In this document: piece by piece, positions 1 to 64,000 of the stretch
How positions within the stretch are numbered: the stretch's first letter is position 1
Layout of the letters: every line of letters starts with the position of its first letter
Source: Collinsella tanakaei YIT 12063
GTDB lineage: Bacteria > Actinomycetota > Coriobacteriia > Coriobacteriales > Coriobacteriaceae
Direction of reading: 5' to 3'
Length of the DNA: 64,000 nt
NCBI RefSeq assembly: GCF_000225705.1
Contig: NZ_JH126467.1
Location: 1 to 64,000 of the forward strand
Translations under genes and position numbers: made by a program
The notes under the pieces: generated by a model
What the model was told of the DNA's origin: nothing
The model's input: only the letters and a program-made list of their open reading frames with translations
The model's database searches: none

Positions 1-288
1 GCCCTCCTCCTCGACGAGCCTGTCGTGGATGCGCCTCGCGGTATGGCGCTGCTTGCGCCACACGCGCAAGTCCTCCCTGAGCCATCCCTCGACCGTCTCG
101 GCGTAGGGCTCCATCATAGGAGACGACGTCCTGCCGCGCGTCGCCGGCGGCCTGGGGGACAGGTCCCCCGCCGCGATGTACTTCCTCACCGTCGGGCCCG
201 AGACGCCGGTCGCGGCGGCTATGCCGCTGACCGACTCGCCCCTCCTGGCCCTCCTCCTGATATCCTCTACCTTGTCCACGCCGATCAT
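1..288 (-). CDS. istA: IS21-family transposase IstA, N-terminal part (runs off the window)
   Basis: Reading the minus strand from an ATG at 288 gives 96 codons with no stop before the window edge. The protein begins MIGVDKVEDIRRRARRGESV, followed by a helix-turn-helix-like stretch (IAAATGVSGPTVRKYIAAG, about residues 22-40) and then WRKQRHTARRIHDRLVEEEG, a string typical of the region before the integrase core of IS21 IstA proteins. AGGAGG and GGAAAGG lie just upstream of the ATG. The DDE core and the helper ATPase IstB would be outside the window. Whether the element is intact cannot be judged from this end. The family call rests on the recognisable N-terminal pattern and the repeated ends beyond the start. 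Confidence 0.75.
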   Translation of the reverse strand, partial: MIGVDKVEDIRRRARRGESVSGIAAATGVSGPTVRKYIAAGDLSPRPPATRGRTSSPMMEPYAETVEGWLREDLRVWRKQRHTARRIHDRLVEEEG

Positions 289-354
289 TTCCTTTCCGGA
301 CCTCCTAATGTCGAAATCGGATCGCATCGACAATTGTCGGTCCAAGGCGGCGGT

Positions 355-429
355 CGGCGCGGGCCTTACCATTTCGGAAAATTTTCGTTTACCGGAATGG
401 AAAGCGGCCTTTACCATTTTCGTAAATCA
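355..429. repeat. Terminal region of the IS21-type element with repeated transposase-binding-like motifs
   Basis: Between istA and the next gene lie near-repeats: GGCCTTACCATTTCGG (362-377) and GGCCTTTACCATTTTCG (406-422), with a related TTTCGTTTACCGG between them. IS21 elements carry several such repeats near each end and usually end in CA on this side. A CA at 428-429 (within GTAAATCA) is a candidate outer end. The exact boundary is not proven without the other end or the target duplication. Confidence 0.5.
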
Positions 430-566
430 GACGTTACCAAATACAAGCCCTCCCTCGTCCAAAAGAGCGGCGAACGCATCCCGTGATAAGACCGGTGGGA
501 CCCCGGCCGTACGTTAACCCTTCCTCGTCCCGCTAACCTATGTTTCAACACGGTAAATCTGGATGC

Positions 567-572
567 TATACT
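567..572 (+). promoter_or_regulatory. Candidate -10 box (TATACT)
   Basis: TATACT lies about 60 nt before the ATG at 635, downstream of the IS end. No good -35 hexamer is visible 16-18 nt upstream, so this is a tentative call. Confidence 0.35.
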
Positions 573-634
573 TTGACCTTGAAGAGGAGCGCGCTGTCGC
601 CTGCGCGATCTAATGGGAAGAAAAAGGGGTATCG

Positions 635-1267
635 ATGAAAGACGAAATCATCAAGAAGTTGCTCGACGTGAAGTGGAACCTGGTCATCATGGCCGCGTTT
701 TGCTTCCTGTTCGCCATCTACATGTATGTGACGCCGGTAGAGGGCGGCCTGGGAATGTTCATGATTACGCCCCACAACGGCCTTGCGGGCCTTTTGGAGA
801 TGCTGCCGTTGATCGGTATCTTCCTGGGCGCCGCCACGTTCATCGCGTCTTTTGTCTCCAAGTCCACGTGGGTGCTTGGGTGGACCGAGCCGGTGCTGGG
901 CGCGCTGATGTTTGTCGCGGGTTTTTGGGAGCTGTTCTTCCCGTATGACATCGCCGTTTTCTCGCTGACCTATGCGTTTGTGGGCATCTTCCTGGCGTTC
1001 TACGTGATGTTCATCGCGCTTGAGATGGACCGTAAGGGCGTTGGCCACTGGTTTGTGACGCTGGTTCTCGCCGCCGCCATCTGGGCCGTGAGCTTTTTCA
1101 ACATGATGAACTTTGCGGGCGAGGGCGCTTCCGTTGCCCTGTCCTGCCTGGAGCTGTTCCTGGCCGGCTGGGGCTTTGTCTACGGCGCGCTGGTGCTCTC
1201 CGGTGTGGCTCCGCAGAAGGGTTCCTGCCCGTTCCGCCGTGCCAAGAAGGCCAAGGCCGTGGCGTAG
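635..1267 (+). CDS. Polytopic membrane protein of unknown function
   Basis: 210 aa with about six hydrophobic segments (roughly residues 17-32, 52-73, 86-101, 105-128, 138-157, 166-187) and a short basic cytoplasmic tail (FRRAKKAKAVA). The layout resembles small six-helix families such as HdeD/DUF308, but I do not see a diagnostic motif and leave the function open. The ATG at 635 is supported by an AAAGGGG just upstream. The gene stands alone, followed by a clear terminator. Confidence 0.75.
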   Translation: MKDEIIKKLLDVKWNLVIMAAFCFLFAIYMYVTPVEGGLGMFMITPHNGLAGLLEMLPLIGIFLGAATFIASFVSKSTWVLGWTEPVLGALMFVAGFWELFFPYDIAVFSLTYAFVGIFLAFYVMFIALEMDRKGVGHWFVTLVLAAAIWAVSFFNMMNFAGEGASVALSCLELFLAGWGFVYGALVLSGVAPQKGSCPFRRAKKAKAVA

Positions 1268-1350
1268 CCACAAGCGCGTTTGCGGTTGCATGTCTCGCTG
1301 GTGGCGGGGCACGGTTCGCTCGCATGCGGGCGGCATAACAGATAGCTTTA

Positions 1351-1378
1351 TGGGGATCGCTCGCGGTCCCCATTTTTT
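1351..1378 (+). terminator. Rho-independent terminator
   Basis: Stem TGGGGATCG / CGGTCCCCA (one G-T pair) with a 4-nt loop, followed by six T. It ends the membrane protein gene. Confidence 0.85.
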
Positions 1379-1397
1379 ATGACTCGGCATCGAGCCG

Positions 1398-1403
1398 TAT
1401 AAT
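1398..1403 (+). promoter_or_regulatory. Candidate -10 box (TATAAT)
   Basis: A consensus TATAAT sits about 48 nt before the phosphatase start at 1451. The -35 region would overlap the T-tract of the preceding terminator and is poor. Confidence 0.45.
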
Positions 1404-1450
1404 GTGAACGAGGACAAGAGCCGGTATATCGAATGCAAGGGGGATGCAGC

Positions 1451-2020
1451 ATGGCGAAGCTCTATATGATGCGTCACGGTCAGACGCTGTTCAACGTACT
1501 TAAGCGCAAGCAGGGGTGGTGCGACTCTCCGCTTACCGCAACTGGTATTGAGCAGGCGCGCGCGGCGGGTGAGTGGTTGCGCGGGCACGGTATCGCGTTC
1601 GACCACGTGTATTCCAGCACGTCCGAGCGCGCGTGCGATACGTGCGAGCTGGTGGTCCCGGGCGTGCCGTACGTGCGCGAGAAGGGTTTGAAAGAGTGGA
1701 ACTTCGGCACCTTCGAGGGCCTTACCGAGGATACCAACCCTCCGTTGCCCTATGGTGACTTCTACGTTCCGTTTGGGGGCGAGGGCGAGATGGAATTTAG
1801 GGCTCGCCTGATGGATACCCTGAAGCGCATCATGGATCGCCCCGACCACGAGTGCGTGCTGGCCGTGAGCCATGGGGCCGCGTGCGCCCAGGTGCTGCGC
1901 GCTCTGGATTACGACTACCGTTCGAGCGGCAAGCGCCTGGGCAACTGCTGCATCGTTGAATATGATTACAGCCCGTCGTTGGGTCTGAGCGTCTGCGATA
2001 TCTACAACCCTAACGCATAG
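1451..2020 (+). CDS. Histidine phosphatase family protein (phosphoglycerate mutase-like)
   Basis: 189 aa. The N-terminal MAKLYMMRHGQTLFN carries the RHG phospho-acceptor motif of the histidine phosphatase superfamily. The second catalytic His is in AVSHGAA (about residue 142), and the acidic/Arg partners in YSSTSERACDTCELV fit. Members remove phosphate from sugars, nucleotides or small metabolites; the substrate cannot be told from sequence. The ATG at 1451 is chosen over one at 1433 because AAGGGGG (1437-1443) is correctly spaced before it and the RHG motif starts at residue 8, as usual. The gene converges on the minus-strand ABC genes, with only 13 nt between them. Confidence 0.9.
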   Translation: MAKLYMMRHGQTLFNVLKRKQGWCDSPLTATGIEQARAAGEWLRGHGIAFDHVYSSTSERACDTCELVVPGVPYVREKGLKEWNFGTFEGLTEDTNPPLPYGDFYVPFGGEGEMEFRARLMDTLKRIMDRPDHECVLAVSHGAACAQVLRALDYDYRSSGKRLGNCCIVEYDYSPSLGLSVCDIYNPNA

Positions 2021-2033
2021 ACACACTCGACCA

Positions 2034-2693
2034 TCAAACGAGCTTCCCGTCGCTCATGCTTAAGGCGCGGTCGCACATTGCCGCCATGGCCATATCGTGC
2101 GTTACCACCACGAGCGTCTTGTTCATGGTTCGCGCTGATGAGACAAGGGAGTTCATGACAATGCTCGCCATGCGCGCGTCCAATGATCCGGTCGGCTCGT
2201 CGGCAAGAATAAGTCCGCCTGGCTTAAGCATCGCGCGGCACATTGCAACTCGCTGCTTCTCGCCGCCTGATAGCTCGTTCACAACCGCATTCAGCTTGTC
2301 TTCAAGAGAGAACCTCCTCAGCATCTCTTCGATAGCCAGATTCTTCTCTTTCTTATCTAGCTTTGTGTGGTGCAGGGCGAGCATAAGGTTGTCTCGCACG
2401 GTTCTTGAATCGATAAGGGCGAATGATTGGAAGAGGTAGTTTATTTCGTAACGGCGCAAGAGCATTGCCTGATTGCTTTCGATTTTGGGGAGTGCCTTTC
2501 CGCATAGGTGGGCAGCGCCCGAGTCGTACGATTCGAGCAATCCCAAAATGTTCAGCAGCGTTGTCTTGCCGCATCCGGACGGGCCGGTGATGGCGACGGT
2601 CTCGCCCCTGTTGATAGAGAGTTTGAGATTAGAAAGAACGCGATGGTTTCCATAGGACTTCGATAAAGACTCGATTTTGATATACGGTCGCAT
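2034..2693 (-). CDS. ABC transporter ATP-binding protein (MacB/LolD-like, bacteriocin-associated type)
   Basis: 219 aa, a complete nucleotide-binding domain: Walker A GPSGCGKT (37-44), Q-loop in YLFQSFALID, signature LSGGEKQRV, Walker B LILADEPT and switch His in VVVTHDMAM. The arrangement (an ATPase just downstream of a large FtsX/DUF1430-like permease) is that of small systems linked to lactococcin-972-type bacteriocins or peptide resistance. The start at 2693 has AGGAG five nt upstream, and the gene begins 2 nt after the permease stop, so it is translationally coupled. Base composition is visibly more AT-rich than most of the window. Confidence 0.9.
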   Translation of the reverse strand: MRPYIKIESLSKSYGNHRVLSNLKLSINRGETVAITGPSGCGKTTLLNILGLLESYDSGAAHLCGKALPKIESNQAMLLRRYEINYLFQSFALIDSRTVRDNLMLALHHTKLDKKEKNLAIEEMLRRFSLEDKLNAVVNELSGGEKQRVAMCRAMLKPGGLILADEPTGSLDARMASIVMNSLVSSARTMNKTLVVVTHDMAMAAMCDRALSMSDGKLV

Positions 2694-2695
2694 CG

Positions 2696-3100
2696 CTACT
2701 CCTTAGAAATTGTTTCCAATACAACGGCCGTGGATCTTTTTCGCGACACGACTCCGATGGCGAAAAGAGAGATAAACAGCAGCGCAACGCCAACAAGCAC
2801 GCCAGCCCGGCTTCTGAGAACAATGCTTGTGCAGATGCCTATCAGTGCGGTAAGGGATACGAACAGAATTTCTCTTCGATACAGCCCCCATAGCCCGCAG
2901 CCTAGAATGTATTTGACGGAGATCTCTTTTGCGTTCACCCGGTTCGCGACATCGATGAGACACATCACCATAACAACAACGGCTGTCATTAAAACCATCA
3001 GAACAATTGAGAAGAGGGCGAATAGCTCTTCAAGGCTCTTTTGTATTCCGTCTATATAGTTGCCGACCGTAGCAAACCGAGCGTTCATCGAACCAAGCAA
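2696..3100 (-). pseudogene. C-terminal part of the split DUF1430-like permease
   Basis: This frame carries the last three membrane segments and the motif NAKEISVKYILGCGLWGLYR. That pattern (xKEIxVKxxLGxxxxxxYR) marks the C-terminal domain of bacteriocin-associated integral membrane (DUF1430-type) proteins. It is in the same frame as the N-terminal part but cut off by a TAA inside a 29-bp insertion. Any independent translation would need the TTG at 3100 or the ATG at 3088, with no good ribosome site. I therefore read it as the separated tail of one gene, inactive in this configuration. Removing 66 bp (see the repeats) rejoins it in frame. Confidence 0.7.
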
Positions 3101-3160
3101 GAATGTTGATAGTTATTCAAACCAGTTGCCGACCGTAGCAAACCGAGCGTTCATCGAACC
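3058..3160. repeat. Two identical 37-bp direct repeats around a 29-bp spacer
   Basis: The 37 bp at 3058-3094 (beginning AGTTGCCGACCGTAGC) recur exactly at 3124-3160. The 66-bp offset is a multiple of three, and the spacer (3095-3123) contributes an in-frame TAA on the minus strand. Both copies encode GSMNARFATVGN in the permease. Recombination or slippage between the copies would delete 66 bp and give one continuous frame. Confidence 0.95.
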
Positions 3161-4924
3161 GTTGAGCTCGGCCCTCCCGTCAGCGTCAAGTAGATTTGAA
3201 GCCGCCTGGCTGTCAAGTTTTATATACGCATTGTCGAGACCGGAAGAAACGAGGCTTTCGGATTCAAAGGGAACCATGTTTTCGGCTGTAATCACCGCTA
3301 TGACAAATCCGTTGGACACAAGTGGAAGCTCATCGTCGGTAGACCATGTGAAAAGCTCGTTATCGCTATCATATGGGGCGAACTCATACGTAGGGTTCTC
3401 CATAAAGGTGGTGACGATATTTGAGTCGACAGGCTTCCTGGAGGCAATGAGAAGGTCTTTCATCTCATCTGTTTCTGCTGCGCTCAGCGTATTTGGAAGG
3501 AGATGGACGCGCACGCCCTGGTTGGCCTTCTCGATAAGATCGGCTGGAACGTCAACCCCTATCTGCTCGAGGTAGGATGGCGACGCGGCTAGATACCAAA
3601 ACGGCTTGAGCGTTGCGCTATCTCCGACATACCTTTGAATGGACGCTTCTTCATAGTGCTTGGTGTTTGCGAGATAGACGCCTTCATCATGCTCATGTTC
3701 GCTGTACCAGGCGTACAAATCTCCAGACAGATCCATGGGGTTTCCGGTAAAGCGGGCGTTATCAAGACGGAAGTCTCGTACCACATACCACCCCTCGTAT
3801 TGTTGCCACGTCGATTGCACGCGAGCAAGATTCGTATACATGGAGAGCGGCTGATCGATGTAGAGACAGCCTGCGAAGATGGCGATCAGGCACACAAGAT
3901 AGACCGCAGCGGTGAGGATGTAAAACCCTCGTCTGGAGTACCGTCCATGAATGGTCTCGACCGGCTTCGTAAAAAAGAGCGGAATGACGGCGACCAGCAT
4001 AGACGCTAGTATCGCCATCGCTGCGGGGAGCATGGAGATAAAAGCGTACTTTGCCAAATCGGCTCCAATAGTGAACCCATCAAAAACGGCAAGCGTGCCA
4101 ATCACGCCAATGGGAACAAGGCAGAGAAGCTGGAGTGCCTGAGGAAATAAGAGGTTGCTCGCAAAATCAACCCTGCTCCATCCCAACATGAGATGCACTC
4201 CCAAGGTCTTGAGTTCAAGCAATGACCGAGCCACCATGAGGAGGCAGAGGACGAGGGACAGCAGGACCAAAGCTCCGGCGCAGAAAAAGTAGATCAATCC
4301 TATTTCCGAGGTTGCACCGGACATTTTGGTGGTAAGCGTCTCGGAAGATACGCCAACGGCAGATGACAGCCTATCCACTAGCGTTTGGAAGTCATCGTAA
4401 TCAAGGCCAAAGAATGCGCATGAATCGCCTAGGTCCTCTCCGGAATTCATCTTGTCAACGCGGAAGTACAAACCAGACCGAATGCTTGGAAGGTCGGATA
4501 CTCTGGAAAACGAATCGTTCCCGTAACCGGCGTAACAGTTGGCTTCTCCAGCGACCACGCTATCGATGACGGAACCGTCTACCACGGTGGTTTCGAGTAT
4601 GGAAAGGGCATCGATGGTAGCCCCTTCATTGGGCCGCGTTGGGAGCACGCTAAACGTGTACAGAGCTGCACCGGACTGCAAGGTTTCATCGTTGCGCCCA
4701 ATTGCAACGAACCCTCCTTCGCTGACAAGTCCCTGAAGCTCAGATACGAAGATGCCTTTCTGCTTGTCAGTTAGCTGGGAAGTAAAGATAATCGGTCGAT
4801 TGGAAAACCAACTGTCGACCTGCCGAATAGCAAGGGTATCGAAAACGCCTTTAGCACTAATAAAAGAAGTGATTCCAATCAGAATAATAATCAGAAGACT
4901 AGCAATCGACCATACTCTTTTCAT
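3113..4924 (-). CDS. DUF1430-like bacteriocin-associated membrane permease, N-terminal part (interrupted)
   Basis: 603 aa from the ATG at 4924 (MKRVWSIASLLIIILIGI), which has GGGGA a few nt upstream; an upstream in-frame start at 5080 lacks a hydrophobic start and is less likely. An N-terminal membrane anchor is followed by a long outside domain, then a cluster of membrane helices (with ARSLLELKTLGVHLMLGWSR, the FtsX/MacB-like coupling pattern) and a second outside domain. The last residues GSMNARFATVGNWFE end at a TAA inside the repeat region. The intact fusion with the downstream part would be about 720 aa, a usual size for this family. It presumably works with the ATPase at 2034. No lactococcin-like peptide gene is seen next to it. 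Confidence 0.75.
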   Translation of the reverse strand: MKRVWSIASLLIIILIGITSFISAKGVFDTLAIRQVDSWFSNRPIIFTSQLTDKQKGIFVSELQGLVSEGGFVAIGRNDETLQSGAALYTFSVLPTRPNEGATIDALSILETTVVDGSVIDSVVAGEANCYAGYGNDSFSRVSDLPSIRSGLYFRVDKMNSGEDLGDSCAFFGLDYDDFQTLVDRLSSAVGVSSETLTTKMSGATSEIGLIYFFCAGALVLLSLVLCLLMVARSLLELKTLGVHLMLGWSRVDFASNLLFPQALQLLCLVPIGVIGTLAVFDGFTIGADLAKYAFISMLPAAMAILASMLVAVIPLFFTKPVETIHGRYSRRGFYILTAAVYLVCLIAIFAGCLYIDQPLSMYTNLARVQSTWQQYEGWYVVRDFRLDNARFTGNPMDLSGDLYAWYSEHEHDEGVYLANTKHYEEASIQRYVGDSATLKPFWYLAASPSYLEQIGVDVPADLIEKANQGVRVHLLPNTLSAAETDEMKDLLIASRKPVDSNIVTTFMENPTYEFAPYDSDNELFTWSTDDELPLVSNGFVIAVITAENMVPFESESLVSSGLDNAYIKLDSQAASNLLDADGRAELNGSMNARFATVGNWFE

Positions 4925-5117
4925 GGCCGTCCCCGTTCTCAAGCAAAGGTGTAGCTTTAGGGGAATCATATTGGACGTCCTGCAAAAATGCTCTATGGTA
5001 GAATCAATTAATCGACCATTAATCCTTGCAATGATTGGATTGTTTCCGGGTGTGGGCGGCCAGGCATCAGTTGTTGGCATGATAGCTTCTGATAAGCCGG
5101 TTCAGTAGGGGGTTGAG

Positions 5118-5309
5118 ATGAGTCTTATTCGAAATGTCTCCCTAGCATGCAAGGTCTTTGCAGTTGTTTTAGCTTTCCTTAGCATTGCATTCGTCGTTCA
5201 CGACAATGAGCGGGCGCGCCTCGCCTGCATTCTGTCATCGTCCATCTTTCTGGCTCTTGGTAGTTTTCTCTCGTATCTCGATAGAAGAAGAAACCGGGAT
5301 CGGCATTAA
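5118..5309 (+). CDS. Small two-helix membrane peptide, unknown function
   Basis: 63 aa with two predicted membrane segments (about residues 8-26 and 34-52) and a very basic tail (LDRRRNRDRH). AGGGGG lies well placed before the ATG, and a clean terminator follows, which supports a real gene. It is divergent from the interrupted permease, and its AT-richness matches that locus, so it may belong to the same accessory unit (inference). I recognise no family. Confidence 0.6.
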   Translation: MSLIRNVSLACKVFAVVLAFLSIAFVVHDNERARLACILSSSIFLALGSFLSYLDRRRNRDRH

Positions 5310-5327
5310 TCTTTTCTGTCTCAAGTG

Positions 5328-5362
5328 GCCGGGCTGTCTACATGGAGTGCAGCCCGGCTTGC
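5328..5362 (+). terminator. Hairpin terminator
   Basis: Perfect stem GCCGGGCTG / CAGCCCGGC followed by TTGCCGTTT. It ends the small peptide gene; the T-tract is weak. Confidence 0.65.
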
Positions 5363-5525
5363 CGTTTATAGCGATACTTTGAGTCTAGGCTCGCGCAACA
5401 GGACGATGACGAGCGATCCCGTTGGACTTAAGGTTCTTTTCAGTTCTATAAGCCCAACGGCGTGCTGGGCGCTTCCGTCGCCAAACTAGATCGCGGGTAA
5501 AAGCGGGCGTTCTGATGAGAACCGT

Positions 5526-7172
5526 CTATCCCAGGTCCGCGATGAGCGATTCCGCGCAGCGGATACCGTCCGTGGCGGCACTCATGATGCCGCCGGCGTA
5601 GCCCGCACCCTCGCCGCAAGGGTAGAGCCCCTGGGCGCCCTGGGCGTGGCAGGCGCGGTCGCGCACCACGGTGATGGGCGAGCTGGAGCGCGTCTCCACG
5701 CCGGTTAGCACGCCTTCCTCGTCATCGAAACCACGAAGGCGACGCGCGAGCTCCGGAATGCCCATGCGCATGGTCTCGGTTACGTGTTGGGGCAGCGCCA
5801 TATTGATGGATCCCCAGGTGACGCCGCGCGGGTAGGTGGGCGTTACCTTGCCGCCGCGCACGGAGGGAATACCGCACAAAAAGTCGCCCACCAGCTGCGC
5901 GGGGGCCTTGTACGCGCCACCGCCAAGCTCATATGCCATGCGCTCGCATTCGCGCTGCAGCTGGATGCCGGCCAGTACATCGTCTCCGGGCAGGTCTTGC
6001 GGGTTGACGTTGACCAGCAGGGCGGCGTTGGCGTTTTTACCGGCGCGTGCATGGAGGCTGGCGCCGTTGGTGACCACGCCGCCCGCCTCGCTGGCCGCGG
6101 CGACCACCTCGCCGCCCGGGCACATGCAGAAGCTGAACAGGCTACGACCGTTTTTGGTATGCGCTACCAGCTTATAGGGCGCGGCGCCCAGCGCGGGGTG
6201 GCCGGCGGCGGGACCGTATTGCGCGCGGTCGATGTCCGCCTGCAGGTGCTCTATGCGCGCGCCCACGGCAAAGGTCTTGCGCGCCAGCTCAAAGCCGCGG
6301 CGATCCAGCAATTCGAAGACGTCGCGTGCGGAGTGTCCGCAGGCAAGGATAAGGTGCGAGCACACGATGCGCTCCTCGTCCTCACCGTTGTGCGAAACGT
6401 GGACAGCCTCAATCTGGCCGCTTGACCCGCGGTCGATATCCACCAAGCGCGTGCGGAATAGAACCTCGCCGCCCAGGTCGCGGATGCGCGCCACCATGTG
6501 CGACACCACGCCCGGCAAGATATCGGAGCCCACGTGCGGTTTGGCCTCCCACAGGATCTCGCGCGGGGCGCCGGCATCTACCAGCGTTTGGAGGATGAGG
6601 CGGTGCGCGGGGTTTTTGGTACCCGTGGTGAGCTTGCCGTCGGAAAACGTGCCCGCGCCGCCCAAGCCAAACTGGATGTTGCTCTCTAGGTCAAGCTCGC
6701 CTGTGGCGTTGAAGTGCTCAACAGCGCGCGTGCGGTCGGCAGCATTGTCGCCGCGCTCGATCAAGAGCGGTTCCAACCCAGCTTCCGCCAGCGTGAGAGC
6801 CGCGAACAGGCCTGCGCAGCCGGCGCCCACCACCACGGGGCGCAGCGCGGGGCGGGCGTGCTTGCCAAGCGGGGCGGGGTAGGAGGGGGAGTCCTCGTCC
6901 ACAATACGAATGCGCCGGGCTGCCTTCGCGTCTGCACGTGCGAGGACGTCTGCCTGGTCAAGACCGTCGCGCAGGGTAAAGCGAACGCTCACGGTGAAGT
7001 GGACGTCGCTTTTCTTGCGCGCGTCGACGGACGTGCGGTGCAGCTCGCTGTGCGCAATGTCCGCGGGTGCCAGCGACAGCAGGCGGGCGGCTTCGCGCAT
7101 TCCCGCTTCGAGGGCCGCCTGCTCGGTGGTGCCTTCCTTGAGGGAAACCTTGATCTCGGAAATCTCTATCAC
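5526..7172 (-). CDS. FAD-dependent dehydrogenase (COG2509 type)
   Basis: 548 aa. After an N-terminal alpha/beta domain of about 110 residues comes the dinucleotide fold VVVGAGCAGLFAALTLAEAG, ending in the acidic LLIERGD. Conserved later pieces include IQFGLGGAGTFSDGKL and a C-terminal GLYPCGEGAGYAGG. This is the pattern of uncharacterised FAD-dependent dehydrogenases of about 530-550 aa; the substrate is unknown. The start at 7172 is GTG (the plus strand reads CAC), with GGAG six nt upstream, directly followed by VIEISEIKVSL. It is downstream of, and in the same direction as, another flavoprotein and Mrp, so the three may form a redox/Fe-S neighbourhood. Confidence 0.88.
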   Translation of the reverse strand: MIEISEIKVSLKEGTTEQAALEAGMREAARLLSLAPADIAHSELHRTSVDARKKSDVHFTVSVRFTLRDGLDQADVLARADAKAARRIRIVDEDSPSYPAPLGKHARPALRPVVVGAGCAGLFAALTLAEAGLEPLLIERGDNAADRTRAVEHFNATGELDLESNIQFGLGGAGTFSDGKLTTGTKNPAHRLILQTLVDAGAPREILWEAKPHVGSDILPGVVSHMVARIRDLGGEVLFRTRLVDIDRGSSGQIEAVHVSHNGEDEERIVCSHLILACGHSARDVFELLDRRGFELARKTFAVGARIEHLQADIDRAQYGPAAGHPALGAAPYKLVAHTKNGRSLFSFCMCPGGEVVAAASEAGGVVTNGASLHARAGKNANAALLVNVNPQDLPGDDVLAGIQLQRECERMAYELGGGAYKAPAQLVGDFLCGIPSVRGGKVTPTYPRGVTWGSINMALPQHVTETMRMGIPELARRLRGFDDEEGVLTGVETRSSSPITVVRDRACHAQGAQGLYPCGEGAGYAGGIMSAATDGIRCAESLIADLG

Positions 7173-7259
7173 GGGGAACTCCGTTTCATATGTTCGGTCG
7201 CATGGGAGGGCTGTCGCGAGGCGGGCGGCCGCTTGAAACGCGCGGCCATTTGGCTGCGC

Positions 7260-8570
7260 CTAACGGCTGGCGGCCTCGCCCGCGCGCAGGCCGGAAAGCC
7301 AAGCCCAGCCCAGGTTGTAGCCGCCGCAGTCCGCATCTTGATCCAGGGCCTCGCCGCAGGCAAATAGGTTCGGTCGGCTTGTGACGGCAAGCGTGTCAGC
7401 ATCAATGGATGAAAACGGGATGCCGCCGCGGCGCACCTGCGCCTGCTGGTGCTCGCACGTGCCGGTAACGCGCAGGGTAATGCGGTGCAGCAACGCGGCG
7501 CTGGCAGCGATCGCGTCGCCTGCCCCGTTTACGCACTCGCACGCGTATGAGGCCAGCGCGCGCGGCAGCACGCCGTCGAACCACGTTGCCTCTCCGTTCC
7601 AAGGGCCCACATGCTGCTCGCGTGCACGCAGCGTGTGGGCGAGCTGGTCGTTGTTGCAGGCGGGGAACAGGTCCATCTCGATAAGGTCGCCCGCTTGGCA
7701 GCGGCGCGATAGGTTGAATACGGCGATACCGGAGATGCCGTAGGGCCGCAGGAGCACCTCGCCTTCTTCGTAGGCGATGCAGGCACCCTTGCGTTTGAGG
7801 GTGAGCATGGCTTCCAGACGCAGCCCGTCGAGCGCATCGAGTGGATCGTTGCCGGCATCCGCGCTGTTGCCAGGGCGTGCCAGCGTCCCGGCGATGGGGC
7901 AGAGCACGGGTTCCTCGTCCACATGGGGAATATCAAGCATGTCGCAGATGTCATGCGAAGAGCCGCCGACGGCAATAACAAGCGAACGCGCGCGAATCTG
8001 CCGCTGGGCCATCTGGGCGCCGGCGAGCGTCTTGCGGGCGCGGCGCAGGGCGGCGCGGTCGCTTTGGTCGCCGTGGACGTAGACGGGCCGCTGGGGCTCG
8101 CTGGTATCGAGGATCCACGCGCCGCCTGCGGCGTCCGGCGCGATCGCGGGATCAAGGGCGGCGCCTTGGAGCTCAACGCCGCAGCGCATGTCAACGCCCA
8201 GGCGCTCGCAGGCTCCCAGCAAGCAGTCGCGCACGGTCTCCGCGCGTCGGGTGATGGGGTAGAGCCGTCCCTCGACCTCGCAGGTCATAAGGCCCAACGA
8301 GTCAAAAAACGCCTCCGCCCGCGACGCGCCGTCGCGTCCCAGCACGGCCTTAGCGGCTGCGGCGTTGTAGTAGCGGCGGCTATCAAGTTGAGCGTTCGAC
8401 AGGTTGCAGCGTCCGTTGCCCGTGGCCAAAATGGGCAGACCACAGGCCACGTCGCGTTCGAGCACGCAGACGGAGGCGCCCGCGCGGCCCGCAGCTATGG
8501 CGGCGGCAAGGCCGGAGGCCCCTCCGCCAATGATGGCAACGTCGTAGCGGGTCTGCGGGCGGGCGTTCAT
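7260..8570 (-). CDS. HI0933/YhiN-family flavoprotein (NAD(P)/FAD-dependent oxidoreductase)
   Basis: 436 aa from the ATG at 8570 (MNARPQTRYDVAIIGGGASG). FAD-binding GGGASGLAAA is followed by ILATGNGRCNLSN, the hallmark of the HI0933/YhiN (BaiN-like) family, and the C-terminus has LFACGEALDQDADCGGYN. Family members are flavoproteins of mostly unknown role; one clostridial member has been proposed to act on bile acids, but nothing here shows that. The open frame extends upstream to 8966, but that part is low-complexity Pro/Arg/Ser shadow sequence, so the ATG directly before the nucleotide-binding fold was chosen. It follows mrp on the same strand. Confidence 0.9.
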   Translation of the reverse strand: MNARPQTRYDVAIIGGGASGLAAAIAAGRAGASVCVLERDVACGLPILATGNGRCNLSNAQLDSRRYYNAAAAKAVLGRDGASRAEAFFDSLGLMTCEVEGRLYPITRRAETVRDCLLGACERLGVDMRCGVELQGAALDPAIAPDAAGGAWILDTSEPQRPVYVHGDQSDRAALRRARKTLAGAQMAQRQIRARSLVIAVGGSSHDICDMLDIPHVDEEPVLCPIAGTLARPGNSADAGNDPLDALDGLRLEAMLTLKRKGACIAYEEGEVLLRPYGISGIAVFNLSRRCQAGDLIEMDLFPACNNDQLAHTLRAREQHVGPWNGEATWFDGVLPRALASYACECVNGAGDAIAASAALLHRITLRVTGTCEHQQAQVRRGGIPFSSIDADTLAVTSRPNLFACGEALDQDADCGGYNLGWAWLSGLRAGEAASR

Positions 8571-8703
8571 GGTTTCTCGCTTTCGGGCAGCGGGCGGGTG
8601 GTGCGGCCGGGCGCGGGCGGGCGCGGTTGGCCGCGGTTGGGCACGGTTGGGCGCGGGCGGGCGCGGGTGCGTGTTTTTGGACGAGGATTTCTTACGCGTC
8701 TGC

Positions 8704-9606
8704 CTACTCGGCGTCGGTGGCGTCCTCGGCGGGCGCAGCAGCGTCGGCATCGGCGGCGACGTCTTCCTGCTCGAGCGCGGCCTTAGCGTCCAGGAACTCG
8801 GCGGTTGCCTGGATAGCGGCCACGGCCTCGGGCAGCATGCCGGCGGGCAGGTCGTCCTCAAGGGTGCCGGCGTCGCAGCTTGCGGCGAAGGCGGGGTTGA
8901 TGGGCAGACGGCCCAGGATGTCCAGGTTGTAGGCGGCAGCCACCTCGTCCAGACGGCTGTGGCCAAAGACCTCGATCTTCTTGCCGCAGTCCGGGCACTC
9001 CACGTAGCTCATGTTCTCGACCACGCCCAGAACCGGCACGTCCATCTTCTCGGCCATGTTCACGGCCTTGGCGACAATCATGCTTACCAGATCCTGCGGG
9101 CTGGTAACGACAACGATGCCGTCCACGGGCAGCGACTGGAACACGGTGAGCGCCACGTCGCCGGTGCCCGGAGGCATGTCGACCAGCAGGTAGTCGAGCG
9201 GGCCCCAGCTGGTCTCGCTCCAGAACTGGCGGATGGCGCCGGCGATCACGGGTCCGCGCCACAAGACCGGATCGGTTTCGTTTGCCAGCAGCAGGTTGCT
9301 GGACATCACCTTGATGCCGTGGGTAGAGATCTCGGGCAAAAGCAGGTTGCCCAGGCCCATGGCGCGGCGACCGCTCATACCGAACATCTTGGGGATGGAC
9401 GGGCCGGTGATGTCGGCGTCCAGAATGCCCACCTTGTGGCCCGCGCGTGCCAGCTCGATGGCCAGCGATCCGGTGACCAGCGACTTGCCGACGCCGCCCT
9501 TGCCGGAAAGTACGGCTATGACGTGCTTCACCTCGGAAAGGTTATTCTCATCAAACTGCTTCGGAGCGGTCTGCCCGCCCGCTGCCTGTGCGTGCTCGCA
9601 ACCCAT
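8704..9606 (-). CDS. mrp: Mrp/ApbC/NBP35-family iron-sulfur cluster carrier ATPase
   Basis: 300 aa. The deviant Walker A GKGGVGKS (about residues 36-43) is followed by VGILDADITGPSIPKMFG and LDYLLVDMPPGTGD, all characteristic of the Mrp family, and by the CPDCGKK pair of cysteines that binds the bridging cluster. These proteins carry and deliver Fe-S clusters in the cytosol. The C-terminal tail after LDAKAALEQEDV is Ala/Asp/Glu-rich and not conserved. The ATG at 9606 precedes a conserved-type start MGCEHA. The GGACGAG motif lies on both sides (8674-8692 and 9679-9689). Confidence 0.93.
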   Translation of the reverse strand: MGCEHAQAAGGQTAPKQFDENNLSEVKHVIAVLSGKGGVGKSLVTGSLAIELARAGHKVGILDADITGPSIPKMFGMSGRRAMGLGNLLLPEISTHGIKVMSSNLLLANETDPVLWRGPVIAGAIRQFWSETSWGPLDYLLVDMPPGTGDVALTVFQSLPVDGIVVVTSPQDLVSMIVAKAVNMAEKMDVPVLGVVENMSYVECPDCGKKIEVFGHSRLDEVAAAYNLDILGRLPINPAFAASCDAGTLEDDLPAGMLPEAVAAIQATAEFLDAKAALEQEDVAADADAAAPAEDATDAE

Positions 9607-10117
9607 GGTTGTCCTCTCTGCGCGCGTGCCGCCCGATATGGATGCGGATGGTCGCGCGAATACGCGTATTGAGTCGGGTTTGGACGAGGCCGGCGGGTAT
9701 GCGTCCCCTTCGCGCCCGTGCCGTCCGGCTCGGTCGAATCATACGCAACCCATTGTACCCGTGGAGACGCATGTATGCATGTGACCTTGGGAGTGGGGCA
9801 ATGCCCTCGCTCACTTTACATCCCGGGGCATCGTAAATAAGTCGTAAGTAGCAACAATAGCGATGCAGACTAATTGTGACCCGGTCTTATAGTGGCTGTA
9901 GACAACGTGTGGACAGGTGTTGCAAGCCTTGTTTATGGACGACATGCATCGTATGAGTCCACCCTGATCCATGGAGCAAGGTTTCTTAGCGGGAATTCTA
10001 TATTAGCCATCAGCGCGAGGCGATGATTCATTTGTTTAGAATGGCTCCGTTCACAATCTGATGACCTGGACTTACAATTGTTCAAGTTGCGTGCGAGGAA
10101 TGATTTGGGAGGGGAAT
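9607..10117. other. Divergent intergenic region between mrp and the LuxR-type regulator
   Basis: About 510 bp with no credible gene. It should contain the promoters of mrp (minus) and the regulator (plus). A copy of the TTTGGACGAGG motif is at 9679-9689, and a shorter TGGACGA is near 9934. No clear -35/-10 pair or long inverted repeat is visible. Confidence 0.5.
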
Positions 10118-12421
10118 ATGGTCGTCGATGCTTGGTGGTTCGCCCTGCTGTTCGCCGTCCCGTCGATCCTCGATCCGACGCCCGTCGAGTTCGGTATGAG
10201 CTCCCTCGCCTTCTCTGACTATTATTGGTTGGCTTGCTGCGTTTTTGTTGGGGCGGCGCTTGCTCCTCGCGTCGTCGCTCGCATCGGAGGCCGAGCGTTC
10301 GCCGGGCGGCGTGGCCGCTTCGTCCGTGCTACCTGCATTGCCCTAGCTGCGATGTGGTTCTGCGCTTCATCGGTCCTTGCGATATCAGCGCGCTGTCTCG
10401 GTGCTGCGGACGCGTACGCGGCCGCCTCATCCCTCCATGGAATTTGGAAGGTGACGTCAATCGGATCCATGGTGGCCTGCGCTGTCCATATGTATCTGCG
10501 CGCCGCCTATGATCGATCGGTGGATGCCCCCAGCCGCGCTTTGCTTGTTGTTCTGCTGACGTGTTCGGTGTGTATTGGTTTTTTGCGCGCCTCCGCGTTC
10601 TCTGCGCTTATGCTCGGCGCCGCGCCCATGGGCTATATGCAAGAAATGGTGTCACCTCTGTTTGCACCCATCATGTTCGTTCCGCTCGGTATTATCGGAG
10701 CCTTTTTGCAGCGCTCGTCCAGAGCCGTCGGCGCGCGCGGGTTGTTCGCCTGCGCGTGGGGGCTGTGCGCGGGAGAGATCACGGCGCGCATGTGTATCAG
10801 GTATTTGCCCGACCAATTTTTCTGGTTTATTGACAACCCCCTCGTCTCCCTGGGGCTGGTCGCCGCGGCGCTTGCCGCCTCTTTCCTTGCGCCGATTTTG
10901 CTTTCAGACATTCAGGTGCGTGAGCCTGCCAGTGCTGCGGCAGAAGTTCTGGAAGATGATGGCGAGTCCGCTTCTTGCGGCATGTCTTTTGACAACGTCT
11001 GGGGACTGTCGGAACGCGAGCTCGAGGCGACTCGGCTTCTAATCGAGGGGTTCAGCTCCAAGGAGGCGTCTGCTCGCATGGGGATTAGCCCCTCTACGGT
11101 CAGGAGCCTATGGGGTCGCGCCCGCGCCAAGATGGGCGTGGACTCTATCGAGGACGCGCGTGAGCTGGTTGCGCCGGGTGTGGACGATATGCCGAATGAT
11201 GCTGAGGGCCTGGAAGGAGCGGAAGAGCGGGATGGTGCGAAGGGGTCGCATGGGCGGTTCTTCGATCCCGCATCTCTTGATGCTCGCCTAAAGCCTGTCG
11301 TCCGCGCGCTAAGTCTGTTTGCCCTTATCGGTGTTATGCCGTGGAGTATCGTGAGGGTAACGTGGAACCTGCCCAACAACGTTTGCATCGGCATCTCCCT
11401 GGGCCTGCTGTTTTCCATGTCTTTCTTTGCGGTCGCCGAGTTCTTCCCTAAACTGCCTTGTGGGCGCGATACTCTCGGCATTGCGGACGTTGCATGCTTG
11501 GGCTTAGCTGCTGCCGCGGTGTGGATTGCCAACCTGTGGTTTCTCATGGCGTTGCCCGCTGCGGCCTTTGTCGCCGCCGTCTTGGTGGGAAGGGTGCTTC
11601 ATTCGGAGCTATCTGAAGAGTCCGGATTGGATGACGCCCTGCAGGTCTTCCTGGTTGCCGCGCTCATGGTCGTTGCGGGGCTGGTGCTCGCCATCTCCTG
11701 GCGTTCGTCTTCCTGGCCGTACACGGCAAGCATCGAGCCCTATGCATGGTCGCTCAAACTGGTGGTCCTGATATTTGTCATCGAACATGCCGCGTCAAAG
11801 AGGTTTGCCTGCGCGCTTGCAACTGGGGCTGCGGGAGCGGCGGCGATATATGCCATGGATACTCACGGGATGCAGTTCGCCCTGCCCCTTGTCGCTCTAT
11901 GTCTTCTGGTTCAGCTTGACGAGGGGAACCGGCCACTCGTCTTTTCCTCCAAGTTGCCGATGGCTGCGTTCGCGCTTGGCGTTCTCGTCGGTATGGCGGG
12001 GGTCAATGCCATAGGGTCGCATCTGTATGAAACCGAGGTCGTACAGGGGGCGATGAGCGAGCTTCGGGCACGCGCGGCTCTGGGCTTGGGCCTGGGCGCT
12101 ATCGGCGCTGCGACGGTTATCGCCGCCGTGGCCCTCGCGGCAACTCGTTACTATCGATCCCGTTTGCTCGATGCCGCTCGGGACGCCGCTGCCATTCCAC
12201 GCGATCGTATGGAGGCGGTCTGCGTTGCCATGGGGCTCGACGCGCTCGAGGCTAAGGTGATAATCCAAACGCTCCACGGATGCGTCTGCTCAGCGATCGC
12301 TCGCGACCTGCACTACTCGCCCAGCGCCGTCTACGCCATCCGCCGCGGCGCCTACGCAAAGCTCGGTGTCCACGACGCTCAAGGTGCGTTGGATAAGATT
12401 CAGCAGGTAACGGGCTTGTAG
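10118..12421 (+). CDS. Membrane-bound LuxR-type regulator with two membrane/HTH modules
   Basis: 767 aa. The first half is a polytopic membrane region (residues 1 to about 275) followed by a LuxR/GerE helix-turn-helix near 295-350 (WGLSERELEATRLLIEG, then MGISPSTVRSLWGRARAKMG). The second half repeats the plan: hydrophobic segments from about 400 to 690, then a C-terminal HTH (ARDLHYSPSAVYAIRRGAYA, about 725-745). Coriobacteria encode many single-module versions of about 480 aa; the double form is unusual. The ATG at 10118 was chosen because GGGAGGGG lies four nt upstream. It precedes the secreted-protein/ABC operon in the same direction and is a natural candidate to control it. Confidence 0.85.
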   Translation: MVVDAWWFALLFAVPSILDPTPVEFGMSSLAFSDYYWLACCVFVGAALAPRVVARIGGRAFAGRRGRFVRATCIALAAMWFCASSVLAISARCLGAADAYAAASSLHGIWKVTSIGSMVACAVHMYLRAAYDRSVDAPSRALLVVLLTCSVCIGFLRASAFSALMLGAAPMGYMQEMVSPLFAPIMFVPLGIIGAFLQRSSRAVGARGLFACAWGLCAGEITARMCIRYLPDQFFWFIDNPLVSLGLVAAALAASFLAPILLSDIQVREPASAAAEVLEDDGESASCGMSFDNVWGLSERELEATRLLIEGFSSKEASARMGISPSTVRSLWGRARAKMGVDSIEDARELVAPGVDDMPNDAEGLEGAEERDGAKGSHGRFFDPASLDARLKPVVRALSLFALIGVMPWSIVRVTWNLPNNVCIGISLGLLFSMSFFAVAEFFPKLPCGRDTLGIADVACLGLAAAAVWIANLWFLMALPAAAFVAAVLVGRVLHSELSEESGLDDALQVFLVAALMVVAGLVLAISWRSSSWPYTASIEPYAWSLKLVVLIFVIEHAASKRFACALATGAAGAAAIYAMDTHGMQFALPLVALCLLVQLDEGNRPLVFSSKLPMAAFALGVLVGMAGVNAIGSHLYETEVVQGAMSELRARAALGLGLGAIGAATVIAAVALAATRYYRSRLLDAARDAAAIPRDRMEAVCVAMGLDALEAKVIIQTLHGCVCSAIARDLHYSPSAVYAIRRGAYAKLGVHDAQGALDKIQQVTGL

Positions 12422-12441
12422 ACACGCCATTTGCGTGGTCT
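12420..12441 (+). terminator. Weak hairpin after the regulator
   Basis: AGACACGC / GCGTGGTCT form a stem with one bulged G, starting at the regulator stop codon. No T-tract follows, so it may be a weak or Rho-dependent end, or simply an mRNA 3' structure. Confidence 0.35.
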
Positions 12442-12535
12442 ATCACCCCCTGTCCACATACAAGGCCGCCCAATTGGCGCACGCTTCTTTCCAAGCCCGA
12501 GGGAATCGGGGATCTTCCAGTAGGAAGGAAGCGCT

Positions 12536-13060
12536 ATGGGTAAGAGGATTAATTTGAGCAGGCGGTTGTGCGGCCTTGCCGTTGCGGTGGCTGTCGGCAT
12601 GGGCGCGCTATGCGCCGCACCCGTTATGGCTGTTGCCTCAACTAACGAGGTGACTCCTTACCATAACAATGACTGTGCGTTCCACTTTGATTTCAGCTTC
12701 TTCCAGACCACTGCCGCTGATTCGTTGGAGAATAAGCATAATTCGACTTCCACGTACGTATGCATCAACAGCATTACGGTTCCCAAGGCAAATCTCTATG
12801 TGGACGGTGGTCCTTCAGGGGCGACCAGTTTGGTGAATTGCATGGGCGGGTCTAACGCTACCGTTCGGAGCTCAATGGCTACCGGCCAGTACTGCATACG
12901 AAATCTTGTATACGAGCGCTTCGGCCAATCGGGTATTGCTAGATGCCAATTGACGGGATGGAGCAATGGGGAGACGGGCTACGTTGAAGGTGTTTGGAGC
13001 CCTGACAGCCTGCGTTCTTACACTCCGCTCAACGGTTACTGCAACCCCAATATTTGGTAG
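12536..13060 (+). CDS. Small secreted protein, DUF2712-like (bacteriocin-locus type)
   Basis: 174 aa with a clear signal peptide: positive start MGKRINLSRRLCG, hydrophobic core, cleavage near AVMAVA-STN. The mature part of about 140 aa is polar, with repeated Ser/Thr/Asn and several Cys (NDCAF, TYVCIN, NCMGG, QYCIRN, ARCQL, GYCNPN). The string GVWSPDS near the end recalls DUF2712-type small exported proteins found beside ABC transporters in Gram-positives; this is from memory and not searched. GGAAGG precedes the ATG. A strong hairpin after the gene (13071-13096) separates it from the ABC genes, suggesting it is made in excess. Possible roles: a peptide toxin, signal or binding partner. Confidence 0.75.
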   Translation: MGKRINLSRRLCGLAVAVAVGMGALCAAPVMAVASTNEVTPYHNNDCAFHFDFSFFQTTAADSLENKHNSTSTYVCINSITVPKANLYVDGGPSGATSLVNCMGGSNATVRSSMATGQYCIRNLVYERFGQSGIARCQLTGWSNGETGYVEGVWSPDSLRSYTPLNGYCNPNIW

Positions 13061-13070
13061 GTCCTTTGAT

Positions 13071-13096
13071 GGGCGGGCGACTCGGTTCGCCCGCCC
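13071..13096 (+). promoter_or_regulatory. Strong intercistronic hairpin
   Basis: A perfect 10-bp stem, GGGCGGGCGA / TCGCCCGCCC, with a 6-nt loop and no T-run lies 10 nt after the secreted-protein stop and about 15 nt before the next start. Such structures stabilise or attenuate transcripts between a highly expressed first gene and later genes. Confidence 0.8.
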
Positions 13097-13110
13097 TGGA
13101 ACTGGAGTTG

Positions 13111-13908
13111 ATGGATGTGGTAAAGCGGGTAACGAGGCGTGCCTTTCTTTCCCTATCAGCCTTACTGGTAGTTGCGGGGTCGGTGGCGTCAATTCGTTTT
13201 TTGGGCGATGGCACCCCTCAAAAAGTACTTGAGTATACGGAGGACTACGAGCGGGAGAACAGTGAGTTGGCAGATCTAGTGAGCCAGCGTCATCTTCTTG
13301 GCGAATCGTTCTCCTTGACTGGCTATGATCCGGACAGCGAAGAGGGTTCGCGTTTTACCCGCACGTTTTTATGCGCCCTTGGTTATTACGGAACGATTGA
13401 CTGGAGTGTTTTGAGCGCTAAGCGTGTTTCATCCGTAGATGGGCTTGATGTCCCCGATGACGTTCGCGCAAAGCTCTCTGAGTGGTACGGCGACGGGGTT
13501 GATAAAACGGCAGAATATCAGTTCATTGTTCTTGATGTCGATATTACCAATCTGAATGCGGTTGCCGGCCATCAGGAAAATGGGCAAGAGGATTACTGGA
13601 TCAATCTTAACGATTTACGCGTTCTCCCGTGTGATTCCAGCGGAAATCCCATCGAGGAGATTGGGGGTACGGGTGTCAGTTACGGATGCTGTTGGATTAC
13701 GCCAACGGTAGAGCATGAGAACCCGTTGATCGATGGCGCCGTGTCTCTTCCCATGGGCGAGACAACGCATACACAGATGATATTCAATGTTGGACTCTAC
13801 GATGACGCTGCCAAAAAGCAGGCAGCTTCTGGGCAATTTAACTATGCGTTGGTTTTTGATAATCCCAGTAGCCTGGGGTCTTGTATCGTTGATTTGGGGG
13901 TGCTATGA
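13111..13908 (+). CDS. Membrane-anchored exported protein of unknown function
   Basis: 265 aa from the ATG at 13111 (MDVVKRVTRRAFLSLSALL). A GTG two codons on is also possible, because the GGAG at 13104 is closer than ideal to the ATG. One N-terminal hydrophobic segment (about 11-30) anchors or exports a polar domain with ESFSLTGYDPDSEEGSRFTRT and a C-terminal beta-rich stretch ending at DLGVL. No family recognised with confidence. It overlaps the next gene by ATGA, so it is in the operon. It might be an accessory or immunity-type subunit working with the two permeases. Confidence 0.7.
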   Translation: MDVVKRVTRRAFLSLSALLVVAGSVASIRFLGDGTPQKVLEYTEDYERENSELADLVSQRHLLGESFSLTGYDPDSEEGSRFTRTFLCALGYYGTIDWSVLSAKRVSSVDGLDVPDDVRAKLSEWYGDGVDKTAEYQFIVLDVDITNLNAVAGHQENGQEDYWINLNDLRVLPCDSSGNPIEEIGGTGVSYGCCWITPTVEHENPLIDGAVSLPMGETTHTQMIFNVGLYDDAAKKQAASGQFNYALVFDNPSSLGSCIVDLGVL

Positions 13909-14843
13909 GACCGGTACAAACTGGGCGTGTTAAAGCAGGACGCCTATCAAGCCGCGGTGCTTTTGCTCGGCTATTCGGCGCCGAGTTGAGAAGGATGCTC
14001 CACTCCCCTTGGTTTATCGGGACGGTTGCCGTGGCGGTGGCACTCGTTGCCGCAAGCGCCGTCCTCGACTATCTGAGCTATAGCGAATGGTATGGATATG
14101 CGCGGGTGGCGCTTGATCGGGGGGAGTTCTATAAAAGCTATGGCATGCAAAGCCGCTTGGCGCCCATGTATTGGGTGGGAACGGATGGCAAGCCCTTCTC
14201 CGCGTTGCTCTACTTTCTTCTTCCCATGCTGTGTCTGCTTCCGGGTGCTGGAACGCTGGTGGAGGACCGCGGGTCTGGATTCCAGTCCCATGCGCTTTCC
14301 AGGGTTGCCGACGGTGCATATTATTGCGCTAAAGCCCTAGCCTGCTTTGTGTCGGGTGCGCTAATTGCCCTTATTCCACTTTTGCTGGCGATTGTGTTTG
14401 CCAGCTTGGTGGGGCCCTGGGGCACGCCCGATCCAAACGAGGTGTTCGCGTTTGGCATCCCCATAACGCTCGATACCCCCTTTAGATCGCTCTTCTTTAC
14501 TCAACCTGGCATGTACCTGCTCTGCTGGAGTGGCACCGCGGCGCTTCTTTGCGGATTGTGGTCTATCGCGGTGCTTGCCGTCTCGTTGTACGCGAAAAGC
14601 CCGGTACGGCTCTTCATCGGGTCGGTTTTAGCGCAGTTGCTCATCAACTATATGTCCCTATCCGTAAATAACATGTTCTTCATGGGCAGCAACAAGACGC
14701 TCGACATGTTTACCGTGTTGCATCCTTTGGGATACGTGTCCACCAGTCCGTCGATGACGGCAATCGCCGTTTTAATCGCGATTTATTCCTTGATTGGAAT
14801 TCTCGTTCCCATCATCTCGTTTAAGAGGAGGTGCTACCTATGA
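13905..14843 (+). CDS. ABC-2-like permease subunit
   Basis: 312 aa. A short basic N-terminus (FGAELRRMLHSPWFIG), typical of the start of ABC-2-type exporters, is followed by about six hydrophobic segments and a 100-residue outside loop between helices 1 and 2. GTLVEDRGSGFQSHALSR resembles the coupling region of lantibiotic-type ABC permeases. The start overlaps the previous stop (ATGA), and the stop overlaps the next start, so translation is coupled. It is expected to pair with the permease at 14840 and the ATPase at 15699. Confidence 0.75.
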   Translation: MRPVQTGRVKAGRLSSRGAFARLFGAELRRMLHSPWFIGTVAVAVALVAASAVLDYLSYSEWYGYARVALDRGEFYKSYGMQSRLAPMYWVGTDGKPFSALLYFLLPMLCLLPGAGTLVEDRGSGFQSHALSRVADGAYYCAKALACFVSGALIALIPLLLAIVFASLVGPWGTPDPNEVFAFGIPITLDTPFRSLFFTQPGMYLLCWSGTAALLCGLWSIAVLAVSLYAKSPVRLFIGSVLAQLLINYMSLSVNNMFFMGSNKTLDMFTVLHPLGYVSTSPSMTAIAVLIAIYSLIGILVPIISFKRRCYL

Positions 14844-15706
14844 TGTTCGCAAAACTGCTTGCCAGGGACATTCGCCTTGGCTTCGTTCGCTTGTTGCCCT
14901 ATTACATAGGGGCAGTTCTTTTGGGGGCTGTCCTCGGATTTGGCGCGGTTGCTTTGTCTAAGGTGGCAATAGGCGATGCAGCGGCATTCACGCTTGGCGA
15001 CATCGTTGCGGAGACCTTCGACCATCCCGTTCCGATCGATTGGTGGCGGGTGATGCAGGGCAGGCCGGTGAGTTTATCGTTCGAGTGGGTTCTTCCGTTT
15101 GCTCTCTTCTTTGCTTGCACGCTTGACTATCCCCGTCAGGACACGTTTGGAGTCGGCGCAAAGAGCATAGCGTTGTCTGGCAGCCGTTGGTCTTGGTGGC
15201 TTGCGAAGAGCGCGTGGTGCGTGGCATCCTCCTTGCTGTTCTGGGCGCTGTTCTTTTTTGGGATCGCGTTCGTTGCTTTCATGGCGGGGTCGAATATGAC
15301 CCTCGAGGTGACGGTAGAGGGCCTGAATGTCATCAGGTCGGACGGTTCTTCGATCCTCGCCGCCGATCAGGAACTGGGGGCTGGGGCGAATGTGGGGCTG
15401 TTCATCATTTCGATCGTCGGCGTCACGTGTTGCCTGCAATTGGTGCAGTTCTCCATCTCAATGCTGGTCGAACGCATTCCCGCGTACGCGGTCGTAATGA
15501 GCTATCTGCTGCTTTCCTGTATGTTCCAGCACGTGTTGCTGCTGGGCAACTACCTCATCACCGGAAGGCACAAGGGGCTGTTCCTAGAAGGCGTTCCGCT
15601 CAACGTCGGATTGTCCGAGTGCCTGGTGGTCGCCTGGCTGGCGGTCGCCATAGGGGGTATCTTCTTTTCTCGTCAATTGCTATCCGGGGGAGGACGCAAT
15701 GAATAG
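14840..15706 (+). CDS. ABC permease subunit, second
   Basis: 288 aa with about six hydrophobic segments. It starts MMFAKLLARDIRLGFVRLLP, again a basic membrane entry typical of these permeases. The ATG at 14840 has AGGAGG eight nt upstream; a GTG at 14831 in the same frame lies on top of that ribosome site and is rejected. It overlaps the preceding stop and the following ATG (15699), so the four genes are tightly coupled. Together with the first permease it would form the membrane channel of a heteromeric exporter or immunity transporter. Confidence 0.75.
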   Translation: MMFAKLLARDIRLGFVRLLPYYIGAVLLGAVLGFGAVALSKVAIGDAAAFTLGDIVAETFDHPVPIDWWRVMQGRPVSLSFEWVLPFALFFACTLDYPRQDTFGVGAKSIALSGSRWSWWLAKSAWCVASSLLFWALFFFGIAFVAFMAGSNMTLEVTVEGLNVIRSDGSSILAADQELGAGANVGLFIISIVGVTCCLQLVQFSISMLVERIPAYAVVMSYLLLSCMFQHVLLLGNYLITGRHKGLFLEGVPLNVGLSECLVVAWLAVAIGGIFFSRQLLSGGGRNE

Positions 15707-16394
15707 GCTCGTAGTTCAGGGTGCGGAGAAAACCGTCCGGGGCATCAAGGTGCTGGATGGCGTGAGCGTGTCGTGCGAATCCGGAAGGGTGCTTGGGCTG
15801 TGCGGCGCCAATGGATCCGGAAAAACCATGCTGATGCGTGCTATGACCGGCCTTATGTATCTTGACAAGGGATTTGTCGAATACAACGGAAGGCGATTAG
15901 GGCGCGATTTGGATTTTATTCCCCGCGCCGGCATGCTGATAGAAAACCCGGCATTTCTTGATCGCTACACCGCTTTTGAGAACTTGCAGTACATCGCGGC
16001 CCTTATTGGCGGAGTTGCGGACGAGGCAATTCGCTCGCGCATAGCGTACGTGGGCCTCGATCCGCGGGACAAAAGGAAATATCGCCAGTTCTCGCTCGGC
16101 ATGAAGCAAAGGCTCGGCATAGCTGCCGCCATTTTGGGAAATCCCGACGCAGTCTTTCTCGATGAGCCGACGAACGCTCTAGACGAGAGCGGGTACGGGC
16201 TTATGGATCGAATCGCAAGGGATATCAAGACGCGCGGGGCAATAGGTATTATCGCGAGCCATGATGCGGCCATGCTGCGTCGCGTTGCGGATGAGATCGT
16301 GCGCATGGAAGACGGCCACATTATTCAGCGGCAGAGGAGAGCCGTCTCACCGGCCCCGATGCAGAATGGTCTGGAGGGGGTGCCGAAGGTATGA
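15699..16394 (+). CDS. ABC transporter ATP-binding protein
   Basis: 231 aa. Walker A GANGSGKT (about residues 36-43), signature FSLGMKQRL (non-canonical, LSGG replaced by SLGM as in many bacitracin/lantibiotic-type ATPases), Walker B AVFLDEPT and switch IIASHD. It matches the ATPase class that energises peptide-antibiotic export or resistance transporters. GGGGGAGG precedes the ATG. The gene overlaps its neighbours on both sides by a few nt. Confidence 0.9.
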   Translation: MNRLVVQGAEKTVRGIKVLDGVSVSCESGRVLGLCGANGSGKTMLMRAMTGLMYLDKGFVEYNGRRLGRDLDFIPRAGMLIENPAFLDRYTAFENLQYIAALIGGVADEAIRSRIAYVGLDPRDKRKYRQFSLGMKQRLGIAAAILGNPDAVFLDEPTNALDESGYGLMDRIARDIKTRGAIGIIASHDAAMLRRVADEIVRMEDGHIIQRQRRAVSPAPMQNGLEGVPKV

Positions 16395-16999
16395 AGAAGA
16401 AGGTTGTGCTCTTGCTGTCCCTCGTTCTGGTTGCCCTTTGCGTGGCGAGGATCGCTTTTGTGAACGCGACCGCGATTCGTTTTGAGGCGAGGCGACACGC
16501 TGTGGGGGAGGCCATCGAGCTGTCGGGGTCCTTCATTAACGAACCCCTTGGATCGGAAGACTACAGCGTGACGGTTCTTGGAATGGAGCGTATGACCCAT
16601 GATGAGTATATCGAGCGCTACGGAATCGACAAAGCGGCGGGGCTTGACGGCGACAGTACCAAGTCTGTTATCTGCGTTGAGATGAACGTGAGAAATGCAG
16701 CGGCGCCCGATTCCGAAGGGTCGGCGATCGAGCTTATAGGCATGGGCCTGAACCTTGCAAATGGAGATGCCGTGCTGCAGATTGATAACGAGTTGTGGTC
16801 GAAGTCTGAACCGAGCGTTCCCTCAGGGGGTTTGGGTGCGCTTAGCATAGTGCCGCAGACCGATTACACTACCCATATTCCCTATAGCGCTGCCACGGGA
16901 TATGTGGATTCTGATAACGGCGAGTTACCCGCCGGCACATATGAATTGCATCTCAGTTCGGAACCGATACGGAATTTGGTCGTGGCGGACGTTGCGTAG
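16391..16999 (+). CDS. Exported protein of unknown function, last gene of the ABC operon
   Basis: 202 aa beginning MKKKVVLLLSLVLVALCVAR, an N-terminal hydrophobic segment that is either an uncleaved anchor or a signal sequence, followed by a polar domain (YSVTVLGMERMTHDEYIERY and PAGTYELHLSSEPIRNLVV). The general look, one anchor and a beta-rich outside domain, resembles the protein at 13111. I do not recognise the family. Its ATG overlaps the ATPase stop (ATGA). It probably acts at the cell surface with the transporter. Confidence 0.7.
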   Translation: MKKKVVLLLSLVLVALCVARIAFVNATAIRFEARRHAVGEAIELSGSFINEPLGSEDYSVTVLGMERMTHDEYIERYGIDKAAGLDGDSTKSVICVEMNVRNAAAPDSEGSAIELIGMGLNLANGDAVLQIDNELWSKSEPSVPSGGLGALSIVPQTDYTTHIPYSAATGYVDSDNGELPAGTYELHLSSEPIRNLVVADVA

Positions 17000-17156
17000 C
17001 ATCTGGCGGCGTTGGGCGCATTCCGTAAAGCGATGAGCCGGCTTATTATGGTGCGGCGTCCTTATCCGCGCTAAGTAGAGCGGTTGGAAATGGCGTTAGC
17101 GACGGGGTTCGGTCCAATCGAACAAGACGTGCGGTTCCCGTGGTGACAATTATCTG

Positions 17157-17170
17157 CGTACAAATGTTCG
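17157..17170 (+). promoter_or_regulatory. LexA-like SOS box upstream of uvrA
   Basis: CGTACAAATGTTCG differs at one position from the Gram-positive/actinobacterial LexA consensus CGAAC-N4-GTTCG. It lies 88 nt before the uvrA start, where an SOS operator is expected. Confidence 0.7.
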
Positions 17171-17257
17171 TGCAGAGTCCTCGTCCATACGCTAGACTGA
17201 GAAGCTGCAAAACTATTGAGAAGGGGTCTTGTTTGGCCCAGCATGGGAGTTTGCAGC

Positions 17258-20134
17258 ATGTCTGATAATTCGATCGTCATCCGCGGCGCGCGCGAGCACA
17301 ACCTGCAGGATATCGACGTCACCATACCGCGCGACGAGCTGGTGGTCATCACCGGCCTTTCGGGCTCGGGCAAGTCGAGCCTGGCGTTCGACACCATCTA
17401 CGCGGAGGGCCAGCGCCGCTACGTGGAGAGCCTCTCCAGCTACGCCCGCCAGTTCCTGGGTCAGATGGACAAGCCGGATCTTGACTCCATCGACGGCCTG
17501 TCGCCGGCGGTCTCCATCGACCAAAAGACAACCAGCAAGAACCCGCGCTCCACGGTGGGTACCGTGACGGAGATCTACGACTACCTGCGTCTGCTCTTCG
17601 CTCGCATAGGCACCCCGCACTGCCCGGAGTGCGGCCGCGTGATCGAGCGCCAGACCACCGACCAGGTGGCGGATAAGATCTTGGAAGCCGGCAACGGACG
17701 CCGTGCCTTCATGCTGGCTCCCGTGGTTATGGGTCGCAAGGGCGAGTACACCAAGCTGCTCGAGGATTTGCGCGCAGAGGGTTTCTCGCGCGTTCGCATC
17801 GATGGCGAGGTCCGCAGTTTGGATGAGGACATCGAGCTGGATAAGAAGTTCAAGCATACCATCGAGGTGGTGGTGGACCGCATCGTCATCCGCGAGAACT
17901 CCCTGGGCCGCATCGCTGAGGCCGTTGAGCAGGCGACCCGTCTGGCTCACGGCAACGTGGGCGTGTACCTACTGCCCGATCGCGATGCGCCGGAGGGTAC
18001 CGAGGGCGACCTACTGCAGTACTCGCTGGCACTTGCCTGCCCCGAGCACGGGCACTCCATCGATGATCTGCAGCCGCGCGATTTCTCGTTCAACGCGCCC
18101 TACGGCGCCTGCCCGGAGTGCGACGGCCTTGGCTTTAAAAAGGTGGTGGACGCCGAGGCGCTGATTGAAGACGATTCGCTCCCTATCGAAGACGGCGTCT
18201 TTGGCACCTTCTTTGGCAAGTCCAATTACTACCCGCAGATCTTCCGCGCGCTGTGCAAACACCTGGGCGTAGAGCCGACCACCCCGTTGCGCGACCTTCC
18301 CGCCCGCGTGCGCCGCATCTTCCTGGACGGCCTGGGCGACAAAAAGATGCGCGTGGACTACCACACGCAGGACGGTCGCGACACGCATTGGGATACCAAG
18401 TATTCCGGCGTGCGCAACATCTTGTACGAGCGCTACACGGAGACCACCAACGAGAACACCAAGACCCGTCTTGAGCGATATATTCGCGAGGAGCCCTGCG
18501 CCGCGTGTCACGGCGCCCGCCTGCGCCCGGAGATGCTGGCCGTCACGGTGGGCGGCAAGTCGATCTATGACGTGTGCTGCCTTTCCTGCCGCGAGTCGTT
18601 GGAGTTTTTCGAGGGGCTGGAGCTTACCGAGCGCCAGCAGTTTATCGGCGGACGCATAGTCAAGGAGATCCTGGAGCGCCTGCGCTTTTTGGTGGACGTT
18701 GGCCTGGACTACCTTACCCTGGACCGCGCCTCCGCCACGCTTTCCGGCGGCGAGGCCCAGCGCATCCGCTTGGCGACCCAGATTGGCGCGGGACTCATGG
18801 GCGTGCTCTATATCTTGGACGAGCCTTCCATTGGCCTGCACCAGCGCGATAACGAGCGCCTGATCAAGACTCTGGAGCGCCTGCGCGACATCGGTAACAC
18901 CGTCATCGTGGTCGAGCATGATGAGGACACCATCCGCGCGGCGGACTTTGTGATCGATATGGGTCCCGGTGCGGGCGAGCACGGCGGCAAGGCGGTTTGC
19001 GCGGGCACGCCTCAGCAGATCATGGCATGCCCGGACTCCATGACCGGTGCGTACCTCACCGGCAAGCGCATGATCCGCGTGCCCGAGAAGCGCCGTAAGC
19101 CTGGTCGCGGCGCCCTCAAGATCACCGGCGCCTCTGCCAACAACCTTAAAAACGTCACGGCGAAGATCGAGTTCGGCACCCTAACCGTGGTGACCGGCGT
19201 CTCCGGATCGGGCAAGTCGTCGCTGGTTACGGATACTATCGCGCCCGCCCTCACCAACGCCATCCACCACTCTACGCGCGTGGTGGGTCCGTATAAGAAG
19301 CTCGAGGGCATCGACCAGATAGACAAGGTCATCGATATCGACCAGAGCCCCATCGGCCGCACGCCGCGCTCCAATCCGGCGACCTATATTGGCCTGTGGG
19401 ACGATCTGCGGGCGCTGTTCGCCAGCGTGCCGGAGTCCAAGGCGCGCGGCTACTCGCCGGGCCGCTTCTCGTTCAACGTCTCCGGCGGCCGCTGCGAGGC
19501 GTGCAAGGGCGATGGTCAGATCAAGATCGAGATGCACTTCCTGCCGGATATCTACGTGCCGTGCGAGGTCTGCGGCGGCAAGCGCTACAACCGCGAGACG
19601 CTGGAGGTCACCTACCGCGGCAAGTCGATCTCGGACGTGCTGGAGATGAGCGTGACCGAGGCCCTGGCGTTCTTTGGCAACATTCCCCAGATCAAGCGCA
19701 AGCTGCAGACCCTCTACGATGTGGGCCTGGGTTACGTGCGCCTGGGTCAGCCCGCCACCACGCTTTCCGGCGGCGAGGCCCAGCGCGTCAAGCTGGCTAA
19801 GGAGCTCCACCGTCGCCAGACGGGCAAGACGTTCTATATTCTGGACGAGCCCACCACGGGCCTGCACTTTGAGGACGTGCGCCAGCTGCTCGACGTGCTG
19901 CAGCGTCTGGTTGATGCCGGCAATACCGTGTTGGTGATCGAGCACAACCTGGACGTTATCAAGGTGGCGGACCGTATCATCGACATGGGCCCCAACGGCG
20001 GTAACGGCGGCGGTACCGTGGTGGTTGCCGGCACGCCGGAACAGGTTGCCAAGTGCCCGGAGAGCTTCACGGGCAAGTTCCTCGGCCCCATCCTGGAGCG
20101 CGACCGCGCGCGCCAGGCCCAGCTGGGTGAGTAG
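17258..20134 (+). CDS. uvrA: Excinuclease ABC subunit A
   Basis: 958 aa, the DNA-damage sensor of nucleotide excision repair. Both ABC ATPase halves are present: Walker A GLSGSGKSS near the N-terminus and GVSGSGKSS in the second half; two LSGGEAQR signatures; two ILDEP Walker B motifs. Zinc-binding cysteines are visible (CPECGRV; ACPECDGLG; CEACKGDG with CEVCGGKR). The ATG at 17258 (MSDNSIVIRGAREHNL) has GGGAG eight nt upstream and replaces a longer frame starting at 17216. A LexA-like box upstream suggests SOS control. Confidence 0.97.
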   Translation: MSDNSIVIRGAREHNLQDIDVTIPRDELVVITGLSGSGKSSLAFDTIYAEGQRRYVESLSSYARQFLGQMDKPDLDSIDGLSPAVSIDQKTTSKNPRSTVGTVTEIYDYLRLLFARIGTPHCPECGRVIERQTTDQVADKILEAGNGRRAFMLAPVVMGRKGEYTKLLEDLRAEGFSRVRIDGEVRSLDEDIELDKKFKHTIEVVVDRIVIRENSLGRIAEAVEQATRLAHGNVGVYLLPDRDAPEGTEGDLLQYSLALACPEHGHSIDDLQPRDFSFNAPYGACPECDGLGFKKVVDAEALIEDDSLPIEDGVFGTFFGKSNYYPQIFRALCKHLGVEPTTPLRDLPARVRRIFLDGLGDKKMRVDYHTQDGRDTHWDTKYSGVRNILYERYTETTNENTKTRLERYIREEPCAACHGARLRPEMLAVTVGGKSIYDVCCLSCRESLEFFEGLELTERQQFIGGRIVKEILERLRFLVDVGLDYLTLDRASATLSGGEAQRIRLATQIGAGLMGVLYILDEPSIGLHQRDNERLIKTLERLRDIGNTVIVVEHDEDTIRAADFVIDMGPGAGEHGGKAVCAGTPQQIMACPDSMTGAYLTGKRMIRVPEKRRKPGRGALKITGASANNLKNVTAKIEFGTLTVVTGVSGSGKSSLVTDTIAPALTNAIHHSTRVVGPYKKLEGIDQIDKVIDIDQSPIGRTPRSNPATYIGLWDDLRALFASVPESKARGYSPGRFSFNVSGGRCEACKGDGQIKIEMHFLPDIYVPCEVCGGKRYNRETLEVTYRGKSISDVLEMSVTEALAFFGNIPQIKRKLQTLYDVGLGYVRLGQPATTLSGGEAQRVKLAKELHRRQTGKTFYILDEPTTGLHFEDVRQLLDVLQRLVDAGNTVLVIEHNLDVIKVADRIIDMGPNGGNGGGTVVVAGTPEQVAKCPESFTGKFLGPILERDRARQAQLGE

Positions 20135-20221
20135 CGAGGGTTTCCGCGTTGCTTGCGTGGGATGATAAGATGCATTTCTAAGAAACGGGCCCGCCCCCGG
20201 GAGGTGCGTGCCTATACATAG

Positions 20222-20275
20222 CGCGAACGCGAGCGCGCTGTCGATATCTAAGTGTCGGCAGCGCGTTCGTTGTTG
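20222..20275 (+). terminator. Probable hairpin end of uvrA
   Basis: CGAACGC-GCGCTG pairs with CAGCGCGTTCG around a loop of about 18 nt, with a small bulge, followed by TTGTTGTT. An imperfect terminator. Confidence 0.5.
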
Positions 20276-20353
20276 TTGGGTGGACTTGTGGGGCTGGGCT
20301 TCTCGTTGAGCGCCTGTCAAACCTCCAGTTTTCTTCTACTGTCGCTCTCGGTA

Positions 20354-20558
20354 GATGAGGTATTGAAATGGACCATTTTTAGTAGCTCAAATGGGTCTTT
20401 TTAATACATATGTTGGAATCGGTATTACTAAGTACCGTTTTTTTAGGAAAAAGCGGCACATGGTAATACCGATGTTGATATTGGTATTAGAACGAACCAC
20501 TTTAAGCGCTTCAATGTGGCACGCTCTAATAAATAGATATGAGGTATTAAAACGTGCC
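20354..20558. repeat. Degenerate cluster of GTAATACC/GGTATTAC hairpins
   Basis: Between the convergent uvrA and SDR genes. GTAATACC at 20463-20470, a 12-nt loop, then GGTATTA at 20483 repeat the core seen at 27376 and 62744. TGGCACG...TAATA pairs with TATTA...CGTGCCA at 20516-20558, and GGTATTAC at 20421 pairs with the GTAATACC at 20463 around an inner T/A-rich stem. Stems are less perfect than in the other clusters. No gene is supported here. Confidence 0.7.
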
Positions 20559-20582
20559 ATTTTCTTGTTTGGTAATGCTGGA

Positions 20583-20617
20583 GAAAAAGAGCCCCAACAC
20601 GATGCCGGGGCCCTCTG
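20583..20617 (-). terminator. Terminator of the SDR gene
   Basis: On the minus strand GAGGGCCCC pairs with GGGGCTC and is followed by TTTTT. It lies downstream of the SDR stop at 20660. Confidence 0.75.
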
Positions 20618-20659
20618 TTTGAGCTATGCCTAGCGCGATGCGCGATTAATGTGGCGCGA

Positions 20660-21409
20660 TTAGGAGCGGGCTGCTCCGTCGACGGGGATGACGGCGCCGG
20701 TCACGTAGGAGGACATATCGCTTGCCAGGTAGACAAAGGCGTTCGCGACGTCCTCGGGTTCGCCGATGCGGCCCAGCGGGATGGTGGCGATCAACGGTGC
20801 GATCATCTTCTCGGGCAGCGCGGCGACCATGTCGGTCTTGGTGATTCCGGGGGCGACGGCGTTCACGCGGATGCCCTTGGGCGCGAGCTCACGGGACAGG
20901 CACTGTGTAAGGCCGTTGACCGCGTACTTGGAAGTGGGGTAGCCGCAGCCGGAGGGCTGGCCGTACTTGGAGACCATGGAGCTGGTGGTGGTAATGGTGC
21001 CGCCGTGGCCCGCCTCAGTCATAATCTGCGCGCCGGCGCGGCAGCCGTTGAAGACCGCGGTGACGTTGAGGTCCATGACCTTCTGCCACTCGTCTGCGGT
21101 GTAGTCCAGCAGCGGGGTGGACTGGGAGATGCCGGCGTTGTTGACGACGGTATCAAGGCCGCCCATGTCCTCGGCGGCAGCCTTGAAGGCTTCGGTCACG
21201 GCGTCAAGGGAGGTAAGGTCGCAGGTGCGGCCCCAAACCTTGGCATCGAGGTGCGCTGCCAGCAGTTTCTCGACTGCGGCGTCAGCGGTTTCCTGGCGGG
21301 AGCCAAAGACGGTTACAACGGCGCCCTCCTCGATAAAGCGCTCTGCGATCGCGTAGCCAATGCCGCGGGTGCCGCCGGTGATAACTGCCTTCTTGCCTTC
21401 CAGTAGCAT
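20660..21409 (-). CDS. Short-chain dehydrogenase/reductase (FabG-like)
   Basis: 249 aa from the ATG at 21409 (MLLEGKKAVITGGTRGIGYA). The NAD(P)-binding TGGTRGIG, the NNAG-type VNNAGISQ, the catalytic Ser in TTTSSMVSKYG and YPTSK (Tyr-x-x-x-Lys) are all present, and the C-terminus VTGAVIPVDG is typical of FabG-like classical SDRs. The substrate cannot be assigned: 3-oxoacyl-ACP reductase or a sugar/steroid dehydrogenase are both possible. AAAGGAG lies seven nt before the ATG. The gene stands alone between a repeat cluster and a small RNA-like gene, with a GGACGAG motif upstream (21458-21465). Confidence 0.88.
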   Translation of the reverse strand: MLLEGKKAVITGGTRGIGYAIAERFIEEGAVVTVFGSRQETADAAVEKLLAAHLDAKVWGRTCDLTSLDAVTEAFKAAAEDMGGLDTVVNNAGISQSTPLLDYTADEWQKVMDLNVTAVFNGCRAGAQIMTEAGHGGTITTTSSMVSKYGQPSGCGYPTSKYAVNGLTQCLSRELAPKGIRVNAVAPGITKTDMVAALPEKMIAPLIATIPLGRIGEPEDVANAFVYLASDMSSYVTGAVIPVDGAARS

Positions 21410-21732
21410 GTATATGCTCCTTTCACATTTGCCGGGCAAGCCCGGATCCGGACTGTACTCGTCCAGAACATACTAATTATTCCATTTTCCCCGCGATTGT
21501 GTGGAATATTCTGTCTTGTCGGCATGCGGCGCGTACGTATTCGGGGGACGGGGTGATGGATTCCTTTGGGTGCCAGAGAGCTCACCGTAGGGGCGTGAAG
21601 GGGCCATGCCAGGGCCCCGTCGGTCGCCTCGCGATGAGGCTTCGTGTTGAAGATGTGCATATTCCCCTTCGGCCCCGTGTGCGGCGGCAAGCGAGCGTAC
21701 TATATATCTCGCTGCAAGAGCAGCCCATATAT

Positions 21733-21807
21733 GCCGGTGTAGCTCAATGTTAGAGCGGCGGTCTCGTTTTCCGCAGATTCTAGGTTCAAATCCTTCCTCC
21801 GGCTCCA
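21733..21807 (+). tRNA. Degenerate tRNA-Thr-like gene (anticodon CGU)
   Basis: 75 nt including CCA fold as a tRNA: acceptor GCCGGTG/CTCCGGC, D-arm GCTC/GAGC, anticodon arm with loop CTCGTTT (anticodon CGT) and T-arm with TTCAAAT. There are mismatches at acceptor pair 6-67 (T/T), anticodon pair 31-39 (T/T) and the outer two T-stem pairs. Position 37 is T, and the D-loop (AATGTTA) lacks the usual GG. It is followed by a terminator-like hairpin and T-runs. Either a decaying tRNA gene or a specialised tRNA-like RNA; identity as Thr is inferred from the anticodon. Confidence 0.6.
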
Positions 21808-21815
21808 GATTTTTT

Positions 21816-21840
21816 CAGGCCTCCTCGTGGGGCCTTTGTT
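21816..21840 (+). terminator. Terminator after the tRNA-like gene
   Basis: AGGCC / GGGCCT stem with about 8 nt loop followed by TTGTTG; a T6 run also lies directly after the CCA end. Confidence 0.55.
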
Positions 21841-21947
21841 GTATCGGGACTCGTTTTAGAGGGTTTCCACCCAAAAGCTCGTCCAAGTAATCAGCCCGAG
21901 GGCTCGCCTACGGAGCCGGGGCGCGGGGATCAAAAGGAGGAAGCGCG

Positions 21948-22454
21948 ATGGCAAAGCGCGAGAAGCTTCAGAAGACCAATGCAATGCGTGAACTCGATAG
22001 CGCTGGGCTCGCCTATACGGTCCATACGTATGAGGTGGACGAATCCGATTTATCCGGTACGCATGTTGCCAGCGTGCTGGGGCAGGATCCCGATTGCGTG
22101 TTCAAGACGTTGGTGACGGCGACGCCCGAGGGCGGTCATGTGGTGTGCTGCATCCCGGTTGCCGAGGAGCTGGATCTTAAGCGCGCGGCAGCAGCGGCGG
22201 GGGAGAAGTCTCTGTCGATGTTGCATGTTCGCGACCTGCTTGCAACAACGGGATACGTTCGCGGCGGGTGCTCTCCCGTGGGCATGAAGAAGCGTTTTCC
22301 CACACTCATCGATGAAACTGCACAATTATTCGACACCATCATGATCTCTGGCGGACGCCGCGGTGTGCAGATTGAAATCACGCCCGATGACCTTGGAACT
22401 TACTGCGCGGCGACGTTTGCCGACATTTGCCGTGCGACCGACGCGAGCGTGTGA
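21948..22454 (+). CDS. ybaK: YbaK/EbsC-type aminoacyl-tRNA deacylase
   Basis: 168 aa. The fold of the YbaK/ProX editing family is recognisable: N-terminal YTVHTYEVDES, the core VFKTLVTATPEGGHVVCCIPV with the Lys of the active site, and GYVRGGCSPVGMKKRFPTLID with the conserved GG-SPxG loop. These proteins hydrolyse mischarged aminoacyl-tRNAs, classically Cys-tRNA(Pro). AGGAGG precedes the ATG by seven nt. It lies 140 nt after a degenerate tRNA-like gene, with a CTCGTCCAA motif between (21878-21886). Confidence 0.93.
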   Translation: MAKREKLQKTNAMRELDSAGLAYTVHTYEVDESDLSGTHVASVLGQDPDCVFKTLVTATPEGGHVVCCIPVAEELDLKRAAAAAGEKSLSMLHVRDLLATTGYVRGGCSPVGMKKRFPTLIDETAQLFDTIMISGGRRGVQIEITPDDLGTYCAATFADICRATDASV

Positions 22455-22565
22455 TTGGGGCCCGTAAACGGCCTGAAAGGTGTTGAGGACGTGAACGCCA
22501 TTGGCGCGATGGTTGCGGGGCTGCTAGTATAGAACGGTCCGCCGTCGATAGAAAAGGTCGATGAA

Positions 22566-23885
22566 ATGATGCTAAAACGTACTCGCGCGGCTGTTACGGT
22601 TGCCACTGCATTTGCACTCGCGGCTTGCACTATTCCCGCTCAGCCCGCTTACGCTGAGCCGTCCGATCAGCTGCAGCAGCGCGTCAACGAGGCGTATGCT
22701 CAGCTTATGAGCTACACGCAGGAGCTCGAGCTCGCCGGCAACAAGCTTCAGGAGGTTAAAGCCAACCTGAGCAACGTCCAGGCTGAGATCGAGGCCACCA
22801 AGACCGAGATCTCTGAGAAGGAAGCAGAGCTCAAGGTGGCTCAGGAGGAACTGAGCGGTCGCCTGTCCGATAGCTATAAGCGAGGCGACGCGAGCCTTCT
22901 CTCCGTCATCCTTGGTGCAAATGACTTTAGCGAGCTCTTTTCTCGCATGTTCTACGCGAACAAAATCGCCGAGCGCGATCAGCAGGCAATCGACGCCGTG
23001 CGCACTGCCAAGTCCGAGCTTGAGAAGAAGCAGGAGGACCTGGCGAAGCAGGAGGCAGAGCAGAAGCAGCTGGTCGCCGACCAGCAGCAGCAGACCGATA
23101 CGGTCGCCGCTCGCGTCAACGCCCAGCAGAACTTCTACAGCGGTCTCGATAACCAGCTGAAGGAGCAGCTTGCCGAGGAGGAGGCCCTTCGCATCGCCCA
23201 GGAGGAATATGCGAAGCAGCAGGCCGCCCAGCAGCAGAACAACGGCTCCTCGTCCAACAACAACTCTTCCAACACGGGTAATGCTGGAAATACCAACAAC
23301 GGTGGTTCCAACAACAATTCCTCGTCCAACAACAACAATTCCTCGTCCAACAACTCCAACAACAACACTTCGAACAACAACTCCAACAGCAATTCGAACA
23401 ACAACTCCAACAACAACTCCGGCTCCAGCAGCAACTCCGGTTCCAACAACAACAGCTCGTCCGGCAGCAGCAAGCCCAGCACTCCTGATTACGGCTCTAA
23501 TTCCGGCAACGCTCCTTCCAGCGTGGTCGATATCGCGTTGGCGCAGGTGGGCAAGGAGTACGTATACGGTACTGCCGGCCCCAACACCTTCGACTGCTCC
23601 GGCTTGGTGTCTTACAGCTACGCGCAGGTTGGTTATTCCATCACCCATTGGTCGCAAGGCCAGTTCAACCTGGTTCAGTCCAAGGGTCACCTGGTGCGTT
23701 CCGCAAGCTCGCTGAAACCCGGCGATCTGGTCTTCTGGGGTTACAGCGCAACCTCGATTTACCACGTGGGCATCTACATTGGCGGCGGCCGTTACGTTCA
23801 CGCCTCCATGCCCGGCGTTGGCGTTGTTACCGCTACGCTCAACACCGGCAGCGCCACGTATATGGGCGGCGGCTCTCCGGTGTAA
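22566..23885 (+). CDS. Secreted NlpC/P60 peptidoglycan endopeptidase with coiled coil and Asn/Ser linker
   Basis: 439 aa. Signal peptide with likely cleavage after AYA (residues 1-29), then a long coiled coil (about 30-215, rich in Glu/Gln/Lys heptads, with DASLLSVILGANDFSELF as in PcsB/CwlO-type proteins), an extended Asn/Ser low-complexity linker (about 220-320) and a C-terminal NlpC/P60 domain. The catalytic Cys is in FDCSGLVSYSY, with His in YHVGIYIGGGRYVHAS. It cleaves stem peptides at the cell surface, with the coiled coil as a probable FtsEX-type regulatory arm (family knowledge). AAAGG stands eight nt upstream of the ATG. MurJ and FemAB follow, so this is a cell-wall neighbourhood. 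Confidence 0.93.
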   Translation: MMLKRTRAAVTVATAFALAACTIPAQPAYAEPSDQLQQRVNEAYAQLMSYTQELELAGNKLQEVKANLSNVQAEIEATKTEISEKEAELKVAQEELSGRLSDSYKRGDASLLSVILGANDFSELFSRMFYANKIAERDQQAIDAVRTAKSELEKKQEDLAKQEAEQKQLVADQQQQTDTVAARVNAQQNFYSGLDNQLKEQLAEEEALRIAQEEYAKQQAAQQQNNGSSSNNNSSNTGNAGNTNNGGSNNNSSSNNNNSSSNNSNNNTSNNNSNSNSNNNSNNNSGSSSNSGSNNNSSSGSSKPSTPDYGSNSGNAPSSVVDIALAQVGKEYVYGTAGPNTFDCSGLVSYSYAQVGYSITHWSQGQFNLVQSKGHLVRSASSLKPGDLVFWGYSATSIYHVGIYIGGGRYVHASMPGVGVVTATLNTGSATYMGGGSPV

Positions 23886-23937
23886 TCCGTTCGCGAGATT
23901 GCAGTTACATAGAAAACACGTCAACGTGTGATGATTA

Positions 23938-23972
23938 TCAGGCTTCGGGTCATTCCCGGAGCCTGATTTATA
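23938..23972 (+). terminator. Rho-independent terminator
   Basis: Stem TCAGGCTTCGGG / CCCGGAGCCTGA (12 bp, one G-T) with a 5-nt loop and TTTA following. Confidence 0.75.
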
Positions 23973-24015
23973 GTTAAGAGACTATGGAGCAATGAAGGGA
24001 CCTAAGGGGGACCCA

Positions 24016-26115
24016 ATGGATATGGACGAACGACCGCGGGGCAGGCATTTTGCGTCCAAGCCCACCGTAAGGAGCGAGGCGCCTCGTCCCGATGAGACGA
24101 CGGCGTTTCTGGCCGCTGCGCGCACGCGCTTTGAAGGCGATGGCATGCCCATGCGCCGACCGGACGAGACGTCTGTCTATCTGTCTGCTGCGGAGCGCTC
24201 GCGTTTAGAGGCGGCGCTGGCCCCTGTTCCTGTGCAGCCTATGGGCGAGATGGACAACGTGGGCGATCTGTTCCCCGCTGATTCCGAGCTTGTGGCAGAG
24301 GAAGGGAGCGATTTCGCCACCGGCGAGTTGTTTAGCGACGCCGGTGTGACCGGCGCGCTTTGTGGTGACCATGCAGCTCTGGTTTCGCACGCTACCCCGT
24401 CGCATGTTGCCGCTCGCGCTCATGCGGCCGCCCGCGGGGATGCTGCGTTGGAATCTGAACCCGTTGAGTCCACGGGTGTAATTCCAGCTATGGACGAGGA
24501 TTTTGAGAGCGAGGAAGAGGTCGAGCAGATCGCCTCGCAAAAGGCGAACACGGCGAGCATCCTCGTCATCATCAGCCGCATTACCGGCTTTGGCCGCACC
24601 ATGGCCCAGGCCAACGCGCTGTCCGGCGCCCTTATGGCGGTGGCGAGCTGCTACACGGTTGCCTCGACCATGCCCAACTTCTTGTACGAGCTGGTCATGG
24701 GCGGCATGCTCATCACCTCGTTTTTGCCCGTCTACGTTTCCGTACGCAAGCGTCTGGGACGCCAAGGCGCGGCGGATTACGCGTCCAACCTGCTCTCTCT
24801 CGTGGTCATGCTCATGGGCGTGATGTCCGTGGTGAGCTTTATCTTCGCGGCGCCGCTCATTTGGACGCAGTCCGCAGGTGCCAGCTCTGACTTCAACTTC
24901 GACCTCGCGGTATGGTTCTTTAGGTTCTTCGCGTTTGAGATCGTGCTGTACGGTCTTTCGTCCATTATCTCCGGCGTACTCAATGCGGAGCGTGACTACT
25001 TTTGGAGCAACGCCGCTCCCATTGTGAACAACGTCATCACCATCGCGTCGTTCTCGCTGTATGCATATGTGGTCAAGAGCGGCATCCTTACGTGGGAGCA
25101 GGCACTGATCATCTTGGCCGTGGGCAATCCCTTGGGCGTCGCCGCGCAGGTCTTTATGCAGATACCCGCCCTGGCGCGCCACGGTGTACGCCTGCGTTTC
25201 CGCGTCGATCTGCACGACCCCGCCATCAAGGAGACCTTGGCTATCGGTCTGCCCACGCTGGTGGTCACGTTCGCGTCGTTCCCAACGTCTGCCGTGCAGT
25301 CCTCTTGCGCCCTGCAGGTCACGGCCAACGGCGCCGCCATCGCATATTACTCGCGCGTGTGGTACGTGCTGCCATACTCCATTTTGGCGATCCCCATCTC
25401 GGTCACTATGTTTACCGAGCTGTCCAACTTCCGCGTTGCGGGCCGCATGGACGCCTACAAGCGCGCGCTGGTCTCCGGCATGCGCAAGCTTATGTTCACG
25501 CTCATTCCGTGTTCGCTGCTGCTGATTGTCTTCGCCCCGGTGCTCATCGCGGTCATTGGCGGTTTTGATGCCGAGGACGCCGCACTTACGGCTGCCTACC
25601 TGCAGGTCCAGGCCGTGGCGTTGCCGTTCTACGCGCTGTCCACCTATCTGCAGAAGGTATGCTCCTCGCTTATGCGCATGAAGTTCTACGCCATCGCCAC
25701 CTGCGTGGCCGCCGTGGTGCAGGTGACGTTCTGCATCGTCCTCACGCCCGTCTACGGCCTGTACGTGGTTCCGTTTAGCTCCACGTTCTTCTTTATCGCC
25801 GTCGACGTGGTGACCATTTTGAATGTTCGCCGCGAGATTGGCTCCCTGGGTCTTTCGTCCGTGGTGTCCAGCTGCGTGCGCGGGCTGGTCTTTGGCCTGT
25901 TGGGCGCGGCGACCGGCGCCGGTATCCTGCTCGCTCTCAGCATGTTTGCGGGCGAAGTGGGCGGATCCATGATGCGCGGCTTGACTTATGCCTGCGCGGC
26001 CGGAATCCCATCCTTGATTGTGTGCTATGGCTTGTCATACGCTATGCATAAGTCCGAGGCGCCGTTCTTCGACGCTATCTTTGGCAAGGTAGGTCGTCTG
26101 GTGCGCAGGGCGTAG
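24016..26115 (+). CDS. murJ: Lipid II flippase MurJ/MviN with an N-terminal extension
   Basis: 699 aa. From about residue 175 (ASQKANTASILVIISRITGFGRTMAQ) it is a MurJ-type polytopic flippase of about 14 helices, moving lipid II across the membrane; GMLITSFLPVYV and FELYG-like segments fit the MOP superfamily. The first 170 residues are an acidic, unstructured extension with two near-repeats: RPDETTAFL (24-32) and RPDETSVYL (48-56). These resemble the Thr motifs of actinobacterial proteins phosphorylated by PknB-type kinases and bound by FHA domains (inference). The ATG at 24016 has AAGGGGG upstream; one at 23992 is less well placed. Confidence 0.92.
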   Translation: MDMDERPRGRHFASKPTVRSEAPRPDETTAFLAAARTRFEGDGMPMRRPDETSVYLSAAERSRLEAALAPVPVQPMGEMDNVGDLFPADSELVAEEGSDFATGELFSDAGVTGALCGDHAALVSHATPSHVAARAHAAARGDAALESEPVESTGVIPAMDEDFESEEEVEQIASQKANTASILVIISRITGFGRTMAQANALSGALMAVASCYTVASTMPNFLYELVMGGMLITSFLPVYVSVRKRLGRQGAADYASNLLSLVVMLMGVMSVVSFIFAAPLIWTQSAGASSDFNFDLAVWFFRFFAFEIVLYGLSSIISGVLNAERDYFWSNAAPIVNNVITIASFSLYAYVVKSGILTWEQALIILAVGNPLGVAAQVFMQIPALARHGVRLRFRVDLHDPAIKETLAIGLPTLVVTFASFPTSAVQSSCALQVTANGAAIAYYSRVWYVLPYSILAIPISVTMFTELSNFRVAGRMDAYKRALVSGMRKLMFTLIPCSLLLIVFAPVLIAVIGGFDAEDAALTAAYLQVQAVALPFYALSTYLQKVCSSLMRMKFYAIATCVAAVVQVTFCIVLTPVYGLYVVPFSSTFFFIAVDVVTILNVRREIGSLGLSSVVSSCVRGLVFGLLGAATGAGILLALSMFAGEVGGSMMRGLTYACAAGIPSLIVCYGLSYAMHKSEAPFFDAIFGKVGRLVRRA

Positions 26116-26237
26116 GACGGCGGGGGCGGGCCCGCTTCTGGTTGCGCCGCCCTTCATCGTCCACCTACCTGTCTGCCAATCTTTGTAATGAAGCCCGGCA
26201 TGGTTGCCGGATATTAGAGATAGATGGAGTATCAACC

Positions 26238-27200
26238 GTGGAATATCGTCTGATCGACACGCAAGAGGCCTGGGACCAGATTGTCCGAACCCATAACGGC
26301 CACCCCATGCAGTCTTGGGGCTGGGGATCGCTCAAGGAGCAGACCGGTTCTTGGACCGCGCATCATGTGGTGTGCGAGGATGCCGGCTCATTTGTCTGCG
26401 CCGCGTTGGTACTGGTTCGCAAGCTTCCCTGGCCGTTCAAGAGCATCTGCTATTCTCCGCGCGGTCCCATTGTTGAGGATGTCGCCGATCTGCCCCGCGC
26501 TGCGGACCTTATCGCCCAGTGGTGCCGCGAGCACGTGCACGCCGTTTCGCTCAAGATCGACCCGGGCGTGTCCGGCGTGACCCTCAATGACGGTTGGAAG
26601 CAGGGGAGCACCATCTTGATCGCCAACACCGCGGTGATCGATACCGTGCCGGATGAGGATGCCGTTCTCAAGAGCTTTCATTCCAAGAAGGCCCGCCAGT
26701 ACATTCGCAAGGCCGGGCGCATGGGCGTCGAGGTGCGTCGTGCAACTCGCGAGGACCTGCCGGCCATTCTCGACCTCTATCACAAGACGGCTGAAGAGGA
26801 TAACTTCTTTATCCATGATGACCATTACTACCAGGTGGCATTTGACGCTATGGACGATGTGAACCAGGTCTTTGTCGCCGAGTGCGAAGGTCGCCTGCTC
26901 GCGTTTCTGTGGAACGTCACCACGCCTGCCGCTGCGTTTGAGCTCTGGGGCGGCGTGAACGAGGAAGGTAAAACAAAGCGCGCCAACTACTTGCTCAAGT
27001 GGACGGCGATTCTTGAGGCTAAGCAGAGTGGAGCTGTACTCTACGATCTCAACGGTCTGCTCAACGACGGTATCAGCAAGTTTAAGATGCTCTTTATCGA
27101 GGAGCCCACGCAGTGGATCGGCACGTTCGATAAGCCGCTGAGCCCGCTGTTTGGCGTATGGGAGGGCTCGCTCAAGCTGTATCGCAGGCTGTTCAAGTAG
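26238..27200 (+). CDS. FemAB/FemX-family peptidoglycan bridge aminoacyltransferase
   Basis: 320 aa from a GTG at 26238 (VEYRLIDTQEAWDQIV) with ATGGAG eight nt upstream; the longer frame from 26142 lacks a ribosome site. HPMQSWGWGSLKEQTGSW at the N-terminus and VDTVPDEDAVLKSFHSKKARQ-type and FELWGGVNEEGKTKRANYLL-type regions (only the pattern is named here) match the Fem family, which adds amino acids from aminoacyl-tRNA to the lipid II stem peptide. LYDLNGLLNDGISKFKMLF is the usual C-terminal family block. It follows murJ and faces the D-Asp-ligase-like gene, both consistent with cross-bridge assembly. Confidence 0.9.
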   Translation: MEYRLIDTQEAWDQIVRTHNGHPMQSWGWGSLKEQTGSWTAHHVVCEDAGSFVCAALVLVRKLPWPFKSICYSPRGPIVEDVADLPRAADLIAQWCREHVHAVSLKIDPGVSGVTLNDGWKQGSTILIANTAVIDTVPDEDAVLKSFHSKKARQYIRKAGRMGVEVRRATREDLPAILDLYHKTAEEDNFFIHDDHYYQVAFDAMDDVNQVFVAECEGRLLAFLWNVTTPAAAFELWGGVNEEGKTKRANYLLKWTAILEAKQSGAVLYDLNGLLNDGISKFKMLFIEEPTQWIGTFDKPLSPLFGVWEGSLKLYRRLFK

Positions 27201-27208
27201 GTTTTTGT

Positions 27209-27236
27209 GGCCATGCCTTCCGTGCGTGGCCTTTCG
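27209..27236 (+). terminator. Terminator of the FemAB gene
   Basis: GGCCATGC / GCGTGGCC stem with a 7-nt loop followed by TTTCG. Confidence 0.6.
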
Positions 27237-27259
27237 TGCCCGTCGCTTTGTGCTCTTGG

Positions 27260-27481
27260 AAAACGGCCCGTTGTAATACATGAATCGAATTGGGCCGTTT
27301 TATGAGGGTAAAATGGTTCGCTGTAATACACATTTTAAGATTGGTATTAAAAAGAACCAGAAATCTGAGAAAAAGTGGTCCCCCGTAATACCAATTCCAA
27401 AATCGGTATTACGGGGGACCATATGAAACGGTTCAAAATGGTCAAAAGTAATACGCGAGTTCCGGGTATTACTTTTGACCG
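27260..27481. repeat. Cluster of four hairpin repeat units, core GTAATACC-N12-GGTATTAC
   Basis: Lies between the convergent FemAB and ATP-grasp genes. Units: AAAACGGCCC / GGGCCGTTTT (27260-27301); TGGTTC / GAACCA around GTAATACA-N12-GGTATTAA (27314-27359); a perfect 17-bp stem TGGTCCCCCGTAATACC with its complement around a 12-nt loop (27376-27421); and a 15-bp stem GGTCAAAAGTAATAC with its complement around 11 nt (27440-27480), followed by a T6. The last may double as a terminator. No gene is supported. Confidence 0.9.
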
Positions 27482-27549
27482 TTTTTTGCGTCAGTGTCGG
27501 CGGCGCGCATCATCGCTGCAAGGCGCGCCGCCGCAGCCGCCGAGCGACG

Positions 27550-28785
27550 CTAGAACGAGGTCTCGGTGGGCTCGGGGTAGTAGCGTGCGAACTTGCGGTA
27601 CTGGTTGTTCTCCGTCAACTCCACGTCCACCATGCGGCGCAGCGAGCGGTCCGCGGCGTAGCGCTGCGGGTCAAACACGCGGTTCTGGCTCATCAGGCGG
27701 TCGACGCGCGCCAGCAGTTCCGGGTCGCGCACGTAGCGGCGCAACAGGCGGGTGGGCACCAGCGAGTAGAGGATCTCGTTGGTGATGCGCACCGGCCCGA
27801 CGTCTCGTCCGCAAACCAGGTCCTCAACGCAAAACGCCATGGGGTTTGCCCCCGCCGCGCAGTTGTAGAACGAGTTGCGGCCAATGCGCGGGTTTACTTC
27901 CAAGAACAAGCGGCGGCCCGTGGCGGGGTCGCGCTTGATATCGAAGTTGGCAAAACCGCGGTAGCCAATGCTGGTGAGCATGTGGGCGCACTTGTCCCAT
28001 ACGTCGTCCATGGGCTGGGTGATCATGGCCACGGGGTTGCCCAGCATAGAGGGCGCGTGGTCTTCCAGCAACACCTGAGCGCCGCCAAACATGGTGGTCT
28101 TGCCATGGCTATCTATGTAGAGGGTGACGCTGTCCATATAGGTGTCGTCGCCGCCGATAAGCTCCTGCACCAAAAAGTTGCCGGCGAACCCGGCGTCGCG
28201 CAGCTTGGCCCATAGCTCGTCCAGCTGCTCCTGGCGCTCGATAAAGTAGACCTTCTTAAAGCCCATGTTGATAAAGCTGGCGTATTCGGGCGAGTACGCG
28301 GGCTTGGCAACCAGGGGAAAAGCGATTTTGCTGGGGGCGATCGGCTCGTTTCCAGCCAAGCGCACCAGTTCGGTTGCGGGCGTGTCCAGGCCGTGCGCGC
28401 GGCATAGCTCGTTAAAGCGGTTCTTGTTCGAGACCTGTGCGATCACCTCGGCGGACGGGGTGGGCGAGACTATGCCCTCGATCTGCGCCTTGGCGGCGTT
28501 AACGGCGGGGATGCACGGCTCGGAGTTGGTGATCAGCACCACGGTCTTATCGCGGTTGCGCACCGCGATGCGGCGCACGTGATCGCAGATCTCCTCCGGT
28601 TCGGTGGTGGTGCAGCGAACGTGTTCAAAAATGCGCGAATGCTTGATGATGCCTATGGGCTCCTGAATCAGCGAGATCGCCTTGCAGCCGTATGCCTCGT
28701 GGAACTCGCGTCCAATAGCGTAGGCGCCAATGTCGCCTCCCAAGATGACTGGTAGGATAGATGCATCATGCGAGATGCGGACCAT
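27550..28785 (-). CDS. ATP-grasp ligase similar to D-aspartate ligase (peptidoglycan cross-bridge)
   Basis: 411 aa from the ATG at 28785 (MVRISHDASILPVILGGDIG), with AAAGGGGA seven nt upstream. The order ILPVILGGDIGAYAIGREF, FPLVAKPAYSPEYA, VQELIGGDDTYMDS, GNPVAMITQ, GYRGFANFDIKRD and LFLEVNPRIGRNSF follows that of the enterococcal D-aspartate ligase (Aslfm), which couples D-Asp to the Lys side chain of peptidoglycan precursors. ATP-grasp Mg-binding residues fall in NFDIK and EVNPRIGR. The amino acid used here may differ. The gene faces FemAB across a hairpin-repeat cluster and is divergent from uvrC. Confidence 0.8.
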   Translation of the reverse strand: MVRISHDASILPVILGGDIGAYAIGREFHEAYGCKAISLIQEPIGIIKHSRIFEHVRCTTTEPEEICDHVRRIAVRNRDKTVVLITNSEPCIPAVNAAKAQIEGIVSPTPSAEVIAQVSNKNRFNELCRAHGLDTPATELVRLAGNEPIAPSKIAFPLVAKPAYSPEYASFINMGFKKVYFIERQEQLDELWAKLRDAGFAGNFLVQELIGGDDTYMDSVTLYIDSHGKTTMFGGAQVLLEDHAPSMLGNPVAMITQPMDDVWDKCAHMLTSIGYRGFANFDIKRDPATGRRLFLEVNPRIGRNSFYNCAAGANPMAFCVEDLVCGRDVGPVRITNEILYSLVPTRLLRRYVRDPELLARVDRLMSQNRVFDPQRYAADRSLRRMVDVELTENNQYRKFARYYPEPTETSF

Positions 28786-28948
28786 ATTCGTCCCCTTTGC
28801 ATCGAGATGTTTCACGGGCAAGGTCGCGCGGCCCTTCGGCGCGCGGTCGCTAAGGGGACATGATACCGCATGGCCGTGCCCTTGCTTTCACGGCGGTGCG
28901 CACGGTGCGTTTTTGGACGAGGAATCTACAGCGTTTGGGAGGAGCTGC

Positions 28949-30847
28949 ATGGATATCGCGGGCGGTCCCGTGCCGAGTATCGCCGAGCAGGTGGCGCAGG
29001 TGCCCACCGATCCCGGCTGCTATCTGTGGAAAGACGCTTCCGGCCAGGTTATCTACGTGGGCAAGGCCAAGAACCTGCGCGCCCGCATGCGCCAGTACGT
29101 CACCTTGCAGGACGACCGCCAAAAGATACCCCTCATGATGCAGCTGGTCTCCAGCTTCGACTACATCGTGGTCGACAACGAGCACGAGGCACTTGTGCTC
29201 GAGCGAAACCTCATCGGCCAATACCATCCCTATTTCAACGTTGATTACAAGGACGATAAGTCCTATCCCTACATCGCCATCACCAAGGGCGACGTCTTTC
29301 CCGCTATCAAGTACACGCGCGAGAAGCATCGTCCAGATACGCGCTATTTCGGCCCCTACACGGACAGCCGCGCGGCGCGGGCGACCATCGATACGTTGCG
29401 CAAGGTGTGCCCCATCTGCAGTGCGTCGTGTACGGAGTGGAAGCGCGTGCGCCGCCTGTTAGAGAAAAGCCCCCAGGATGCGGACCTCATCGGTCTTATC
29501 TGCGCGCAGAAGGGCCGCCCCTGTTTCGATTACCACGTGGGGCGCGGTCCGGGCGTGTGCGCGGGCATGATCGACGCGGACTCCTACGCTAAGAACGTGC
29601 GCCGTGTGGAGCGCTTCTTGTCCGGCCAGCGTCGCGACCTCATCGCAGACCTTAAAGAGGAAATGTCCGCTGCCGCCGCGGAGCTTGATTTCGAGCGTGC
29701 CGGCCGCGTCAAGCGCCGCCTCGAGGTAATCGACGGGCTGGACGATCGCCAGCAGGTGGTGTTCCCAACCAGCGTGGATATAGATGTCATCGGCTTCTAC
29801 CGCGAGGAGACCATCGCCGGGGCCTGCGTCTTTGTAGTCCGCGAGGGCCGCACGCAGCGCACCTGCGAGTTCATTCTGGACAAGGGCTTCGACGTCTCGG
29901 AAGAAGAGCTCATAGAGGGCTTTGTCAAGCGCTATTACGACGAGACGGCGGATATCCCCGCAGAGGTCGACGTCGCCTGCGAGCTTGAAGACGGCGAGAT
30001 GATAGGGGAGTGGCTTACCTCCAAGCGCGGCCGCGTGTGCCGCCTGCACCGCCCCCAGCGCGGCGAGAAGCACCACCTGCTCGAGACGGCGCAGCGAAAC
30101 GCCCGCCATGCGCTGCTTCGCTACATGGTGCGCACCGGCTATGCAGACGACCGCACCAACCAGGCCCTGCTTCAGCTGGAGAGCGCCCTGGCCCTGCCCG
30201 CGCCGCCGCTTCGCATCGAGTGCTTCGACATCTCCACCATCCACGGTCGGTTTACCGTGGCGTCCATGGTGGTGTTCACCAATGGTCGCGCGGACAAATC
30301 GCAATACCGCCGCTTCAAGATCCGCGCTGAGCTGGACGAGGCGAACGACTTCGTTTCCATGCAAGAGGTCCTGGGTCGCCGCTATGCTCCAGAGCGCATG
30401 GCGGACGAACGCTTTGGCTCGCGGCCGGATCTACTTGTGGTCGATGGCGGCAAGCCGCAGCTGACCGCGGCGCTCACGCAGCTGGAAGAGCTGGGGCTCG
30501 ACATCCCCGTGTGCGGTCTGGCAAAGGCGGACGAGGAGGTCTTTGTGCCCTGGGACGAGACTCCCGTTGTGCTTCCCACCGGCTCGGCATCGCTCTACCT
30601 CATCAAGCAGGTGCGCGACGAGGCCCATCGTTTTGCGATCACGTTCCACCGCGAGCTTCGTGACAAGGCTATGACCGTATCTATTTTGGACGAGGTGGAG
30701 GGTATAGGACCGCGTCGCAAAAAGGACATCATGAAGCACTTTGGCTCGATGAAGCGACTGCGCGAGGCGAGCGTGGATGAGATCGCGGCGGTTAAGGGCG
30801 TAAGCGAGGACGTTGCCCGGGCGCTTTACGATACCCTTCGTGCATAA
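28949..30847 (+). CDS. uvrC: Excinuclease ABC subunit C
   Basis: 632 aa. It cuts the damaged strand on both sides in nucleotide excision repair. The N-terminal GIY-YIG-type nuclease (GCYLWKDASGQVIYVGKAKNLRARM) is followed by a UVR motif (LKEEMSAAAAELDFERAGRVK, about 225-245), the RNase H-like domain (RIECFDISTIHGRFTVASMV; DLLVVDGGKPQL) and a C-terminal helix-hairpin-helix (EVEGIGPRRKKDIMKHFG). The ATG at 28949 (MDIAGGPVPSI) has GGGAGGAG just before it; a longer frame from 28730 is shadow. A TTTTTGGACGAGGAATC motif is 23 nt upstream. Confidence 0.97.
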   Translation: MDIAGGPVPSIAEQVAQVPTDPGCYLWKDASGQVIYVGKAKNLRARMRQYVTLQDDRQKIPLMMQLVSSFDYIVVDNEHEALVLERNLIGQYHPYFNVDYKDDKSYPYIAITKGDVFPAIKYTREKHRPDTRYFGPYTDSRAARATIDTLRKVCPICSASCTEWKRVRRLLEKSPQDADLIGLICAQKGRPCFDYHVGRGPGVCAGMIDADSYAKNVRRVERFLSGQRRDLIADLKEEMSAAAAELDFERAGRVKRRLEVIDGLDDRQQVVFPTSVDIDVIGFYREETIAGACVFVVREGRTQRTCEFILDKGFDVSEEELIEGFVKRYYDETADIPAEVDVACELEDGEMIGEWLTSKRGRVCRLHRPQRGEKHHLLETAQRNARHALLRYMVRTGYADDRTNQALLQLESALALPAPPLRIECFDISTIHGRFTVASMVVFTNGRADKSQYRRFKIRAELDEANDFVSMQEVLGRRYAPERMADERFGSRPDLLVVDGGKPQLTAALTQLEELGLDIPVCGLAKADEEVFVPWDETPVVLPTGSASLYLIKQVRDEAHRFAITFHRELRDKAMTVSILDEVEGIGPRRKKDIMKHFGSMKRLREASVDEIAAVKGVSEDVARALYDTLRA

Positions 30848-30848
30848 G

Positions 30849-30869
30849 ACTGTTCAGCACAGTTTTTTC
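30849..30869 (+). terminator. Short hairpin after uvrC
   Basis: ACTGT / ACAGT with a 5-nt loop followed by TTTTTT. Confidence 0.55.
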
Positions 30870-30902
30870 CTCTGTCATAACAAACGGTAAAGTGCAAGTT
30901 TT

Positions 30903-30939
30903 CATCCCGTGAACGGCATATTTCACGGGATGTTTTTTT
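30903..30939 (+). terminator. Strong Rho-independent terminator
   Basis: CATCCCGTGAA / TTCACGGGATG stem followed by seven T. It insulates uvrC from the sialic acid locus. Confidence 0.9.
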
Positions 30940-31298
30940 GTCATCTGGTTATAACAAGTGGTATGAAGAAAAAAGGGCTGAAAGAATTCGATAAAAAACG
31001 AGAGTGATAGGGCGGTTTACTAAAGTAGAGTGCTCAACTGGGGTAACTCTAATAATGTACAAATGTATACGAAGCAAGCTCGAAATAAACTGGTATTAGT
31101 GGTCTTCTCAATAACACCTTGGCAATAATAAGTCAACAAATCCGTGAACGGTCGGTTTTTCCGTATGCGCGATTCAGGGTAACGCTCGCCGAGCGGACAA
31201 CCGAGCGTTCGGATGTGGTCGGTATTGTTAGGTTGTCCGTAAATTGCACGGCGGGTTTTGCCCTGCCGCGTGAAAGCTCTAGTGATTGGAGAGCTATT
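30940..31298. other. Regulatory region of the putative sialic acid locus
   Basis: About 360 bp without a gene, AT-rich with TAATAATG (about 31049) and GGTTATAACAAGTGGTAT near 30948. No operator can be named. AGCTCT at 31275-31280 pairs with AGAGCT at 31290-31295 and would cover the ribosome site GGAGAG (31288-31293) of the first gene. Confidence 0.4.
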
Positions 31299-32900
31299 AT
31301 GCACGATCTGATGAACAGGCGTTCCTTCCTCGGTCTCGCTGGCAGCGCTGCCGCAGTTGCCGGCCTGGGTCTCGCCGGCTGCGGTGGCGGCGGCGACAAG
31401 CCCGCTGGCTCCACTCCGGCCGAGGGCGGCACCAAGGGCGGCGGCACCATCACCGCAGGCTCCGCCTACACCACCACCAACTTCGATCCGTCGAGCACCT
31501 CCTCCGCTCTTGCATGCGGCACCAACTGGCATGTCGTCGAGGGTCTGTACGGCCTGGACTTCCATGACTACAGCGTCTACAACGAGCTGGCCGCCGGCGA
31601 CCCCGAGCAGGTCGACGACACCACCTATGAGATCGCCCTGCGCGACGGCGCCAAGTTCTCCGATGGCAACGCCGTGACCGCTGACGACATCGTCGAGTCC
31701 TTCGTCCGCGCTACCGCCGAGGGCAACATCTACATCCCGATGCTGGCTCCCATCGCCTCCGTCGAGAAGAAGGACGACGCCACCGTCACCGTCAAGACCA
31801 CCGTTCCCAACTTCTCCCTGCTGAAGGAGCGTCTGGCGATCGTCCGCGTCGTCCCTGCTTCTTCCACCAAGGAGGACATGACCGCCAAGCCCGTCGGCTC
31901 CGGCCCCTGGATGTATGAGTCCATCTCCGACTCCGCCGTCGACATGGTTCCCAACCCCGAGTACAACGGCGATCATCCTGCCAAGGACAAGAAGCTGCAC
32001 TACGACATCCTGGTCGACCCCACCGCTCGCGTCACCGCTCAGCAGGAAGGCTCCACGCTCGTCATGGAGATGGTTACCGCTGACGCCGTCGAGCAGCTCG
32101 AGTCCGCCGGCTGCAAGATCGACGTCGTCGACGGCTTCGGCACCCGCTTCATGCTCTTCAACACCCAGAAGGCTCCGTGGGACAACGTCAAGGCCCGCCA
32201 GGCCATCATGTACGCTCTCGACTACGACAAGATGATCGAGAACGCGTTCGCCGGCCTCGCCTCCGCCCCCACCTGCTATCTGCCCAAGTCCTACACCAAC
32301 TATCATGAGGCCTCCACGGTCTACACCCATGATGTTGACAAGGCTAAGTCCCTCCTGGAGGAGGCCGGCGCTACCGGTGGCGCCATCAAGCTCCTCACCA
32401 CGGACAACGAGCAGGTCAAGACCATGGCCGTCCAGGTCCAGCAGGACCTCAAGGAGCTCGGTTTCGACGCTGAGATCGTGACCCGCACCACCGCCGACAC
32501 CTACGCCGACATCGACGCCGGCGGCGACTTCGACCTCCTGCTCGCCCCTGGCGATCCTTCCTGCTTCGGCGCCGACCCCGACCTGCTCATGAACTGGTGG
32601 TACGGCGACAACGCTTGGATGAAGGTCCGCGCCCGCTGGAGCGAGTCCGTTGAGTGGAAGCAGCTCACCGAGCTCATGTCCTCCGCTCTGGGCCAGACCG
32701 GCGACGAGCAGCAGGAGACTTGGAACAAGTGCTTCGACATGATCGCCGAGCAGGCTGTCCTGTACCCGGTTCTCCAAGTCAAGACCGCTACCGCCTCTTG
32801 GAGCGAGAACCCCAACGCCGAGGGTGTCCGCATCGAGGGCTTCGAGGGCATCGGCACCACCGGTTTGTCCTTCATCGACTGCACCACTGTTACCGAGTAA
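31299..32900 (+). CDS. Solute-binding lipoprotein, family 5 (peptide type), probable sialic acid ABC importer
   Basis: 533 aa from the ATG at 31299 (MHDLMNRRSFLGLAG), with GGAGAG upstream; the frame upstream is shadow. NRRSFLGLAG is a twin-arginine-like signal, followed by the lipobox LAGC, so it is a lipoprotein on the outer membrane face. The body is a family-5 binding protein (FEIAL-like YEIALRDGAKFSDGNAVTAD and ARQAIMYALDYDKMIENAF). Family members bind oligopeptides, but related systems carry sialic acid in some bacteria, and nanA-nanK-nanE follow directly. Substrate is therefore inferred from context. A strong hairpin lies between this gene and the permease. Confidence 0.85.
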   Translation: MHDLMNRRSFLGLAGSAAAVAGLGLAGCGGGGDKPAGSTPAEGGTKGGGTITAGSAYTTTNFDPSSTSSALACGTNWHVVEGLYGLDFHDYSVYNELAAGDPEQVDDTTYEIALRDGAKFSDGNAVTADDIVESFVRATAEGNIYIPMLAPIASVEKKDDATVTVKTTVPNFSLLKERLAIVRVVPASSTKEDMTAKPVGSGPWMYESISDSAVDMVPNPEYNGDHPAKDKKLHYDILVDPTARVTAQQEGSTLVMEMVTADAVEQLESAGCKIDVVDGFGTRFMLFNTQKAPWDNVKARQAIMYALDYDKMIENAFAGLASAPTCYLPKSYTNYHEASTVYTHDVDKAKSLLEEAGATGGAIKLLTTDNEQVKTMAVQVQQDLKELGFDAEIVTRTTADTYADIDAGGDFDLLLAPGDPSCFGADPDLLMNWWYGDNAWMKVRARWSESVEWKQLTELMSSALGQTGDEQQETWNKCFDMIAEQAVLYPVLQVKTATASWSENPNAEGVRIEGFEGIGTTGLSFIDCTTVTE

Positions 32901-32948
32901 CTTCGGTTTCACGAGCACGCCTTCACGCGTGACAAAAAGTACGTGAAG

Positions 32949-32986
32949 TGGGGGGTTTGGGTGACTCGCTCTACCTGAACCCCCCA
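32949..32986 (+). promoter_or_regulatory. Intercistronic hairpin after the binding-protein gene
   Basis: TGGGGGGTT pairs perfectly with AACCCCCCA around a 20-nt loop that can itself pair partly. No T-run. It probably boosts the first gene relative to the permease genes, as is common for binding-protein operons. Confidence 0.75.
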
Positions 32987-33026
32987 TTCATCGTTTACTG
33001 CAGTATCAGTAGAGAGAGGGGAAGCA

Positions 33027-33986
33027 GTGAACAATCTTTTGCGCCTCATTGGCCGACGTCTCGTCGCGCTGCCCATCATGGCACTCGGCGTCACGTTGCT
33101 CGTGTTCGGCCTCATGTCGTTCACCGACCCGAGTATTCCCGCGCGCAACGCCCTGGGCGAGGGCGCCTCGCCTGAAGCGATCGAGCAGTATATGGAGGAG
33201 CAGGGTCTTAACGACCCGCTGCCCGAGCGCTACGTGAATTACATCGGCGGTCTGCTCCACGGCGACCTTGGCACCTACGGCGCAGCGCGCACGTCCGTGT
33301 CCTCCCGTATCGCCACGGCCCTGCCCGTTACGATGCAGCTGACCTTCATCGGTCTCATCATCGGCGCCATCGTTTCGTTCGTGCTTGGCGTCATCGCGGC
33401 ACTTTACCGCGACAAGTGGCCCGACCAGTTGATCCGCGTGTTCTCGATCGCCGGCATCGCTACGCCTTCCTTCTGGTTGGCAGTCTTGATGATCTTGGTG
33501 TTCTCGTCTTACATGCACCTGCTGCCGGCTTCCGGTCCTCTGCCGCATTTCACCACCAACCCTGGCGGCTACCTTGCGCGCATGCTCATGCCCGCCATCG
33601 CCTTGGCGTTCCCGCTGACCGGCCAGATGACCCGTATCGTTCGTACGGCTATGGTCGAGGAGCTCGACAAGGACTATGTCCGCACTGCTCGCGGCGGCGG
33701 CCTTCCCGAGTTCGTGGTCATCGCCCGCAACGTGCTTCGCAACGCCCTGATCACCCCCGTTACCACGCTGGGCCTCAAGATCGGTTACCTCATGGGCGGC
33801 GCCGTCGTCATCGAGGTCATCTTCAACCTCCCCGGCATGGGCACGGCGATTCTCGCTGGCATCACCGGTGGCGAGACCATGCTCGTCCAGGGCGTCGTCA
33901 TCGTCGTCGCGCTCGCCTTCGTCATCATCAACATCATCGTTGATATGCTGTATCTGCTCATCAACCCGCGTATTAGGACGGTGTAG
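33027..33986 (+). CDS. ABC importer permease, DppB/OppB type
   Basis: 319 aa. It begins MNNLLRLIGRRLVALPIMALGVTLLVFGLM, the usual DppB start, with an outside domain containing ARNALGEGASPEAIEQYMEE and the EAA-like coupling loop in DYVRTARGGGLPEFVVIARNVLRNALIT. Six helices are expected. GAGAGGGG lies just upstream of the ATG. It pairs with the permease half of the next protein. The operon (binding protein, DppB, DppC-DppD fusion, DppF) is followed by sialic acid genes. Confidence 0.93.
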   Translation: MNNLLRLIGRRLVALPIMALGVTLLVFGLMSFTDPSIPARNALGEGASPEAIEQYMEEQGLNDPLPERYVNYIGGLLHGDLGTYGAARTSVSSRIATALPVTMQLTFIGLIIGAIVSFVLGVIAALYRDKWPDQLIRVFSIAGIATPSFWLAVLMILVFSSYMHLLPASGPLPHFTTNPGGYLARMLMPAIALAFPLTGQMTRIVRTAMVEELDKDYVRTARGGGLPEFVVIARNVLRNALITPVTTLGLKIGYLMGGAVVIEVIFNLPGMGTAILAGITGGETMLVQGVVIVVALAFVIINIIVDMLYLLINPRIRTV

Positions 33987-33989
33987 GCC

Positions 33990-36041
33990 ATGGTTAAGAT
34001 TCGTGAAGAACAGACCGAGCGCCTCGAGGATGCCGCTTCCAAGGGCCTTAAGTTCGGCGGCTTCAAGAACATGAAGCTTGGAAGCAAGATCTCCCTCATC
34101 CTTCTCGTGCTCGTGGCGCTTACTGCCATCCTCGCTCCTGTACTCGCTCCGCATGACCCGCTGGAGATCTTTACCGCGCGCCAGGCGCCCGGTGGCGGCT
34201 TCCTGTTCGGTACGGACGATAAGGGTCGAGACATCTTGTCCCGCATGCTCTACGGTGGTCGCTACTCGCTGGTCATCGGCTTTGGTGCAACCCTGTTCGC
34301 ACTGGTGTGCGGCTCCATTGTCGGTGCCATCGCCGCCGTTTCCCGCAAGGCCGTGTCCGAGGTCATCATGCGCCTGCTCGACATCATCATGTCGGTTCCC
34401 GGCATCGCCCTGGCAGCCGTTCTGGTCTTGATCCTCGGTAACTCCGTGCCCGCCATCATCTTCTCCATCGGTTTCATGTACACGCCGCAGATCGCTCGTA
34501 TCGTGCGAGCAAACATCGTTTCCGAATACGGCGAGGACTACGTCCGCGCGGTCATCGTGTCCGGCGCCCAGGCTCCCTGGATCCTCGTTAAGCACGTCCT
34601 GCGCAACTGCATCGCGCCCATCATGGTCTTTACCGTCACCCTGGTCGCAGACGCCATCATCTTCGAGGCGTCCCTTACCTTCATCGGCGCGGGCATCACC
34701 GAGCCGACGGCTACATGGGGCAACATCCTCGCTGACGCCCGCGGTGGCGTACTTGCCGGCCGTTGGTGGCAGGCGCTGTTCCCCGGCATCGCCATTATGG
34801 TTACCTGCCTTGCGCTGAACATTCTTTCCGAGGGCCTGACCGACGCTATGGCTGCCAAGCCCGGCGCCCCCGTCAAGTCCAACGACTCCGAGTCCAACCG
34901 CGCTGACGACATCTTGGTCAATAATCCCGTTCTTGCTTACGAGCAGCAGGCTGAGTCCCTGAATCGTCGTCTCGGCGCCCTGCGCGATGTCGAGCTCAAG
35001 CGTACCGACCGCCACGTGCCCGACCTGTCCGTCGAGCCCCTGCTCGCGGTCAAGGACCTCTCCATCAGCTTCGAGAGCCACGGCGACGTTAAGGTTGTCG
35101 ACGGCGTGTCCTTCGAGGTCCGCCCCGGCCAGTGCATGGCGCTGGTGGGCGAGTCCGGTTGCGGCAAGTCCATTACCACCAAGGTCATCATGGGCCTTAC
35201 CGACCCCGGCGAGCAGATTACCGGCCAGGTGCTGTTTAATGGCAAGGACCTGCTCAAGCTCACCAAGGAAGAGCATCGTCAGCTTCTGGGCCACGAGATC
35301 GCCATGGTCTACCAGGACGCCCTGTCCTCGCTCAACCCCTCCATGCTCATTTCCAGCCAGATGAAGCAGCTTACCAGCCGCGGTGGCACCCGCAGCGCCG
35401 AGGAGCTCCTCGAGCTCGTCGGCCTCGATCCGCAGCGCACGCTCGAGAGCTATCCGCATGAGCTGTCCGGCGGCCAGCGCCAGCGCGTCCTTATCGCTAT
35501 GGCGCTTACCCGCGACCCCAAGCTCATCATCTGCGACGAGCCCACCACCGCGCTGGACGTTACCGTTCAGAAGCAGGTCATCAAGCTCCTGAACGACCTT
35601 CAGGCAAAGCTCGGCTTCGCTATGATCTTCGTGTCGCACGACCTTGCCCTGGTGGCCGAGGTTGGCTCCGAGATCACCGTTATGTACGCTGGCCAGGTTA
35701 TCGAGCAGGCTCCCACCGTCGAGCTGCTCACCAACCCAATCCACGAGTACACCCGCGGCCTGCTTGGCTCCGTCCTCTCCATCGAAGAGGGCGCCAAGGA
35801 CGGTACGCGCCTGCATCAGGTTCCCGGTTCGGTTCCCTCTCCGGAGGACTTCCCCCGCGGCGACCGCTTCGCACCGCGCTCCAGCCACCCCACCCTTGGC
35901 CTGGACGTCCATCCCGTTATCAAGTCCGTTCCGGGCAAGTACCATCGCTACTCGGAGCTTCCGGACGATTACCTCAAGGCCAACGGCCTCACGCCCTACC
36001 TTGAGACCATCAGCGCCAAGACTGCCTCGGAGGTGATGTAG
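33990..36041 (+). CDS. Fused ABC permease and ATPase (DppC-DppD type)
   Basis: 683 aa, a single frame joining two normally separate subunits. Residues 1 to about 295 are a DppC-like permease ([19 protein letters not shown], then the EAA loop [21 protein letters not shown]). After a linker rich in Ser/Asn/Asp, residues about 350-620 are an ABC ATPase with Walker A GESGCGKS, signature LSGGQRQR and Walker B LIICDEPT, ending with the oligopeptide-type tail. Permease-ATPase fusions occur in some sialic acid and peptide importers. It starts 4 nt after the previous stop and ends 1 nt before the next start. Confidence 0.92.
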
Positions 36042-36869
36042 ATGAGCGCTGCGCAGAATGCCGAGAAGGAGCCCATCATCTTCCTCGACGACATTTCCGT
36101 CACGTTCAAGACCCGTACGGGCTCGCTCCTCCATCCCAACCTGGTCCACGCCGTCAACAATGTCTCGATCAAGCTCATGCCGGGCGAGACCATCGGTATC
36201 GTCGGCGAGTCCGGTTGCGGCAAGTCCACTACCGCCAACGTCATGTGCGGCCTGCAGAGCCCCACGTCCGGCAAGGTCTACTTCAAGGGCCAGGACGTCA
36301 CCAAGCGCACCGCCGATCTGCGCAAGCAGATGGGTCGCGTGGTCTCGGTCGTCTTCCAGGATCCCGCGACGGCTCTGAACCCCCGCATGATCGTCCATGA
36401 TCAGCTGCTCGACCCGCTGCTGGTCCACAAGGTGGGAAGCCCCGCCGAACGTGAGAAGCGCATCAACGAGCTTATCGGCTTGGTCGGCCTTCCCAAGAGT
36501 GCCCTTCGCGCCCTTCCCGGCCAGCTGTCCGGCGGTCAGCGCCAGCGCGTCGCCATCGCCCGCGCCATGTCGCTGAACCCCAGCGCCATCATCGCCGACG
36601 AGCCCACTTCCGCACTCGACGTGTCGGTTCGCGCCCAGATCCTCAACCTCTTGACCGACCTCAAGAAGGACCTTGGCCTGTCCATGATGTTCATCAGCCA
36701 TGACATCCAGACGGTCCGCTACATCTCCGATAAGATCATCGTCATGAACCATGGCCAGATCATGGAGCAGGGTCCCGCTAAGCAGGTCTTCGAGAACCCG
36801 CAGGACCCCTACACCAAGCTGCTGCTTGGCGCCGCGCCCTCGCTGCTGCATCCCAAGCTCGGTGAGTAG
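36042..36869 (+). CDS. ABC importer ATPase, DppF/OppF type
   Basis: 275 aa. Walker [10 protein letters not shown] (about 54-62), signature LSGGQRQRV, Walker B AIIADEPTS and switch FISHDIQ. It is shorter than a typical OppF (about 320), lacking most of the C-terminal cysteine-rich oligopeptide domain. It energises the importer together with the ATPase half of the fused protein. The ATG directly follows the previous stop codon. The end of the gene is followed by a hairpin and then by the nan genes. Confidence 0.92.
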   Translation: MSAAQNAEKEPIIFLDDISVTFKTRTGSLLHPNLVHAVNNVSIKLMPGETIGIVGESGCGKSTTANVMCGLQSPTSGKVYFKGQDVTKRTADLRKQMGRVVSVVFQDPATALNPRMIVHDQLLDPLLVHKVGSPAEREKRINELIGLVGLPKSALRALPGQLSGGQRQRVAIARAMSLNPSAIIADEPTSALDVSVRAQILNLLTDLKKDLGLSMMFISHDIQTVRYISDKIIVMNHGQIMEQGPAKQVFENPQDPYTKLLLGAAPSLLHPKLGE

Positions 36870-36890
36870 TCGTATTATTTGAACGAGTTC

Positions 36891-36930
36891 GCGCGTCCGG
36901 CACTTTACGCTGGGCGCGCGTTCTTGGGTG
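36891..36930 (+). terminator. Hairpin between the importer and nanA
   Basis: CGCGCGTCC / GGGCGCGCG (one G-T) followed by TTCTT. A weak terminator or attenuator; a TATAAT at 36934-36939 follows. Confidence 0.55.
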
Positions 36931-36933
36931 CTC

Positions 36934-36939
36934 TATAAT
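36934..36939 (+). promoter_or_regulatory. Candidate -10 box of nanA
   Basis: TATAAT 97 nt before the nanA start, preceded by TGCTC rather than a good -35. It may allow nan genes to be expressed apart from the importer. Confidence 0.45.
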
Positions 36940-37035
36940 TCGCGTCCGTTCACGGTCGCTGCCGTTGCGTTGACGGTTTATGACCAACAGCTCTGGGCTT
37001 GGTGTCCAGGGCCTTACAGATAAGGAGTCGTCATT

Positions 37036-37956
37036 ATGACCACTGCTAAGTTCACCGGTGTTTATCCGCCCGTCGTAGTCCCCGATACCCCCGATCACCA
37101 GCTTGACGTTGCCTCCTTCGAGCGCAGCGTCAACCGCATGATCGACGCCGGCGTCGATGGCCTGTTCTTCCTGGGCTCTTCGGGCGAGGTTGTCTTCTCC
37201 ACCGATGAGCGCCGCCGCCAGATCATCTCCGAGGCCGTCCGCATCGTCGACCATCGCGTTCCCGTGATGGTTGGCATCATCGACACCGAGACCGAGCGCG
37301 TCCTCGAGCACGGCCGCGTTGCCCAGGAGCTTGGTGCCGACGTGCTGGTCGCCACCTGCCCGTTCTATGCCCTGGGCGGCATGGCCGAGGTTGAGGAGCA
37401 TTTCCGCATCCTGCATGCCGAGCTCGACCTGCCCATCTTCGCGTACGACATCCCCGTGTGCGTGCACACCAAGCTTCCCTGGAAGCTCCTTGCCAAGCTG
37501 GGCGCCGAGGGCGTGCTGGCGGGCGTCAAGGACTCCTCCGGTGACGACGTGTCCTTCCGCTACCTGGTGCAGGAGAACGAGAAGCTTGGTCACCCTCTGA
37601 CGCTGCTGACCGGTCACGAGGTTGTTGTCGACGGCGCTTACCTGGGCGGCGCCGACGGCTCCGTCCCGGGTCTGGCAAACGTCGAGCCCGAGGGCTACGT
37701 TCGCATGTGGAAGGCCGCGCAGGCCGGCGACTGGGCAACCGTCAAGGCCGAGCAGGATCGCCTGAACGAGATCAGCCATATCTGGGATGTCACCACCGGC
37801 GTTCAGGGGTACGCCGGCGGCGTCGGCGCGTTCAAGACCGCTATGCACCTCATGGGCGTATTCGATAGCCCCACCATGCCCCGTCCCGTCAAGGCGCTTG
37901 AGGGCGAGAACGTCGAGGCCATCCGCAAGGTCCTGGTCGACAACGGCCTGCTGTAG
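37036..37956 (+). CDS. nanA: N-acetylneuraminate lyase-like aldolase (DapA/NanA family)
   Basis: 306 aa, a TIM-barrel class I aldolase of the DHDPS/NAL superfamily. The GlcNAc-6-P-loop-like FFLGSSGEVVFSTDE (GxxGE motif), the Tyr in FAYDIP and the Schiff-base Lys in GVLAGVKDSSGD are in the right order. The reaction expected from context is sialic acid to ManNAc plus pyruvate; a DapA-type role is unlikely because nanK and nanE follow. GGAG lies upstream of the ATG. The gene is followed after 53 nt by nanK. Confidence 0.85.
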   Translation: MTTAKFTGVYPPVVVPDTPDHQLDVASFERSVNRMIDAGVDGLFFLGSSGEVVFSTDERRRQIISEAVRIVDHRVPVMVGIIDTETERVLEHGRVAQELGADVLVATCPFYALGGMAEVEEHFRILHAELDLPIFAYDIPVCVHTKLPWKLLAKLGAEGVLAGVKDSSGDDVSFRYLVQENEKLGHPLTLLTGHEVVVDGAYLGGADGSVPGLANVEPEGYVRMWKAAQAGDWATVKAEQDRLNEISHIWDVTTGVQGYAGGVGAFKTAMHLMGVFDSPTMPRPVKALEGENVEAIRKVLVDNGLL

Positions 37957-38009
37957 GGCGTCGTCTTTTCCTCGTCCGCACACCTTGTATATGAAAGAGG
38001 GCTTGTTCC

Positions 38010-38966
38010 ATGGATACTAAGACGATCGTCTCCGTTGATATCGGCGGCACCAAGATCGCGTGCGGTCTTGTCACCCTTGGCGGAGAGACGCCCGTGGTGG
38101 AGAGCGTAGTGAAGGTCCCCACCGATGCGCAGCTGGGTGGCGAGCATGTTCTGGCGACGGTGATCGAACAGGTCAAGGCCGCCATAGAGCGCTGCGACGG
38201 CGATCCCGTGGGCGTCGGCATCTCCAGCGCCGGCGTGGTCAACCCCCGCAACGGCGACATCACCTACGCCAACGAGCTCATGCCCGGCTGGGGCGGTACC
38301 GCCCTGGGGGCCGAGGTCACGGCTGAGTGCGGCCTTCCGTGCCGCGTGCTCAACGACGTGCACGCCCATGCGCTGGGCGAGGCCCGCCACGGCGGCGGGC
38401 GCGATGCGTCCAGCTGCCTGGTTGTTGCGGTTGGCACCGGCATCGGCGGAGCGTTTGTAGAGCACGGCCACATCATGCTGGGCGCTCATGACGAGGCGGG
38501 CCACATCGGCCACGTCTGCTGCCCCGCGGCCGCCGGCATTCCGTGCTCTTGCGGCGCGAGCGCGCATCTGGAGCCCATCGCCGCCGGCCCCGGCATCATC
38601 CGCGAGTACATTCGCCTGGGCGGCGATGAGCTTTGCGCGGATGGAACCCCCATGCACGGCGCGGAGATCGATGCCCGCGCCGCCGCGGGCGATGAGGCGG
38701 CCATCGGCGCCGAGCATCGCGCCGGTCTTGCGCTGGGCGAGGTTCTGGGCAGCATGTGCAATATGCTTGACCCCGCGTGCGTCATCCTGTCCGGCTCGGT
38801 CGCTCAGTGCGGCCGCAACTGGTCCAATGCCATGACCGAGGGCTTCAAGAGCCAGGCCATGCCGCCCGTCGCCACCACGCCCATTGTGGGCGGCGAGCTT
38901 GGCGGCGACGCACCGCTGATTGGCGCGGCGGAGAACTTCGTCTCCTCCGGTTACGCTGAGTGCTAG
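38010..38966 (+). CDS. nanK: ROK-family sugar kinase, probable N-acetylmannosamine kinase
   Basis: 318 aa. MDTKTIVSVDIGGTKIACGLV carries the ATP-binding DIGGTK of ROK kinases; VVAVGTGIGGAFV and EAGHIGHVCC, followed by the zinc-type Cys cluster (CPAAAGIPCSCGASAHLE), are also ROK features. Context between nanA and nanE makes ManNAc kinase the best guess, though ROK kinases vary in substrate. AAAGAGGG is upstream of the ATG. A GC-rich hairpin before nanE suggests attenuation of the third gene. Confidence 0.88.
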   Translation: MDTKTIVSVDIGGTKIACGLVTLGGETPVVESVVKVPTDAQLGGEHVLATVIEQVKAAIERCDGDPVGVGISSAGVVNPRNGDITYANELMPGWGGTALGAEVTAECGLPCRVLNDVHAHALGEARHGGGRDASSCLVVAVGTGIGGAFVEHGHIMLGAHDEAGHIGHVCCPAAAGIPCSCGASAHLEPIAAGPGIIREYIRLGGDELCADGTPMHGAEIDARAAAGDEAAIGAEHRAGLALGEVLGSMCNMLDPACVILSGSVAQCGRNWSNAMTEGFKSQAMPPVATTPIVGGELGGDAPLIGAAENFVSSGYAEC

Positions 38967-39072
38967 TCGCGCGCCGGCGTCGCTGCGCGCTAGCAGCCGC
39001 CTTGTAGCCTCAAGGAGCCTTGCTGGATGAACTCGTCCATATGCGCTCCGGGCTTATTGGTAAACGTGTAGG

Positions 39073-39105
39073 GGAGGGGTGCCGTAGCGCGGCGTCCCTC
39101 CTTTT
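39073..39105 (+). terminator. Terminator-like hairpin between nanK and nanE
   Basis: GGAGGG / CCCTCC with inner pairing TGCCG / CGGCG and a TTTT tail. Possibly an attenuator. Confidence 0.65.
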
Positions 39106-39153
39106 ATCCATTCGCCCCCGTTTGAGGGGCGGCAGCAGAAAGGAAGCCTGCTT

Positions 39154-39840
39154 ATGTCCGTGCATCCCCTGATCGAATCCCTCAAGGGCAAGCTCGTCGT
39201 CAGCGTCCAGGCCTATCCCGGCGAGCCGCTGCGCACGCCCGAGCACATGGCGGCCATGTCGCGCGCCTGCGAGCTGGGAGGCGCCGCGGCCATCCGCTGC
39301 CAGGGCCTCTCCGACATCGCCGCCATCAAGGGCCGCGTCGAGATCCCGGTCATCGGCCTGTGGAAGGACGGCCACGAGGGCGTCTACATCACCCCGACGT
39401 TGCGCCACGCCCGCGCCTGCGTCGCCGCCGGCGCCGACATCGTCGCCATCGACGCGACCGACCGCCCGCGCCCGGACGGCAAGTCCCTTGAGGACACGGT
39501 GCGCCCGCTCCAGGAGGAGGGGGTGCTGCTCATGGCCGACTGCATGACCATCGAGGACATCCGCCGCGCCGTCGAGCTCGGATTCGACCTGGTCTCCACC
39601 ACGCTGTCGCACAACAAGCCCGCCATCGAGACCACGCTGGACGAGGGTCCCGACCTACCGCTGCTGCGCCAGGCGACCTCGGAGTTCCCGGGCCTGCCCA
39701 TCATCTGCGAGGGCCACGTCCACACCCCGGCGGAGGCCCGCTCGGCCATAGACGCCGGCGCCTGGGCCGTGGTGGTGGGTACCGCCATCACCCATCCCAC
39801 CAGCCTCACCAGCTGGTTCAAGGCCGCGCTGGACGAGTAG
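39154..39840 (+). CDS. nanE: N-acetylmannosamine-6-phosphate 2-epimerase
   Basis: 228 aa, a TIM-barrel epimerase. LKGKLVVSVQAYPGEPL, AIRCQGLSDIAAIKG, VIGLWKDGHEG, DIVAIDATDRPRP and CEGHVHTPAEARSAIDAGAWAV in this order define NanE, which converts ManNAc-6-P to GlcNAc-6-P. AAAGGAAG precedes the ATG by nine nt. The gene closes the sialic acid group; no nagA/nagB or regulator is in the window. Confidence 0.95.
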   Translation: MSVHPLIESLKGKLVVSVQAYPGEPLRTPEHMAAMSRACELGGAAAIRCQGLSDIAAIKGRVEIPVIGLWKDGHEGVYITPTLRHARACVAAGADIVAIDATDRPRPDGKSLEDTVRPLQEEGVLLMADCMTIEDIRRAVELGFDLVSTTLSHNKPAIETTLDEGPDLPLLRQATSEFPGLPIICEGHVHTPAEARSAIDAGAWAVVVGTAITHPTSLTSWFKAALDE

Positions 39841-39965
39841 GGGGCGCAGCGCCCGTCGGCCGTCCACCCGTGAGTACCTGAATGCGACCTTAAGACGATC
39901 GGCCGCGTAGGTTGCAACTTTTACGGGGCGGCGCGCACGGGTGAATGGCGTGAGCAACTTCGGGC

Positions 39966-39971
39966 TATACT
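39966..39971 (+). promoter_or_regulatory. Candidate -10 box of the rapZ operon
   Basis: TATACT 59 nt before the rapZ start; no clear -35. Confidence 0.45.
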
Positions 39972-40029
39972 TTGATAGAAACCGTGCGGGGGCGTTTCGT
40001 CGTCCCCGTTTCTATGTAAGGGGGCTTCA

Positions 40030-40950
40030 ATGTCCGAGCGCTCAGAAATCACCGCCGCCGAGCTTGCCGACCGCGTTCCCGACGTGGTAATCATCACCGG
40101 TATGTCCGGCTCCGGGCGCACGCAGGCCATGCATGTGTTTGAAGACATGGGCTACTTCTGCATCGATAACCTGCCGCCGCGCCTCATTATGCAGATCGCC
40201 GAGGTGGTGGGCATTAACGCGGGTATTGGCAGGCACCTTGCCGTAACGTGCGACCTTCGAAGCCAGGGGCTCTTCGACGAGCTTCTCGATGTTATCCGCA
40301 GTCTGGGCGAGCATGAGATCAGCTGCAAGGTTGTGTTTTTGGAGGCCTCGGACGAGGTGCTTATCCGCCGTTATAGCGAGAACCGCCGCCCGCACCCCCT
40401 GGCGCTTCCGGGCGAGACCACGGCGGACGCAATCATTCGCGAGCGCGTTCAGCTTCGCTTCATTCGCGACCACGCTGACATGATTATCGATACAAGCCGC
40501 TTGAGGACGTCCGCCCTGCGCACCAAGCTTCGGTCCGCGTTTTCCGAACTGTCCGACCAGCAGCTTATGGAGGTACACGTCTTCTCCTTTGGCTTTAAGC
40601 ACGGCCTGCCCGCAGAGGCGGACCTTATGATCGACGTCCGCTTTTTGCCAAACCCCTTCTATGACCCGGAGATGCGCACGCTTACGGGGCTTGATAAAAA
40701 GGTGTCTGATTTTGTATTGGATCATCCTAAGACCCAGCAGTTCCTCACGGCGTGGTTCCAGCTGCTCGATGCCGTTATGCCCGGCTACGTGGCGGAGGGC
40801 AAGCCGCAGCTCTCCATCGCGATTGGGTGCACCGGCGGGCAGCATCGCAGCGTCGCCATCGCAGAGGCCACCTCTCGCTACCTTGAGAAGCAGCAGTACC
40901 ATGTAAACACATCCCATCGCGACCTCGCAAAAGCGAATATCAGGAGCTAG
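40030..40950 (+). CDS. rapZ: RNase adapter / nucleotide-binding protein RapZ (YvcJ)
   Basis: 306 aa. The P-loop GMSGSGRT (about residues 22-29) is followed by a YFCIDNLPP block and the C-terminal GCTGGQHRSVAIAE, all diagnostic for the RapZ/YvcJ family. In Gram-negatives it controls GlcN-6-P synthesis through small RNAs; in Gram-positives its role is linked to competence and cell envelope. AAGGGGG lies upstream of the ATG. It is the first gene of the conserved rapZ-yvcK-whiA set. Confidence 0.95.
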   Translation: MSERSEITAAELADRVPDVVIITGMSGSGRTQAMHVFEDMGYFCIDNLPPRLIMQIAEVVGINAGIGRHLAVTCDLRSQGLFDELLDVIRSLGEHEISCKVVFLEASDEVLIRRYSENRRPHPLALPGETTADAIIRERVQLRFIRDHADMIIDTSRLRTSALRTKLRSAFSELSDQQLMEVHVFSFGFKHGLPAEADLMIDVRFLPNPFYDPEMRTLTGLDKKVSDFVLDHPKTQQFLTAWFQLLDAVMPGYVAEGKPQLSIAIGCTGGQHRSVAIAEATSRYLEKQQYHVNTSHRDLAKANIRS

Positions 40951-40956
40951 CGCCTT

Positions 40957-41997
40957 ATGGAACACAGGATTCGCGCGGTGTCCATAGGCGGGGGGACCGG
41001 TCAGCCCAGGGCTATCGCGGCCCTGCGCCATATGGGGGCGTCGATTGATTCGGTGGTCGCTATGGCAGATGACGGCGGTTCGACGGGCGTTCTTCGCGAA
41101 CGTGCGGGCATCCTGCCTCCCGGCGATGTGAGGAAATGCCTCTCCGCGCTGGCGGGCGATCCCGAGTGCGCTTTTGCGCGCGCTTTCGCGCACCGCTTTC
41201 CCTACATAGATGATCACGCTCTGGGCAACTTGGTGCTTACGGCGCTGGCAGAGGAGATGGACTCGTTTTCCCAGGCCATTCGCGTATGCGAGGAGTTGTT
41301 GCGATGCGTGGGCCATGTGCATCCCTCGACGCTCGACCCGGTGACCATGTCCGGGGTTACGGTTGCCGGCCAGCAGATACATGGGCAGGCGCGCATCTCA
41401 TATGGCGGCAACGCCATGCGTCGCGTATGGCTTGACCAGCAGGATCCCGCGGCGAACCCGCAGGCGGTCGAGGCCATCCTCGCAGCCGACCTGGTGGTCT
41501 TGGGCCCGGGCTCGCTGTTCACCTCGATCGTGCCCAATCTGCAGGTGCCGGGTATCGCCCGCGCGCTTGCGGGCACTCATGCCGTTCGAGTGTTCGTGTG
41601 CCCTAAAATCGATTCATTGGGCGAGACCCAGGGGATGAGCGTGGCGGACCACGTGGATCAGCTGCTATCGCTGGCGTCCCCGCCCCTGCTCGATGCGGTT
41701 TTGGTCCACCATGCGGATGCCCCGGAGTTTGTTTTCCCGTATGCCCCCGGCCCTGCGTACCGTACGAGCGCGTTGGCGGGCGATGTGGTGACCGCACGCG
41801 ATATCGATTTGGCCAAGCGCGCGCCTTTTGGCCCCATTCAGGCCGGCGAGCGGGAGATCTCCCGTATCGAGCAAAGCGTTCCGGTGGTTCTCGTCCGAGA
41901 TTTCACGGGTAGCGAATCCCCTGCGGTTCATGATGTGCAGGCTCTGGCGAGCGCGCTTGAGGAGGTGCTTGATCAATGTCGTTCAGTGCGGAGGTGA
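40957..41997 (+). CDS. yvcK: YvcK/CofD-like protein (gluconeogenesis factor)
   Basis: 346 aa. RAVSIGGGTGQPRAIAALR, VVAMADDGGSTGVLRE and the C-terminal NPxx-like VVLGPGSLFTSIVPNLQVPGI define the YvcK family, which binds UDP-sugars and is needed for growth on gluconeogenic carbon sources and for cell shape. The gene starts 6 nt after rapZ and overlaps whiA by 22 nt, typical of this translationally coupled trio. Confidence 0.95.
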   Translation: MEHRIRAVSIGGGTGQPRAIAALRHMGASIDSVVAMADDGGSTGVLRERAGILPPGDVRKCLSALAGDPECAFARAFAHRFPYIDDHALGNLVLTALAEEMDSFSQAIRVCEELLRCVGHVHPSTLDPVTMSGVTVAGQQIHGQARISYGGNAMRRVWLDQQDPAANPQAVEAILAADLVVLGPGSLFTSIVPNLQVPGIARALAGTHAVRVFVCPKIDSLGETQGMSVADHVDQLLSLASPPLLDAVLVHHADAPEFVFPYAPGPAYRTSALAGDVVTARDIDLAKRAPFGPIQAGEREISRIEQSVPVVLVRDFTGSESPAVHDVQALASALEEVLDQCRSVRR

Positions 41998-42911
41998 GAG
42001 ACGAGCTTGCCCGCTGCGAGCCCAAGTGCGAATACTGCGACCTGGCAACGCTCGCCGCACTGGTGCGTGTTTGCGGCACCCTGAGCTTTGCCGGCCCGGG
42101 GCGATATCGGCTGCAGATAGCCACGGAGACGGGTGCCGTCGCTCGCACCATGATCGGCCTTACCCATAAGATCTTGAAGCTCAAGACCGAGTTCACCGTG
42201 CGCAAGTCCGTGCTTCACAAGGTGAGAAACTACCTTATCGCGTTACCCGACCAGCCGGATCTTGGCAAAGCGCTGGTGCTTTTGGGAATCCTCGACCGCC
42301 ATGGTGCGCTGGTGCGCGGCGTTCCTCATCACGTGGTGGCACGCGATTGCTGCCGACTGGCCTATATCCGCGGCGCGCTTATCGCCGGCGGCTTTGTGGC
42401 GGACCCCAAGGGCGATTTTCACCTAGAGATCGCCGTGCAGGGCGAGGAGTTTGCGCGCGGTCTTGCCGGGCTGATAGGGGAGTTGGGCATAAACGCGCGC
42501 GTGAATCCGCGGCGCGCCTCGTTCGCGGTGTACATAAAGAGCGCGGACGATATCAAGAAGCTGCTCACGCTTGCGGGGGCGACCCGTTGCGTGGCGGAGA
42601 TTGAGGAGGCGCGAGCGGTAAAGTCCGTTAAGAACGAGGTGAACCGCCGCGTTAACGCGGAACTGGCCAATCAGACCAGGAGCGCCGGTGCAGCCCAGCG
42701 CCAGATGGAGCTAATTGGAGAATTGGAGCATTTAGGGTTACGAGAAGGTCTTCCGCAGGCGCTCGAGGACTTCTGTCTTTTGCGCGAGGCGAATCCGGAT
42801 TTGTCTTTGAGGGACCTGGGCCAGCTGGCCGATCCGCCCCTGTCAAAATCGGCCCTGTACCACCGTGTTTTGCGATTGGAGAAGATGGTCGAGGGCGCCC
42901 GTGGACGTTGA
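41976..42911 (+). CDS. whiA: WhiA, sporulation/cell-division transcription regulator
   Basis: 311 aa. The N-terminal part (MSFSAEVRDELAR, RGALIAGGFVADPKGDFHLE) is the LAGLIDADG-like homing-endonuclease fold, and the C-terminal HTH ends in DPPLSKSALYHRVLRLEKM. WhiA regulates cell division, and sporulation in sporulating relatives. The start lies inside the end of yvcK. No terminator is seen before the intergenic stretch at 42912. Confidence 0.95.
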   Translation: MSFSAEVRDELARCEPKCEYCDLATLAALVRVCGTLSFAGPGRYRLQIATETGAVARTMIGLTHKILKLKTEFTVRKSVLHKVRNYLIALPDQPDLGKALVLLGILDRHGALVRGVPHHVVARDCCRLAYIRGALIAGGFVADPKGDFHLEIAVQGEEFARGLAGLIGELGINARVNPRRASFAVYIKSADDIKKLLTLAGATRCVAEIEEARAVKSVKNEVNRRVNAELANQTRSAGAAQRQMELIGELEHLGLREGLPQALEDFCLLREANPDLSLRDLGQLADPPLSKSALYHRVLRLEKMVEGARGR

Positions 42912-42931
42912 GACCTTTAGCAAGAATACTA

Positions 42932-42975
42932 ATATGAAACGCTTCAAAATACTTCTACCAGCACTTTTTGAAGCG
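42932..42975. repeat. Degenerate copy of the hairpin repeat family
   Basis: TATGAAACGCTTCAAAATA matches the spacer TATGAAACGGTTCAAAATG found before the last unit at 27424. CGCTTCAAAA (42940-42949) pairs with TTTTGAAGCG (42966-42975). The GTAATACC core is not seen. Confidence 0.45.
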
Positions 42976-43115
42976 ATTTTAATCGTTGCGTGGTATCAAA
43001 TCTTTCTATTCCCGCGATATTCAGGGAAGAAAAAAGGTATATTTGGTGAGTGGTTAGTTTGTGGGCCCAAGCGGCAGACAAAGGGATCCTGCCGGGCCTA
43101 ACGAAAGGAGACACA

Positions 43116-44141
43116 ATGGCAGTAAAGGTTGCTATTAACGGCTTTGGTCGCATCGGCCGTCTGGCTTTCCGTCAGATGTTCGGTCACGAGGGCTCCGAGA
43201 TCGTCGCCATCAACGACCTCACCTCTCCCGACATGCTCGCGTACTTGCTGAAGTATGACTCCACGCAGGGCAACTACTCTCGCGATCACAAGGTCGAGGC
43301 TACCGAGGACTCCATCATCGTCGACGGCAAGGAGATCAAGATCTACGCCGAGGCCGACGCTAACAACCTGCCCTGGGGCGACCTCGACGTCGACGTCGTT
43401 CTCGAGTGCACCGGTTTCTACACCTCCAAGGCTAAGGCTCAGGCTCACATCAACGCCGGCGCCAAGAAGGTCGTCATCTCCGCTCCCGCTGGCAACGACC
43501 TGCCCACCATCGTTTACAACGTCAACCATGAGTCGCTGACCGCTGAGGACAACATCATCTCCGCGGCTTCCTGCACCACCAACTGCCTCGCCCCGATGGC
43601 CAAGGGTCTCAACGACTTCGCTCCCATCGTTGCTGGCATCATGACCACCATTCACGCCTGGACCGGCGACCAGATGCCGCTCGACGGCCCGCAGCGCAAG
43701 GGCAACAAGCGTCGTGGCCGCGCCTGCGCCGTCAACATCGTCCCCAACTCCACCGGTGCTGCTAAGGCTATCGGCCTGGTTCTCCCCGAGCTCAACGGCA
43801 AGCTGATCGGTGCCGCTCAGCGCGTTCCTACGCCCACCGGCTCCCTCACCAACCTCTACGCCGTCGTTGACAAGGTTGTCACCGTCGACGAGGTCAACGC
43901 TGCTATGAAGGCTTACGCTGAGACCATCTCCGAGACCTTCGCTTACAACGAGGACGACATCGTCTCCACCGACATCATCGGCGAGACCCACGGCTCCATC
44001 TTCGACGCCACCCAGACCATGTGCAACGATCTGGGCAACGGCCAGACCCTGGTTCAGGTTGTTTCTTGGTACGACAACGAGAACTCCTACACCTCCCAGA
44101 TGGTCCGCACCATCAAGTACTTCGAGAAGTTCGTCGCCTAA
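43116..44141 (+). CDS. gapA: Glyceraldehyde-3-phosphate dehydrogenase, type I
   Basis: 341 aa. [17 protein letters not shown] is the NAD-binding start, [13 protein letters not shown] carries the catalytic Cys, and [16 protein letters not shown] plus [15 protein letters not shown] follow in the standard order; the C-terminus is [22 protein letters not shown] lies just upstream of the ATG at 43116; a longer frame from 43050 is rejected. A strong terminator separates it from pgk. Confidence 0.98.
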
Positions 44142-44182
44142 GTTGCCGATGGCTTCCATTTTCGCTTGATAAGCGTCTAAGA

Positions 44183-44226
44183 GGGGCGCGGCCTCAAGGC
44201 TTCCAGCCCGGGGTCGCGCCCTTTTT
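44183..44226 (+). terminator. Terminator of gapA
   Basis: GGGCGCGGCC pairs with GGTCGCGCCC (one G-T) around a long loop, followed by TTTTT. Confidence 0.85.
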
Positions 44227-44279
44227 ATATCGTGGCCGCACGTATGTGCGACCGCATTCGATTTGAAAGGTAGATGCAC

Positions 44280-45473
44280 ATGGCTTTCACCAAGAAGACC
44301 GTTCGCGACATCGATGTCGACGGCAAGCGCGTCCTCGTCCGCGTTGACTTCAACGTGCCCATCAAGGACGGCGTCGTTGGCGATACCACCCGTATCAAGG
44401 CTGCTCTTCCCACTATCAACTACCTGGTCGAGCACAACGCCCGCGTTATCCTCATGAGCCACCTCGGCCGTCCCGACGGCACCGGCTTCCAGGCCGAGTT
44501 CTCCCTCGAGCCCGTCGCTGCCAAGCTGGCCGAGCTCTCCGGCCTGGACGTCTCTTTCGTCGCCGACACCTATGGCGAGAAGGCCGCTGAGGCAGTCGCC
44601 GCCGTCGAGCCCGGCAAGGTTCTGGTTCTCGAGAACGTCCGCTTCGACAAGCGCGAGAAGAAGAACGACCCCGAGATCGCCAAGACCCTCGCTTCCTATG
44701 GCGACGTCTTCGTCCTCGACGCCTTCGGCACCGCTCACCGCGCCCAGGGTTCCGTTGTGGGCCCCGCCGCTTACCTGCCCGCCGTCGCCGGCTTCCTGCT
44801 TGAGAAGGAGGTCGACACCCTCACCGGTATCTTCGCCGAGCCCGAGCGTCCCTTCGTCGCTATCGTCGGCGGCTCCAAGGTCTCCTCTAAGATCGGTGTC
44901 CTGGATCACCTCATCGACTCTGCCGACACCCTGATCATCGGTGGCGGTATGGCTTACACCTTCTTCCTGGCCCAGGGCCTTTCCGTGGGCAACTCCCTGA
45001 AGGAAGAGGATTGGGTCGAGCGCGCTGGCGAGATGCTCAAGAAGGCAGAGGAGAAGGGCGTCAAGATCCTGCTCCCCGTCGACAACCGCGTTGCCGACCA
45101 CTTTGGCGAGGACGCTGTTCCCGAGGTTGTCTCTTCCGATTCTATTCCGGACGACCGCGAGGGCATGGACATCGGCCCCAAGACCGAGGAGCTCTACGCA
45201 GAGGCCATCAAGGGCGCCAAGACCGTCTTCTGGAACGGCCCCATGGGCGTCTTCGAGTTCGATAACTTCGCCCACGGCACCGAGGCCGTTTGCCGTGCCG
45301 TCGCCGACGCCGATTGCACCTCCATCATCGGCGGTGGCGATTCCGTCGCAGCAGTTAACAAGTTCAACCTGGCCGACAAGATGAGCTGGATTTCCACCGG
45401 CGGTGGCGCTTCCATGGAGCTCGTCGAGGGTAAGGCCCTTCCCGGAGTGGAGGCACTCAATGACGCAGAATAA
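44280..45473 (+). CDS. pgk: Phosphoglycerate kinase
   Basis: 397 aa. RVLVRVDFNVPIKDG and ILMSHLGRPDG in the N-domain, VFVLDAFGTAHRAQ, and C-domain IIGGGDSVAAVNKF and STGGGASMELVEGK are the PGK signature. ATG at 44280 is preferred over 44274 because AAAGG (44266-44270) is then nine nt away. Reaction: 1,3-bisphosphoglycerate to 3-phosphoglycerate with ATP. It overlaps tpiA by 14 nt. Confidence 0.97.
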   Translation: MAFTKKTVRDIDVDGKRVLVRVDFNVPIKDGVVGDTTRIKAALPTINYLVEHNARVILMSHLGRPDGTGFQAEFSLEPVAAKLAELSGLDVSFVADTYGEKAAEAVAAVEPGKVLVLENVRFDKREKKNDPEIAKTLASYGDVFVLDAFGTAHRAQGSVVGPAAYLPAVAGFLLEKEVDTLTGIFAEPERPFVAIVGGSKVSSKIGVLDHLIDSADTLIIGGGMAYTFFLAQGLSVGNSLKEEDWVERAGEMLKKAEEKGVKILLPVDNRVADHFGEDAVPEVVSSDSIPDDREGMDIGPKTEELYAEAIKGAKTVFWNGPMGVFEFDNFAHGTEAVCRAVADADCTSIIGGGDSVAAVNKFNLADKMSWISTGGGASMELVEGKALPGVEALNDAE

Positions 45474-46233
45474 CCGCACCCTGCTCATCGCAGGCAACTG
45501 GAAGATGAACAACGACGTTCAGGCTGCAGCCACCCTGGCTGACGAGCTGGTCGCCGCTCTTGACGGCGTCGACAATGGCGTCGAGGTCCTTGTCTGCCCG
45601 CCCACCATCGACCTCACCACGGTCGCTGCCAAGCTCGATGGCTCCGCTATCAAGCTGGGCGCCCAGAACGTCTACTGGGAGGCCGCCGGCGCCTACACCG
45701 GAGAGTCCTCCTGCGACATGCTGAAGTCCGCTGGCTGCACCTACTGCATCATCGGCCACTCCGAGCGTCGCGACTACTTCCATGAGACCGATGAGGACCA
45801 GAACAAGAAGGCCAAGGCCCTGGTCGCCGCCGGCCTGGTTCCGGTCTTCTGCTGCGGCGAGCCCCTCGAGGTCCGCGAGGCGGGCACCTACGTCGAGCAC
45901 GTCGTCGCTCAGGTCAAGGCTGGTCTGGAGGGTCTCGAGATCGCTGACCCGGCTCAGCTCGTGGTCGCTTACGAGCCCATCTGGGCTATCGGCACCGGCA
46001 TGACCGCCACTGCCGATGATGCCCAGGAGGTCTGCGCTGCCGTCCGCGAGGCACTGGCCGATCTGTTCGGCGCCGAGCTCGCTTCCGGCATCCGCGTCCT
46101 TTACGGCGGCTCCGCCAAGCCCGGCAACATCGCCGAGCTCACCGCCAAGCCCGATGTGGACGGCGCTCTTGTCGGCGGCGCTTCCCTCAAGGCCGCTGAT
46201 TTCTCCCAGATGGTTGTGAAGTCTGCGGAGTAG
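45460..46233 (+). CDS. tpiA: Triosephosphate isomerase
   Basis: 257 aa. AGNWKMNND at the N-terminus, catalytic His in IGHSERRDYF and Glu in VAYEPIWAIGTG; the phosphate-binding LYGGSAKPGN is near the C-terminus. The ATG at 45460 lies inside the end of pgk with GGAG-GAGG upstream. Followed by a GC hairpin and gpmI. Confidence 0.97.
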   Translation: MTQNNRTLLIAGNWKMNNDVQAAATLADELVAALDGVDNGVEVLVCPPTIDLTTVAAKLDGSAIKLGAQNVYWEAAGAYTGESSCDMLKSAGCTYCIIGHSERRDYFHETDEDQNKKAKALVAAGLVPVFCCGEPLEVREAGTYVEHVVAQVKAGLEGLEIADPAQLVVAYEPIWAIGTGMTATADDAQEVCAAVREALADLFGAELASGIRVLYGGSAKPGNIAELTAKPDVDGALVGGASLKAADFSQMVVKSAE

Positions 46234-46249
46234 TACCTGTTTGGTATTC

Positions 46250-46283
46250 GGGCCGTGGCGTTCACGCGCTGCGGCCCACTCTT
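46250..46283 (+). terminator. Hairpin between tpiA and gpmI
   Basis: GGGCCG-GGCG pairs with CGC-GCGGCCC with small bulges, followed by CTCTTTT. Confidence 0.6.
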
Positions 46284-46304
46284 TTGAAAAGAGGAAAATT
46301 AGAT

Positions 46305-47858
46305 ATGGCTAACCATCATCTTCCTGCGCTGCTCGTCATTATGGACGGCTTCGGTCTGGCGCCCCAGGGCGCGGATAACGCCGTCGCCGCTGCGAGCACC
46401 CCGTTCATCGACTCGCTGTACGAGAAGTATCCCCACACCACGCTGGGTGCTTCCGGCGAGGACGTCGGCCTTCCCGACGGCCAGATGGGCAACTCCGAGG
46501 TGGGCCACCTCAACATCGGTGCCGGCCGCATCGTGTTTCAGGAGCTCTCCCGCATCAACAACGCCATCAAGGACGGCTCCATCAAGACCAACGAGGTCTT
46601 CACCAAGACCATGGACGATGTCGCCGCTTCCGGTAAGACCCTGCACCTCATGGGTCTCATGAGCCCCGGCGGCGTCCACTCCATGGAGTCTCACTGCGAG
46701 GCCCTGGTCTCTATGGCTGCCGAGCGCGGCGTGAAGACCGTTCGCGTCCACTGCTTCATGGACGGCCGCGACGTCGATCCCCAGTCCGGCGCCGGCTACG
46801 TCGCCGACCTTGTCGACTTCCTAGCCAAGGTTTCCGCCGAGACCGGCTGCGACGCCCGCGTCGCCACGATCGAGGGTCGCTATTGGGCCATGGACCGCGA
46901 TAACCGCTGGGAGCGCGTCCAACTCGCCTACGACGCCATCACCAAGGCGTCCGATGCCGAGTCCGATCCGGTTGAGGGCATCAAGGCCTTCTACGAGAAG
47001 GACCCGCGCGGTGACGAGTTCGTCGATCCGTTCGTTTGCCACAACGAGGGCGTCGCTGATGGCGATGCCGTCATCTTCTTCAACTTCCGTCCGGACCGCG
47101 CCCGCCAGATGACCCGCGCGTTCACGGAGGAGGGCTTCGACGGCTTCGACCGCGAGGTCGTTCCCGCACTGTCCCACTTTGTCACCATGACCGAGTATGA
47201 CCCCTCCTTCAACGTCGAGGTCGCTTTCCCCAAGACGTTCCCCGAGAACGTTCTTGCTGACGTCATCGCTGCCAATGGCCTGAAGCAGCTGCACACCGCT
47301 GAGACCGAGAAGTATGCGCACGTCACCTTCTTCCTCAACGGCGGCATCGAGGAGCCCAAGGAGGGCGAGGAGCGCGTGCTTGTCGCTTCCCCCAAGGTCG
47401 CTACCTATGACCTCAAGCCCGAGATGAGCGCACCGGAGGTTACCGAGAAGCTGGTCGCCGCCATCAACGAGGACCGCGCCGACTTCTACATCGTCAACTT
47501 CGCCAACTGCGACATGGTTGGCCACACCGGCGTCTTCGATGCCGCTAAGGCCGCCGTCGAGGCTGTTGACAACGCGCTGTCCCAGGTTATCCCCGCCATC
47601 CAGGCCAAGGGCGGCTTTGCGCTCATCACGGCTGACCACGGCAACGCGGATCACATGTTTGACGAGGTCAATGGCGAGAAGAGGCCGTTCACCGCGCACA
47701 CCACCAACCGCGTTCCCTTCATCATCGTGAGCGACTCCGCCAAGCTTACCGGCATCGAGGACGGTCGCCTGTCTGACATCGCTCCCACCATGCTTACCAT
47801 GGCCGGCCTTGAGCCCAGCGCCGAGATGACCGGCCGCGTTCTCGCCGTCGAGGAGTAG
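46305..47858 (+). CDS. gpmI: 2,3-bisphosphoglycerate-independent phosphoglycerate mutase
   Basis: 517 aa. IMDGFGLAPQGADNAV and the catalytic Ser region DGQMGNSEVGHLNIGAGR, then HCFMDGRDVDPQSGAGYV, FNFRPDRARQMTRA and the metal-binding ITADHGNADHM are the iPGM signature. AAGAGG lies upstream of the ATG at 46305. It completes the lower glycolysis set. Confidence 0.97.
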   Translation: MANHHLPALLVIMDGFGLAPQGADNAVAAASTPFIDSLYEKYPHTTLGASGEDVGLPDGQMGNSEVGHLNIGAGRIVFQELSRINNAIKDGSIKTNEVFTKTMDDVAASGKTLHLMGLMSPGGVHSMESHCEALVSMAAERGVKTVRVHCFMDGRDVDPQSGAGYVADLVDFLAKVSAETGCDARVATIEGRYWAMDRDNRWERVQLAYDAITKASDAESDPVEGIKAFYEKDPRGDEFVDPFVCHNEGVADGDAVIFFNFRPDRARQMTRAFTEEGFDGFDREVVPALSHFVTMTEYDPSFNVEVAFPKTFPENVLADVIAANGLKQLHTAETEKYAHVTFFLNGGIEEPKEGEERVLVASPKVATYDLKPEMSAPEVTEKLVAAINEDRADFYIVNFANCDMVGHTGVFDAAKAAVEAVDNALSQVIPAIQAKGGFALITADHGNADHMFDEVNGEKRPFTAHTTNRVPFIIVSDSAKLTGIEDGRLSDIAPTMLTMAGLEPSAEMTGRVLAVEE

Positions 47859-47914
47859 ACGCGCCCCTCGACCTTCATTAAGCTTTTGGACGAGGATTCT
47901 TTGACCTGAATCAT

Positions 47915-47962
47915 ATAGAGCTCGTTCCCCTCTATGCAAATAGGGGAGGACGAGCTCTTTTG
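47915..47962 (+). terminator. Terminator of gpmI
   Basis: AGAGCTCGTTCCCCT pairs with AGGGGAGGACGAGCTCT around a loop of about 12 nt, with TTTTG after it. The preceding 47883-47904 carries a GGACGAG motif. Confidence 0.8.
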
Positions 47963-48059
47963 CCTTTGCCGAAAACGTGCAATTTCCCTTGGTTTCACCG
48001 AACGGTCCCATGCTGTGATACCATGATGGGCTGTCAGTAAACCACTCAAAGGAGTCAAC

Positions 48060-48314
48060 GTGGGTCCGTTCCAGATTCTTCTCTTCGCCGTTTGGGCGCT
48101 TTCTGCGATCGCGCTGATCGCTCTCGTTTTGATGCATTCCGGTAAGGGCACCGGCGTTTCCGACATGATCGCCAGCTCCCTGTACAACTCCAGCGCTGCT
48201 ACCGGCGTTATGGAGCAGAATCTCGATAAACTTACGGTTATTGTCGCCGTTGTGTTCTCCGTCTGCGTTGTTCTCGCCATGTTCTTCTTCCCCCAGGGCA
48301 TCGTCGGCCTGTAA
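48060..48314 (+). CDS. secG: Preprotein translocase subunit SecG
   Basis: 84 aa from a GTG at 48060 with AAAGGAG upstream. Two hydrophobic segments (about 4-24 and 56-76) with LALIALVLMHSGKGTGVSDMI-type intervening loop identify SecG, the small accessory subunit of the Sec channel. It follows gpmI as in many Gram-positives. A terminator follows. Confidence 0.92.
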   Translation: MGPFQILLFAVWALSAIALIALVLMHSGKGTGVSDMIASSLYNSSAATGVMEQNLDKLTVIVAVVFSVCVVLAMFFFPQGIVGL

Positions 48315-48367
48315 GGCGCTTGTTTGCAATAGGGGAGAGCCCTCTTATTTAGGGAGCTGACTTTTTC

Positions 48368-48399
48368 TAAACCCGTCTCAGTTTCGAGGCGGGTTTTCT
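48368..48399 (+). terminator. Terminator of secG
   Basis: AACCCGTCTC / GAGGCGGGTT stem followed by TTCTT. Confidence 0.8.
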
Positions 48400-48798
48400 T
48401 ATATGTGTGGTCGTACGGCGTGTCTCGTGGTTTTCGCGATGATCATCTTACGCGCGAGGACTAATTGTTGTTACAAAATGCTTGCGGATTCTGCCTTGAC
48501 AATCAGGGATTTACTGTCAAGTATAAATCTGTTAACGGATAATTGTGCATGAATATCTGATTCAATATATACAATATGCAATAAAAAAATAAGGGAATAT
48601 GCTTTAATATATTCATTATATAGAAAAGTATATGCAATGTATACAGTTGATTAACGGTTGTTCATCAACTTTTCTACAAAACTCGTCCACTAAACGGCTA
48701 CAATAATGTGCCGTGGAGTGCGCAAAGGTATGACCAGCCGCTGCACGCTCCAATATCCGCAAGAAGGGATTAGAGTCGGATAAAAGGAGGTTGGAGAG
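48400..48798. other. AT-rich control region of the mannose-type PTS
   Basis: About 400 bp without a gene. TTGACA at 48496 and TGTCAA at 48515-48520 form an inverted pair, and TATAAA (48522-48527) could be a -10. GTTGAT (48646) pairs with ATCAAC (48664-48669). CTCGTCCAC at 48682-48690 is a copy of the recurrent motif, with TACAAT near 48699. A strong, regulated promoter is likely; the regulator is not known. Confidence 0.5.
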
Positions 48799-49779
48799 TT
48801 GGTAGGAATTGTTATCGCTAGCCATGGCGAGCTCGCACCCGGTATCAAGCAGGCGGGCAGCATGGTGTTCGGTGACCAGCCCAACGTCGGCGCCGTGTCG
48901 CTGATGCCAAGCATGGGTCCCGACGATATCCGTGCCAAGATCGAAGAATGCATTTCTTCGTTCGACGACCAGGATCAGGTATTGATTCTGGCCGATCTCT
49001 GGGGTGGTACCCCGTTCAACCAGGCGAGCGCCGTGCTCGATGGCCATGAGGATTCTTGGGCCATCGTAACCGGTCTCAATCTGCCTATGTTGATCGAGGC
49101 GTATGCATCCCGTATGTCATGTGAGTCCGCGCAGGAAGTTGCCGTCGCGGTTCTCAAGACTGCCCGCGAGGGCGTTCGTATCAAACCCGAGGAGCTCGAG
49201 CCCGCAGAGGAGAAGCCCGCTGCAGCCGCTGTCGCTCCCAAGGGTGCGATCCCCGAGGGCACTGTTCTTGGTGATGGTCACATCAAGTACGTGCTCTGCC
49301 GCATCGACACGCGTTTGCTCCATGGTCAGGTTGCAACCACGTGGACCAAGATGACCGGTCCCGACCGTATCATCGTGGTCTCCGATGCCGTCGCGCATGA
49401 TGATTTGCGCAAATCCATGATCGAGCAGGCTGCTCCTCCGGGAGTCAAGGCTCACGTCGTGCCCATCGACAAGATGATCTCCGTTGCAAAGGATCCGCGC
49501 TTTGGCGCTACCAAGGCGATGCTCCTGTTCGAGAACCCGCAGGATCTCCTGCGTGCCATCGAGGGCGGAGTTGACATCAAGAAGGTCAACCTGGGCTCCA
49601 TGGCCCACTCCGTCGGCAAGGTCGTTGTCTCCAACGCCGTCGCTATGGGCAAGGAAGACGTCGAGACCATCGAGGCTCTTATCGCTAAGGGCATCGAGTT
49701 CGACGTCCGCAAGGTTCCGGCAGATTCGCCGGAGTCTATCGACGCCATGCTGAAGAAGGCTAAGGCCGAACTTGCCTAA
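48799..49779 (+). CDS. PTS mannose-family IIAB fusion
   Basis: 326 aa from a TTG at 48799 (the plus strand reads TTGGTAGG), with AAAGGAGG eight nt upstream, so the unusual start is well supported. The IIA domain has the phosphorylated His in VIASHGELAPG and the motif ILADLWGGTPFNQ. After a Pro/Ala/Glu linker (about 145-165), the IIB domain has RIDTRLLHGQVATTW with its His. This transfers phosphate from HPr to the incoming sugar with IIC and IID. The family serves glucose/mannose or amino sugars; no sugar can be assigned. Confidence 0.95.
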   Translation: MVGIVIASHGELAPGIKQAGSMVFGDQPNVGAVSLMPSMGPDDIRAKIEECISSFDDQDQVLILADLWGGTPFNQASAVLDGHEDSWAIVTGLNLPMLIEAYASRMSCESAQEVAVAVLKTAREGVRIKPEELEPAEEKPAAAAVAPKGAIPEGTVLGDGHIKYVLCRIDTRLLHGQVATTWTKMTGPDRIIVVSDAVAHDDLRKSMIEQAAPPGVKAHVVPIDKMISVAKDPRFGATKAMLLFENPQDLLRAIEGGVDIKKVNLGSMAHSVGKVVVSNAVAMGKEDVETIEALIAKGIEFDVRKVPADSPESIDAMLKKAKAELA

Positions 49780-49791
49780 AAGGAGGTAGAA

Positions 49792-50604
49792 ATGTCGATT
49801 ATCACGATTGCACTTATCGTCCTCGTCGCCTTCCTTGCAGGCATGGAGGGCGTTCTGGACGAGTTCCAGTTCCATCAGCCCCTGGTGGCGTGCACGCTCA
49901 TTGGTTTGGTGAGCGGTCATTTGGCCGAGGGCATCATGCTCGGTGGCTCCCTGCAGATGATTGCCCTTGGTTGGGCTAACGTCGGCGCCGCCGTCGCTCC
50001 GGATGCCGCCCTGGCTTCCGTCGCTTCCGCGATCATCATGGTGCTCGCGCTGGACGGCGGTAGCGCGAACTCGACCGACGCGATCAACGCCTCGATCGCC
50101 CTGGCCGTGCCGCTGTCCGTCGCCGGCCTGTTCCTTACCATGATCTGCCGTACCATCGCTATTCCTATAGTTCACGCTATGGACGCGGCGGCAGAGAAGG
50201 GTAACTTCGCAGCCATCGACGGCTTGCAGATCGTAGCCATCTGCCTGCAGGGCGTCCGCATCGCCATCCCGGCGCTCGCGCTGTGCTTCGTTCCCGCTCA
50301 GGTCGTTACCGACGCCCTGAACATGATGCCCGCATGGCTCTCCGGCGGCATGGCCGTCGGCGGTGGCATGATCGCCGCCGTTGGTTACGCCATGGTCATC
50401 AACATGATGGCGACCAAGGAGGTCTGGCCGTTCTTCGCGCTGGGCTTCTGCCTCGCCGCCATCAGCCAGCTCACGCTGATCGCCCTCGGCGTCATCGGTA
50501 TCTCCCTCGCCCTTATCTACCTTGGCCTCAAGGACCTTGCCAAGAACGGTAACGGCGGCGGCTCCGGTGACCCGCTCGGCGACATCTTGAACGATTACGA
50601 GTAG
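49792..50604 (+). CDS. PTS mannose-family IIC
   Basis: 270 aa, polytopic. It begins MSIITIALIVLVAFLAGMEGVLDEFQ, then HQPLVACTLIGLVSGH and EGIMLGGSLQMIALGWANVGAAVAPD, the IIC (ManY) signature region. AAAGGAGG precedes the ATG. It forms the membrane channel with IID. Confidence 0.95.
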   Translation: MSIITIALIVLVAFLAGMEGVLDEFQFHQPLVACTLIGLVSGHLAEGIMLGGSLQMIALGWANVGAAVAPDAALASVASAIIMVLALDGGSANSTDAINASIALAVPLSVAGLFLTMICRTIAIPIVHAMDAAAEKGNFAAIDGLQIVAICLQGVRIAIPALALCFVPAQVVTDALNMMPAWLSGGMAVGGGMIAAVGYAMVINMMATKEVWPFFALGFCLAAISQLTLIALGVIGISLALIYLGLKDLAKNGNGGGSGDPLGDILNDYE

Positions 50605-50622
50605 GAAAGGGGGACAACGATA

Positions 50623-51540
50623 ATGGCAGAGAAGGTTACTCTCTCTAAGAAAGACCGTATGGCCGTTGCCTGGCGTCACCAATTCCTGCAGGGCTCTTGG
50701 AACTACGAGCGTATGCAGAACGGCGGCTGGTGCTATTCCATGGTCCCGGCTATCAAGAAGCTGTACTCCAATAAGGAGGACCAGGTTGCCGCGCTTAAGC
50801 GCCACATGGAGTTCTACAACACCCATCCGTACGTCTCCGCTCCGGTTATCGGCGTTACCCTGGCCCTCGAAGAGGACCGCGCCAACGGCGCCAAGGTGGA
50901 GGACGCAGCGATCCAGGGCGTTAAGGTCGGTATGATGGGCCCGCTGGCCGGCGTCGGCGATCCCGTCTTCTGGTTCACCCTTCGCCCCATTCTCGGTGCT
51001 CTGGGCGCTTCGCTGGCGCTCGGCGGCTCCATCCTGGGTCCGCTGCTGTTCTTCTTCGGCTGGAACATCATCCGCATGCTGTTCCTCTGGTACACCCAGG
51101 AGTTCGGCTACAAGGTCGGTACTTCCATCACCAAGGACCTCTCCGGCGGCCTGATGGGCAAGATCACCGAGGGCGCTTCCATCCTCGGCATGTTCATCAT
51201 CGGATCGCTGGTCCAGCGCTGGGTTTCCATTTCCTTCACCCCGGTTGTTTCCAGGGTCACCCAGTCTGCCGGTGCCTACATCGACTGGGCTAACCTGCCC
51301 GCCGGCACCGATGGTATCCGCGAGGCCCTTACGCAGTACTCCTCGCTTGGCGCCACCGGCCTTGACGTCATCAAGACCACCACGCTTCAGGCCAACCTCG
51401 ACTCCCTTATCCCGGGTCTCGCCGCTGTCTGCCTGACGCTTCTGTGCTGCCAGCTGCTTAAGAAGAAGGTTTCCCCCATCGTCATCATCCTGTGCCTGTT
51501 CGCCGTCGGTATCGGCGGACGCCTGCTTGGCATCATGTAA
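50623..51540 (+). CDS. PTS mannose-family IID
   Basis: 305 aa. SWNYERMQNGGWCYSMVPAI and MGPLAGVGDPVFWFTLRPILG are the ManZ/IID signature, followed by helices and a C-terminal membrane anchor. AGAAAGG-type site upstream (GAAAGGGG). It follows IIC by 18 nt and completes the operon; the DUF956/ManO gene follows. Confidence 0.95.
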   Translation: MAEKVTLSKKDRMAVAWRHQFLQGSWNYERMQNGGWCYSMVPAIKKLYSNKEDQVAALKRHMEFYNTHPYVSAPVIGVTLALEEDRANGAKVEDAAIQGVKVGMMGPLAGVGDPVFWFTLRPILGALGASLALGGSILGPLLFFFGWNIIRMLFLWYTQEFGYKVGTSITKDLSGGLMGKITEGASILGMFIIGSLVQRWVSISFTPVVSRVTQSAGAYIDWANLPAGTDGIREALTQYSSLGATGLDVIKTTTLQANLDSLIPGLAAVCLTLLCCQLLKKKVSPIVIILCLFAVGIGGRLLGIM

Positions 51541-51718
51541 GTCGTCGTTCGACGTGCATGTACGGCTTTTTTGGACGATGAATCCGGTAGCAGCCTGATT
51601 CTTGCATTCGCGCCCCGTGTATTCGACTTTGCGTCGCGTGCACGGGGCGTACTGTATTCACTGGTACCTATGTGGTACGGTAAAATGGTTTCTGCATATT
51701 CTAATGAGGGGAGTGGGG

Positions 51719-52090
51719 ATGGCTCAGTCGCAAAACAGCGTCGTGGACCTTACGATTCCCGCAACGTCCTACCATGGTCTTGCCACTTACGGCAACGTCA
51801 TGATCGGCAACAAAGCCTTTGAGTTCTATAACGAGAAGAATCCCGAGGATTTCATTCAGATACCGTGGGAGCAGATCGACCATGTAGCGGGCTCCGTCAT
51901 GTTTGGTGGCAAGTGGATCGCGCGCTTTGCGATCATGACCAAGAACGACGGGGACTTCTCGTTCTCTACCAAGGACAACAAGAAGACCCTGCGCGCCATG
52001 CGCGCTTATATTCCAGAGGACCATCTGGTGCGGTCGCTGAGCTTTTTCGATGTGGTCAAGCGTGGGTTTTTAAGCTTGTTCAAACGGTAG
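51719..52090 (+). CDS. DUF956 protein (ManO), regulator linked to mannose PTS
   Basis: 123 aa from the ATG at 51719 (MAQSQNSVVDLTIPATSYHG), with GGGGAG upstream; the frame back to 51602 is rejected. The core (YGNVMIGNKAFEFYNEKNPEDFIQIPWEQI) is the DUF956 fold, a PH-like domain often encoded beside mannose-class PTS genes and called ManO. It probably modulates the transporter. A GGACGATGAATC motif lies in the 178-bp gap before it. Confidence 0.88.
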   Translation: MAQSQNSVVDLTIPATSYHGLATYGNVMIGNKAFEFYNEKNPEDFIQIPWEQIDHVAGSVMFGGKWIARFAIMTKNDGDFSFSTKDNKKTLRAMRAYIPEDHLVRSLSFFDVVKRGFLSLFKR

Positions 52091-52217
52091 GTAAAGCGCT
52101 TGTAAACGCATATTGTTTCTAAATGGTTTCATCCATCTGGGCATGTCACCGTTCGCCGAACTTGAACTTGACTTTTTTGAGTTTGGTGAGCGGTGTCATG
52201 AGTTTGCAGGTAGAAAT

Positions 52218-52263
52218 AGTGCGATTCGCTAAAAAGTATCAATATGCACAATCGCACTTTTGC
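52218..52263 (+). terminator. Terminator of the PTS/ManO operon
   Basis: AGTGCGATT / AATCGCACT with a 23-nt loop followed by TTT. The long loop makes it moderate. Confidence 0.6.
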
Positions 52264-52459
52264 CAAATAAAGAAAATCCTTGCGGTTACACAAAAAGAGA
52301 CGTTAATTATGCATTAAATGCGCTAAGGTAGTACAACATCACAGCCTGTTACCAAGTGTGGGCAATGGGTTGGACGATGATACGGTGCGCGGTTTTGCTG
52401 CGGTCGAGTGCGCTCGAAATCACCGTGCATCGGAAGGTTTCATCTTAAAGGAGGATGGC
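52264..52459. other. Upstream region of the oligopeptide importer
   Basis: About 200 bp, AT-rich at its start. TTGGACGATGATACGG (52370-52385) is a copy of the recurrent motif. No clear promoter hexamers. Confidence 0.35.
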
Positions 52460-54160
52460 ATGACTGAAATGAAGAACCAGCCCGTAGTCGGTCGTCGCGC
52501 GTTCGTCGGCGGCACCCTCGCTGCGAGCTCTCTGGCGTTCCTCGCCGCATGCGGCAAGAAGGAGAACACCGCTTCCGGTAGCGGCAGCACCTCTACCGCT
52601 GCTGAGGGTGGCACCCTGAACTACTACATCAACAACCCGGTCTGCATCGATCCCTACAACGTCCAGGAGGACCAGGGCACCCAGGTCGAGTTCCAGCTCT
52701 TCGATTCCCTCATGAAGTTCGACTTCGAGGCCAACGAGCTCAAGCCGCTCGCCTGCGAGAGCTATGAGGTTTCCGATGACGTCAAGACCTTTACCTTCCA
52801 CCTGATCGAGGGCGCCACCTTCCACAACGGCGACCCCGTTACCGCTGCTGACTTCAAGCGCGGTTGGACCCGTCTGGTCAGCCCCAAGAGCGCGGTTCAG
52901 GTAGAGTACGGTCCCTCCCAGATCGCTTACCACCTGTCCATGGTCAAGGGCTACTCCGAGCTCGCCGCTGGCGACGCCGACGACTTCGCCGGCGTTACCT
53001 GCCCCGACGACAACACGCTGGTTGTCGAGCTCACCGCTGCCTACGCTGACTTCCCCTACGTCTGCTCTCACCCCGCTCTGGCTCCCGTGCCCGAGGCCGC
53101 TGAGTCCGACGCCAAGAACTTCTACCTCGCTCCTATCGGCAACGGCGCCTTCATGATGAAGCCGGACACCAAGTGGGAGGACGGCCAGTACATCGACCTC
53201 GTCCGTTTTGATGATTATCACGGCGACAAGGCCAAGATCGACGGCATCCACTTCGGCGTCCAGAAGGACATCGAGACCGCGTACAAGGAGTTCCAGGCTG
53301 GCAACTTCGACGTCGCCGACGTTCCCACCGCTCAGATCGATGCCGCCAAGAAGGAGTACGGCACGTCTGAGGACGGCTACACCATGAACGACAAGGGTCG
53401 TATGCTTCTTGGTGCCGAGCCCTCCACGTATTACCTGGTCTGCAACACCACCATCGAGCCTTTCAACAACGCCGACTTCCGTAAGGGCGTTTCTCTGGCC
53501 ATCAACCGCGAGGCTATCTGCGAGTCCATCTTCAAGGGCACCCGTACCCCCGCCGACGGCATCGTTCCTCCGGGAATCGACGGTTACAAGGAGGGCGCAT
53601 GGGAGTTCTCTGCCTATGACGTCGACAAGGCCAACGAGTACCTCGACAAGGTCGCTCCCATGAACGGTGATTCTCGCGGCATCTCCATGGTTCTGTCCTA
53701 CAACCAGGATGGCGGCCACAAGGAGATCATGGAGTCCGTCATCGGCGACCTCGCCAAGGTTGGCGTCGAGGTCACCTCTGATACCCCCGAGTGGTCTGCT
53801 CTTCTGTCCAAGTATGACAACATGGACTTCCAGATCGGTCGTCTGGCCTGGGTTGCCGACTACCCGATCATGGACAACTTCCTGTACCCGCTGTTCCACT
53901 CTGATTCCCTGGGTGGCGACAACAAGTCTGGTTACAGCAACGCCGAGGTTGACAAGATGATCATGGACGCCCGTGGCATCACCGACGACGCTGCTCGTAT
54001 CGCCAAGATGCAGGAGGCCGACGCTCTCATCGGCGCCGACCTGCCCGTCATCCCTGTGATGTTCTACACCCACACTCTTGTCGGCTCCAGCCGCATCAAG
54101 AACCTCTACATCGATCCTCAGAAGAAGGCCTACCTTGGCCGCGCTGAGCTGTCCGCGTAG
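52460..54160 (+). CDS. oppA: Oligopeptide-binding lipoprotein (OppA type, family 5)
   Basis: 566 aa from the ATG at 52460 (MTEMKNQPVVGRRAFVGG), with AAAGGAGG upstream. VVGRRAFVGG is a twin-arginine-like signal and LAAC the lipobox, so it is a surface lipoprotein. It is a family-5 binding protein: ESYEVSDDVKTFTFHLIEGA, GDPVTAADFKRGWTRL and ADFRKGVSLAINREAICESI are the usual blocks of OppA. It delivers peptides to OppBCDF just downstream. No sialic genes are nearby, so peptide is the better guess. Confidence 0.9.
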   Translation: MTEMKNQPVVGRRAFVGGTLAASSLAFLAACGKKENTASGSGSTSTAAEGGTLNYYINNPVCIDPYNVQEDQGTQVEFQLFDSLMKFDFEANELKPLACESYEVSDDVKTFTFHLIEGATFHNGDPVTAADFKRGWTRLVSPKSAVQVEYGPSQIAYHLSMVKGYSELAAGDADDFAGVTCPDDNTLVVELTAAYADFPYVCSHPALAPVPEAAESDAKNFYLAPIGNGAFMMKPDTKWEDGQYIDLVRFDDYHGDKAKIDGIHFGVQKDIETAYKEFQAGNFDVADVPTAQIDAAKKEYGTSEDGYTMNDKGRMLLGAEPSTYYLVCNTTIEPFNNADFRKGVSLAINREAICESIFKGTRTPADGIVPPGIDGYKEGAWEFSAYDVDKANEYLDKVAPMNGDSRGISMVLSYNQDGGHKEIMESVIGDLAKVGVEVTSDTPEWSALLSKYDNMDFQIGRLAWVADYPIMDNFLYPLFHSDSLGGDNKSGYSNAEVDKMIMDARGITDDAARIAKMQEADALIGADLPVIPVMFYTHTLVGSSRIKNLYIDPQKKAYLGRAELSA

Positions 54161-54322
54161 ATAATGTCAATTAACGTACAGTAATTGCCTTTTAGGTTAT
54201 ACTAACTGTTCGCGAAAACGGGGTGCCGATGCTCGCGTCGGCATCCCGTTTCCTGATGGAGAGGAACCCCGACCGTCTCCATCTTCACATTTAGTCCCGA
54301 CGACAGGGGAGAGATCGTATCT

Positions 54323-55363
54323 ATGGGAAAGTACATCCTCAAGCGAGTGCTGCAATTCATCCCGGTGTTCTTTGGCGTAACGCTTATTCTGTTTGCGCTG
54401 CAGAACATTGTCCCGGGCGATCCGATCAAGCTTATAGGCGGCGGCGGTAAGGCCATGACTCCGGAAGCGGAGCTTAACCTGCGCATTCGCTATAATCTTG
54501 TTCAGGTCGATGAGAATGGCCACGCTATTCTCGACGAGAACGGCGATCCCGTTCCGGTCCCCATGCTGGACCGCTACGTCACCTACATCACCGACCTGTT
54601 CCATGGTGATCTGGGTGAGTCCTACCAGCGCAAGATGGAGGTCACGGATATCTTAAGTTCCAAGTATCCGTATACCATCAAGCTTGCTATCTGCGCCATC
54701 GTTTTGGAAGCCATTATGGGCGTCGGCGCAGGAATCATCTCGGCAGTGAAGCGATACTCGTTCTGGGATATCCTCGTAACCCTCTCTACGTCGGTTTTGG
54801 TCGCAGTGCCGGCATTCTGGTTGGGCATGCTGCTCCAGCTGATTTTCGGCGTCTGGATCAAGGACTTGACCGGCGGCGCGTTCTCGCTGCCTATCTCCGG
54901 TGCCGGCGGTGCCGCATCCCAGTACCAGGATTGGGTCCACTATATCCTGCCTTCCATCACCCTGGCTTCCGTATCCACCGCCTATGCCGCGCGCATCATG
55001 CGCTCGCAGCTGTTGGATGTTATGAACCAGGACTACATCCGCACCGCTAAGGCCAAGGGCCTTTCAAATCGCGCCATCATCTGGAAGCACGCTCTTAAGA
55101 ACGCCCTTATCCCGGTTGTCACCTATATTGGCGTCGACTTTGGCGCTATGCTCGCCGGCGCAATCCTCACGGAGACGGTCTTCAACTGGCCCGGTGTTGG
55201 CTATGAGATCTATCGCGCTATTACGCAGCGTGACTGGCCCATTGTTATGGGTGGCGTGACCGTGGTTGTCGTCGTGGTCATGGTTATCAATCTTCTGGTC
55301 GATATCAGCTACGCATTCCTTGATCCTCGCATTCGTTACGGTGCGCCCAAGGACAAGGCGTAG
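54323..55363 (+). CDS. oppB: Oligopeptide importer permease OppB
   Basis: 346 aa. It begins MGKYILKRVLQFIPVFFGVTLILFALQNIVPG, the typical OppB/DppB start, and has the EAA coupling loop DYIRTAKAKGLSNRAIIWKHALKNALIP and a C-terminal LLVDISYAFLDPRIRYG. Six helices with a large second loop. GGGGAGAG precedes the ATG. First gene after the 162-bp gap that follows oppA. Confidence 0.95.
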   Translation: MGKYILKRVLQFIPVFFGVTLILFALQNIVPGDPIKLIGGGGKAMTPEAELNLRIRYNLVQVDENGHAILDENGDPVPVPMLDRYVTYITDLFHGDLGESYQRKMEVTDILSSKYPYTIKLAICAIVLEAIMGVGAGIISAVKRYSFWDILVTLSTSVLVAVPAFWLGMLLQLIFGVWIKDLTGGAFSLPISGAGGAASQYQDWVHYILPSITLASVSTAYAARIMRSQLLDVMNQDYIRTAKAKGLSNRAIIWKHALKNALIPVVTYIGVDFGAMLAGAILTETVFNWPGVGYEIYRAITQRDWPIVMGGVTVVVVVVMVINLLVDISYAFLDPRIRYGAPKDKA

Positions 55364-55375
55364 GGGAGGGTTAGC

Positions 55376-56323
55376 ATGCAAGAACCGAGTCCTACTCAGC
55401 GCGCCGGCATGGCCGCAAAGGCGGAGACCAAGGGTCAGGTTAAGCCCGCCGCCAAGTCCCGCACGCTTTGGGGCGATGCCTTCAAGCGTCTTCGTAAAAA
55501 CAAGCTCGCCGTCCTCGCGGTGATCTGGATCATTTTCGTCGCCCTGGTCGCTCTCACCGCGGACCTATGGGCGCAGGATTGGTTGGGTTCGCCCACCGCG
55601 TCCGACTCTACGCTCATGGCGACCACCTCGCTGCTGCCTCCTTCGGCTGAGCACCCGTTCGGCACCGATCCGCTGGGCCGCGACATCCTTGTCCGCGTTA
55701 TCTACGGCGCGCGCGTCTCGCTGTCGGTCGGTATCATGGCCACCGCCATCTCTACGGCAATCGGTCTGATTCTTGGTGCGATCGCAGCGTTCTACGGCGG
55801 TATCTGGGACACCATCATCATGCGTCTCGCCGACGTGTTCCTGGCGTTCCCCTATATCCTGTTCGTCGTTGCCATGATCGCGGTTATCGGGCAGAGCCTT
55901 ACCAACGTCTTTATCGCTATCGGTATCCTTGGCTGGCCGTCGATCGCCCGTGTGTTCCGCTCCGCGATCCTTACCGTCAAGGAGAACGACTACGTCGACG
56001 CCGCTCGCGCTATGGGCGCATCTGACGCTCGTATCATCGCGCGTCATATCTTCCCCAACTCCGTGGCTTCCATCGTCGTCTACGCGACCATGAACATCGG
56101 CGGCGCCATCCTTACCGAGTCCTCCCTGTCCTTCCTGGGCATGGGCGTTGTTCCGCCCACCCCGTCTTGGGGCTCCATGATTCAGGCCGGCCAGGCGTAC
56201 CTTGAGACCGCTCCGTGGATGATGATCATGCCGGGTCTGGCGATTCTTTCCACCGTTCTCGCCTTCACCCTGCTTGGTGACGGCCTGCGCGATGCTCTCG
56301 ACGTCAAGATGAAGGATGCGTAA
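55376..56323 (+). CDS. oppC: Oligopeptide importer permease OppC
   Basis: 315 aa. A hydrophilic N-terminal tail is followed by SRTLWGDAFKRLRKNKLAVL, the usual OppC entry, then HPFGTDPLGRDILVRVIYG and the EAA loop DYVDAARAMGASDARIIARHIFPN. GGGGAGGG precedes the ATG. It forms the translocation channel with OppB. Confidence 0.95.
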   Translation: MQEPSPTQRAGMAAKAETKGQVKPAAKSRTLWGDAFKRLRKNKLAVLAVIWIIFVALVALTADLWAQDWLGSPTASDSTLMATTSLLPPSAEHPFGTDPLGRDILVRVIYGARVSLSVGIMATAISTAIGLILGAIAAFYGGIWDTIIMRLADVFLAFPYILFVVAMIAVIGQSLTNVFIAIGILGWPSIARVFRSAILTVKENDYVDAARAMGASDARIIARHIFPNSVASIVVYATMNIGGAILTESSLSFLGMGVVPPTPSWGSMIQAGQAYLETAPWMMIMPGLAILSTVLAFTLLGDGLRDALDVKMKDA

Positions 56324-56327
56324 GTTC

Positions 56328-57461
56328 ATGAAGAAGAAGTCCAATAAGAACTACGTCGACCTTAAGACGCAGCCCATCCCCGAGGGTCAGCACCTTCTCG
56401 AGGTCGATAACCTCAAGATGTATTTCCATACCGAGGACGGCATCGTCCACGCGGTCGATGGCGTTTCCTACACGCTCGATCGCGGCGAGACCCTCGGCGT
56501 CGTCGGCGAGTCCGGTTCCGGCAAGTCCGTGACCGCCATGACCATCATGGGTCTTATCTCCATGCCTCCCGGCCATATCGAGGGCGGTCGCGTCATGTAT
56601 CGCGGTCACTCGCTGCTCGATATGTCCGAGGAAGAGATGCAGCACATTCGCGGTAACGATATCGCAATGATTTTCCAGGACCCCATGACCTCCCTGAACC
56701 CGGTTTACAAGATCGGCAAGCAGGTGGGCGAGGGCCTTCGCCTGCATCGTGGCTACACCAAGGAGCAGGCTCTCAAGCGCGCTACCGAGCTTCTCGACCT
56801 GGTCGGTATTCCCGAGCCGGAGAAGCGCGTCAACGAGTATCCGCACCAGTTCTCCGGCGGTATGCGCCAGCGCGTCATGATCGCCATGGCCCTTGCATGC
56901 GATCCGGACATCCTCATCGCCGACGAGCCCACCACCGCCCTGGACGTTACCATCCAGGCGCAGATCATCGAGCTCATGCAGGAGATGCAGGAGAAGAACG
57001 GCAACGCTATCGTCATGATTACCCATGACCTGGGCGTTGTTGCGGATATCGCCGACAAGATCATGGTCATGTACGCCGGCCGCCCCGTCGAGTTCGGTTC
57101 CGCCGACGAGATCTTCTACGATAGCCGTCACCCTTACACTTGGGGCCTCATCCGCTCGATTCCGGAGCAGGCCGTGGACGAGAAGAAGCCGCTGACTCCC
57201 ATCGACGGCAATCCTCCCTCGCTTATGAACCTTCCTAAGGGATGCCCGTTCGCACCGCGCTGCCCCTATGCCAAGGAGATCTGCCACGAGAAGCTGCCCG
57301 AGCATTACACCACTTCTACGGGACACTACTCCGCTTGCCACTTCGCCGGCGATGACGAGTTCGTTAAGAAGAACGCTCCGGACACGTCGCGTTCCCGCGG
57401 CAAGATCGCAACTGGCACCCCCGACGTTCTCGACCCTTCCGTGATTGGAGGTAGGGCATAA
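56328..57461 (+). CDS. oppD: Oligopeptide importer ATPase OppD
   Basis: 377 aa. LLEVDNLKMYFHTEDGIVHA, Walker A GESGSGKSV, signature FSGGMRQRV, Walker B ILIADEPTTA and the C-terminal cysteine cluster CPFAPRCPYAKEIC (oligopeptide-type). The ATG at 56328 is preferred because AAGG lies upstream; one at 56316 overlaps the oppC end with no spacing for a ribosome site. The start remains uncertain by four codons. Confidence 0.94.
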   Translation: MKKKSNKNYVDLKTQPIPEGQHLLEVDNLKMYFHTEDGIVHAVDGVSYTLDRGETLGVVGESGSGKSVTAMTIMGLISMPPGHIEGGRVMYRGHSLLDMSEEEMQHIRGNDIAMIFQDPMTSLNPVYKIGKQVGEGLRLHRGYTKEQALKRATELLDLVGIPEPEKRVNEYPHQFSGGMRQRVMIAMALACDPDILIADEPTTALDVTIQAQIIELMQEMQEKNGNAIVMITHDLGVVADIADKIMVMYAGRPVEFGSADEIFYDSRHPYTWGLIRSIPEQAVDEKKPLTPIDGNPPSLMNLPKGCPFAPRCPYAKEICHEKLPEHYTTSTGHYSACHFAGDDEFVKKNAPDTSRSRGKIATGTPDVLDPSVIGGRA

Positions 57462-58481
57462 ATGACCGAGAGGCAACCCCTGCTCAAAGTCGAGCATCTA
57501 AGCAAGGAATTCCCCGCTGGCTCCGGCGCCTTCGGCGGCCGTTTCTCCAAGCGCGTTGTTTCCGCCGTTAACGATGTTTCGTTTGAGATCTATCCCGGCG
57601 AAACTTTTGGTTTGGTAGGCGAGTCCGGCTGCGGCAAGTCCACCACCGGTCGAACCATCATGCGCCTGAGCGCCCCCACCGCGGGCAAGGTCTTCTTCGA
57701 GGGCCGCGACGTCTCCGCGATGAACAAGCATGAACTCAAGGACATGCGCCGCGAGATGCAGTTCATCTTCCAGGACCCTTACGCGTCGCTCAACCCGCGT
57801 ATGACTATCGGCGAAATCGTCTCCGAGCCCATGACCATCCACGGCGTGGGCACCAAGGAAGAGCGCATCGAGCGCGTTCGCGAGCTGCTCGACGTCGTAG
57901 GCCTCAACCCGGAGCACATCAACCGCTATCCGCACGAGTTCTCCGGCGGTCAGCGTCAGCGCGTCGGTATCGCCCGCGCGTTCATTCTTCGTCCTAAGCT
58001 GATCATCTGCGATGAGCCCGTTTCCGCTCTGGACGTCTCCATTCAGGCTCAGGTTCTGAACCTGCTGAAAGAGCTCCAGGACAAATTTGGCACCGCGTAT
58101 CTGTTCATCGCTCACGACCTGTCCGTTGTGCAGCACATCTCCGATCGCGTTGCAGTTATGTACCTGGGTAAGATGGTCGAGCTTTCTGACTGGAAGACGC
58201 TCTACACCGAGCCCCATCATCCGTACACGCAGTCTCTGCTGTCCGCTGTTCCCGTGCCTGATCCGGACATTCAGAAGACTCGCAAGCGCATCATCCTTGC
58301 CGGCGATCCTCCGTCGCCCATCGATCCTCCTTCGGGCTGCCGTTTCCACACGCGTTGCCCCATTGCTCAGGAGATCTGCAGCAAGGAGGCTCCGGAGTTC
58401 AAGCAGGTCGCTAACGGCCACTTCTGCTCCTGCCACTTTGCCAAGCCGTTCCCCATCAAGGAGTCGCACATCAACATCTAA
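57462..58481 (+). CDS. oppF: Oligopeptide importer ATPase OppF
   Basis: 339 aa. [14 protein letters not shown], Walker [10 protein letters not shown], signature FSGGQRQRV, Walker [11 protein letters not shown] and the C-terminal [14 protein letters not shown] cluster. It starts at the oppD stop with GGAGG upstream. It completes the OppABCDF importer; a strong terminator follows. Confidence 0.95.
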
Positions 58482-58515
58482 GATATGCGGTTCGCTCAAG
58501 GGATTATGCACATCT

Positions 58516-58551
58516 AAGGGATGTCGGTTTATAACCGGTATCCCTTTTTTC
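58516..58551 (+). terminator. Terminator of the opp operon
   Basis: AAGGGAT-CGGTT pairs with AACCG-ATCCCTT with a 2-nt symmetrical bulge and TTTTTT following. Confidence 0.85.
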
Positions 58552-58687
58552 TTAGGACGACAATCCGGATCAGGTGGGGGAGCGCGCTATTTTCTTCTTT
58601 TCTGTCGATACAGATTGCTTTCTACCTGCATAAACGTTGCTGCAAAAGATCAGGCAAACTTCGTCCAAACTTTTTTGAAAAAAGTGC

Positions 58688-58717
58688 TTGCACTCAATGC
58701 GGGGTTCGGGTTAATAT
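58688..58717 (+). promoter_or_regulatory. Promoter of tRNA-Leu
   Basis: TTGCAC (58688-58693), 18 nt, then TAATAT (58712-58717), 30 nt upstream of the tRNA. The overlapping TATACT is an alternative -10. Confidence 0.65.
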
Positions 58718-58747
58718 ACTATTCGTTGCGAGGAGCAACACAAGGAA

Positions 58748-58837
58748 GTCGGAGTGGCGGAATTGGCAGACGCGCTAGCTTGAGGTGCTAGTGACCATTT
58801 CTCGGTCATGCGGGTTCAAGTCCCGCCTCCGACACCA
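58748..58837 (+). tRNA. tRNA-Leu (anticodon GAG)
   Basis: 90 nt including the encoded CCA. Acceptor GTCGGAG/CTCCGAC, D-arm with GGCGGAATTGGCAGACGC, anticodon stem CTAGC/GCTAG around loop TTGAGGT (anticodon GAG), long variable arm GTGACCATTTCTCGGTCAT typical of Leu, and T-arm CGGGTTCAAGTCCCG. Confidence 0.95.
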
Positions 58838-58849
58838 TCAAATCTTAAG

Positions 58850-58873
58850 AGGTCTCTTCGGAGGCCTTTTTTG
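58850..58873 (+). terminator. Terminator of tRNA-Leu
   Basis: AGGTCTC / GAGGCCT around TTCG, followed by TTTTTT. Confidence 0.8.
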
Positions 58874-58910
58874 TTATCTACCGACTCTTGTCAAGAGGGA
58901 CGTGGTTCAC

Positions 58911-61319
58911 GTGGAGGCCATCGCTCACGAGGAGTTCCCCAATCTCGCCCGCTTGGTGGAGATCACCAGCGACGCCGTTGTTGTTTGCCAACCTGATGGA
59001 TGCGTTCTGCACGTTAACAAGCAGTTCTTATCGCTTGTGTCGGGCATGCGCGAAAACGTTATAGGCATCGACATCAAGGACATGCTGTTTAGCGACACCT
59101 TTGAGCGCTCGGAGGACCATCGCCTGCCGTTTGGCGTCGACGGGTCTGAGAACACCTTGATGCTCAAGCTGTCTGATGGTTCGTTCATTCCGGTGAGCGT
59201 TCGCTCGCTGATGATGACTCCGCCCAAGTTCACCGGCCTTAGCCATCGTCCTCCTCGCGTGTTGGTCGTACTGCGTAACTTGGAGGAGCAATACGCCAAG
59301 GACCGCCGCGCCAAGCGCCTGCTCTCGGAGCTTCAGGCGGCAAATAAGCGCCTTTCCGGTACCTTGTCGGTCATCATGTCCACCGTGGGGTCAGAAGACC
59401 TCTCGGCGCTGCTCGACACCGTCTTGAACAAGCTTGCGGACACCTTGGACGCCGACGGCACCACTATCTACTTCTCAGAGAGCGGCGGCTTCAAGCTCCG
59501 CGGCGCCTCGAAAGGCCTTGCGGGGGAGTATCTTCCGGGTTTTATTCCCTATGGGGCGGGTATCGGCACCTATGTGACGCGCGAGGCACATGCTTGCAGG
59601 TTCTCTATCGCTCCCACCACGGAGCCCCGCGGGCCCTTTAGCGCCGTGTTCTACGATATCGATGCCCGTGTGAGCACGCCTATCCGAGTGCAGGACACCC
59701 CTCCGTTCAAGACCGTTATCGCCGCTCCCGTGTTTTTTGGCACGCAGGTGCTGGGCATCATCGAGCTTGGCTGGAAGCGCCACACAACGCCGCGCGTGAG
59801 CGAGGTGCGCGTGCTGGAGGTCATTTGCGACTATCTGTCCATAGAGTTGGTGGGCCTGGTTGGATCCATGCGTTCCCAGCGCGTGGCCGAGCTCACCCGC
59901 TCGCTTAACCAGATGCGCGACGCCATGTTCTCGCTCGAGGACCGGCCTCGCGAAAGTCGCGGGCAGATCGTATCCGAACTCAAGCGCATGCTTTCATGCC
60001 GCATATGCCCCGTGGTGTTCGACGCGACGCTGAAGAGCTACGTTATCGATTTTGAGGGCGGCAGCCGCGTGGCGCTACCCTGTTCTGTGGACGATGCCTT
60101 CTTCTCGTCCAAAGCGCCCGCCTCGCGCCTTAGCGCGCCAGCGGATGTGCTTTCGCCCGGCGCCGGCGCAACGCAGCCGGATCTTAAGAACGCGCGCCTG
60201 GTGCGTGTTGACAGGACCACTAAGATGGGCGAGTGGCTTTATGCTCACGGTTTGCCCGGCCAGGGCGTGTTCATCGATATGGGGCGTGGAGCCGTGCTGG
60301 ACGCGATGAGCCCCGAGCATGACATTGCCGATGGCGAGGATTCGCCGCAGGCCGGTGGCGCAACTGCTGGCGACCCCTCGTCTGCCGCGCCCTCGTCCAC
60401 CTCGCTGGCATCTGTTGAGCTTCCAGATGCTTCCGTCCGCATGTTCTTGCTGCTTCGCGACGGCACGCAGGAGCCCATCGATGACATGGAGTATGACTAC
60501 CTGCTGCGTTTGGTCCACGACCTTGAGTTGATTGAGACCGGTGTGCGCAGTAAAAAGGAAGAGCAGCGCATCGCGCAGACGCTGCAGGCCGGCATGCGCA
60601 GCCAGCTTGGTCGCGTGCCGGGCATAACGTCAGACTCGCTATACTCGTCCGCAACCAAGCAGGCGCTTGTGGGCGGCGACTTCTACACCTTGATCCGCCT
60701 TCCGGACGATCGCGCTGTCATGATCTTGGGCGATGTGTCCGGCAAGGGCGTGGAGGCTGCATCTATGTCCGCGCTGGTCAAGACGGCGTTGACCGCTTAC
60801 GCATGGGAGGGCCGCAGCCCTGTTGGCCTGGCGCGCTCTCTCAACAGCATGCTCATGGGCTTCTCGCGAGTAGAGACTTTCGCGACCATGTTCATCGCCA
60901 AGATCGACCTGCGTGCGGGTACGGCGGTGTACTGCTCTGCGGGGCACCCGCCAACAATGATCGCCCGCGTGCCCCATGAGGGGCGCAATATCGCGGCCGA
61001 GGTTGAGATGCTGAGCGTTCAGTCCGGTGTGGTGGGTGCGTTTGAGAACATGGTGTATGAGACCGGGTCGTTCACGTTTGAGAAGGGCGACATCATGTTT
61101 ATGTACACGGATGGGGCTATTGAGGCTAGAAACGCCCAAGGTGATTTCTTTGGCGAGCAGCGCCTTCGCGACCTGTTGCTAACCCAGAGCCTGCAGGGTA
61201 TCGAGGGCTTGTGCGACAACGTTCTTTTGTCTTTGGACGAGTTTACGGGATCAGTTTTGGACGATGACATCGCCATGGTGGCTCTGCGCTTCGACACGGG
61301 CCGTTCGGACGCGTTGTAG
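58911..61319 (+). CDS. PP2C-type (SpoIIE/RsbU) phosphatase with PAS and GAF sensor domains
   Basis: 802 aa from a GTG at 58911, with AGAGGG about 11 nt upstream; the GTG at 58902 is too close to that site but cannot be excluded. A PAS-like N-terminus (LARLVEITSDAVVVCQPDGC), a GAF-like region (about 160-340: DTVLNKLADTLDADGTTIYF) and a C-terminal PP2C/SpoIIE domain with metal-binding Asp in GGDFYTLIRL (about 587), DVSGKGVEAASM (about 606) and DDDIAMVALR at the end. It should dephosphorylate STAS proteins such as the downstream fusion, feeding a partner-switching stress response. Confidence 0.85.
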   Translation: MEAIAHEEFPNLARLVEITSDAVVVCQPDGCVLHVNKQFLSLVSGMRENVIGIDIKDMLFSDTFERSEDHRLPFGVDGSENTLMLKLSDGSFIPVSVRSLMMTPPKFTGLSHRPPRVLVVLRNLEEQYAKDRRAKRLLSELQAANKRLSGTLSVIMSTVGSEDLSALLDTVLNKLADTLDADGTTIYFSESGGFKLRGASKGLAGEYLPGFIPYGAGIGTYVTREAHACRFSIAPTTEPRGPFSAVFYDIDARVSTPIRVQDTPPFKTVIAAPVFFGTQVLGIIELGWKRHTTPRVSEVRVLEVICDYLSIELVGLVGSMRSQRVAELTRSLNQMRDAMFSLEDRPRESRGQIVSELKRMLSCRICPVVFDATLKSYVIDFEGGSRVALPCSVDDAFFSSKAPASRLSAPADVLSPGAGATQPDLKNARLVRVDRTTKMGEWLYAHGLPGQGVFIDMGRGAVLDAMSPEHDIADGEDSPQAGGATAGDPSSAAPSSTSLASVELPDASVRMFLLLRDGTQEPIDDMEYDYLLRLVHDLELIETGVRSKKEEQRIAQTLQAGMRSQLGRVPGITSDSLYSSATKQALVGGDFYTLIRLPDDRAVMILGDVSGKGVEAASMSALVKTALTAYAWEGRSPVGLARSLNSMLMGFSRVETFATMFIAKIDLRAGTAVYCSAGHPPTMIARVPHEGRNIAAEVEMLSVQSGVVGAFENMVYETGSFTFEKGDIMFMYTDGAIEARNAQGDFFGEQRLRDLLLTQSLQGIEGLCDNVLLSLDEFTGSVLDDDIAMVALRFDTGRSDAL

Positions 61320-61421
61320 GGGAGCTTTGCCGTACACGGGTGTCGCGGCGTTGGGCCGGGGACGAGCGAGAGCTTTCTTAAGTAATGATTAAGACGCGAT
61401 TAAAGCGGGAACCATACCAGC

Positions 61422-62159
61422 ATGAATGAGTGGAATGACATAGCGGTACTGGTTCCCGTGCGCGATATCGATATCGCGTCGGTCCCCCTGCTGCGCGAGC
61501 AGGTCGATGGTCTTATCGACATGGGCATGCGGCGCATCATCATCAATTGTCAAAACGTTGCCTTTATCGACTCGACCGGGCTGGCGTTCTTGCTCGCATG
61601 TGCGCGCCGGCTGGCACGCGGCGAGGGCCTGTTATCGTTGGTCAACGCGTCGGCTAATGTGATTCGCTTTATCCAAATCGCCCGACTGATCGATGTGCTG
61701 CATGTTCGCCCCGCGCAAAAGACGGCATTGCCCGTTCTTTCAGCGGGGGTGCTGCCCAAATGGAACAAGACGCTATCCGTCACCGGGGGAATCGAGTGCC
61801 TGGGCGCGTATCGCCATCGTGTATCAGAGCTGCTAGCCACCTTGCCCATGACAGCGGACGCTCGCTTTGACACGGCGCTGGCTGCCGGCGAGGCGCTTTC
61901 CAACGCTTTTGACCATGCCGGCGGCGTGGGGTGTTCCATGACGGTGCAGGCTTATCCCGATCGAGTTGTGATTGAGGTGCGCGACGGCGGTGCCGGCTTC
62001 GAGTTGTCCGCTGATCAAGAAATTGAGGCCAGCGAGGAGCGTGGACGCGGTATCAAGCTCATGCGCATGCTGGTCGATAGCGTAGACGTGTCTAGGCGTC
62101 GCGACGTTCCCGGTACCTGCGTGAGGCTTGTCAAGCTGATTGGTGCTGCCGCAGCTTAA
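61422..62159 (+). CDS. Fused STAS anti-sigma antagonist and HATPase (RsbW-like) kinase
   Basis: 245 aa. Residues 1 to about 105 are a STAS domain with the phosphorylatable Ser in IDSTG (S51). Residues about 125-245 are a GHKL/RsbW-type kinase with EALSNAFDHAG (N-box), DGGAGFEL (G1) and RGRGIKLMRM (G2). The two antagonistic halves of a partner-switching pair are normally separate proteins. The upstream PP2C phosphatase is in the same direction, 102 nt away. No sigma factor is seen in the window. Confidence 0.88.
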   Translation: MNEWNDIAVLVPVRDIDIASVPLLREQVDGLIDMGMRRIIINCQNVAFIDSTGLAFLLACARRLARGEGLLSLVNASANVIRFIQIARLIDVLHVRPAQKTALPVLSAGVLPKWNKTLSVTGGIECLGAYRHRVSELLATLPMTADARFDTALAAGEALSNAFDHAGGVGCSMTVQAYPDRVVIEVRDGGAGFELSADQEIEASEERGRGIKLMRMLVDSVDVSRRRDVPGTCVRLVKLIGAAAA

Positions 62160-62296
62160 TGCCTGCGGGTGCGGTTGCCGATTGGCAGCTGTCATGAGAT
62201 CGTGTATACGCGGAACTGCGGGCGCGAGGGAGTGCGCGTTTGCCCTGCATCTTATTATTGCGTCTATAGGGGAGAGATGGTTGATATAAGAAAATA

Positions 62297-62316
62297 GCCG
62301 ATCTTGCGACCGGCTT
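62297..62316 (-). terminator. Terminator of the tandem tRNA-Gly genes
   Basis: On the minus strand AGCCGGTC / GATCGGCT (one mismatch) with a short loop, followed by ATTTTC. Confidence 0.6.
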
Positions 62317-62327
62317 TCTCAATGCAA

Positions 62328-62403
62328 TGGAGCGGACAACGGGGCTCGAACCCGCGACCCCAACCTTGGCAAGGTTGTGCTCTACCAACTGAGCCATGTC
62401 CGC
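62328..62403 (-). tRNA. tRNA-Gly (anticodon GCC), copy 1
   Basis: 76 nt with CCA. Acceptor GCGGACA/TGTCCGC, D-arm GCTCAGTTGGTAGAGC, anticodon loop TTGCCAA (GCC), T-arm GCGGGTTCGAGCCCCGT-type. Identical to the two other copies in this region. Confidence 0.97.
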
Positions 62404-62409
62404 ATGCAA

Positions 62410-62485
62410 TGGAGCGGACAACGGGGCTCGAACCCGCGACCCCAACCTTGGCAAGGTTGTGCTCTACCAACTGAGCCATGTCCGC
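62410..62485 (-). tRNA. tRNA-Gly (anticodon GCC), copy 2
   Basis: Same sequence as the copy at 62328, separated by only six nt (TGCAA in the gap), so the two form a tandem transcribed from the minus strand. Confidence 0.97.
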
Positions 62486-62692
62486 TTTGCGAGGAATTAC
62501 TATACGTGATTGCCAGGGTGGATGCAAGCATAAATATCGAATGTGTTCGCAGTGTGGAATGAGCAGGTATTTATGGGTGCCCTGACGGGTGGCTGCTGTA
62601 GTGCGGGCAAGCGCGTGGTGGTGGCGGCTTGGTGTTGGCGTAGCGCCGCGCGTAATGGAGCGATATTGTTGCTTGGATGTGCGGCGACGGTT

Positions 62693-62851
62693 TGGTTCCA
62701 ATCGATACATGTATTAGATTGGACCATATTGAACCTCTTCATATGGTCCGCTGTAATACCACTGTTGAAATCGGTATTACAGCGGACCAGAAAAATCAGA
62801 AAAAGTGGTTATCTATAATACCGATCTCATTTTACGTATTACCAGGAACCA
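62693..62851. repeat. Cluster of hairpin repeat units, core GTAATACC-N12-GGTATTAC
   Basis: Unit TGGTTCCAAT / ATTGGACCA (62693-62726, one bulge); a perfect 17-bp stem TGGTCCGCTGTAATACC with its complement around a 12-nt loop (62744-62789); and TGGTT...ATAATACC-N12-CGTATTAC...GAACCA (62806-62851). The spacer between the last two (CCAGAAAAATCAGAAAAAG) nearly repeats the one at 27357-27375. Same family as at 27260-27481. Confidence 0.88.
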
Positions 62852-63052
62852 CTTTGGATCCAAATAGTGGCTCAAAGTAATACATGTATCGGATCATGCC
62901 GCTTCGCAGTGGCCCTCCCGCTCGGCTCGCCATCCCGGCGGACAACTCCAACGCTGGTACCAGAGGGGGGGAGGGCGTCTTTACAGCACGGGGATAGCGG
63001 GGAGCGGCAAGTTCAGGGCAGGTCAACGTCCCACCAACTGCCCGCGTACATA

Positions 63053-63086
63053 CCAAAAAGGGCGCCCATATGGACGCCCTAAAAAG
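63053..63086 (-). terminator. Terminator of the tRNA-Gly/tRNA-Cys transcript
   Basis: On the minus strand AGGGCG / CGCCCT with a 10-nt loop followed by TTTTT. Confidence 0.75.
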
Positions 63087-63089
63087 TTC

Positions 63090-63163
63090 TGGAGGCGAAG
63101 CCCGGATTCGAACCGGGGGTAAAGGCTTTGCAGGCCTCTGCCTTACCACTTGGCCACTTCGCC
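63090..63163 (-). tRNA. tRNA-Cys (anticodon GCA)
   Basis: 74 nt with CCA. Acceptor GGCGAAG/CTTCGCC, anticodon loop CTGCAAA (GCA), T-arm CCCGGTTCGAATCCGGG. Transcribed after the tRNA-Gly copy at 63208 on the minus strand. Confidence 0.97.
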
Positions 63164-63207
63164 GATATGCAAAGGGCCGAAAAAGGAATCGGCCCTCAAG
63201 CAAGCAA

Positions 63208-63283
63208 TGGAGCGGACAACGGGGCTCGAACCCGCGACCCCAACCTTGGCAAGGTTGTGCTCTACCAACTGAGCCATGTCCGC
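63208..63283 (-). tRNA. tRNA-Gly (anticodon GCC), copy 3
   Basis: Same sequence as the two copies at 62328 and 62410. It precedes tRNA-Cys by 44 nt on the minus strand. Confidence 0.97.
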
Positions 63284-63438
63284 TTGCGAGAAAGTAATAT
63301 ACGCGATTCTTGGGGTCGTTGCAAGCGGAATCTTAAAAAAATATGCGCCGCAGCTAAAATGATGACTGTTTGTAGATAGATGGCCGCTATCATGCCTGCA
63401 TGCGGTCGCGCTGTTCGAATGAGAGGGGAGGACCGTAC

Positions 63439-64000
63439 GTGTTCGCAATCACCGTGCTCATCCTTGCAGTGTTCTTGCTGTTCAGGCTGGGAATCCTTCT
63501 TGTTCAGAAGTACCATGACGCCCGCGGCACCGGCCGTTCGTTTAAGCGCATGCTCAAAAGCGGCGCGCTCGATGCGCAGGTGTATGAGGAAGCCGTTTGG
63601 TCTGAGGTCGAGCATTTTGGCAAAAAGCGACTGCGGGCCAAGATCTCGCGCGAGCAGCAACGCATCATCCGCGCCGCCAAAACGCAGATGCGCGATGACT
63701 TTTTGGACGATATCCAACCAGGGTTCTACCAATACATCATCATCTTTCTGATCGCGTCCATCTTGGGCTTGGTGCTCGAGATGGTCTGGATGTTCGTCAT
63801 GTTCGGCATCGTCGAGAGTCGCGTCGGCCTGGTTTGGGGTCCGTTTTCTCCGCTCTACGGGTTCGGCGCCGTTCTGCTTACCATGCTTTTATGGAAGCTG
63901 CGTAAAAAACCGTGGTGGGTGATCTTCGTCGTGTCGGCGGTCACCGGCGGCCTTCTCGAGCAGGGGACGGGCTGGTGCATGGAATACTTCATGCACGCGG
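63439..64000 (+). CDS. Membrane protein of the COG4905 (CmpB-like ABC permease) type, start only
   Basis: Starts at a GTG at 63439 (VFAITVLILAVFLLF), with GAGGGGAGGA seven nt upstream, and runs open past the window end (187 codons visible). A first helix, a charged cytoplasmic stretch (FGKKRLRAKISREQQRII) and then helices with GFYQYIIIFLIASILGLVLE and VWGPFSPLYGFGAVLL. The GPxxPxYGFGA-type block and GLLEQGTGW match the COG4905 putative permease family. Function unknown. Confidence 0.8.
   Translation, partial: MFAITVLILAVFLLFRLGILLVQKYHDARGTGRSFKRMLKSGALDAQVYEEAVWSEVEHFGKKRLRAKISREQQRIIRAAKTQMRDDFLDDIQPGFYQYIIIFLIASILGLVLEMVWMFVMFGIVESRVGLVWGPFSPLYGFGAVLLTMLLWKLRKKPWWVIFVVSAVTGGLLEQGTGWCMEYFMHA

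Follow-up and report, generated by a model that had tools for sequence, protein, structure and literature searches.

PATEs are palindrome-ended MITEs derived from IS200/IS605, with hairpins at their ends and no target duplication, and a role with gyrase has been proposed for the BIME-2 elements of E. coli. REPs, in turn, are short palindromes found in inverse orientation and in clusters between genes, mostly in convergent or same-direction gaps, and some REP families are limited to one species (PMC3733652, PMC3116915). Their definition includes a GTAG or CGTC tetranucleotide next to one of the stem ends (PMC3733652). Where stems are perfect, maintained or repaired, template switching has been described as a source (PMC8794818).

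The 64-kb window analysed here, i.e. the whole stretch of DNA from Collinsella tanakaei YIT 12063, contains hairpins with covarying stems that a preliminary description had likened to REP/BIME elements. In form the likeness holds, as these are short alternating palindromes that occur in clusters between genes, downstream of them, and are dispersed over the genome.

Architecture of the hairpin arrays

A loose half-site pattern, applied to the window and to the surroundings of matches elsewhere in the genome, showed that the reported hairpins are contained in a larger element of around 174–208 bp, which is roughly palindromic overall. Its building block is a 17-bp half-site, YGG-N7-TAATACM, whose orientation alternates along the chain. 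The gap within the central hairpins is 12 bases (25 such hairpins), neighbouring hairpins are separated by 16 or 17 bases, and the outer hairpins have a gap of either 0 (TAATACATGTATTA) or 9. Along an array the gaps follow the order 0/9, 16–17, 12, 16, 12 with a period of 62 bp, and the chain holds up to four hairpins. This fixed plan is common to 13 of the 14 clusters found in the genome, and a rarer variant combining a 9-gap with a 17-gap is common to three clusters (20359, 27264 and L031), which suggests the copying of whole elements.

Within the stem, the loop-proximal motif is conserved and the middle is variable, and the columns flanking the arms read AAA[AG]/[CT]TTT. Allowing up to two mismatches, the arm pattern has 15 matches in the 64-kb window versus 0.7 expected, a number reached by 0/100 shuffles, and the region 27256–27489 folds as a single strand far better than its shuffles (z = −11.5 as DNA and −10.2 as RNA). 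The unit initially described, TGGTC-N4-GTAATACC followed by a loop and the exact complement, is present in the CCCC and CGCT hairpins of Arrays 2 and 3 (Table 1), and the AAAA copy is also there, albeit with a differing outermost base. Adjoining Array 2 is a 423-aa ORF (27550–28821, −) for which Pfam gave no match at E 0.001, although its sequence looks ATP-grasp-like.

Table 1. Arrays in the window and their component hairpins
Feature	Position	Arm starts	Remarks	Strand or gene context
Array 1	20359–20559			convergent: uvrA (+) versus short-chain dehydrogenase gene (−)
Array 1, lone half-site	20359–20375			−
Array 1, 12-gap hairpin	20392–20437		middle unmatched	
Array 1, 12-gap hairpin	20454–20499		middle unmatched	
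Array 1, 9-gap hairpin	20517–20559			
Array 2	27264–27481		four hairpins	convergent: FemAB-like gene (+) versus gene on − strand
Array 2, 0-gap hairpin	27264–27297		degenerate	
Array 2, 12-gap hairpin	27314–27359			
Array 2, 12-gap hairpin	27376–27421	27376/27405	perfect 17-bp arms, CCCC	
Array 2, 9-gap hairpin	27439–27481	27439/27465	AAAA; outermost base differs	
Array 3	62693–62901			adjoins tRNA genes, not convergent
Array 3, 0-gap hairpin	62693–62726		at one end	
Array 3, 12-gap hairpin	62744–62789	62744/62773	perfect 17-bp arms, CGCT	
Array 3, 12-gap hairpin	62806–62851		middle unmatched	
Array 3, 0-gap hairpin	62868–62901		at the other end	

Genomic distribution and gene context

Searched with a covariance model built on the 62-bp unit, the 2.49-Mb genome yielded at least 14 clusters, three of them inside the window, and thus the further copies on which the preliminary description had depended do exist. 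The 14th cluster (C6:66669, L057) is rich in GC and has CGATAC in place of TAATAC in either arm; it is possibly an old copy adapting to the GC-rich genome. At L057 4669–4730 the CGATAC arms are fully complementary, and a second, degenerate hairpin lies within about 60 bp to the right.

Outside its own genome the same model, applied to one genome per species with a stricter filter by which weak matches can be lost, had zero matches both in 42 congener genomes and in an order-wide sample of 246 other genomes that includes congeners. Among 84,980 species genomes, the exact two-arm pattern gave only two isolated matches (Rothia and Uabimicrobium), neither within an array, and in viral contigs it gave one match, present in two contigs and without an array. 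Comparison with phage and plasmid records by blastn returned chance matches only. Of the Rfam families, tRNAs alone were recognised in the window, and whatever matched at the array scored far below the gathering thresholds; a search of the literature on repeats in Collinsella and Coriobacteria found nothing relevant. Among the genomes searched, the array family is private to one species.

All arrays are intergenic and mostly situated on the downstream side of genes. Based on gene directions from a simple codon-usage gene caller, seven of the 14 clusters are convergent, five lie between genes of the same direction, none is divergent and two are not classifiable; within the window, the two convergent clusters that had been reported correspond to Arrays 1 and 2. 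Convergent placement accounts for 7/12 classifiable arrays versus 31/156 background gaps. Across three species, divergent placement was seen for 1/37 classifiable arrays versus 39/156 background gaps (p 0.0013).

This convergent bias, together with the A-run/stem/T-run layout and terminator-like matches within W27, L031, L032, L033, L034 and L039, would be in line with intrinsic terminators that act in both directions, or with RNA hairpins at 3' ends that are kept for transcript pairing. A GC-rich stem with a T-run at gene ends is seen in some arrays and missing in others. However, 7 of 13 arrays have no internal terminator-like match, and Array 1 is flanked on either side by terminator-like hairpins lying outside it. 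Moreover, many hairpins are unmatched, and terminators do not need the invariant TAATAC. A terminator function is an improbable explanation of the family, even if some copies may also act in this way. A G-U bias, as a sign of RNA, was uninformative (28 versus 17, with arbitrary orientation).

Arm matching and half-site conservation

Hairpin partners agree in their middle bases far more often than expected, with 168 matches versus 103.7 by partner shuffle, a value reached by 0/5000 shuffles. On average, 4.31 of the 7 middle positions match between hairpin partners, compared with 2.66 for arms on either side of the 16-gap and 2.64 for arms of different elements. An alternative pairing across the 16-gap was consequently rejected, as arm matching there is only at background level.

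The matching is all-or-none, i.e. bimodal. Middle positions 4–10 match 7/7 in 11/39 hairpins, versus 1.2 expected with independent columns, and at least 6/7 in 14/39, whereas 15/39 hairpins have three matches or fewer, near background, and 13/39 have two or fewer, versus 3.0 expected. The earlier statement that the middles are always matched is accordingly true of the best copies only; covariation as such is well above chance, but the middles do not match in hairpins such as those at 20392–20499.

Conservation of the half-site follows a different pattern. Pairwise identity is 92 % at the TGG/TAATAC positions versus 37–39 % in the middle, 47 % in the loop and 45 % in the flank. Deviations from TGG/TAATAC, of 18 positions, amount to 0.71 in matched and 0.80 in unmatched hairpins; since these bases are equally kept where the arms do not match, half-site conservation is independent of pairing. 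That pairing is what is kept, as first proposed, is hence only half of the account: paired middles are seen in about a third of the hairpins, whereas almost all hairpins retain the half-site ends.

The middle words form a restricted vocabulary (46 versus 65 expected). G is nearly absent at half-site positions 4, 5, 6 and 8 (half-site strand, all clusters), bases are strongly linked within positions 4–5 and within 8–10, and the triplets CAC, TCC, TTC, TCA, TAA and CCC are found at positions 4–6. Identical middles are shared between clusters in 9 cases versus 3.3 expected (p about 0.02); an exchange of middles between clusters was considered and set aside, the signal being weak and stemming at least partly from the restricted vocabulary.

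Half-site ends that are near-invariant irrespective of pairing, a rigid 12/16/62-bp spacing, the exclusion of certain bases, as in degenerate binding sites, and the convergent bias could all be expected of arrays that bind a nucleoid or topology protein, in the way proposed for BIME-2 and gyrase, and that form cruciforms where genes converge. On the other hand, the spacing may reflect common descent only and differs in congeners (65 and 52), and binding alone does not predict the excess of arm matching. We regard this explanation as unlikely.

Mobilisation, related families and known repeat systems

The preliminary description had also proposed mobilisation by a RAYT-like transposase, which our data do not support. 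The genome encodes no Y1_Tnp protein (PF01797), although these occur in 36/41 other genus genomes in that search, and the GTAG/CGTC tag is absent from the foot of the hairpins. Seven Y1 loci in four congeners had zero arrays of this kind; other palindromes, e.g. TTTGGGGTCWGACCCCAAA, GGGGACGTGTT-type and GTAAAATAACCCCTGGGGTTATTTTAC, are found near most of them. Given the missing PF01797 protein and these seven loci, a RAYT origin was rejected as far as this genome is concerned. Had a RAYT spread true REP/REPIN elements and later disappeared from the genome, this would account for a form and placement resembling REP doublets (PMC3733652, PMC3116915), and Y1_Tnp proteins are common in the genus. 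Yet the half-site ends are undecayed, contrary to the expectation for orphan relics, and the missing tag and the array-free Y1 loci also count against such a loss, which we hold to be quite doubtful. In one congener (G038), three perfect palindromes TGTGNNRTTTGGGGTCWGACCCCAAAYNNCACA flank a Y1 transposase gene (L170, G038:C1:824500-830000, at ~2130–3115), with outer bases that vary among the copies and match within each; covarying stems are thus also present in a RAYT-type repeat.

The flanks of the arrays, whose ends are uncertain, had no consistent direct repeat such as the constant-length target-site duplication of MITEs with TIRs, and there was no empty site; movement is therefore deduced solely from the spread of one plan. 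Our tentatively preferred explanation is that of lineage-private, non-coding BIME-like arrays that have no RAYT link, with half-sites recognised by sequence and stems probably homogenised by template switching. The element, itself non-autonomous, would once have been spread by a putative mobiliser, in line with the three clusters that share the 9-gap plus 17-gap variant. Each half-site would still be constrained in sequence, most simply because it is read by a putative DNA-binding protein, which either the host or the former mobiliser would supply, a recognition to which the invariant half-site ends point. The matched stems would result mainly from template switches that take the replication machinery from one inverted arm to the other, and a single such event would restore a whole arm, rather than compensatory mutations doing so pair by pair. 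Template switching alone does not account for the matched tracts, which stop near TGG and include hairpins with a differing TGG (L031 4837 and L034 5013). The restricted middle vocabulary is another point against the preferred explanation, and the bimodal matching could alternatively come from a mix of pairing-functional and non-functional hairpins.

When k-mers were counted de novo in parts of two congener genomes, families of a similar kind came to light. G014 has 18 arrays of paired palindromes around CATTCATGAATG, 64–66 bp apart, with a conserved asymmetric spacer and an element orientation that is independent of gene direction, the latter again speaking against terminators. In G038, palindromes around AGAGTTAACTCT occur with an exact 52-bp spacing at 8 loci (6 pairs, one triple and one single). 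The sequence TCATTCATGAATGA occurs 24 times in G014 and CGAGAGTTAACTCTCG 8 times in G038, each with zero occurrences in the rest of the 43 genus genomes, and in both families the arms covary (220 versus 186 in G014 and 114 versus 88 in G038; 0/5000 shuffles each). No family of this kind was seen in a de novo search of G002 and G015, covering 200 kb of each, and about 200 kb each of G016 and G040 contained GGGGAC-type repeats only.

Further palindromes were seen in the same two congeners. Those of the GGGGACGTACCT type in G014 (L102 15876–15941 and 16121–16188; L105 1226–1323) have a loop-proximal stem that varies and stays complementary. G038 has many ACCTCAATTTAGGGACWGTCCCTAAATTGAGGT palindromes (L089–L094, e.g. 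L090 17123–17177; L174 3161), one of which adjoins an IS200-type Y1 gene, and which constitute a second repeat family of that genome.

Like the arrays described here, the G014 and G038 families combine a conserved centre with covarying, varied arms and fixed spacing, and are intergenic and species-private; they differ in their unrelated cores (CATTCATGAATG and AGAGTTAACTCT), in having 1–3 hairpins per locus and in a spacing of 65 and 52. The likeness in plan of the three families, which may be one of form only, suggests that among species of one genus a similar plan is kept despite whole-sequence turnover. A further-reaching and rather unlikely scenario is that a number of species in the genus have their own private 'dialects' of one general system, in which recognised half-sites are arranged as spaced palindromes around a fast-changing, word-like middle with arms that are occasionally made identical, and which would be read by a dedicated, co-evolving non-RAYT protein.

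Stems that covary usually count as proof that pairing is under selection. In this family arms match all-or-none, with no coupling to half-site conservation, and the arrays therefore offer a natural test of template switching versus selection. They are also REP-like in a genome that lacks a RAYT, and one may ask what mobilises or reads them.

As in PATEs, there are hairpins at the ends and no target duplication, whereas the genome has no Y1 transposase and hairpins follow one another symmetrically over the full length of the element. With REP, BIME and REPIN elements the arrays share short palindromic stems in inverse orientation, dispersed intergenic copies in clusters, the scarcity of divergent gaps and a family restricted to a single species. 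Unlike these, they have neither the GTAG/CGTC tag nor a RAYT in the genome, their 14 clusters are a low number for REPs, and as many as four hairpins are strung together at a rigid 62-bp period, with a varying middle inside the stem and a conserved loop-proximal motif.
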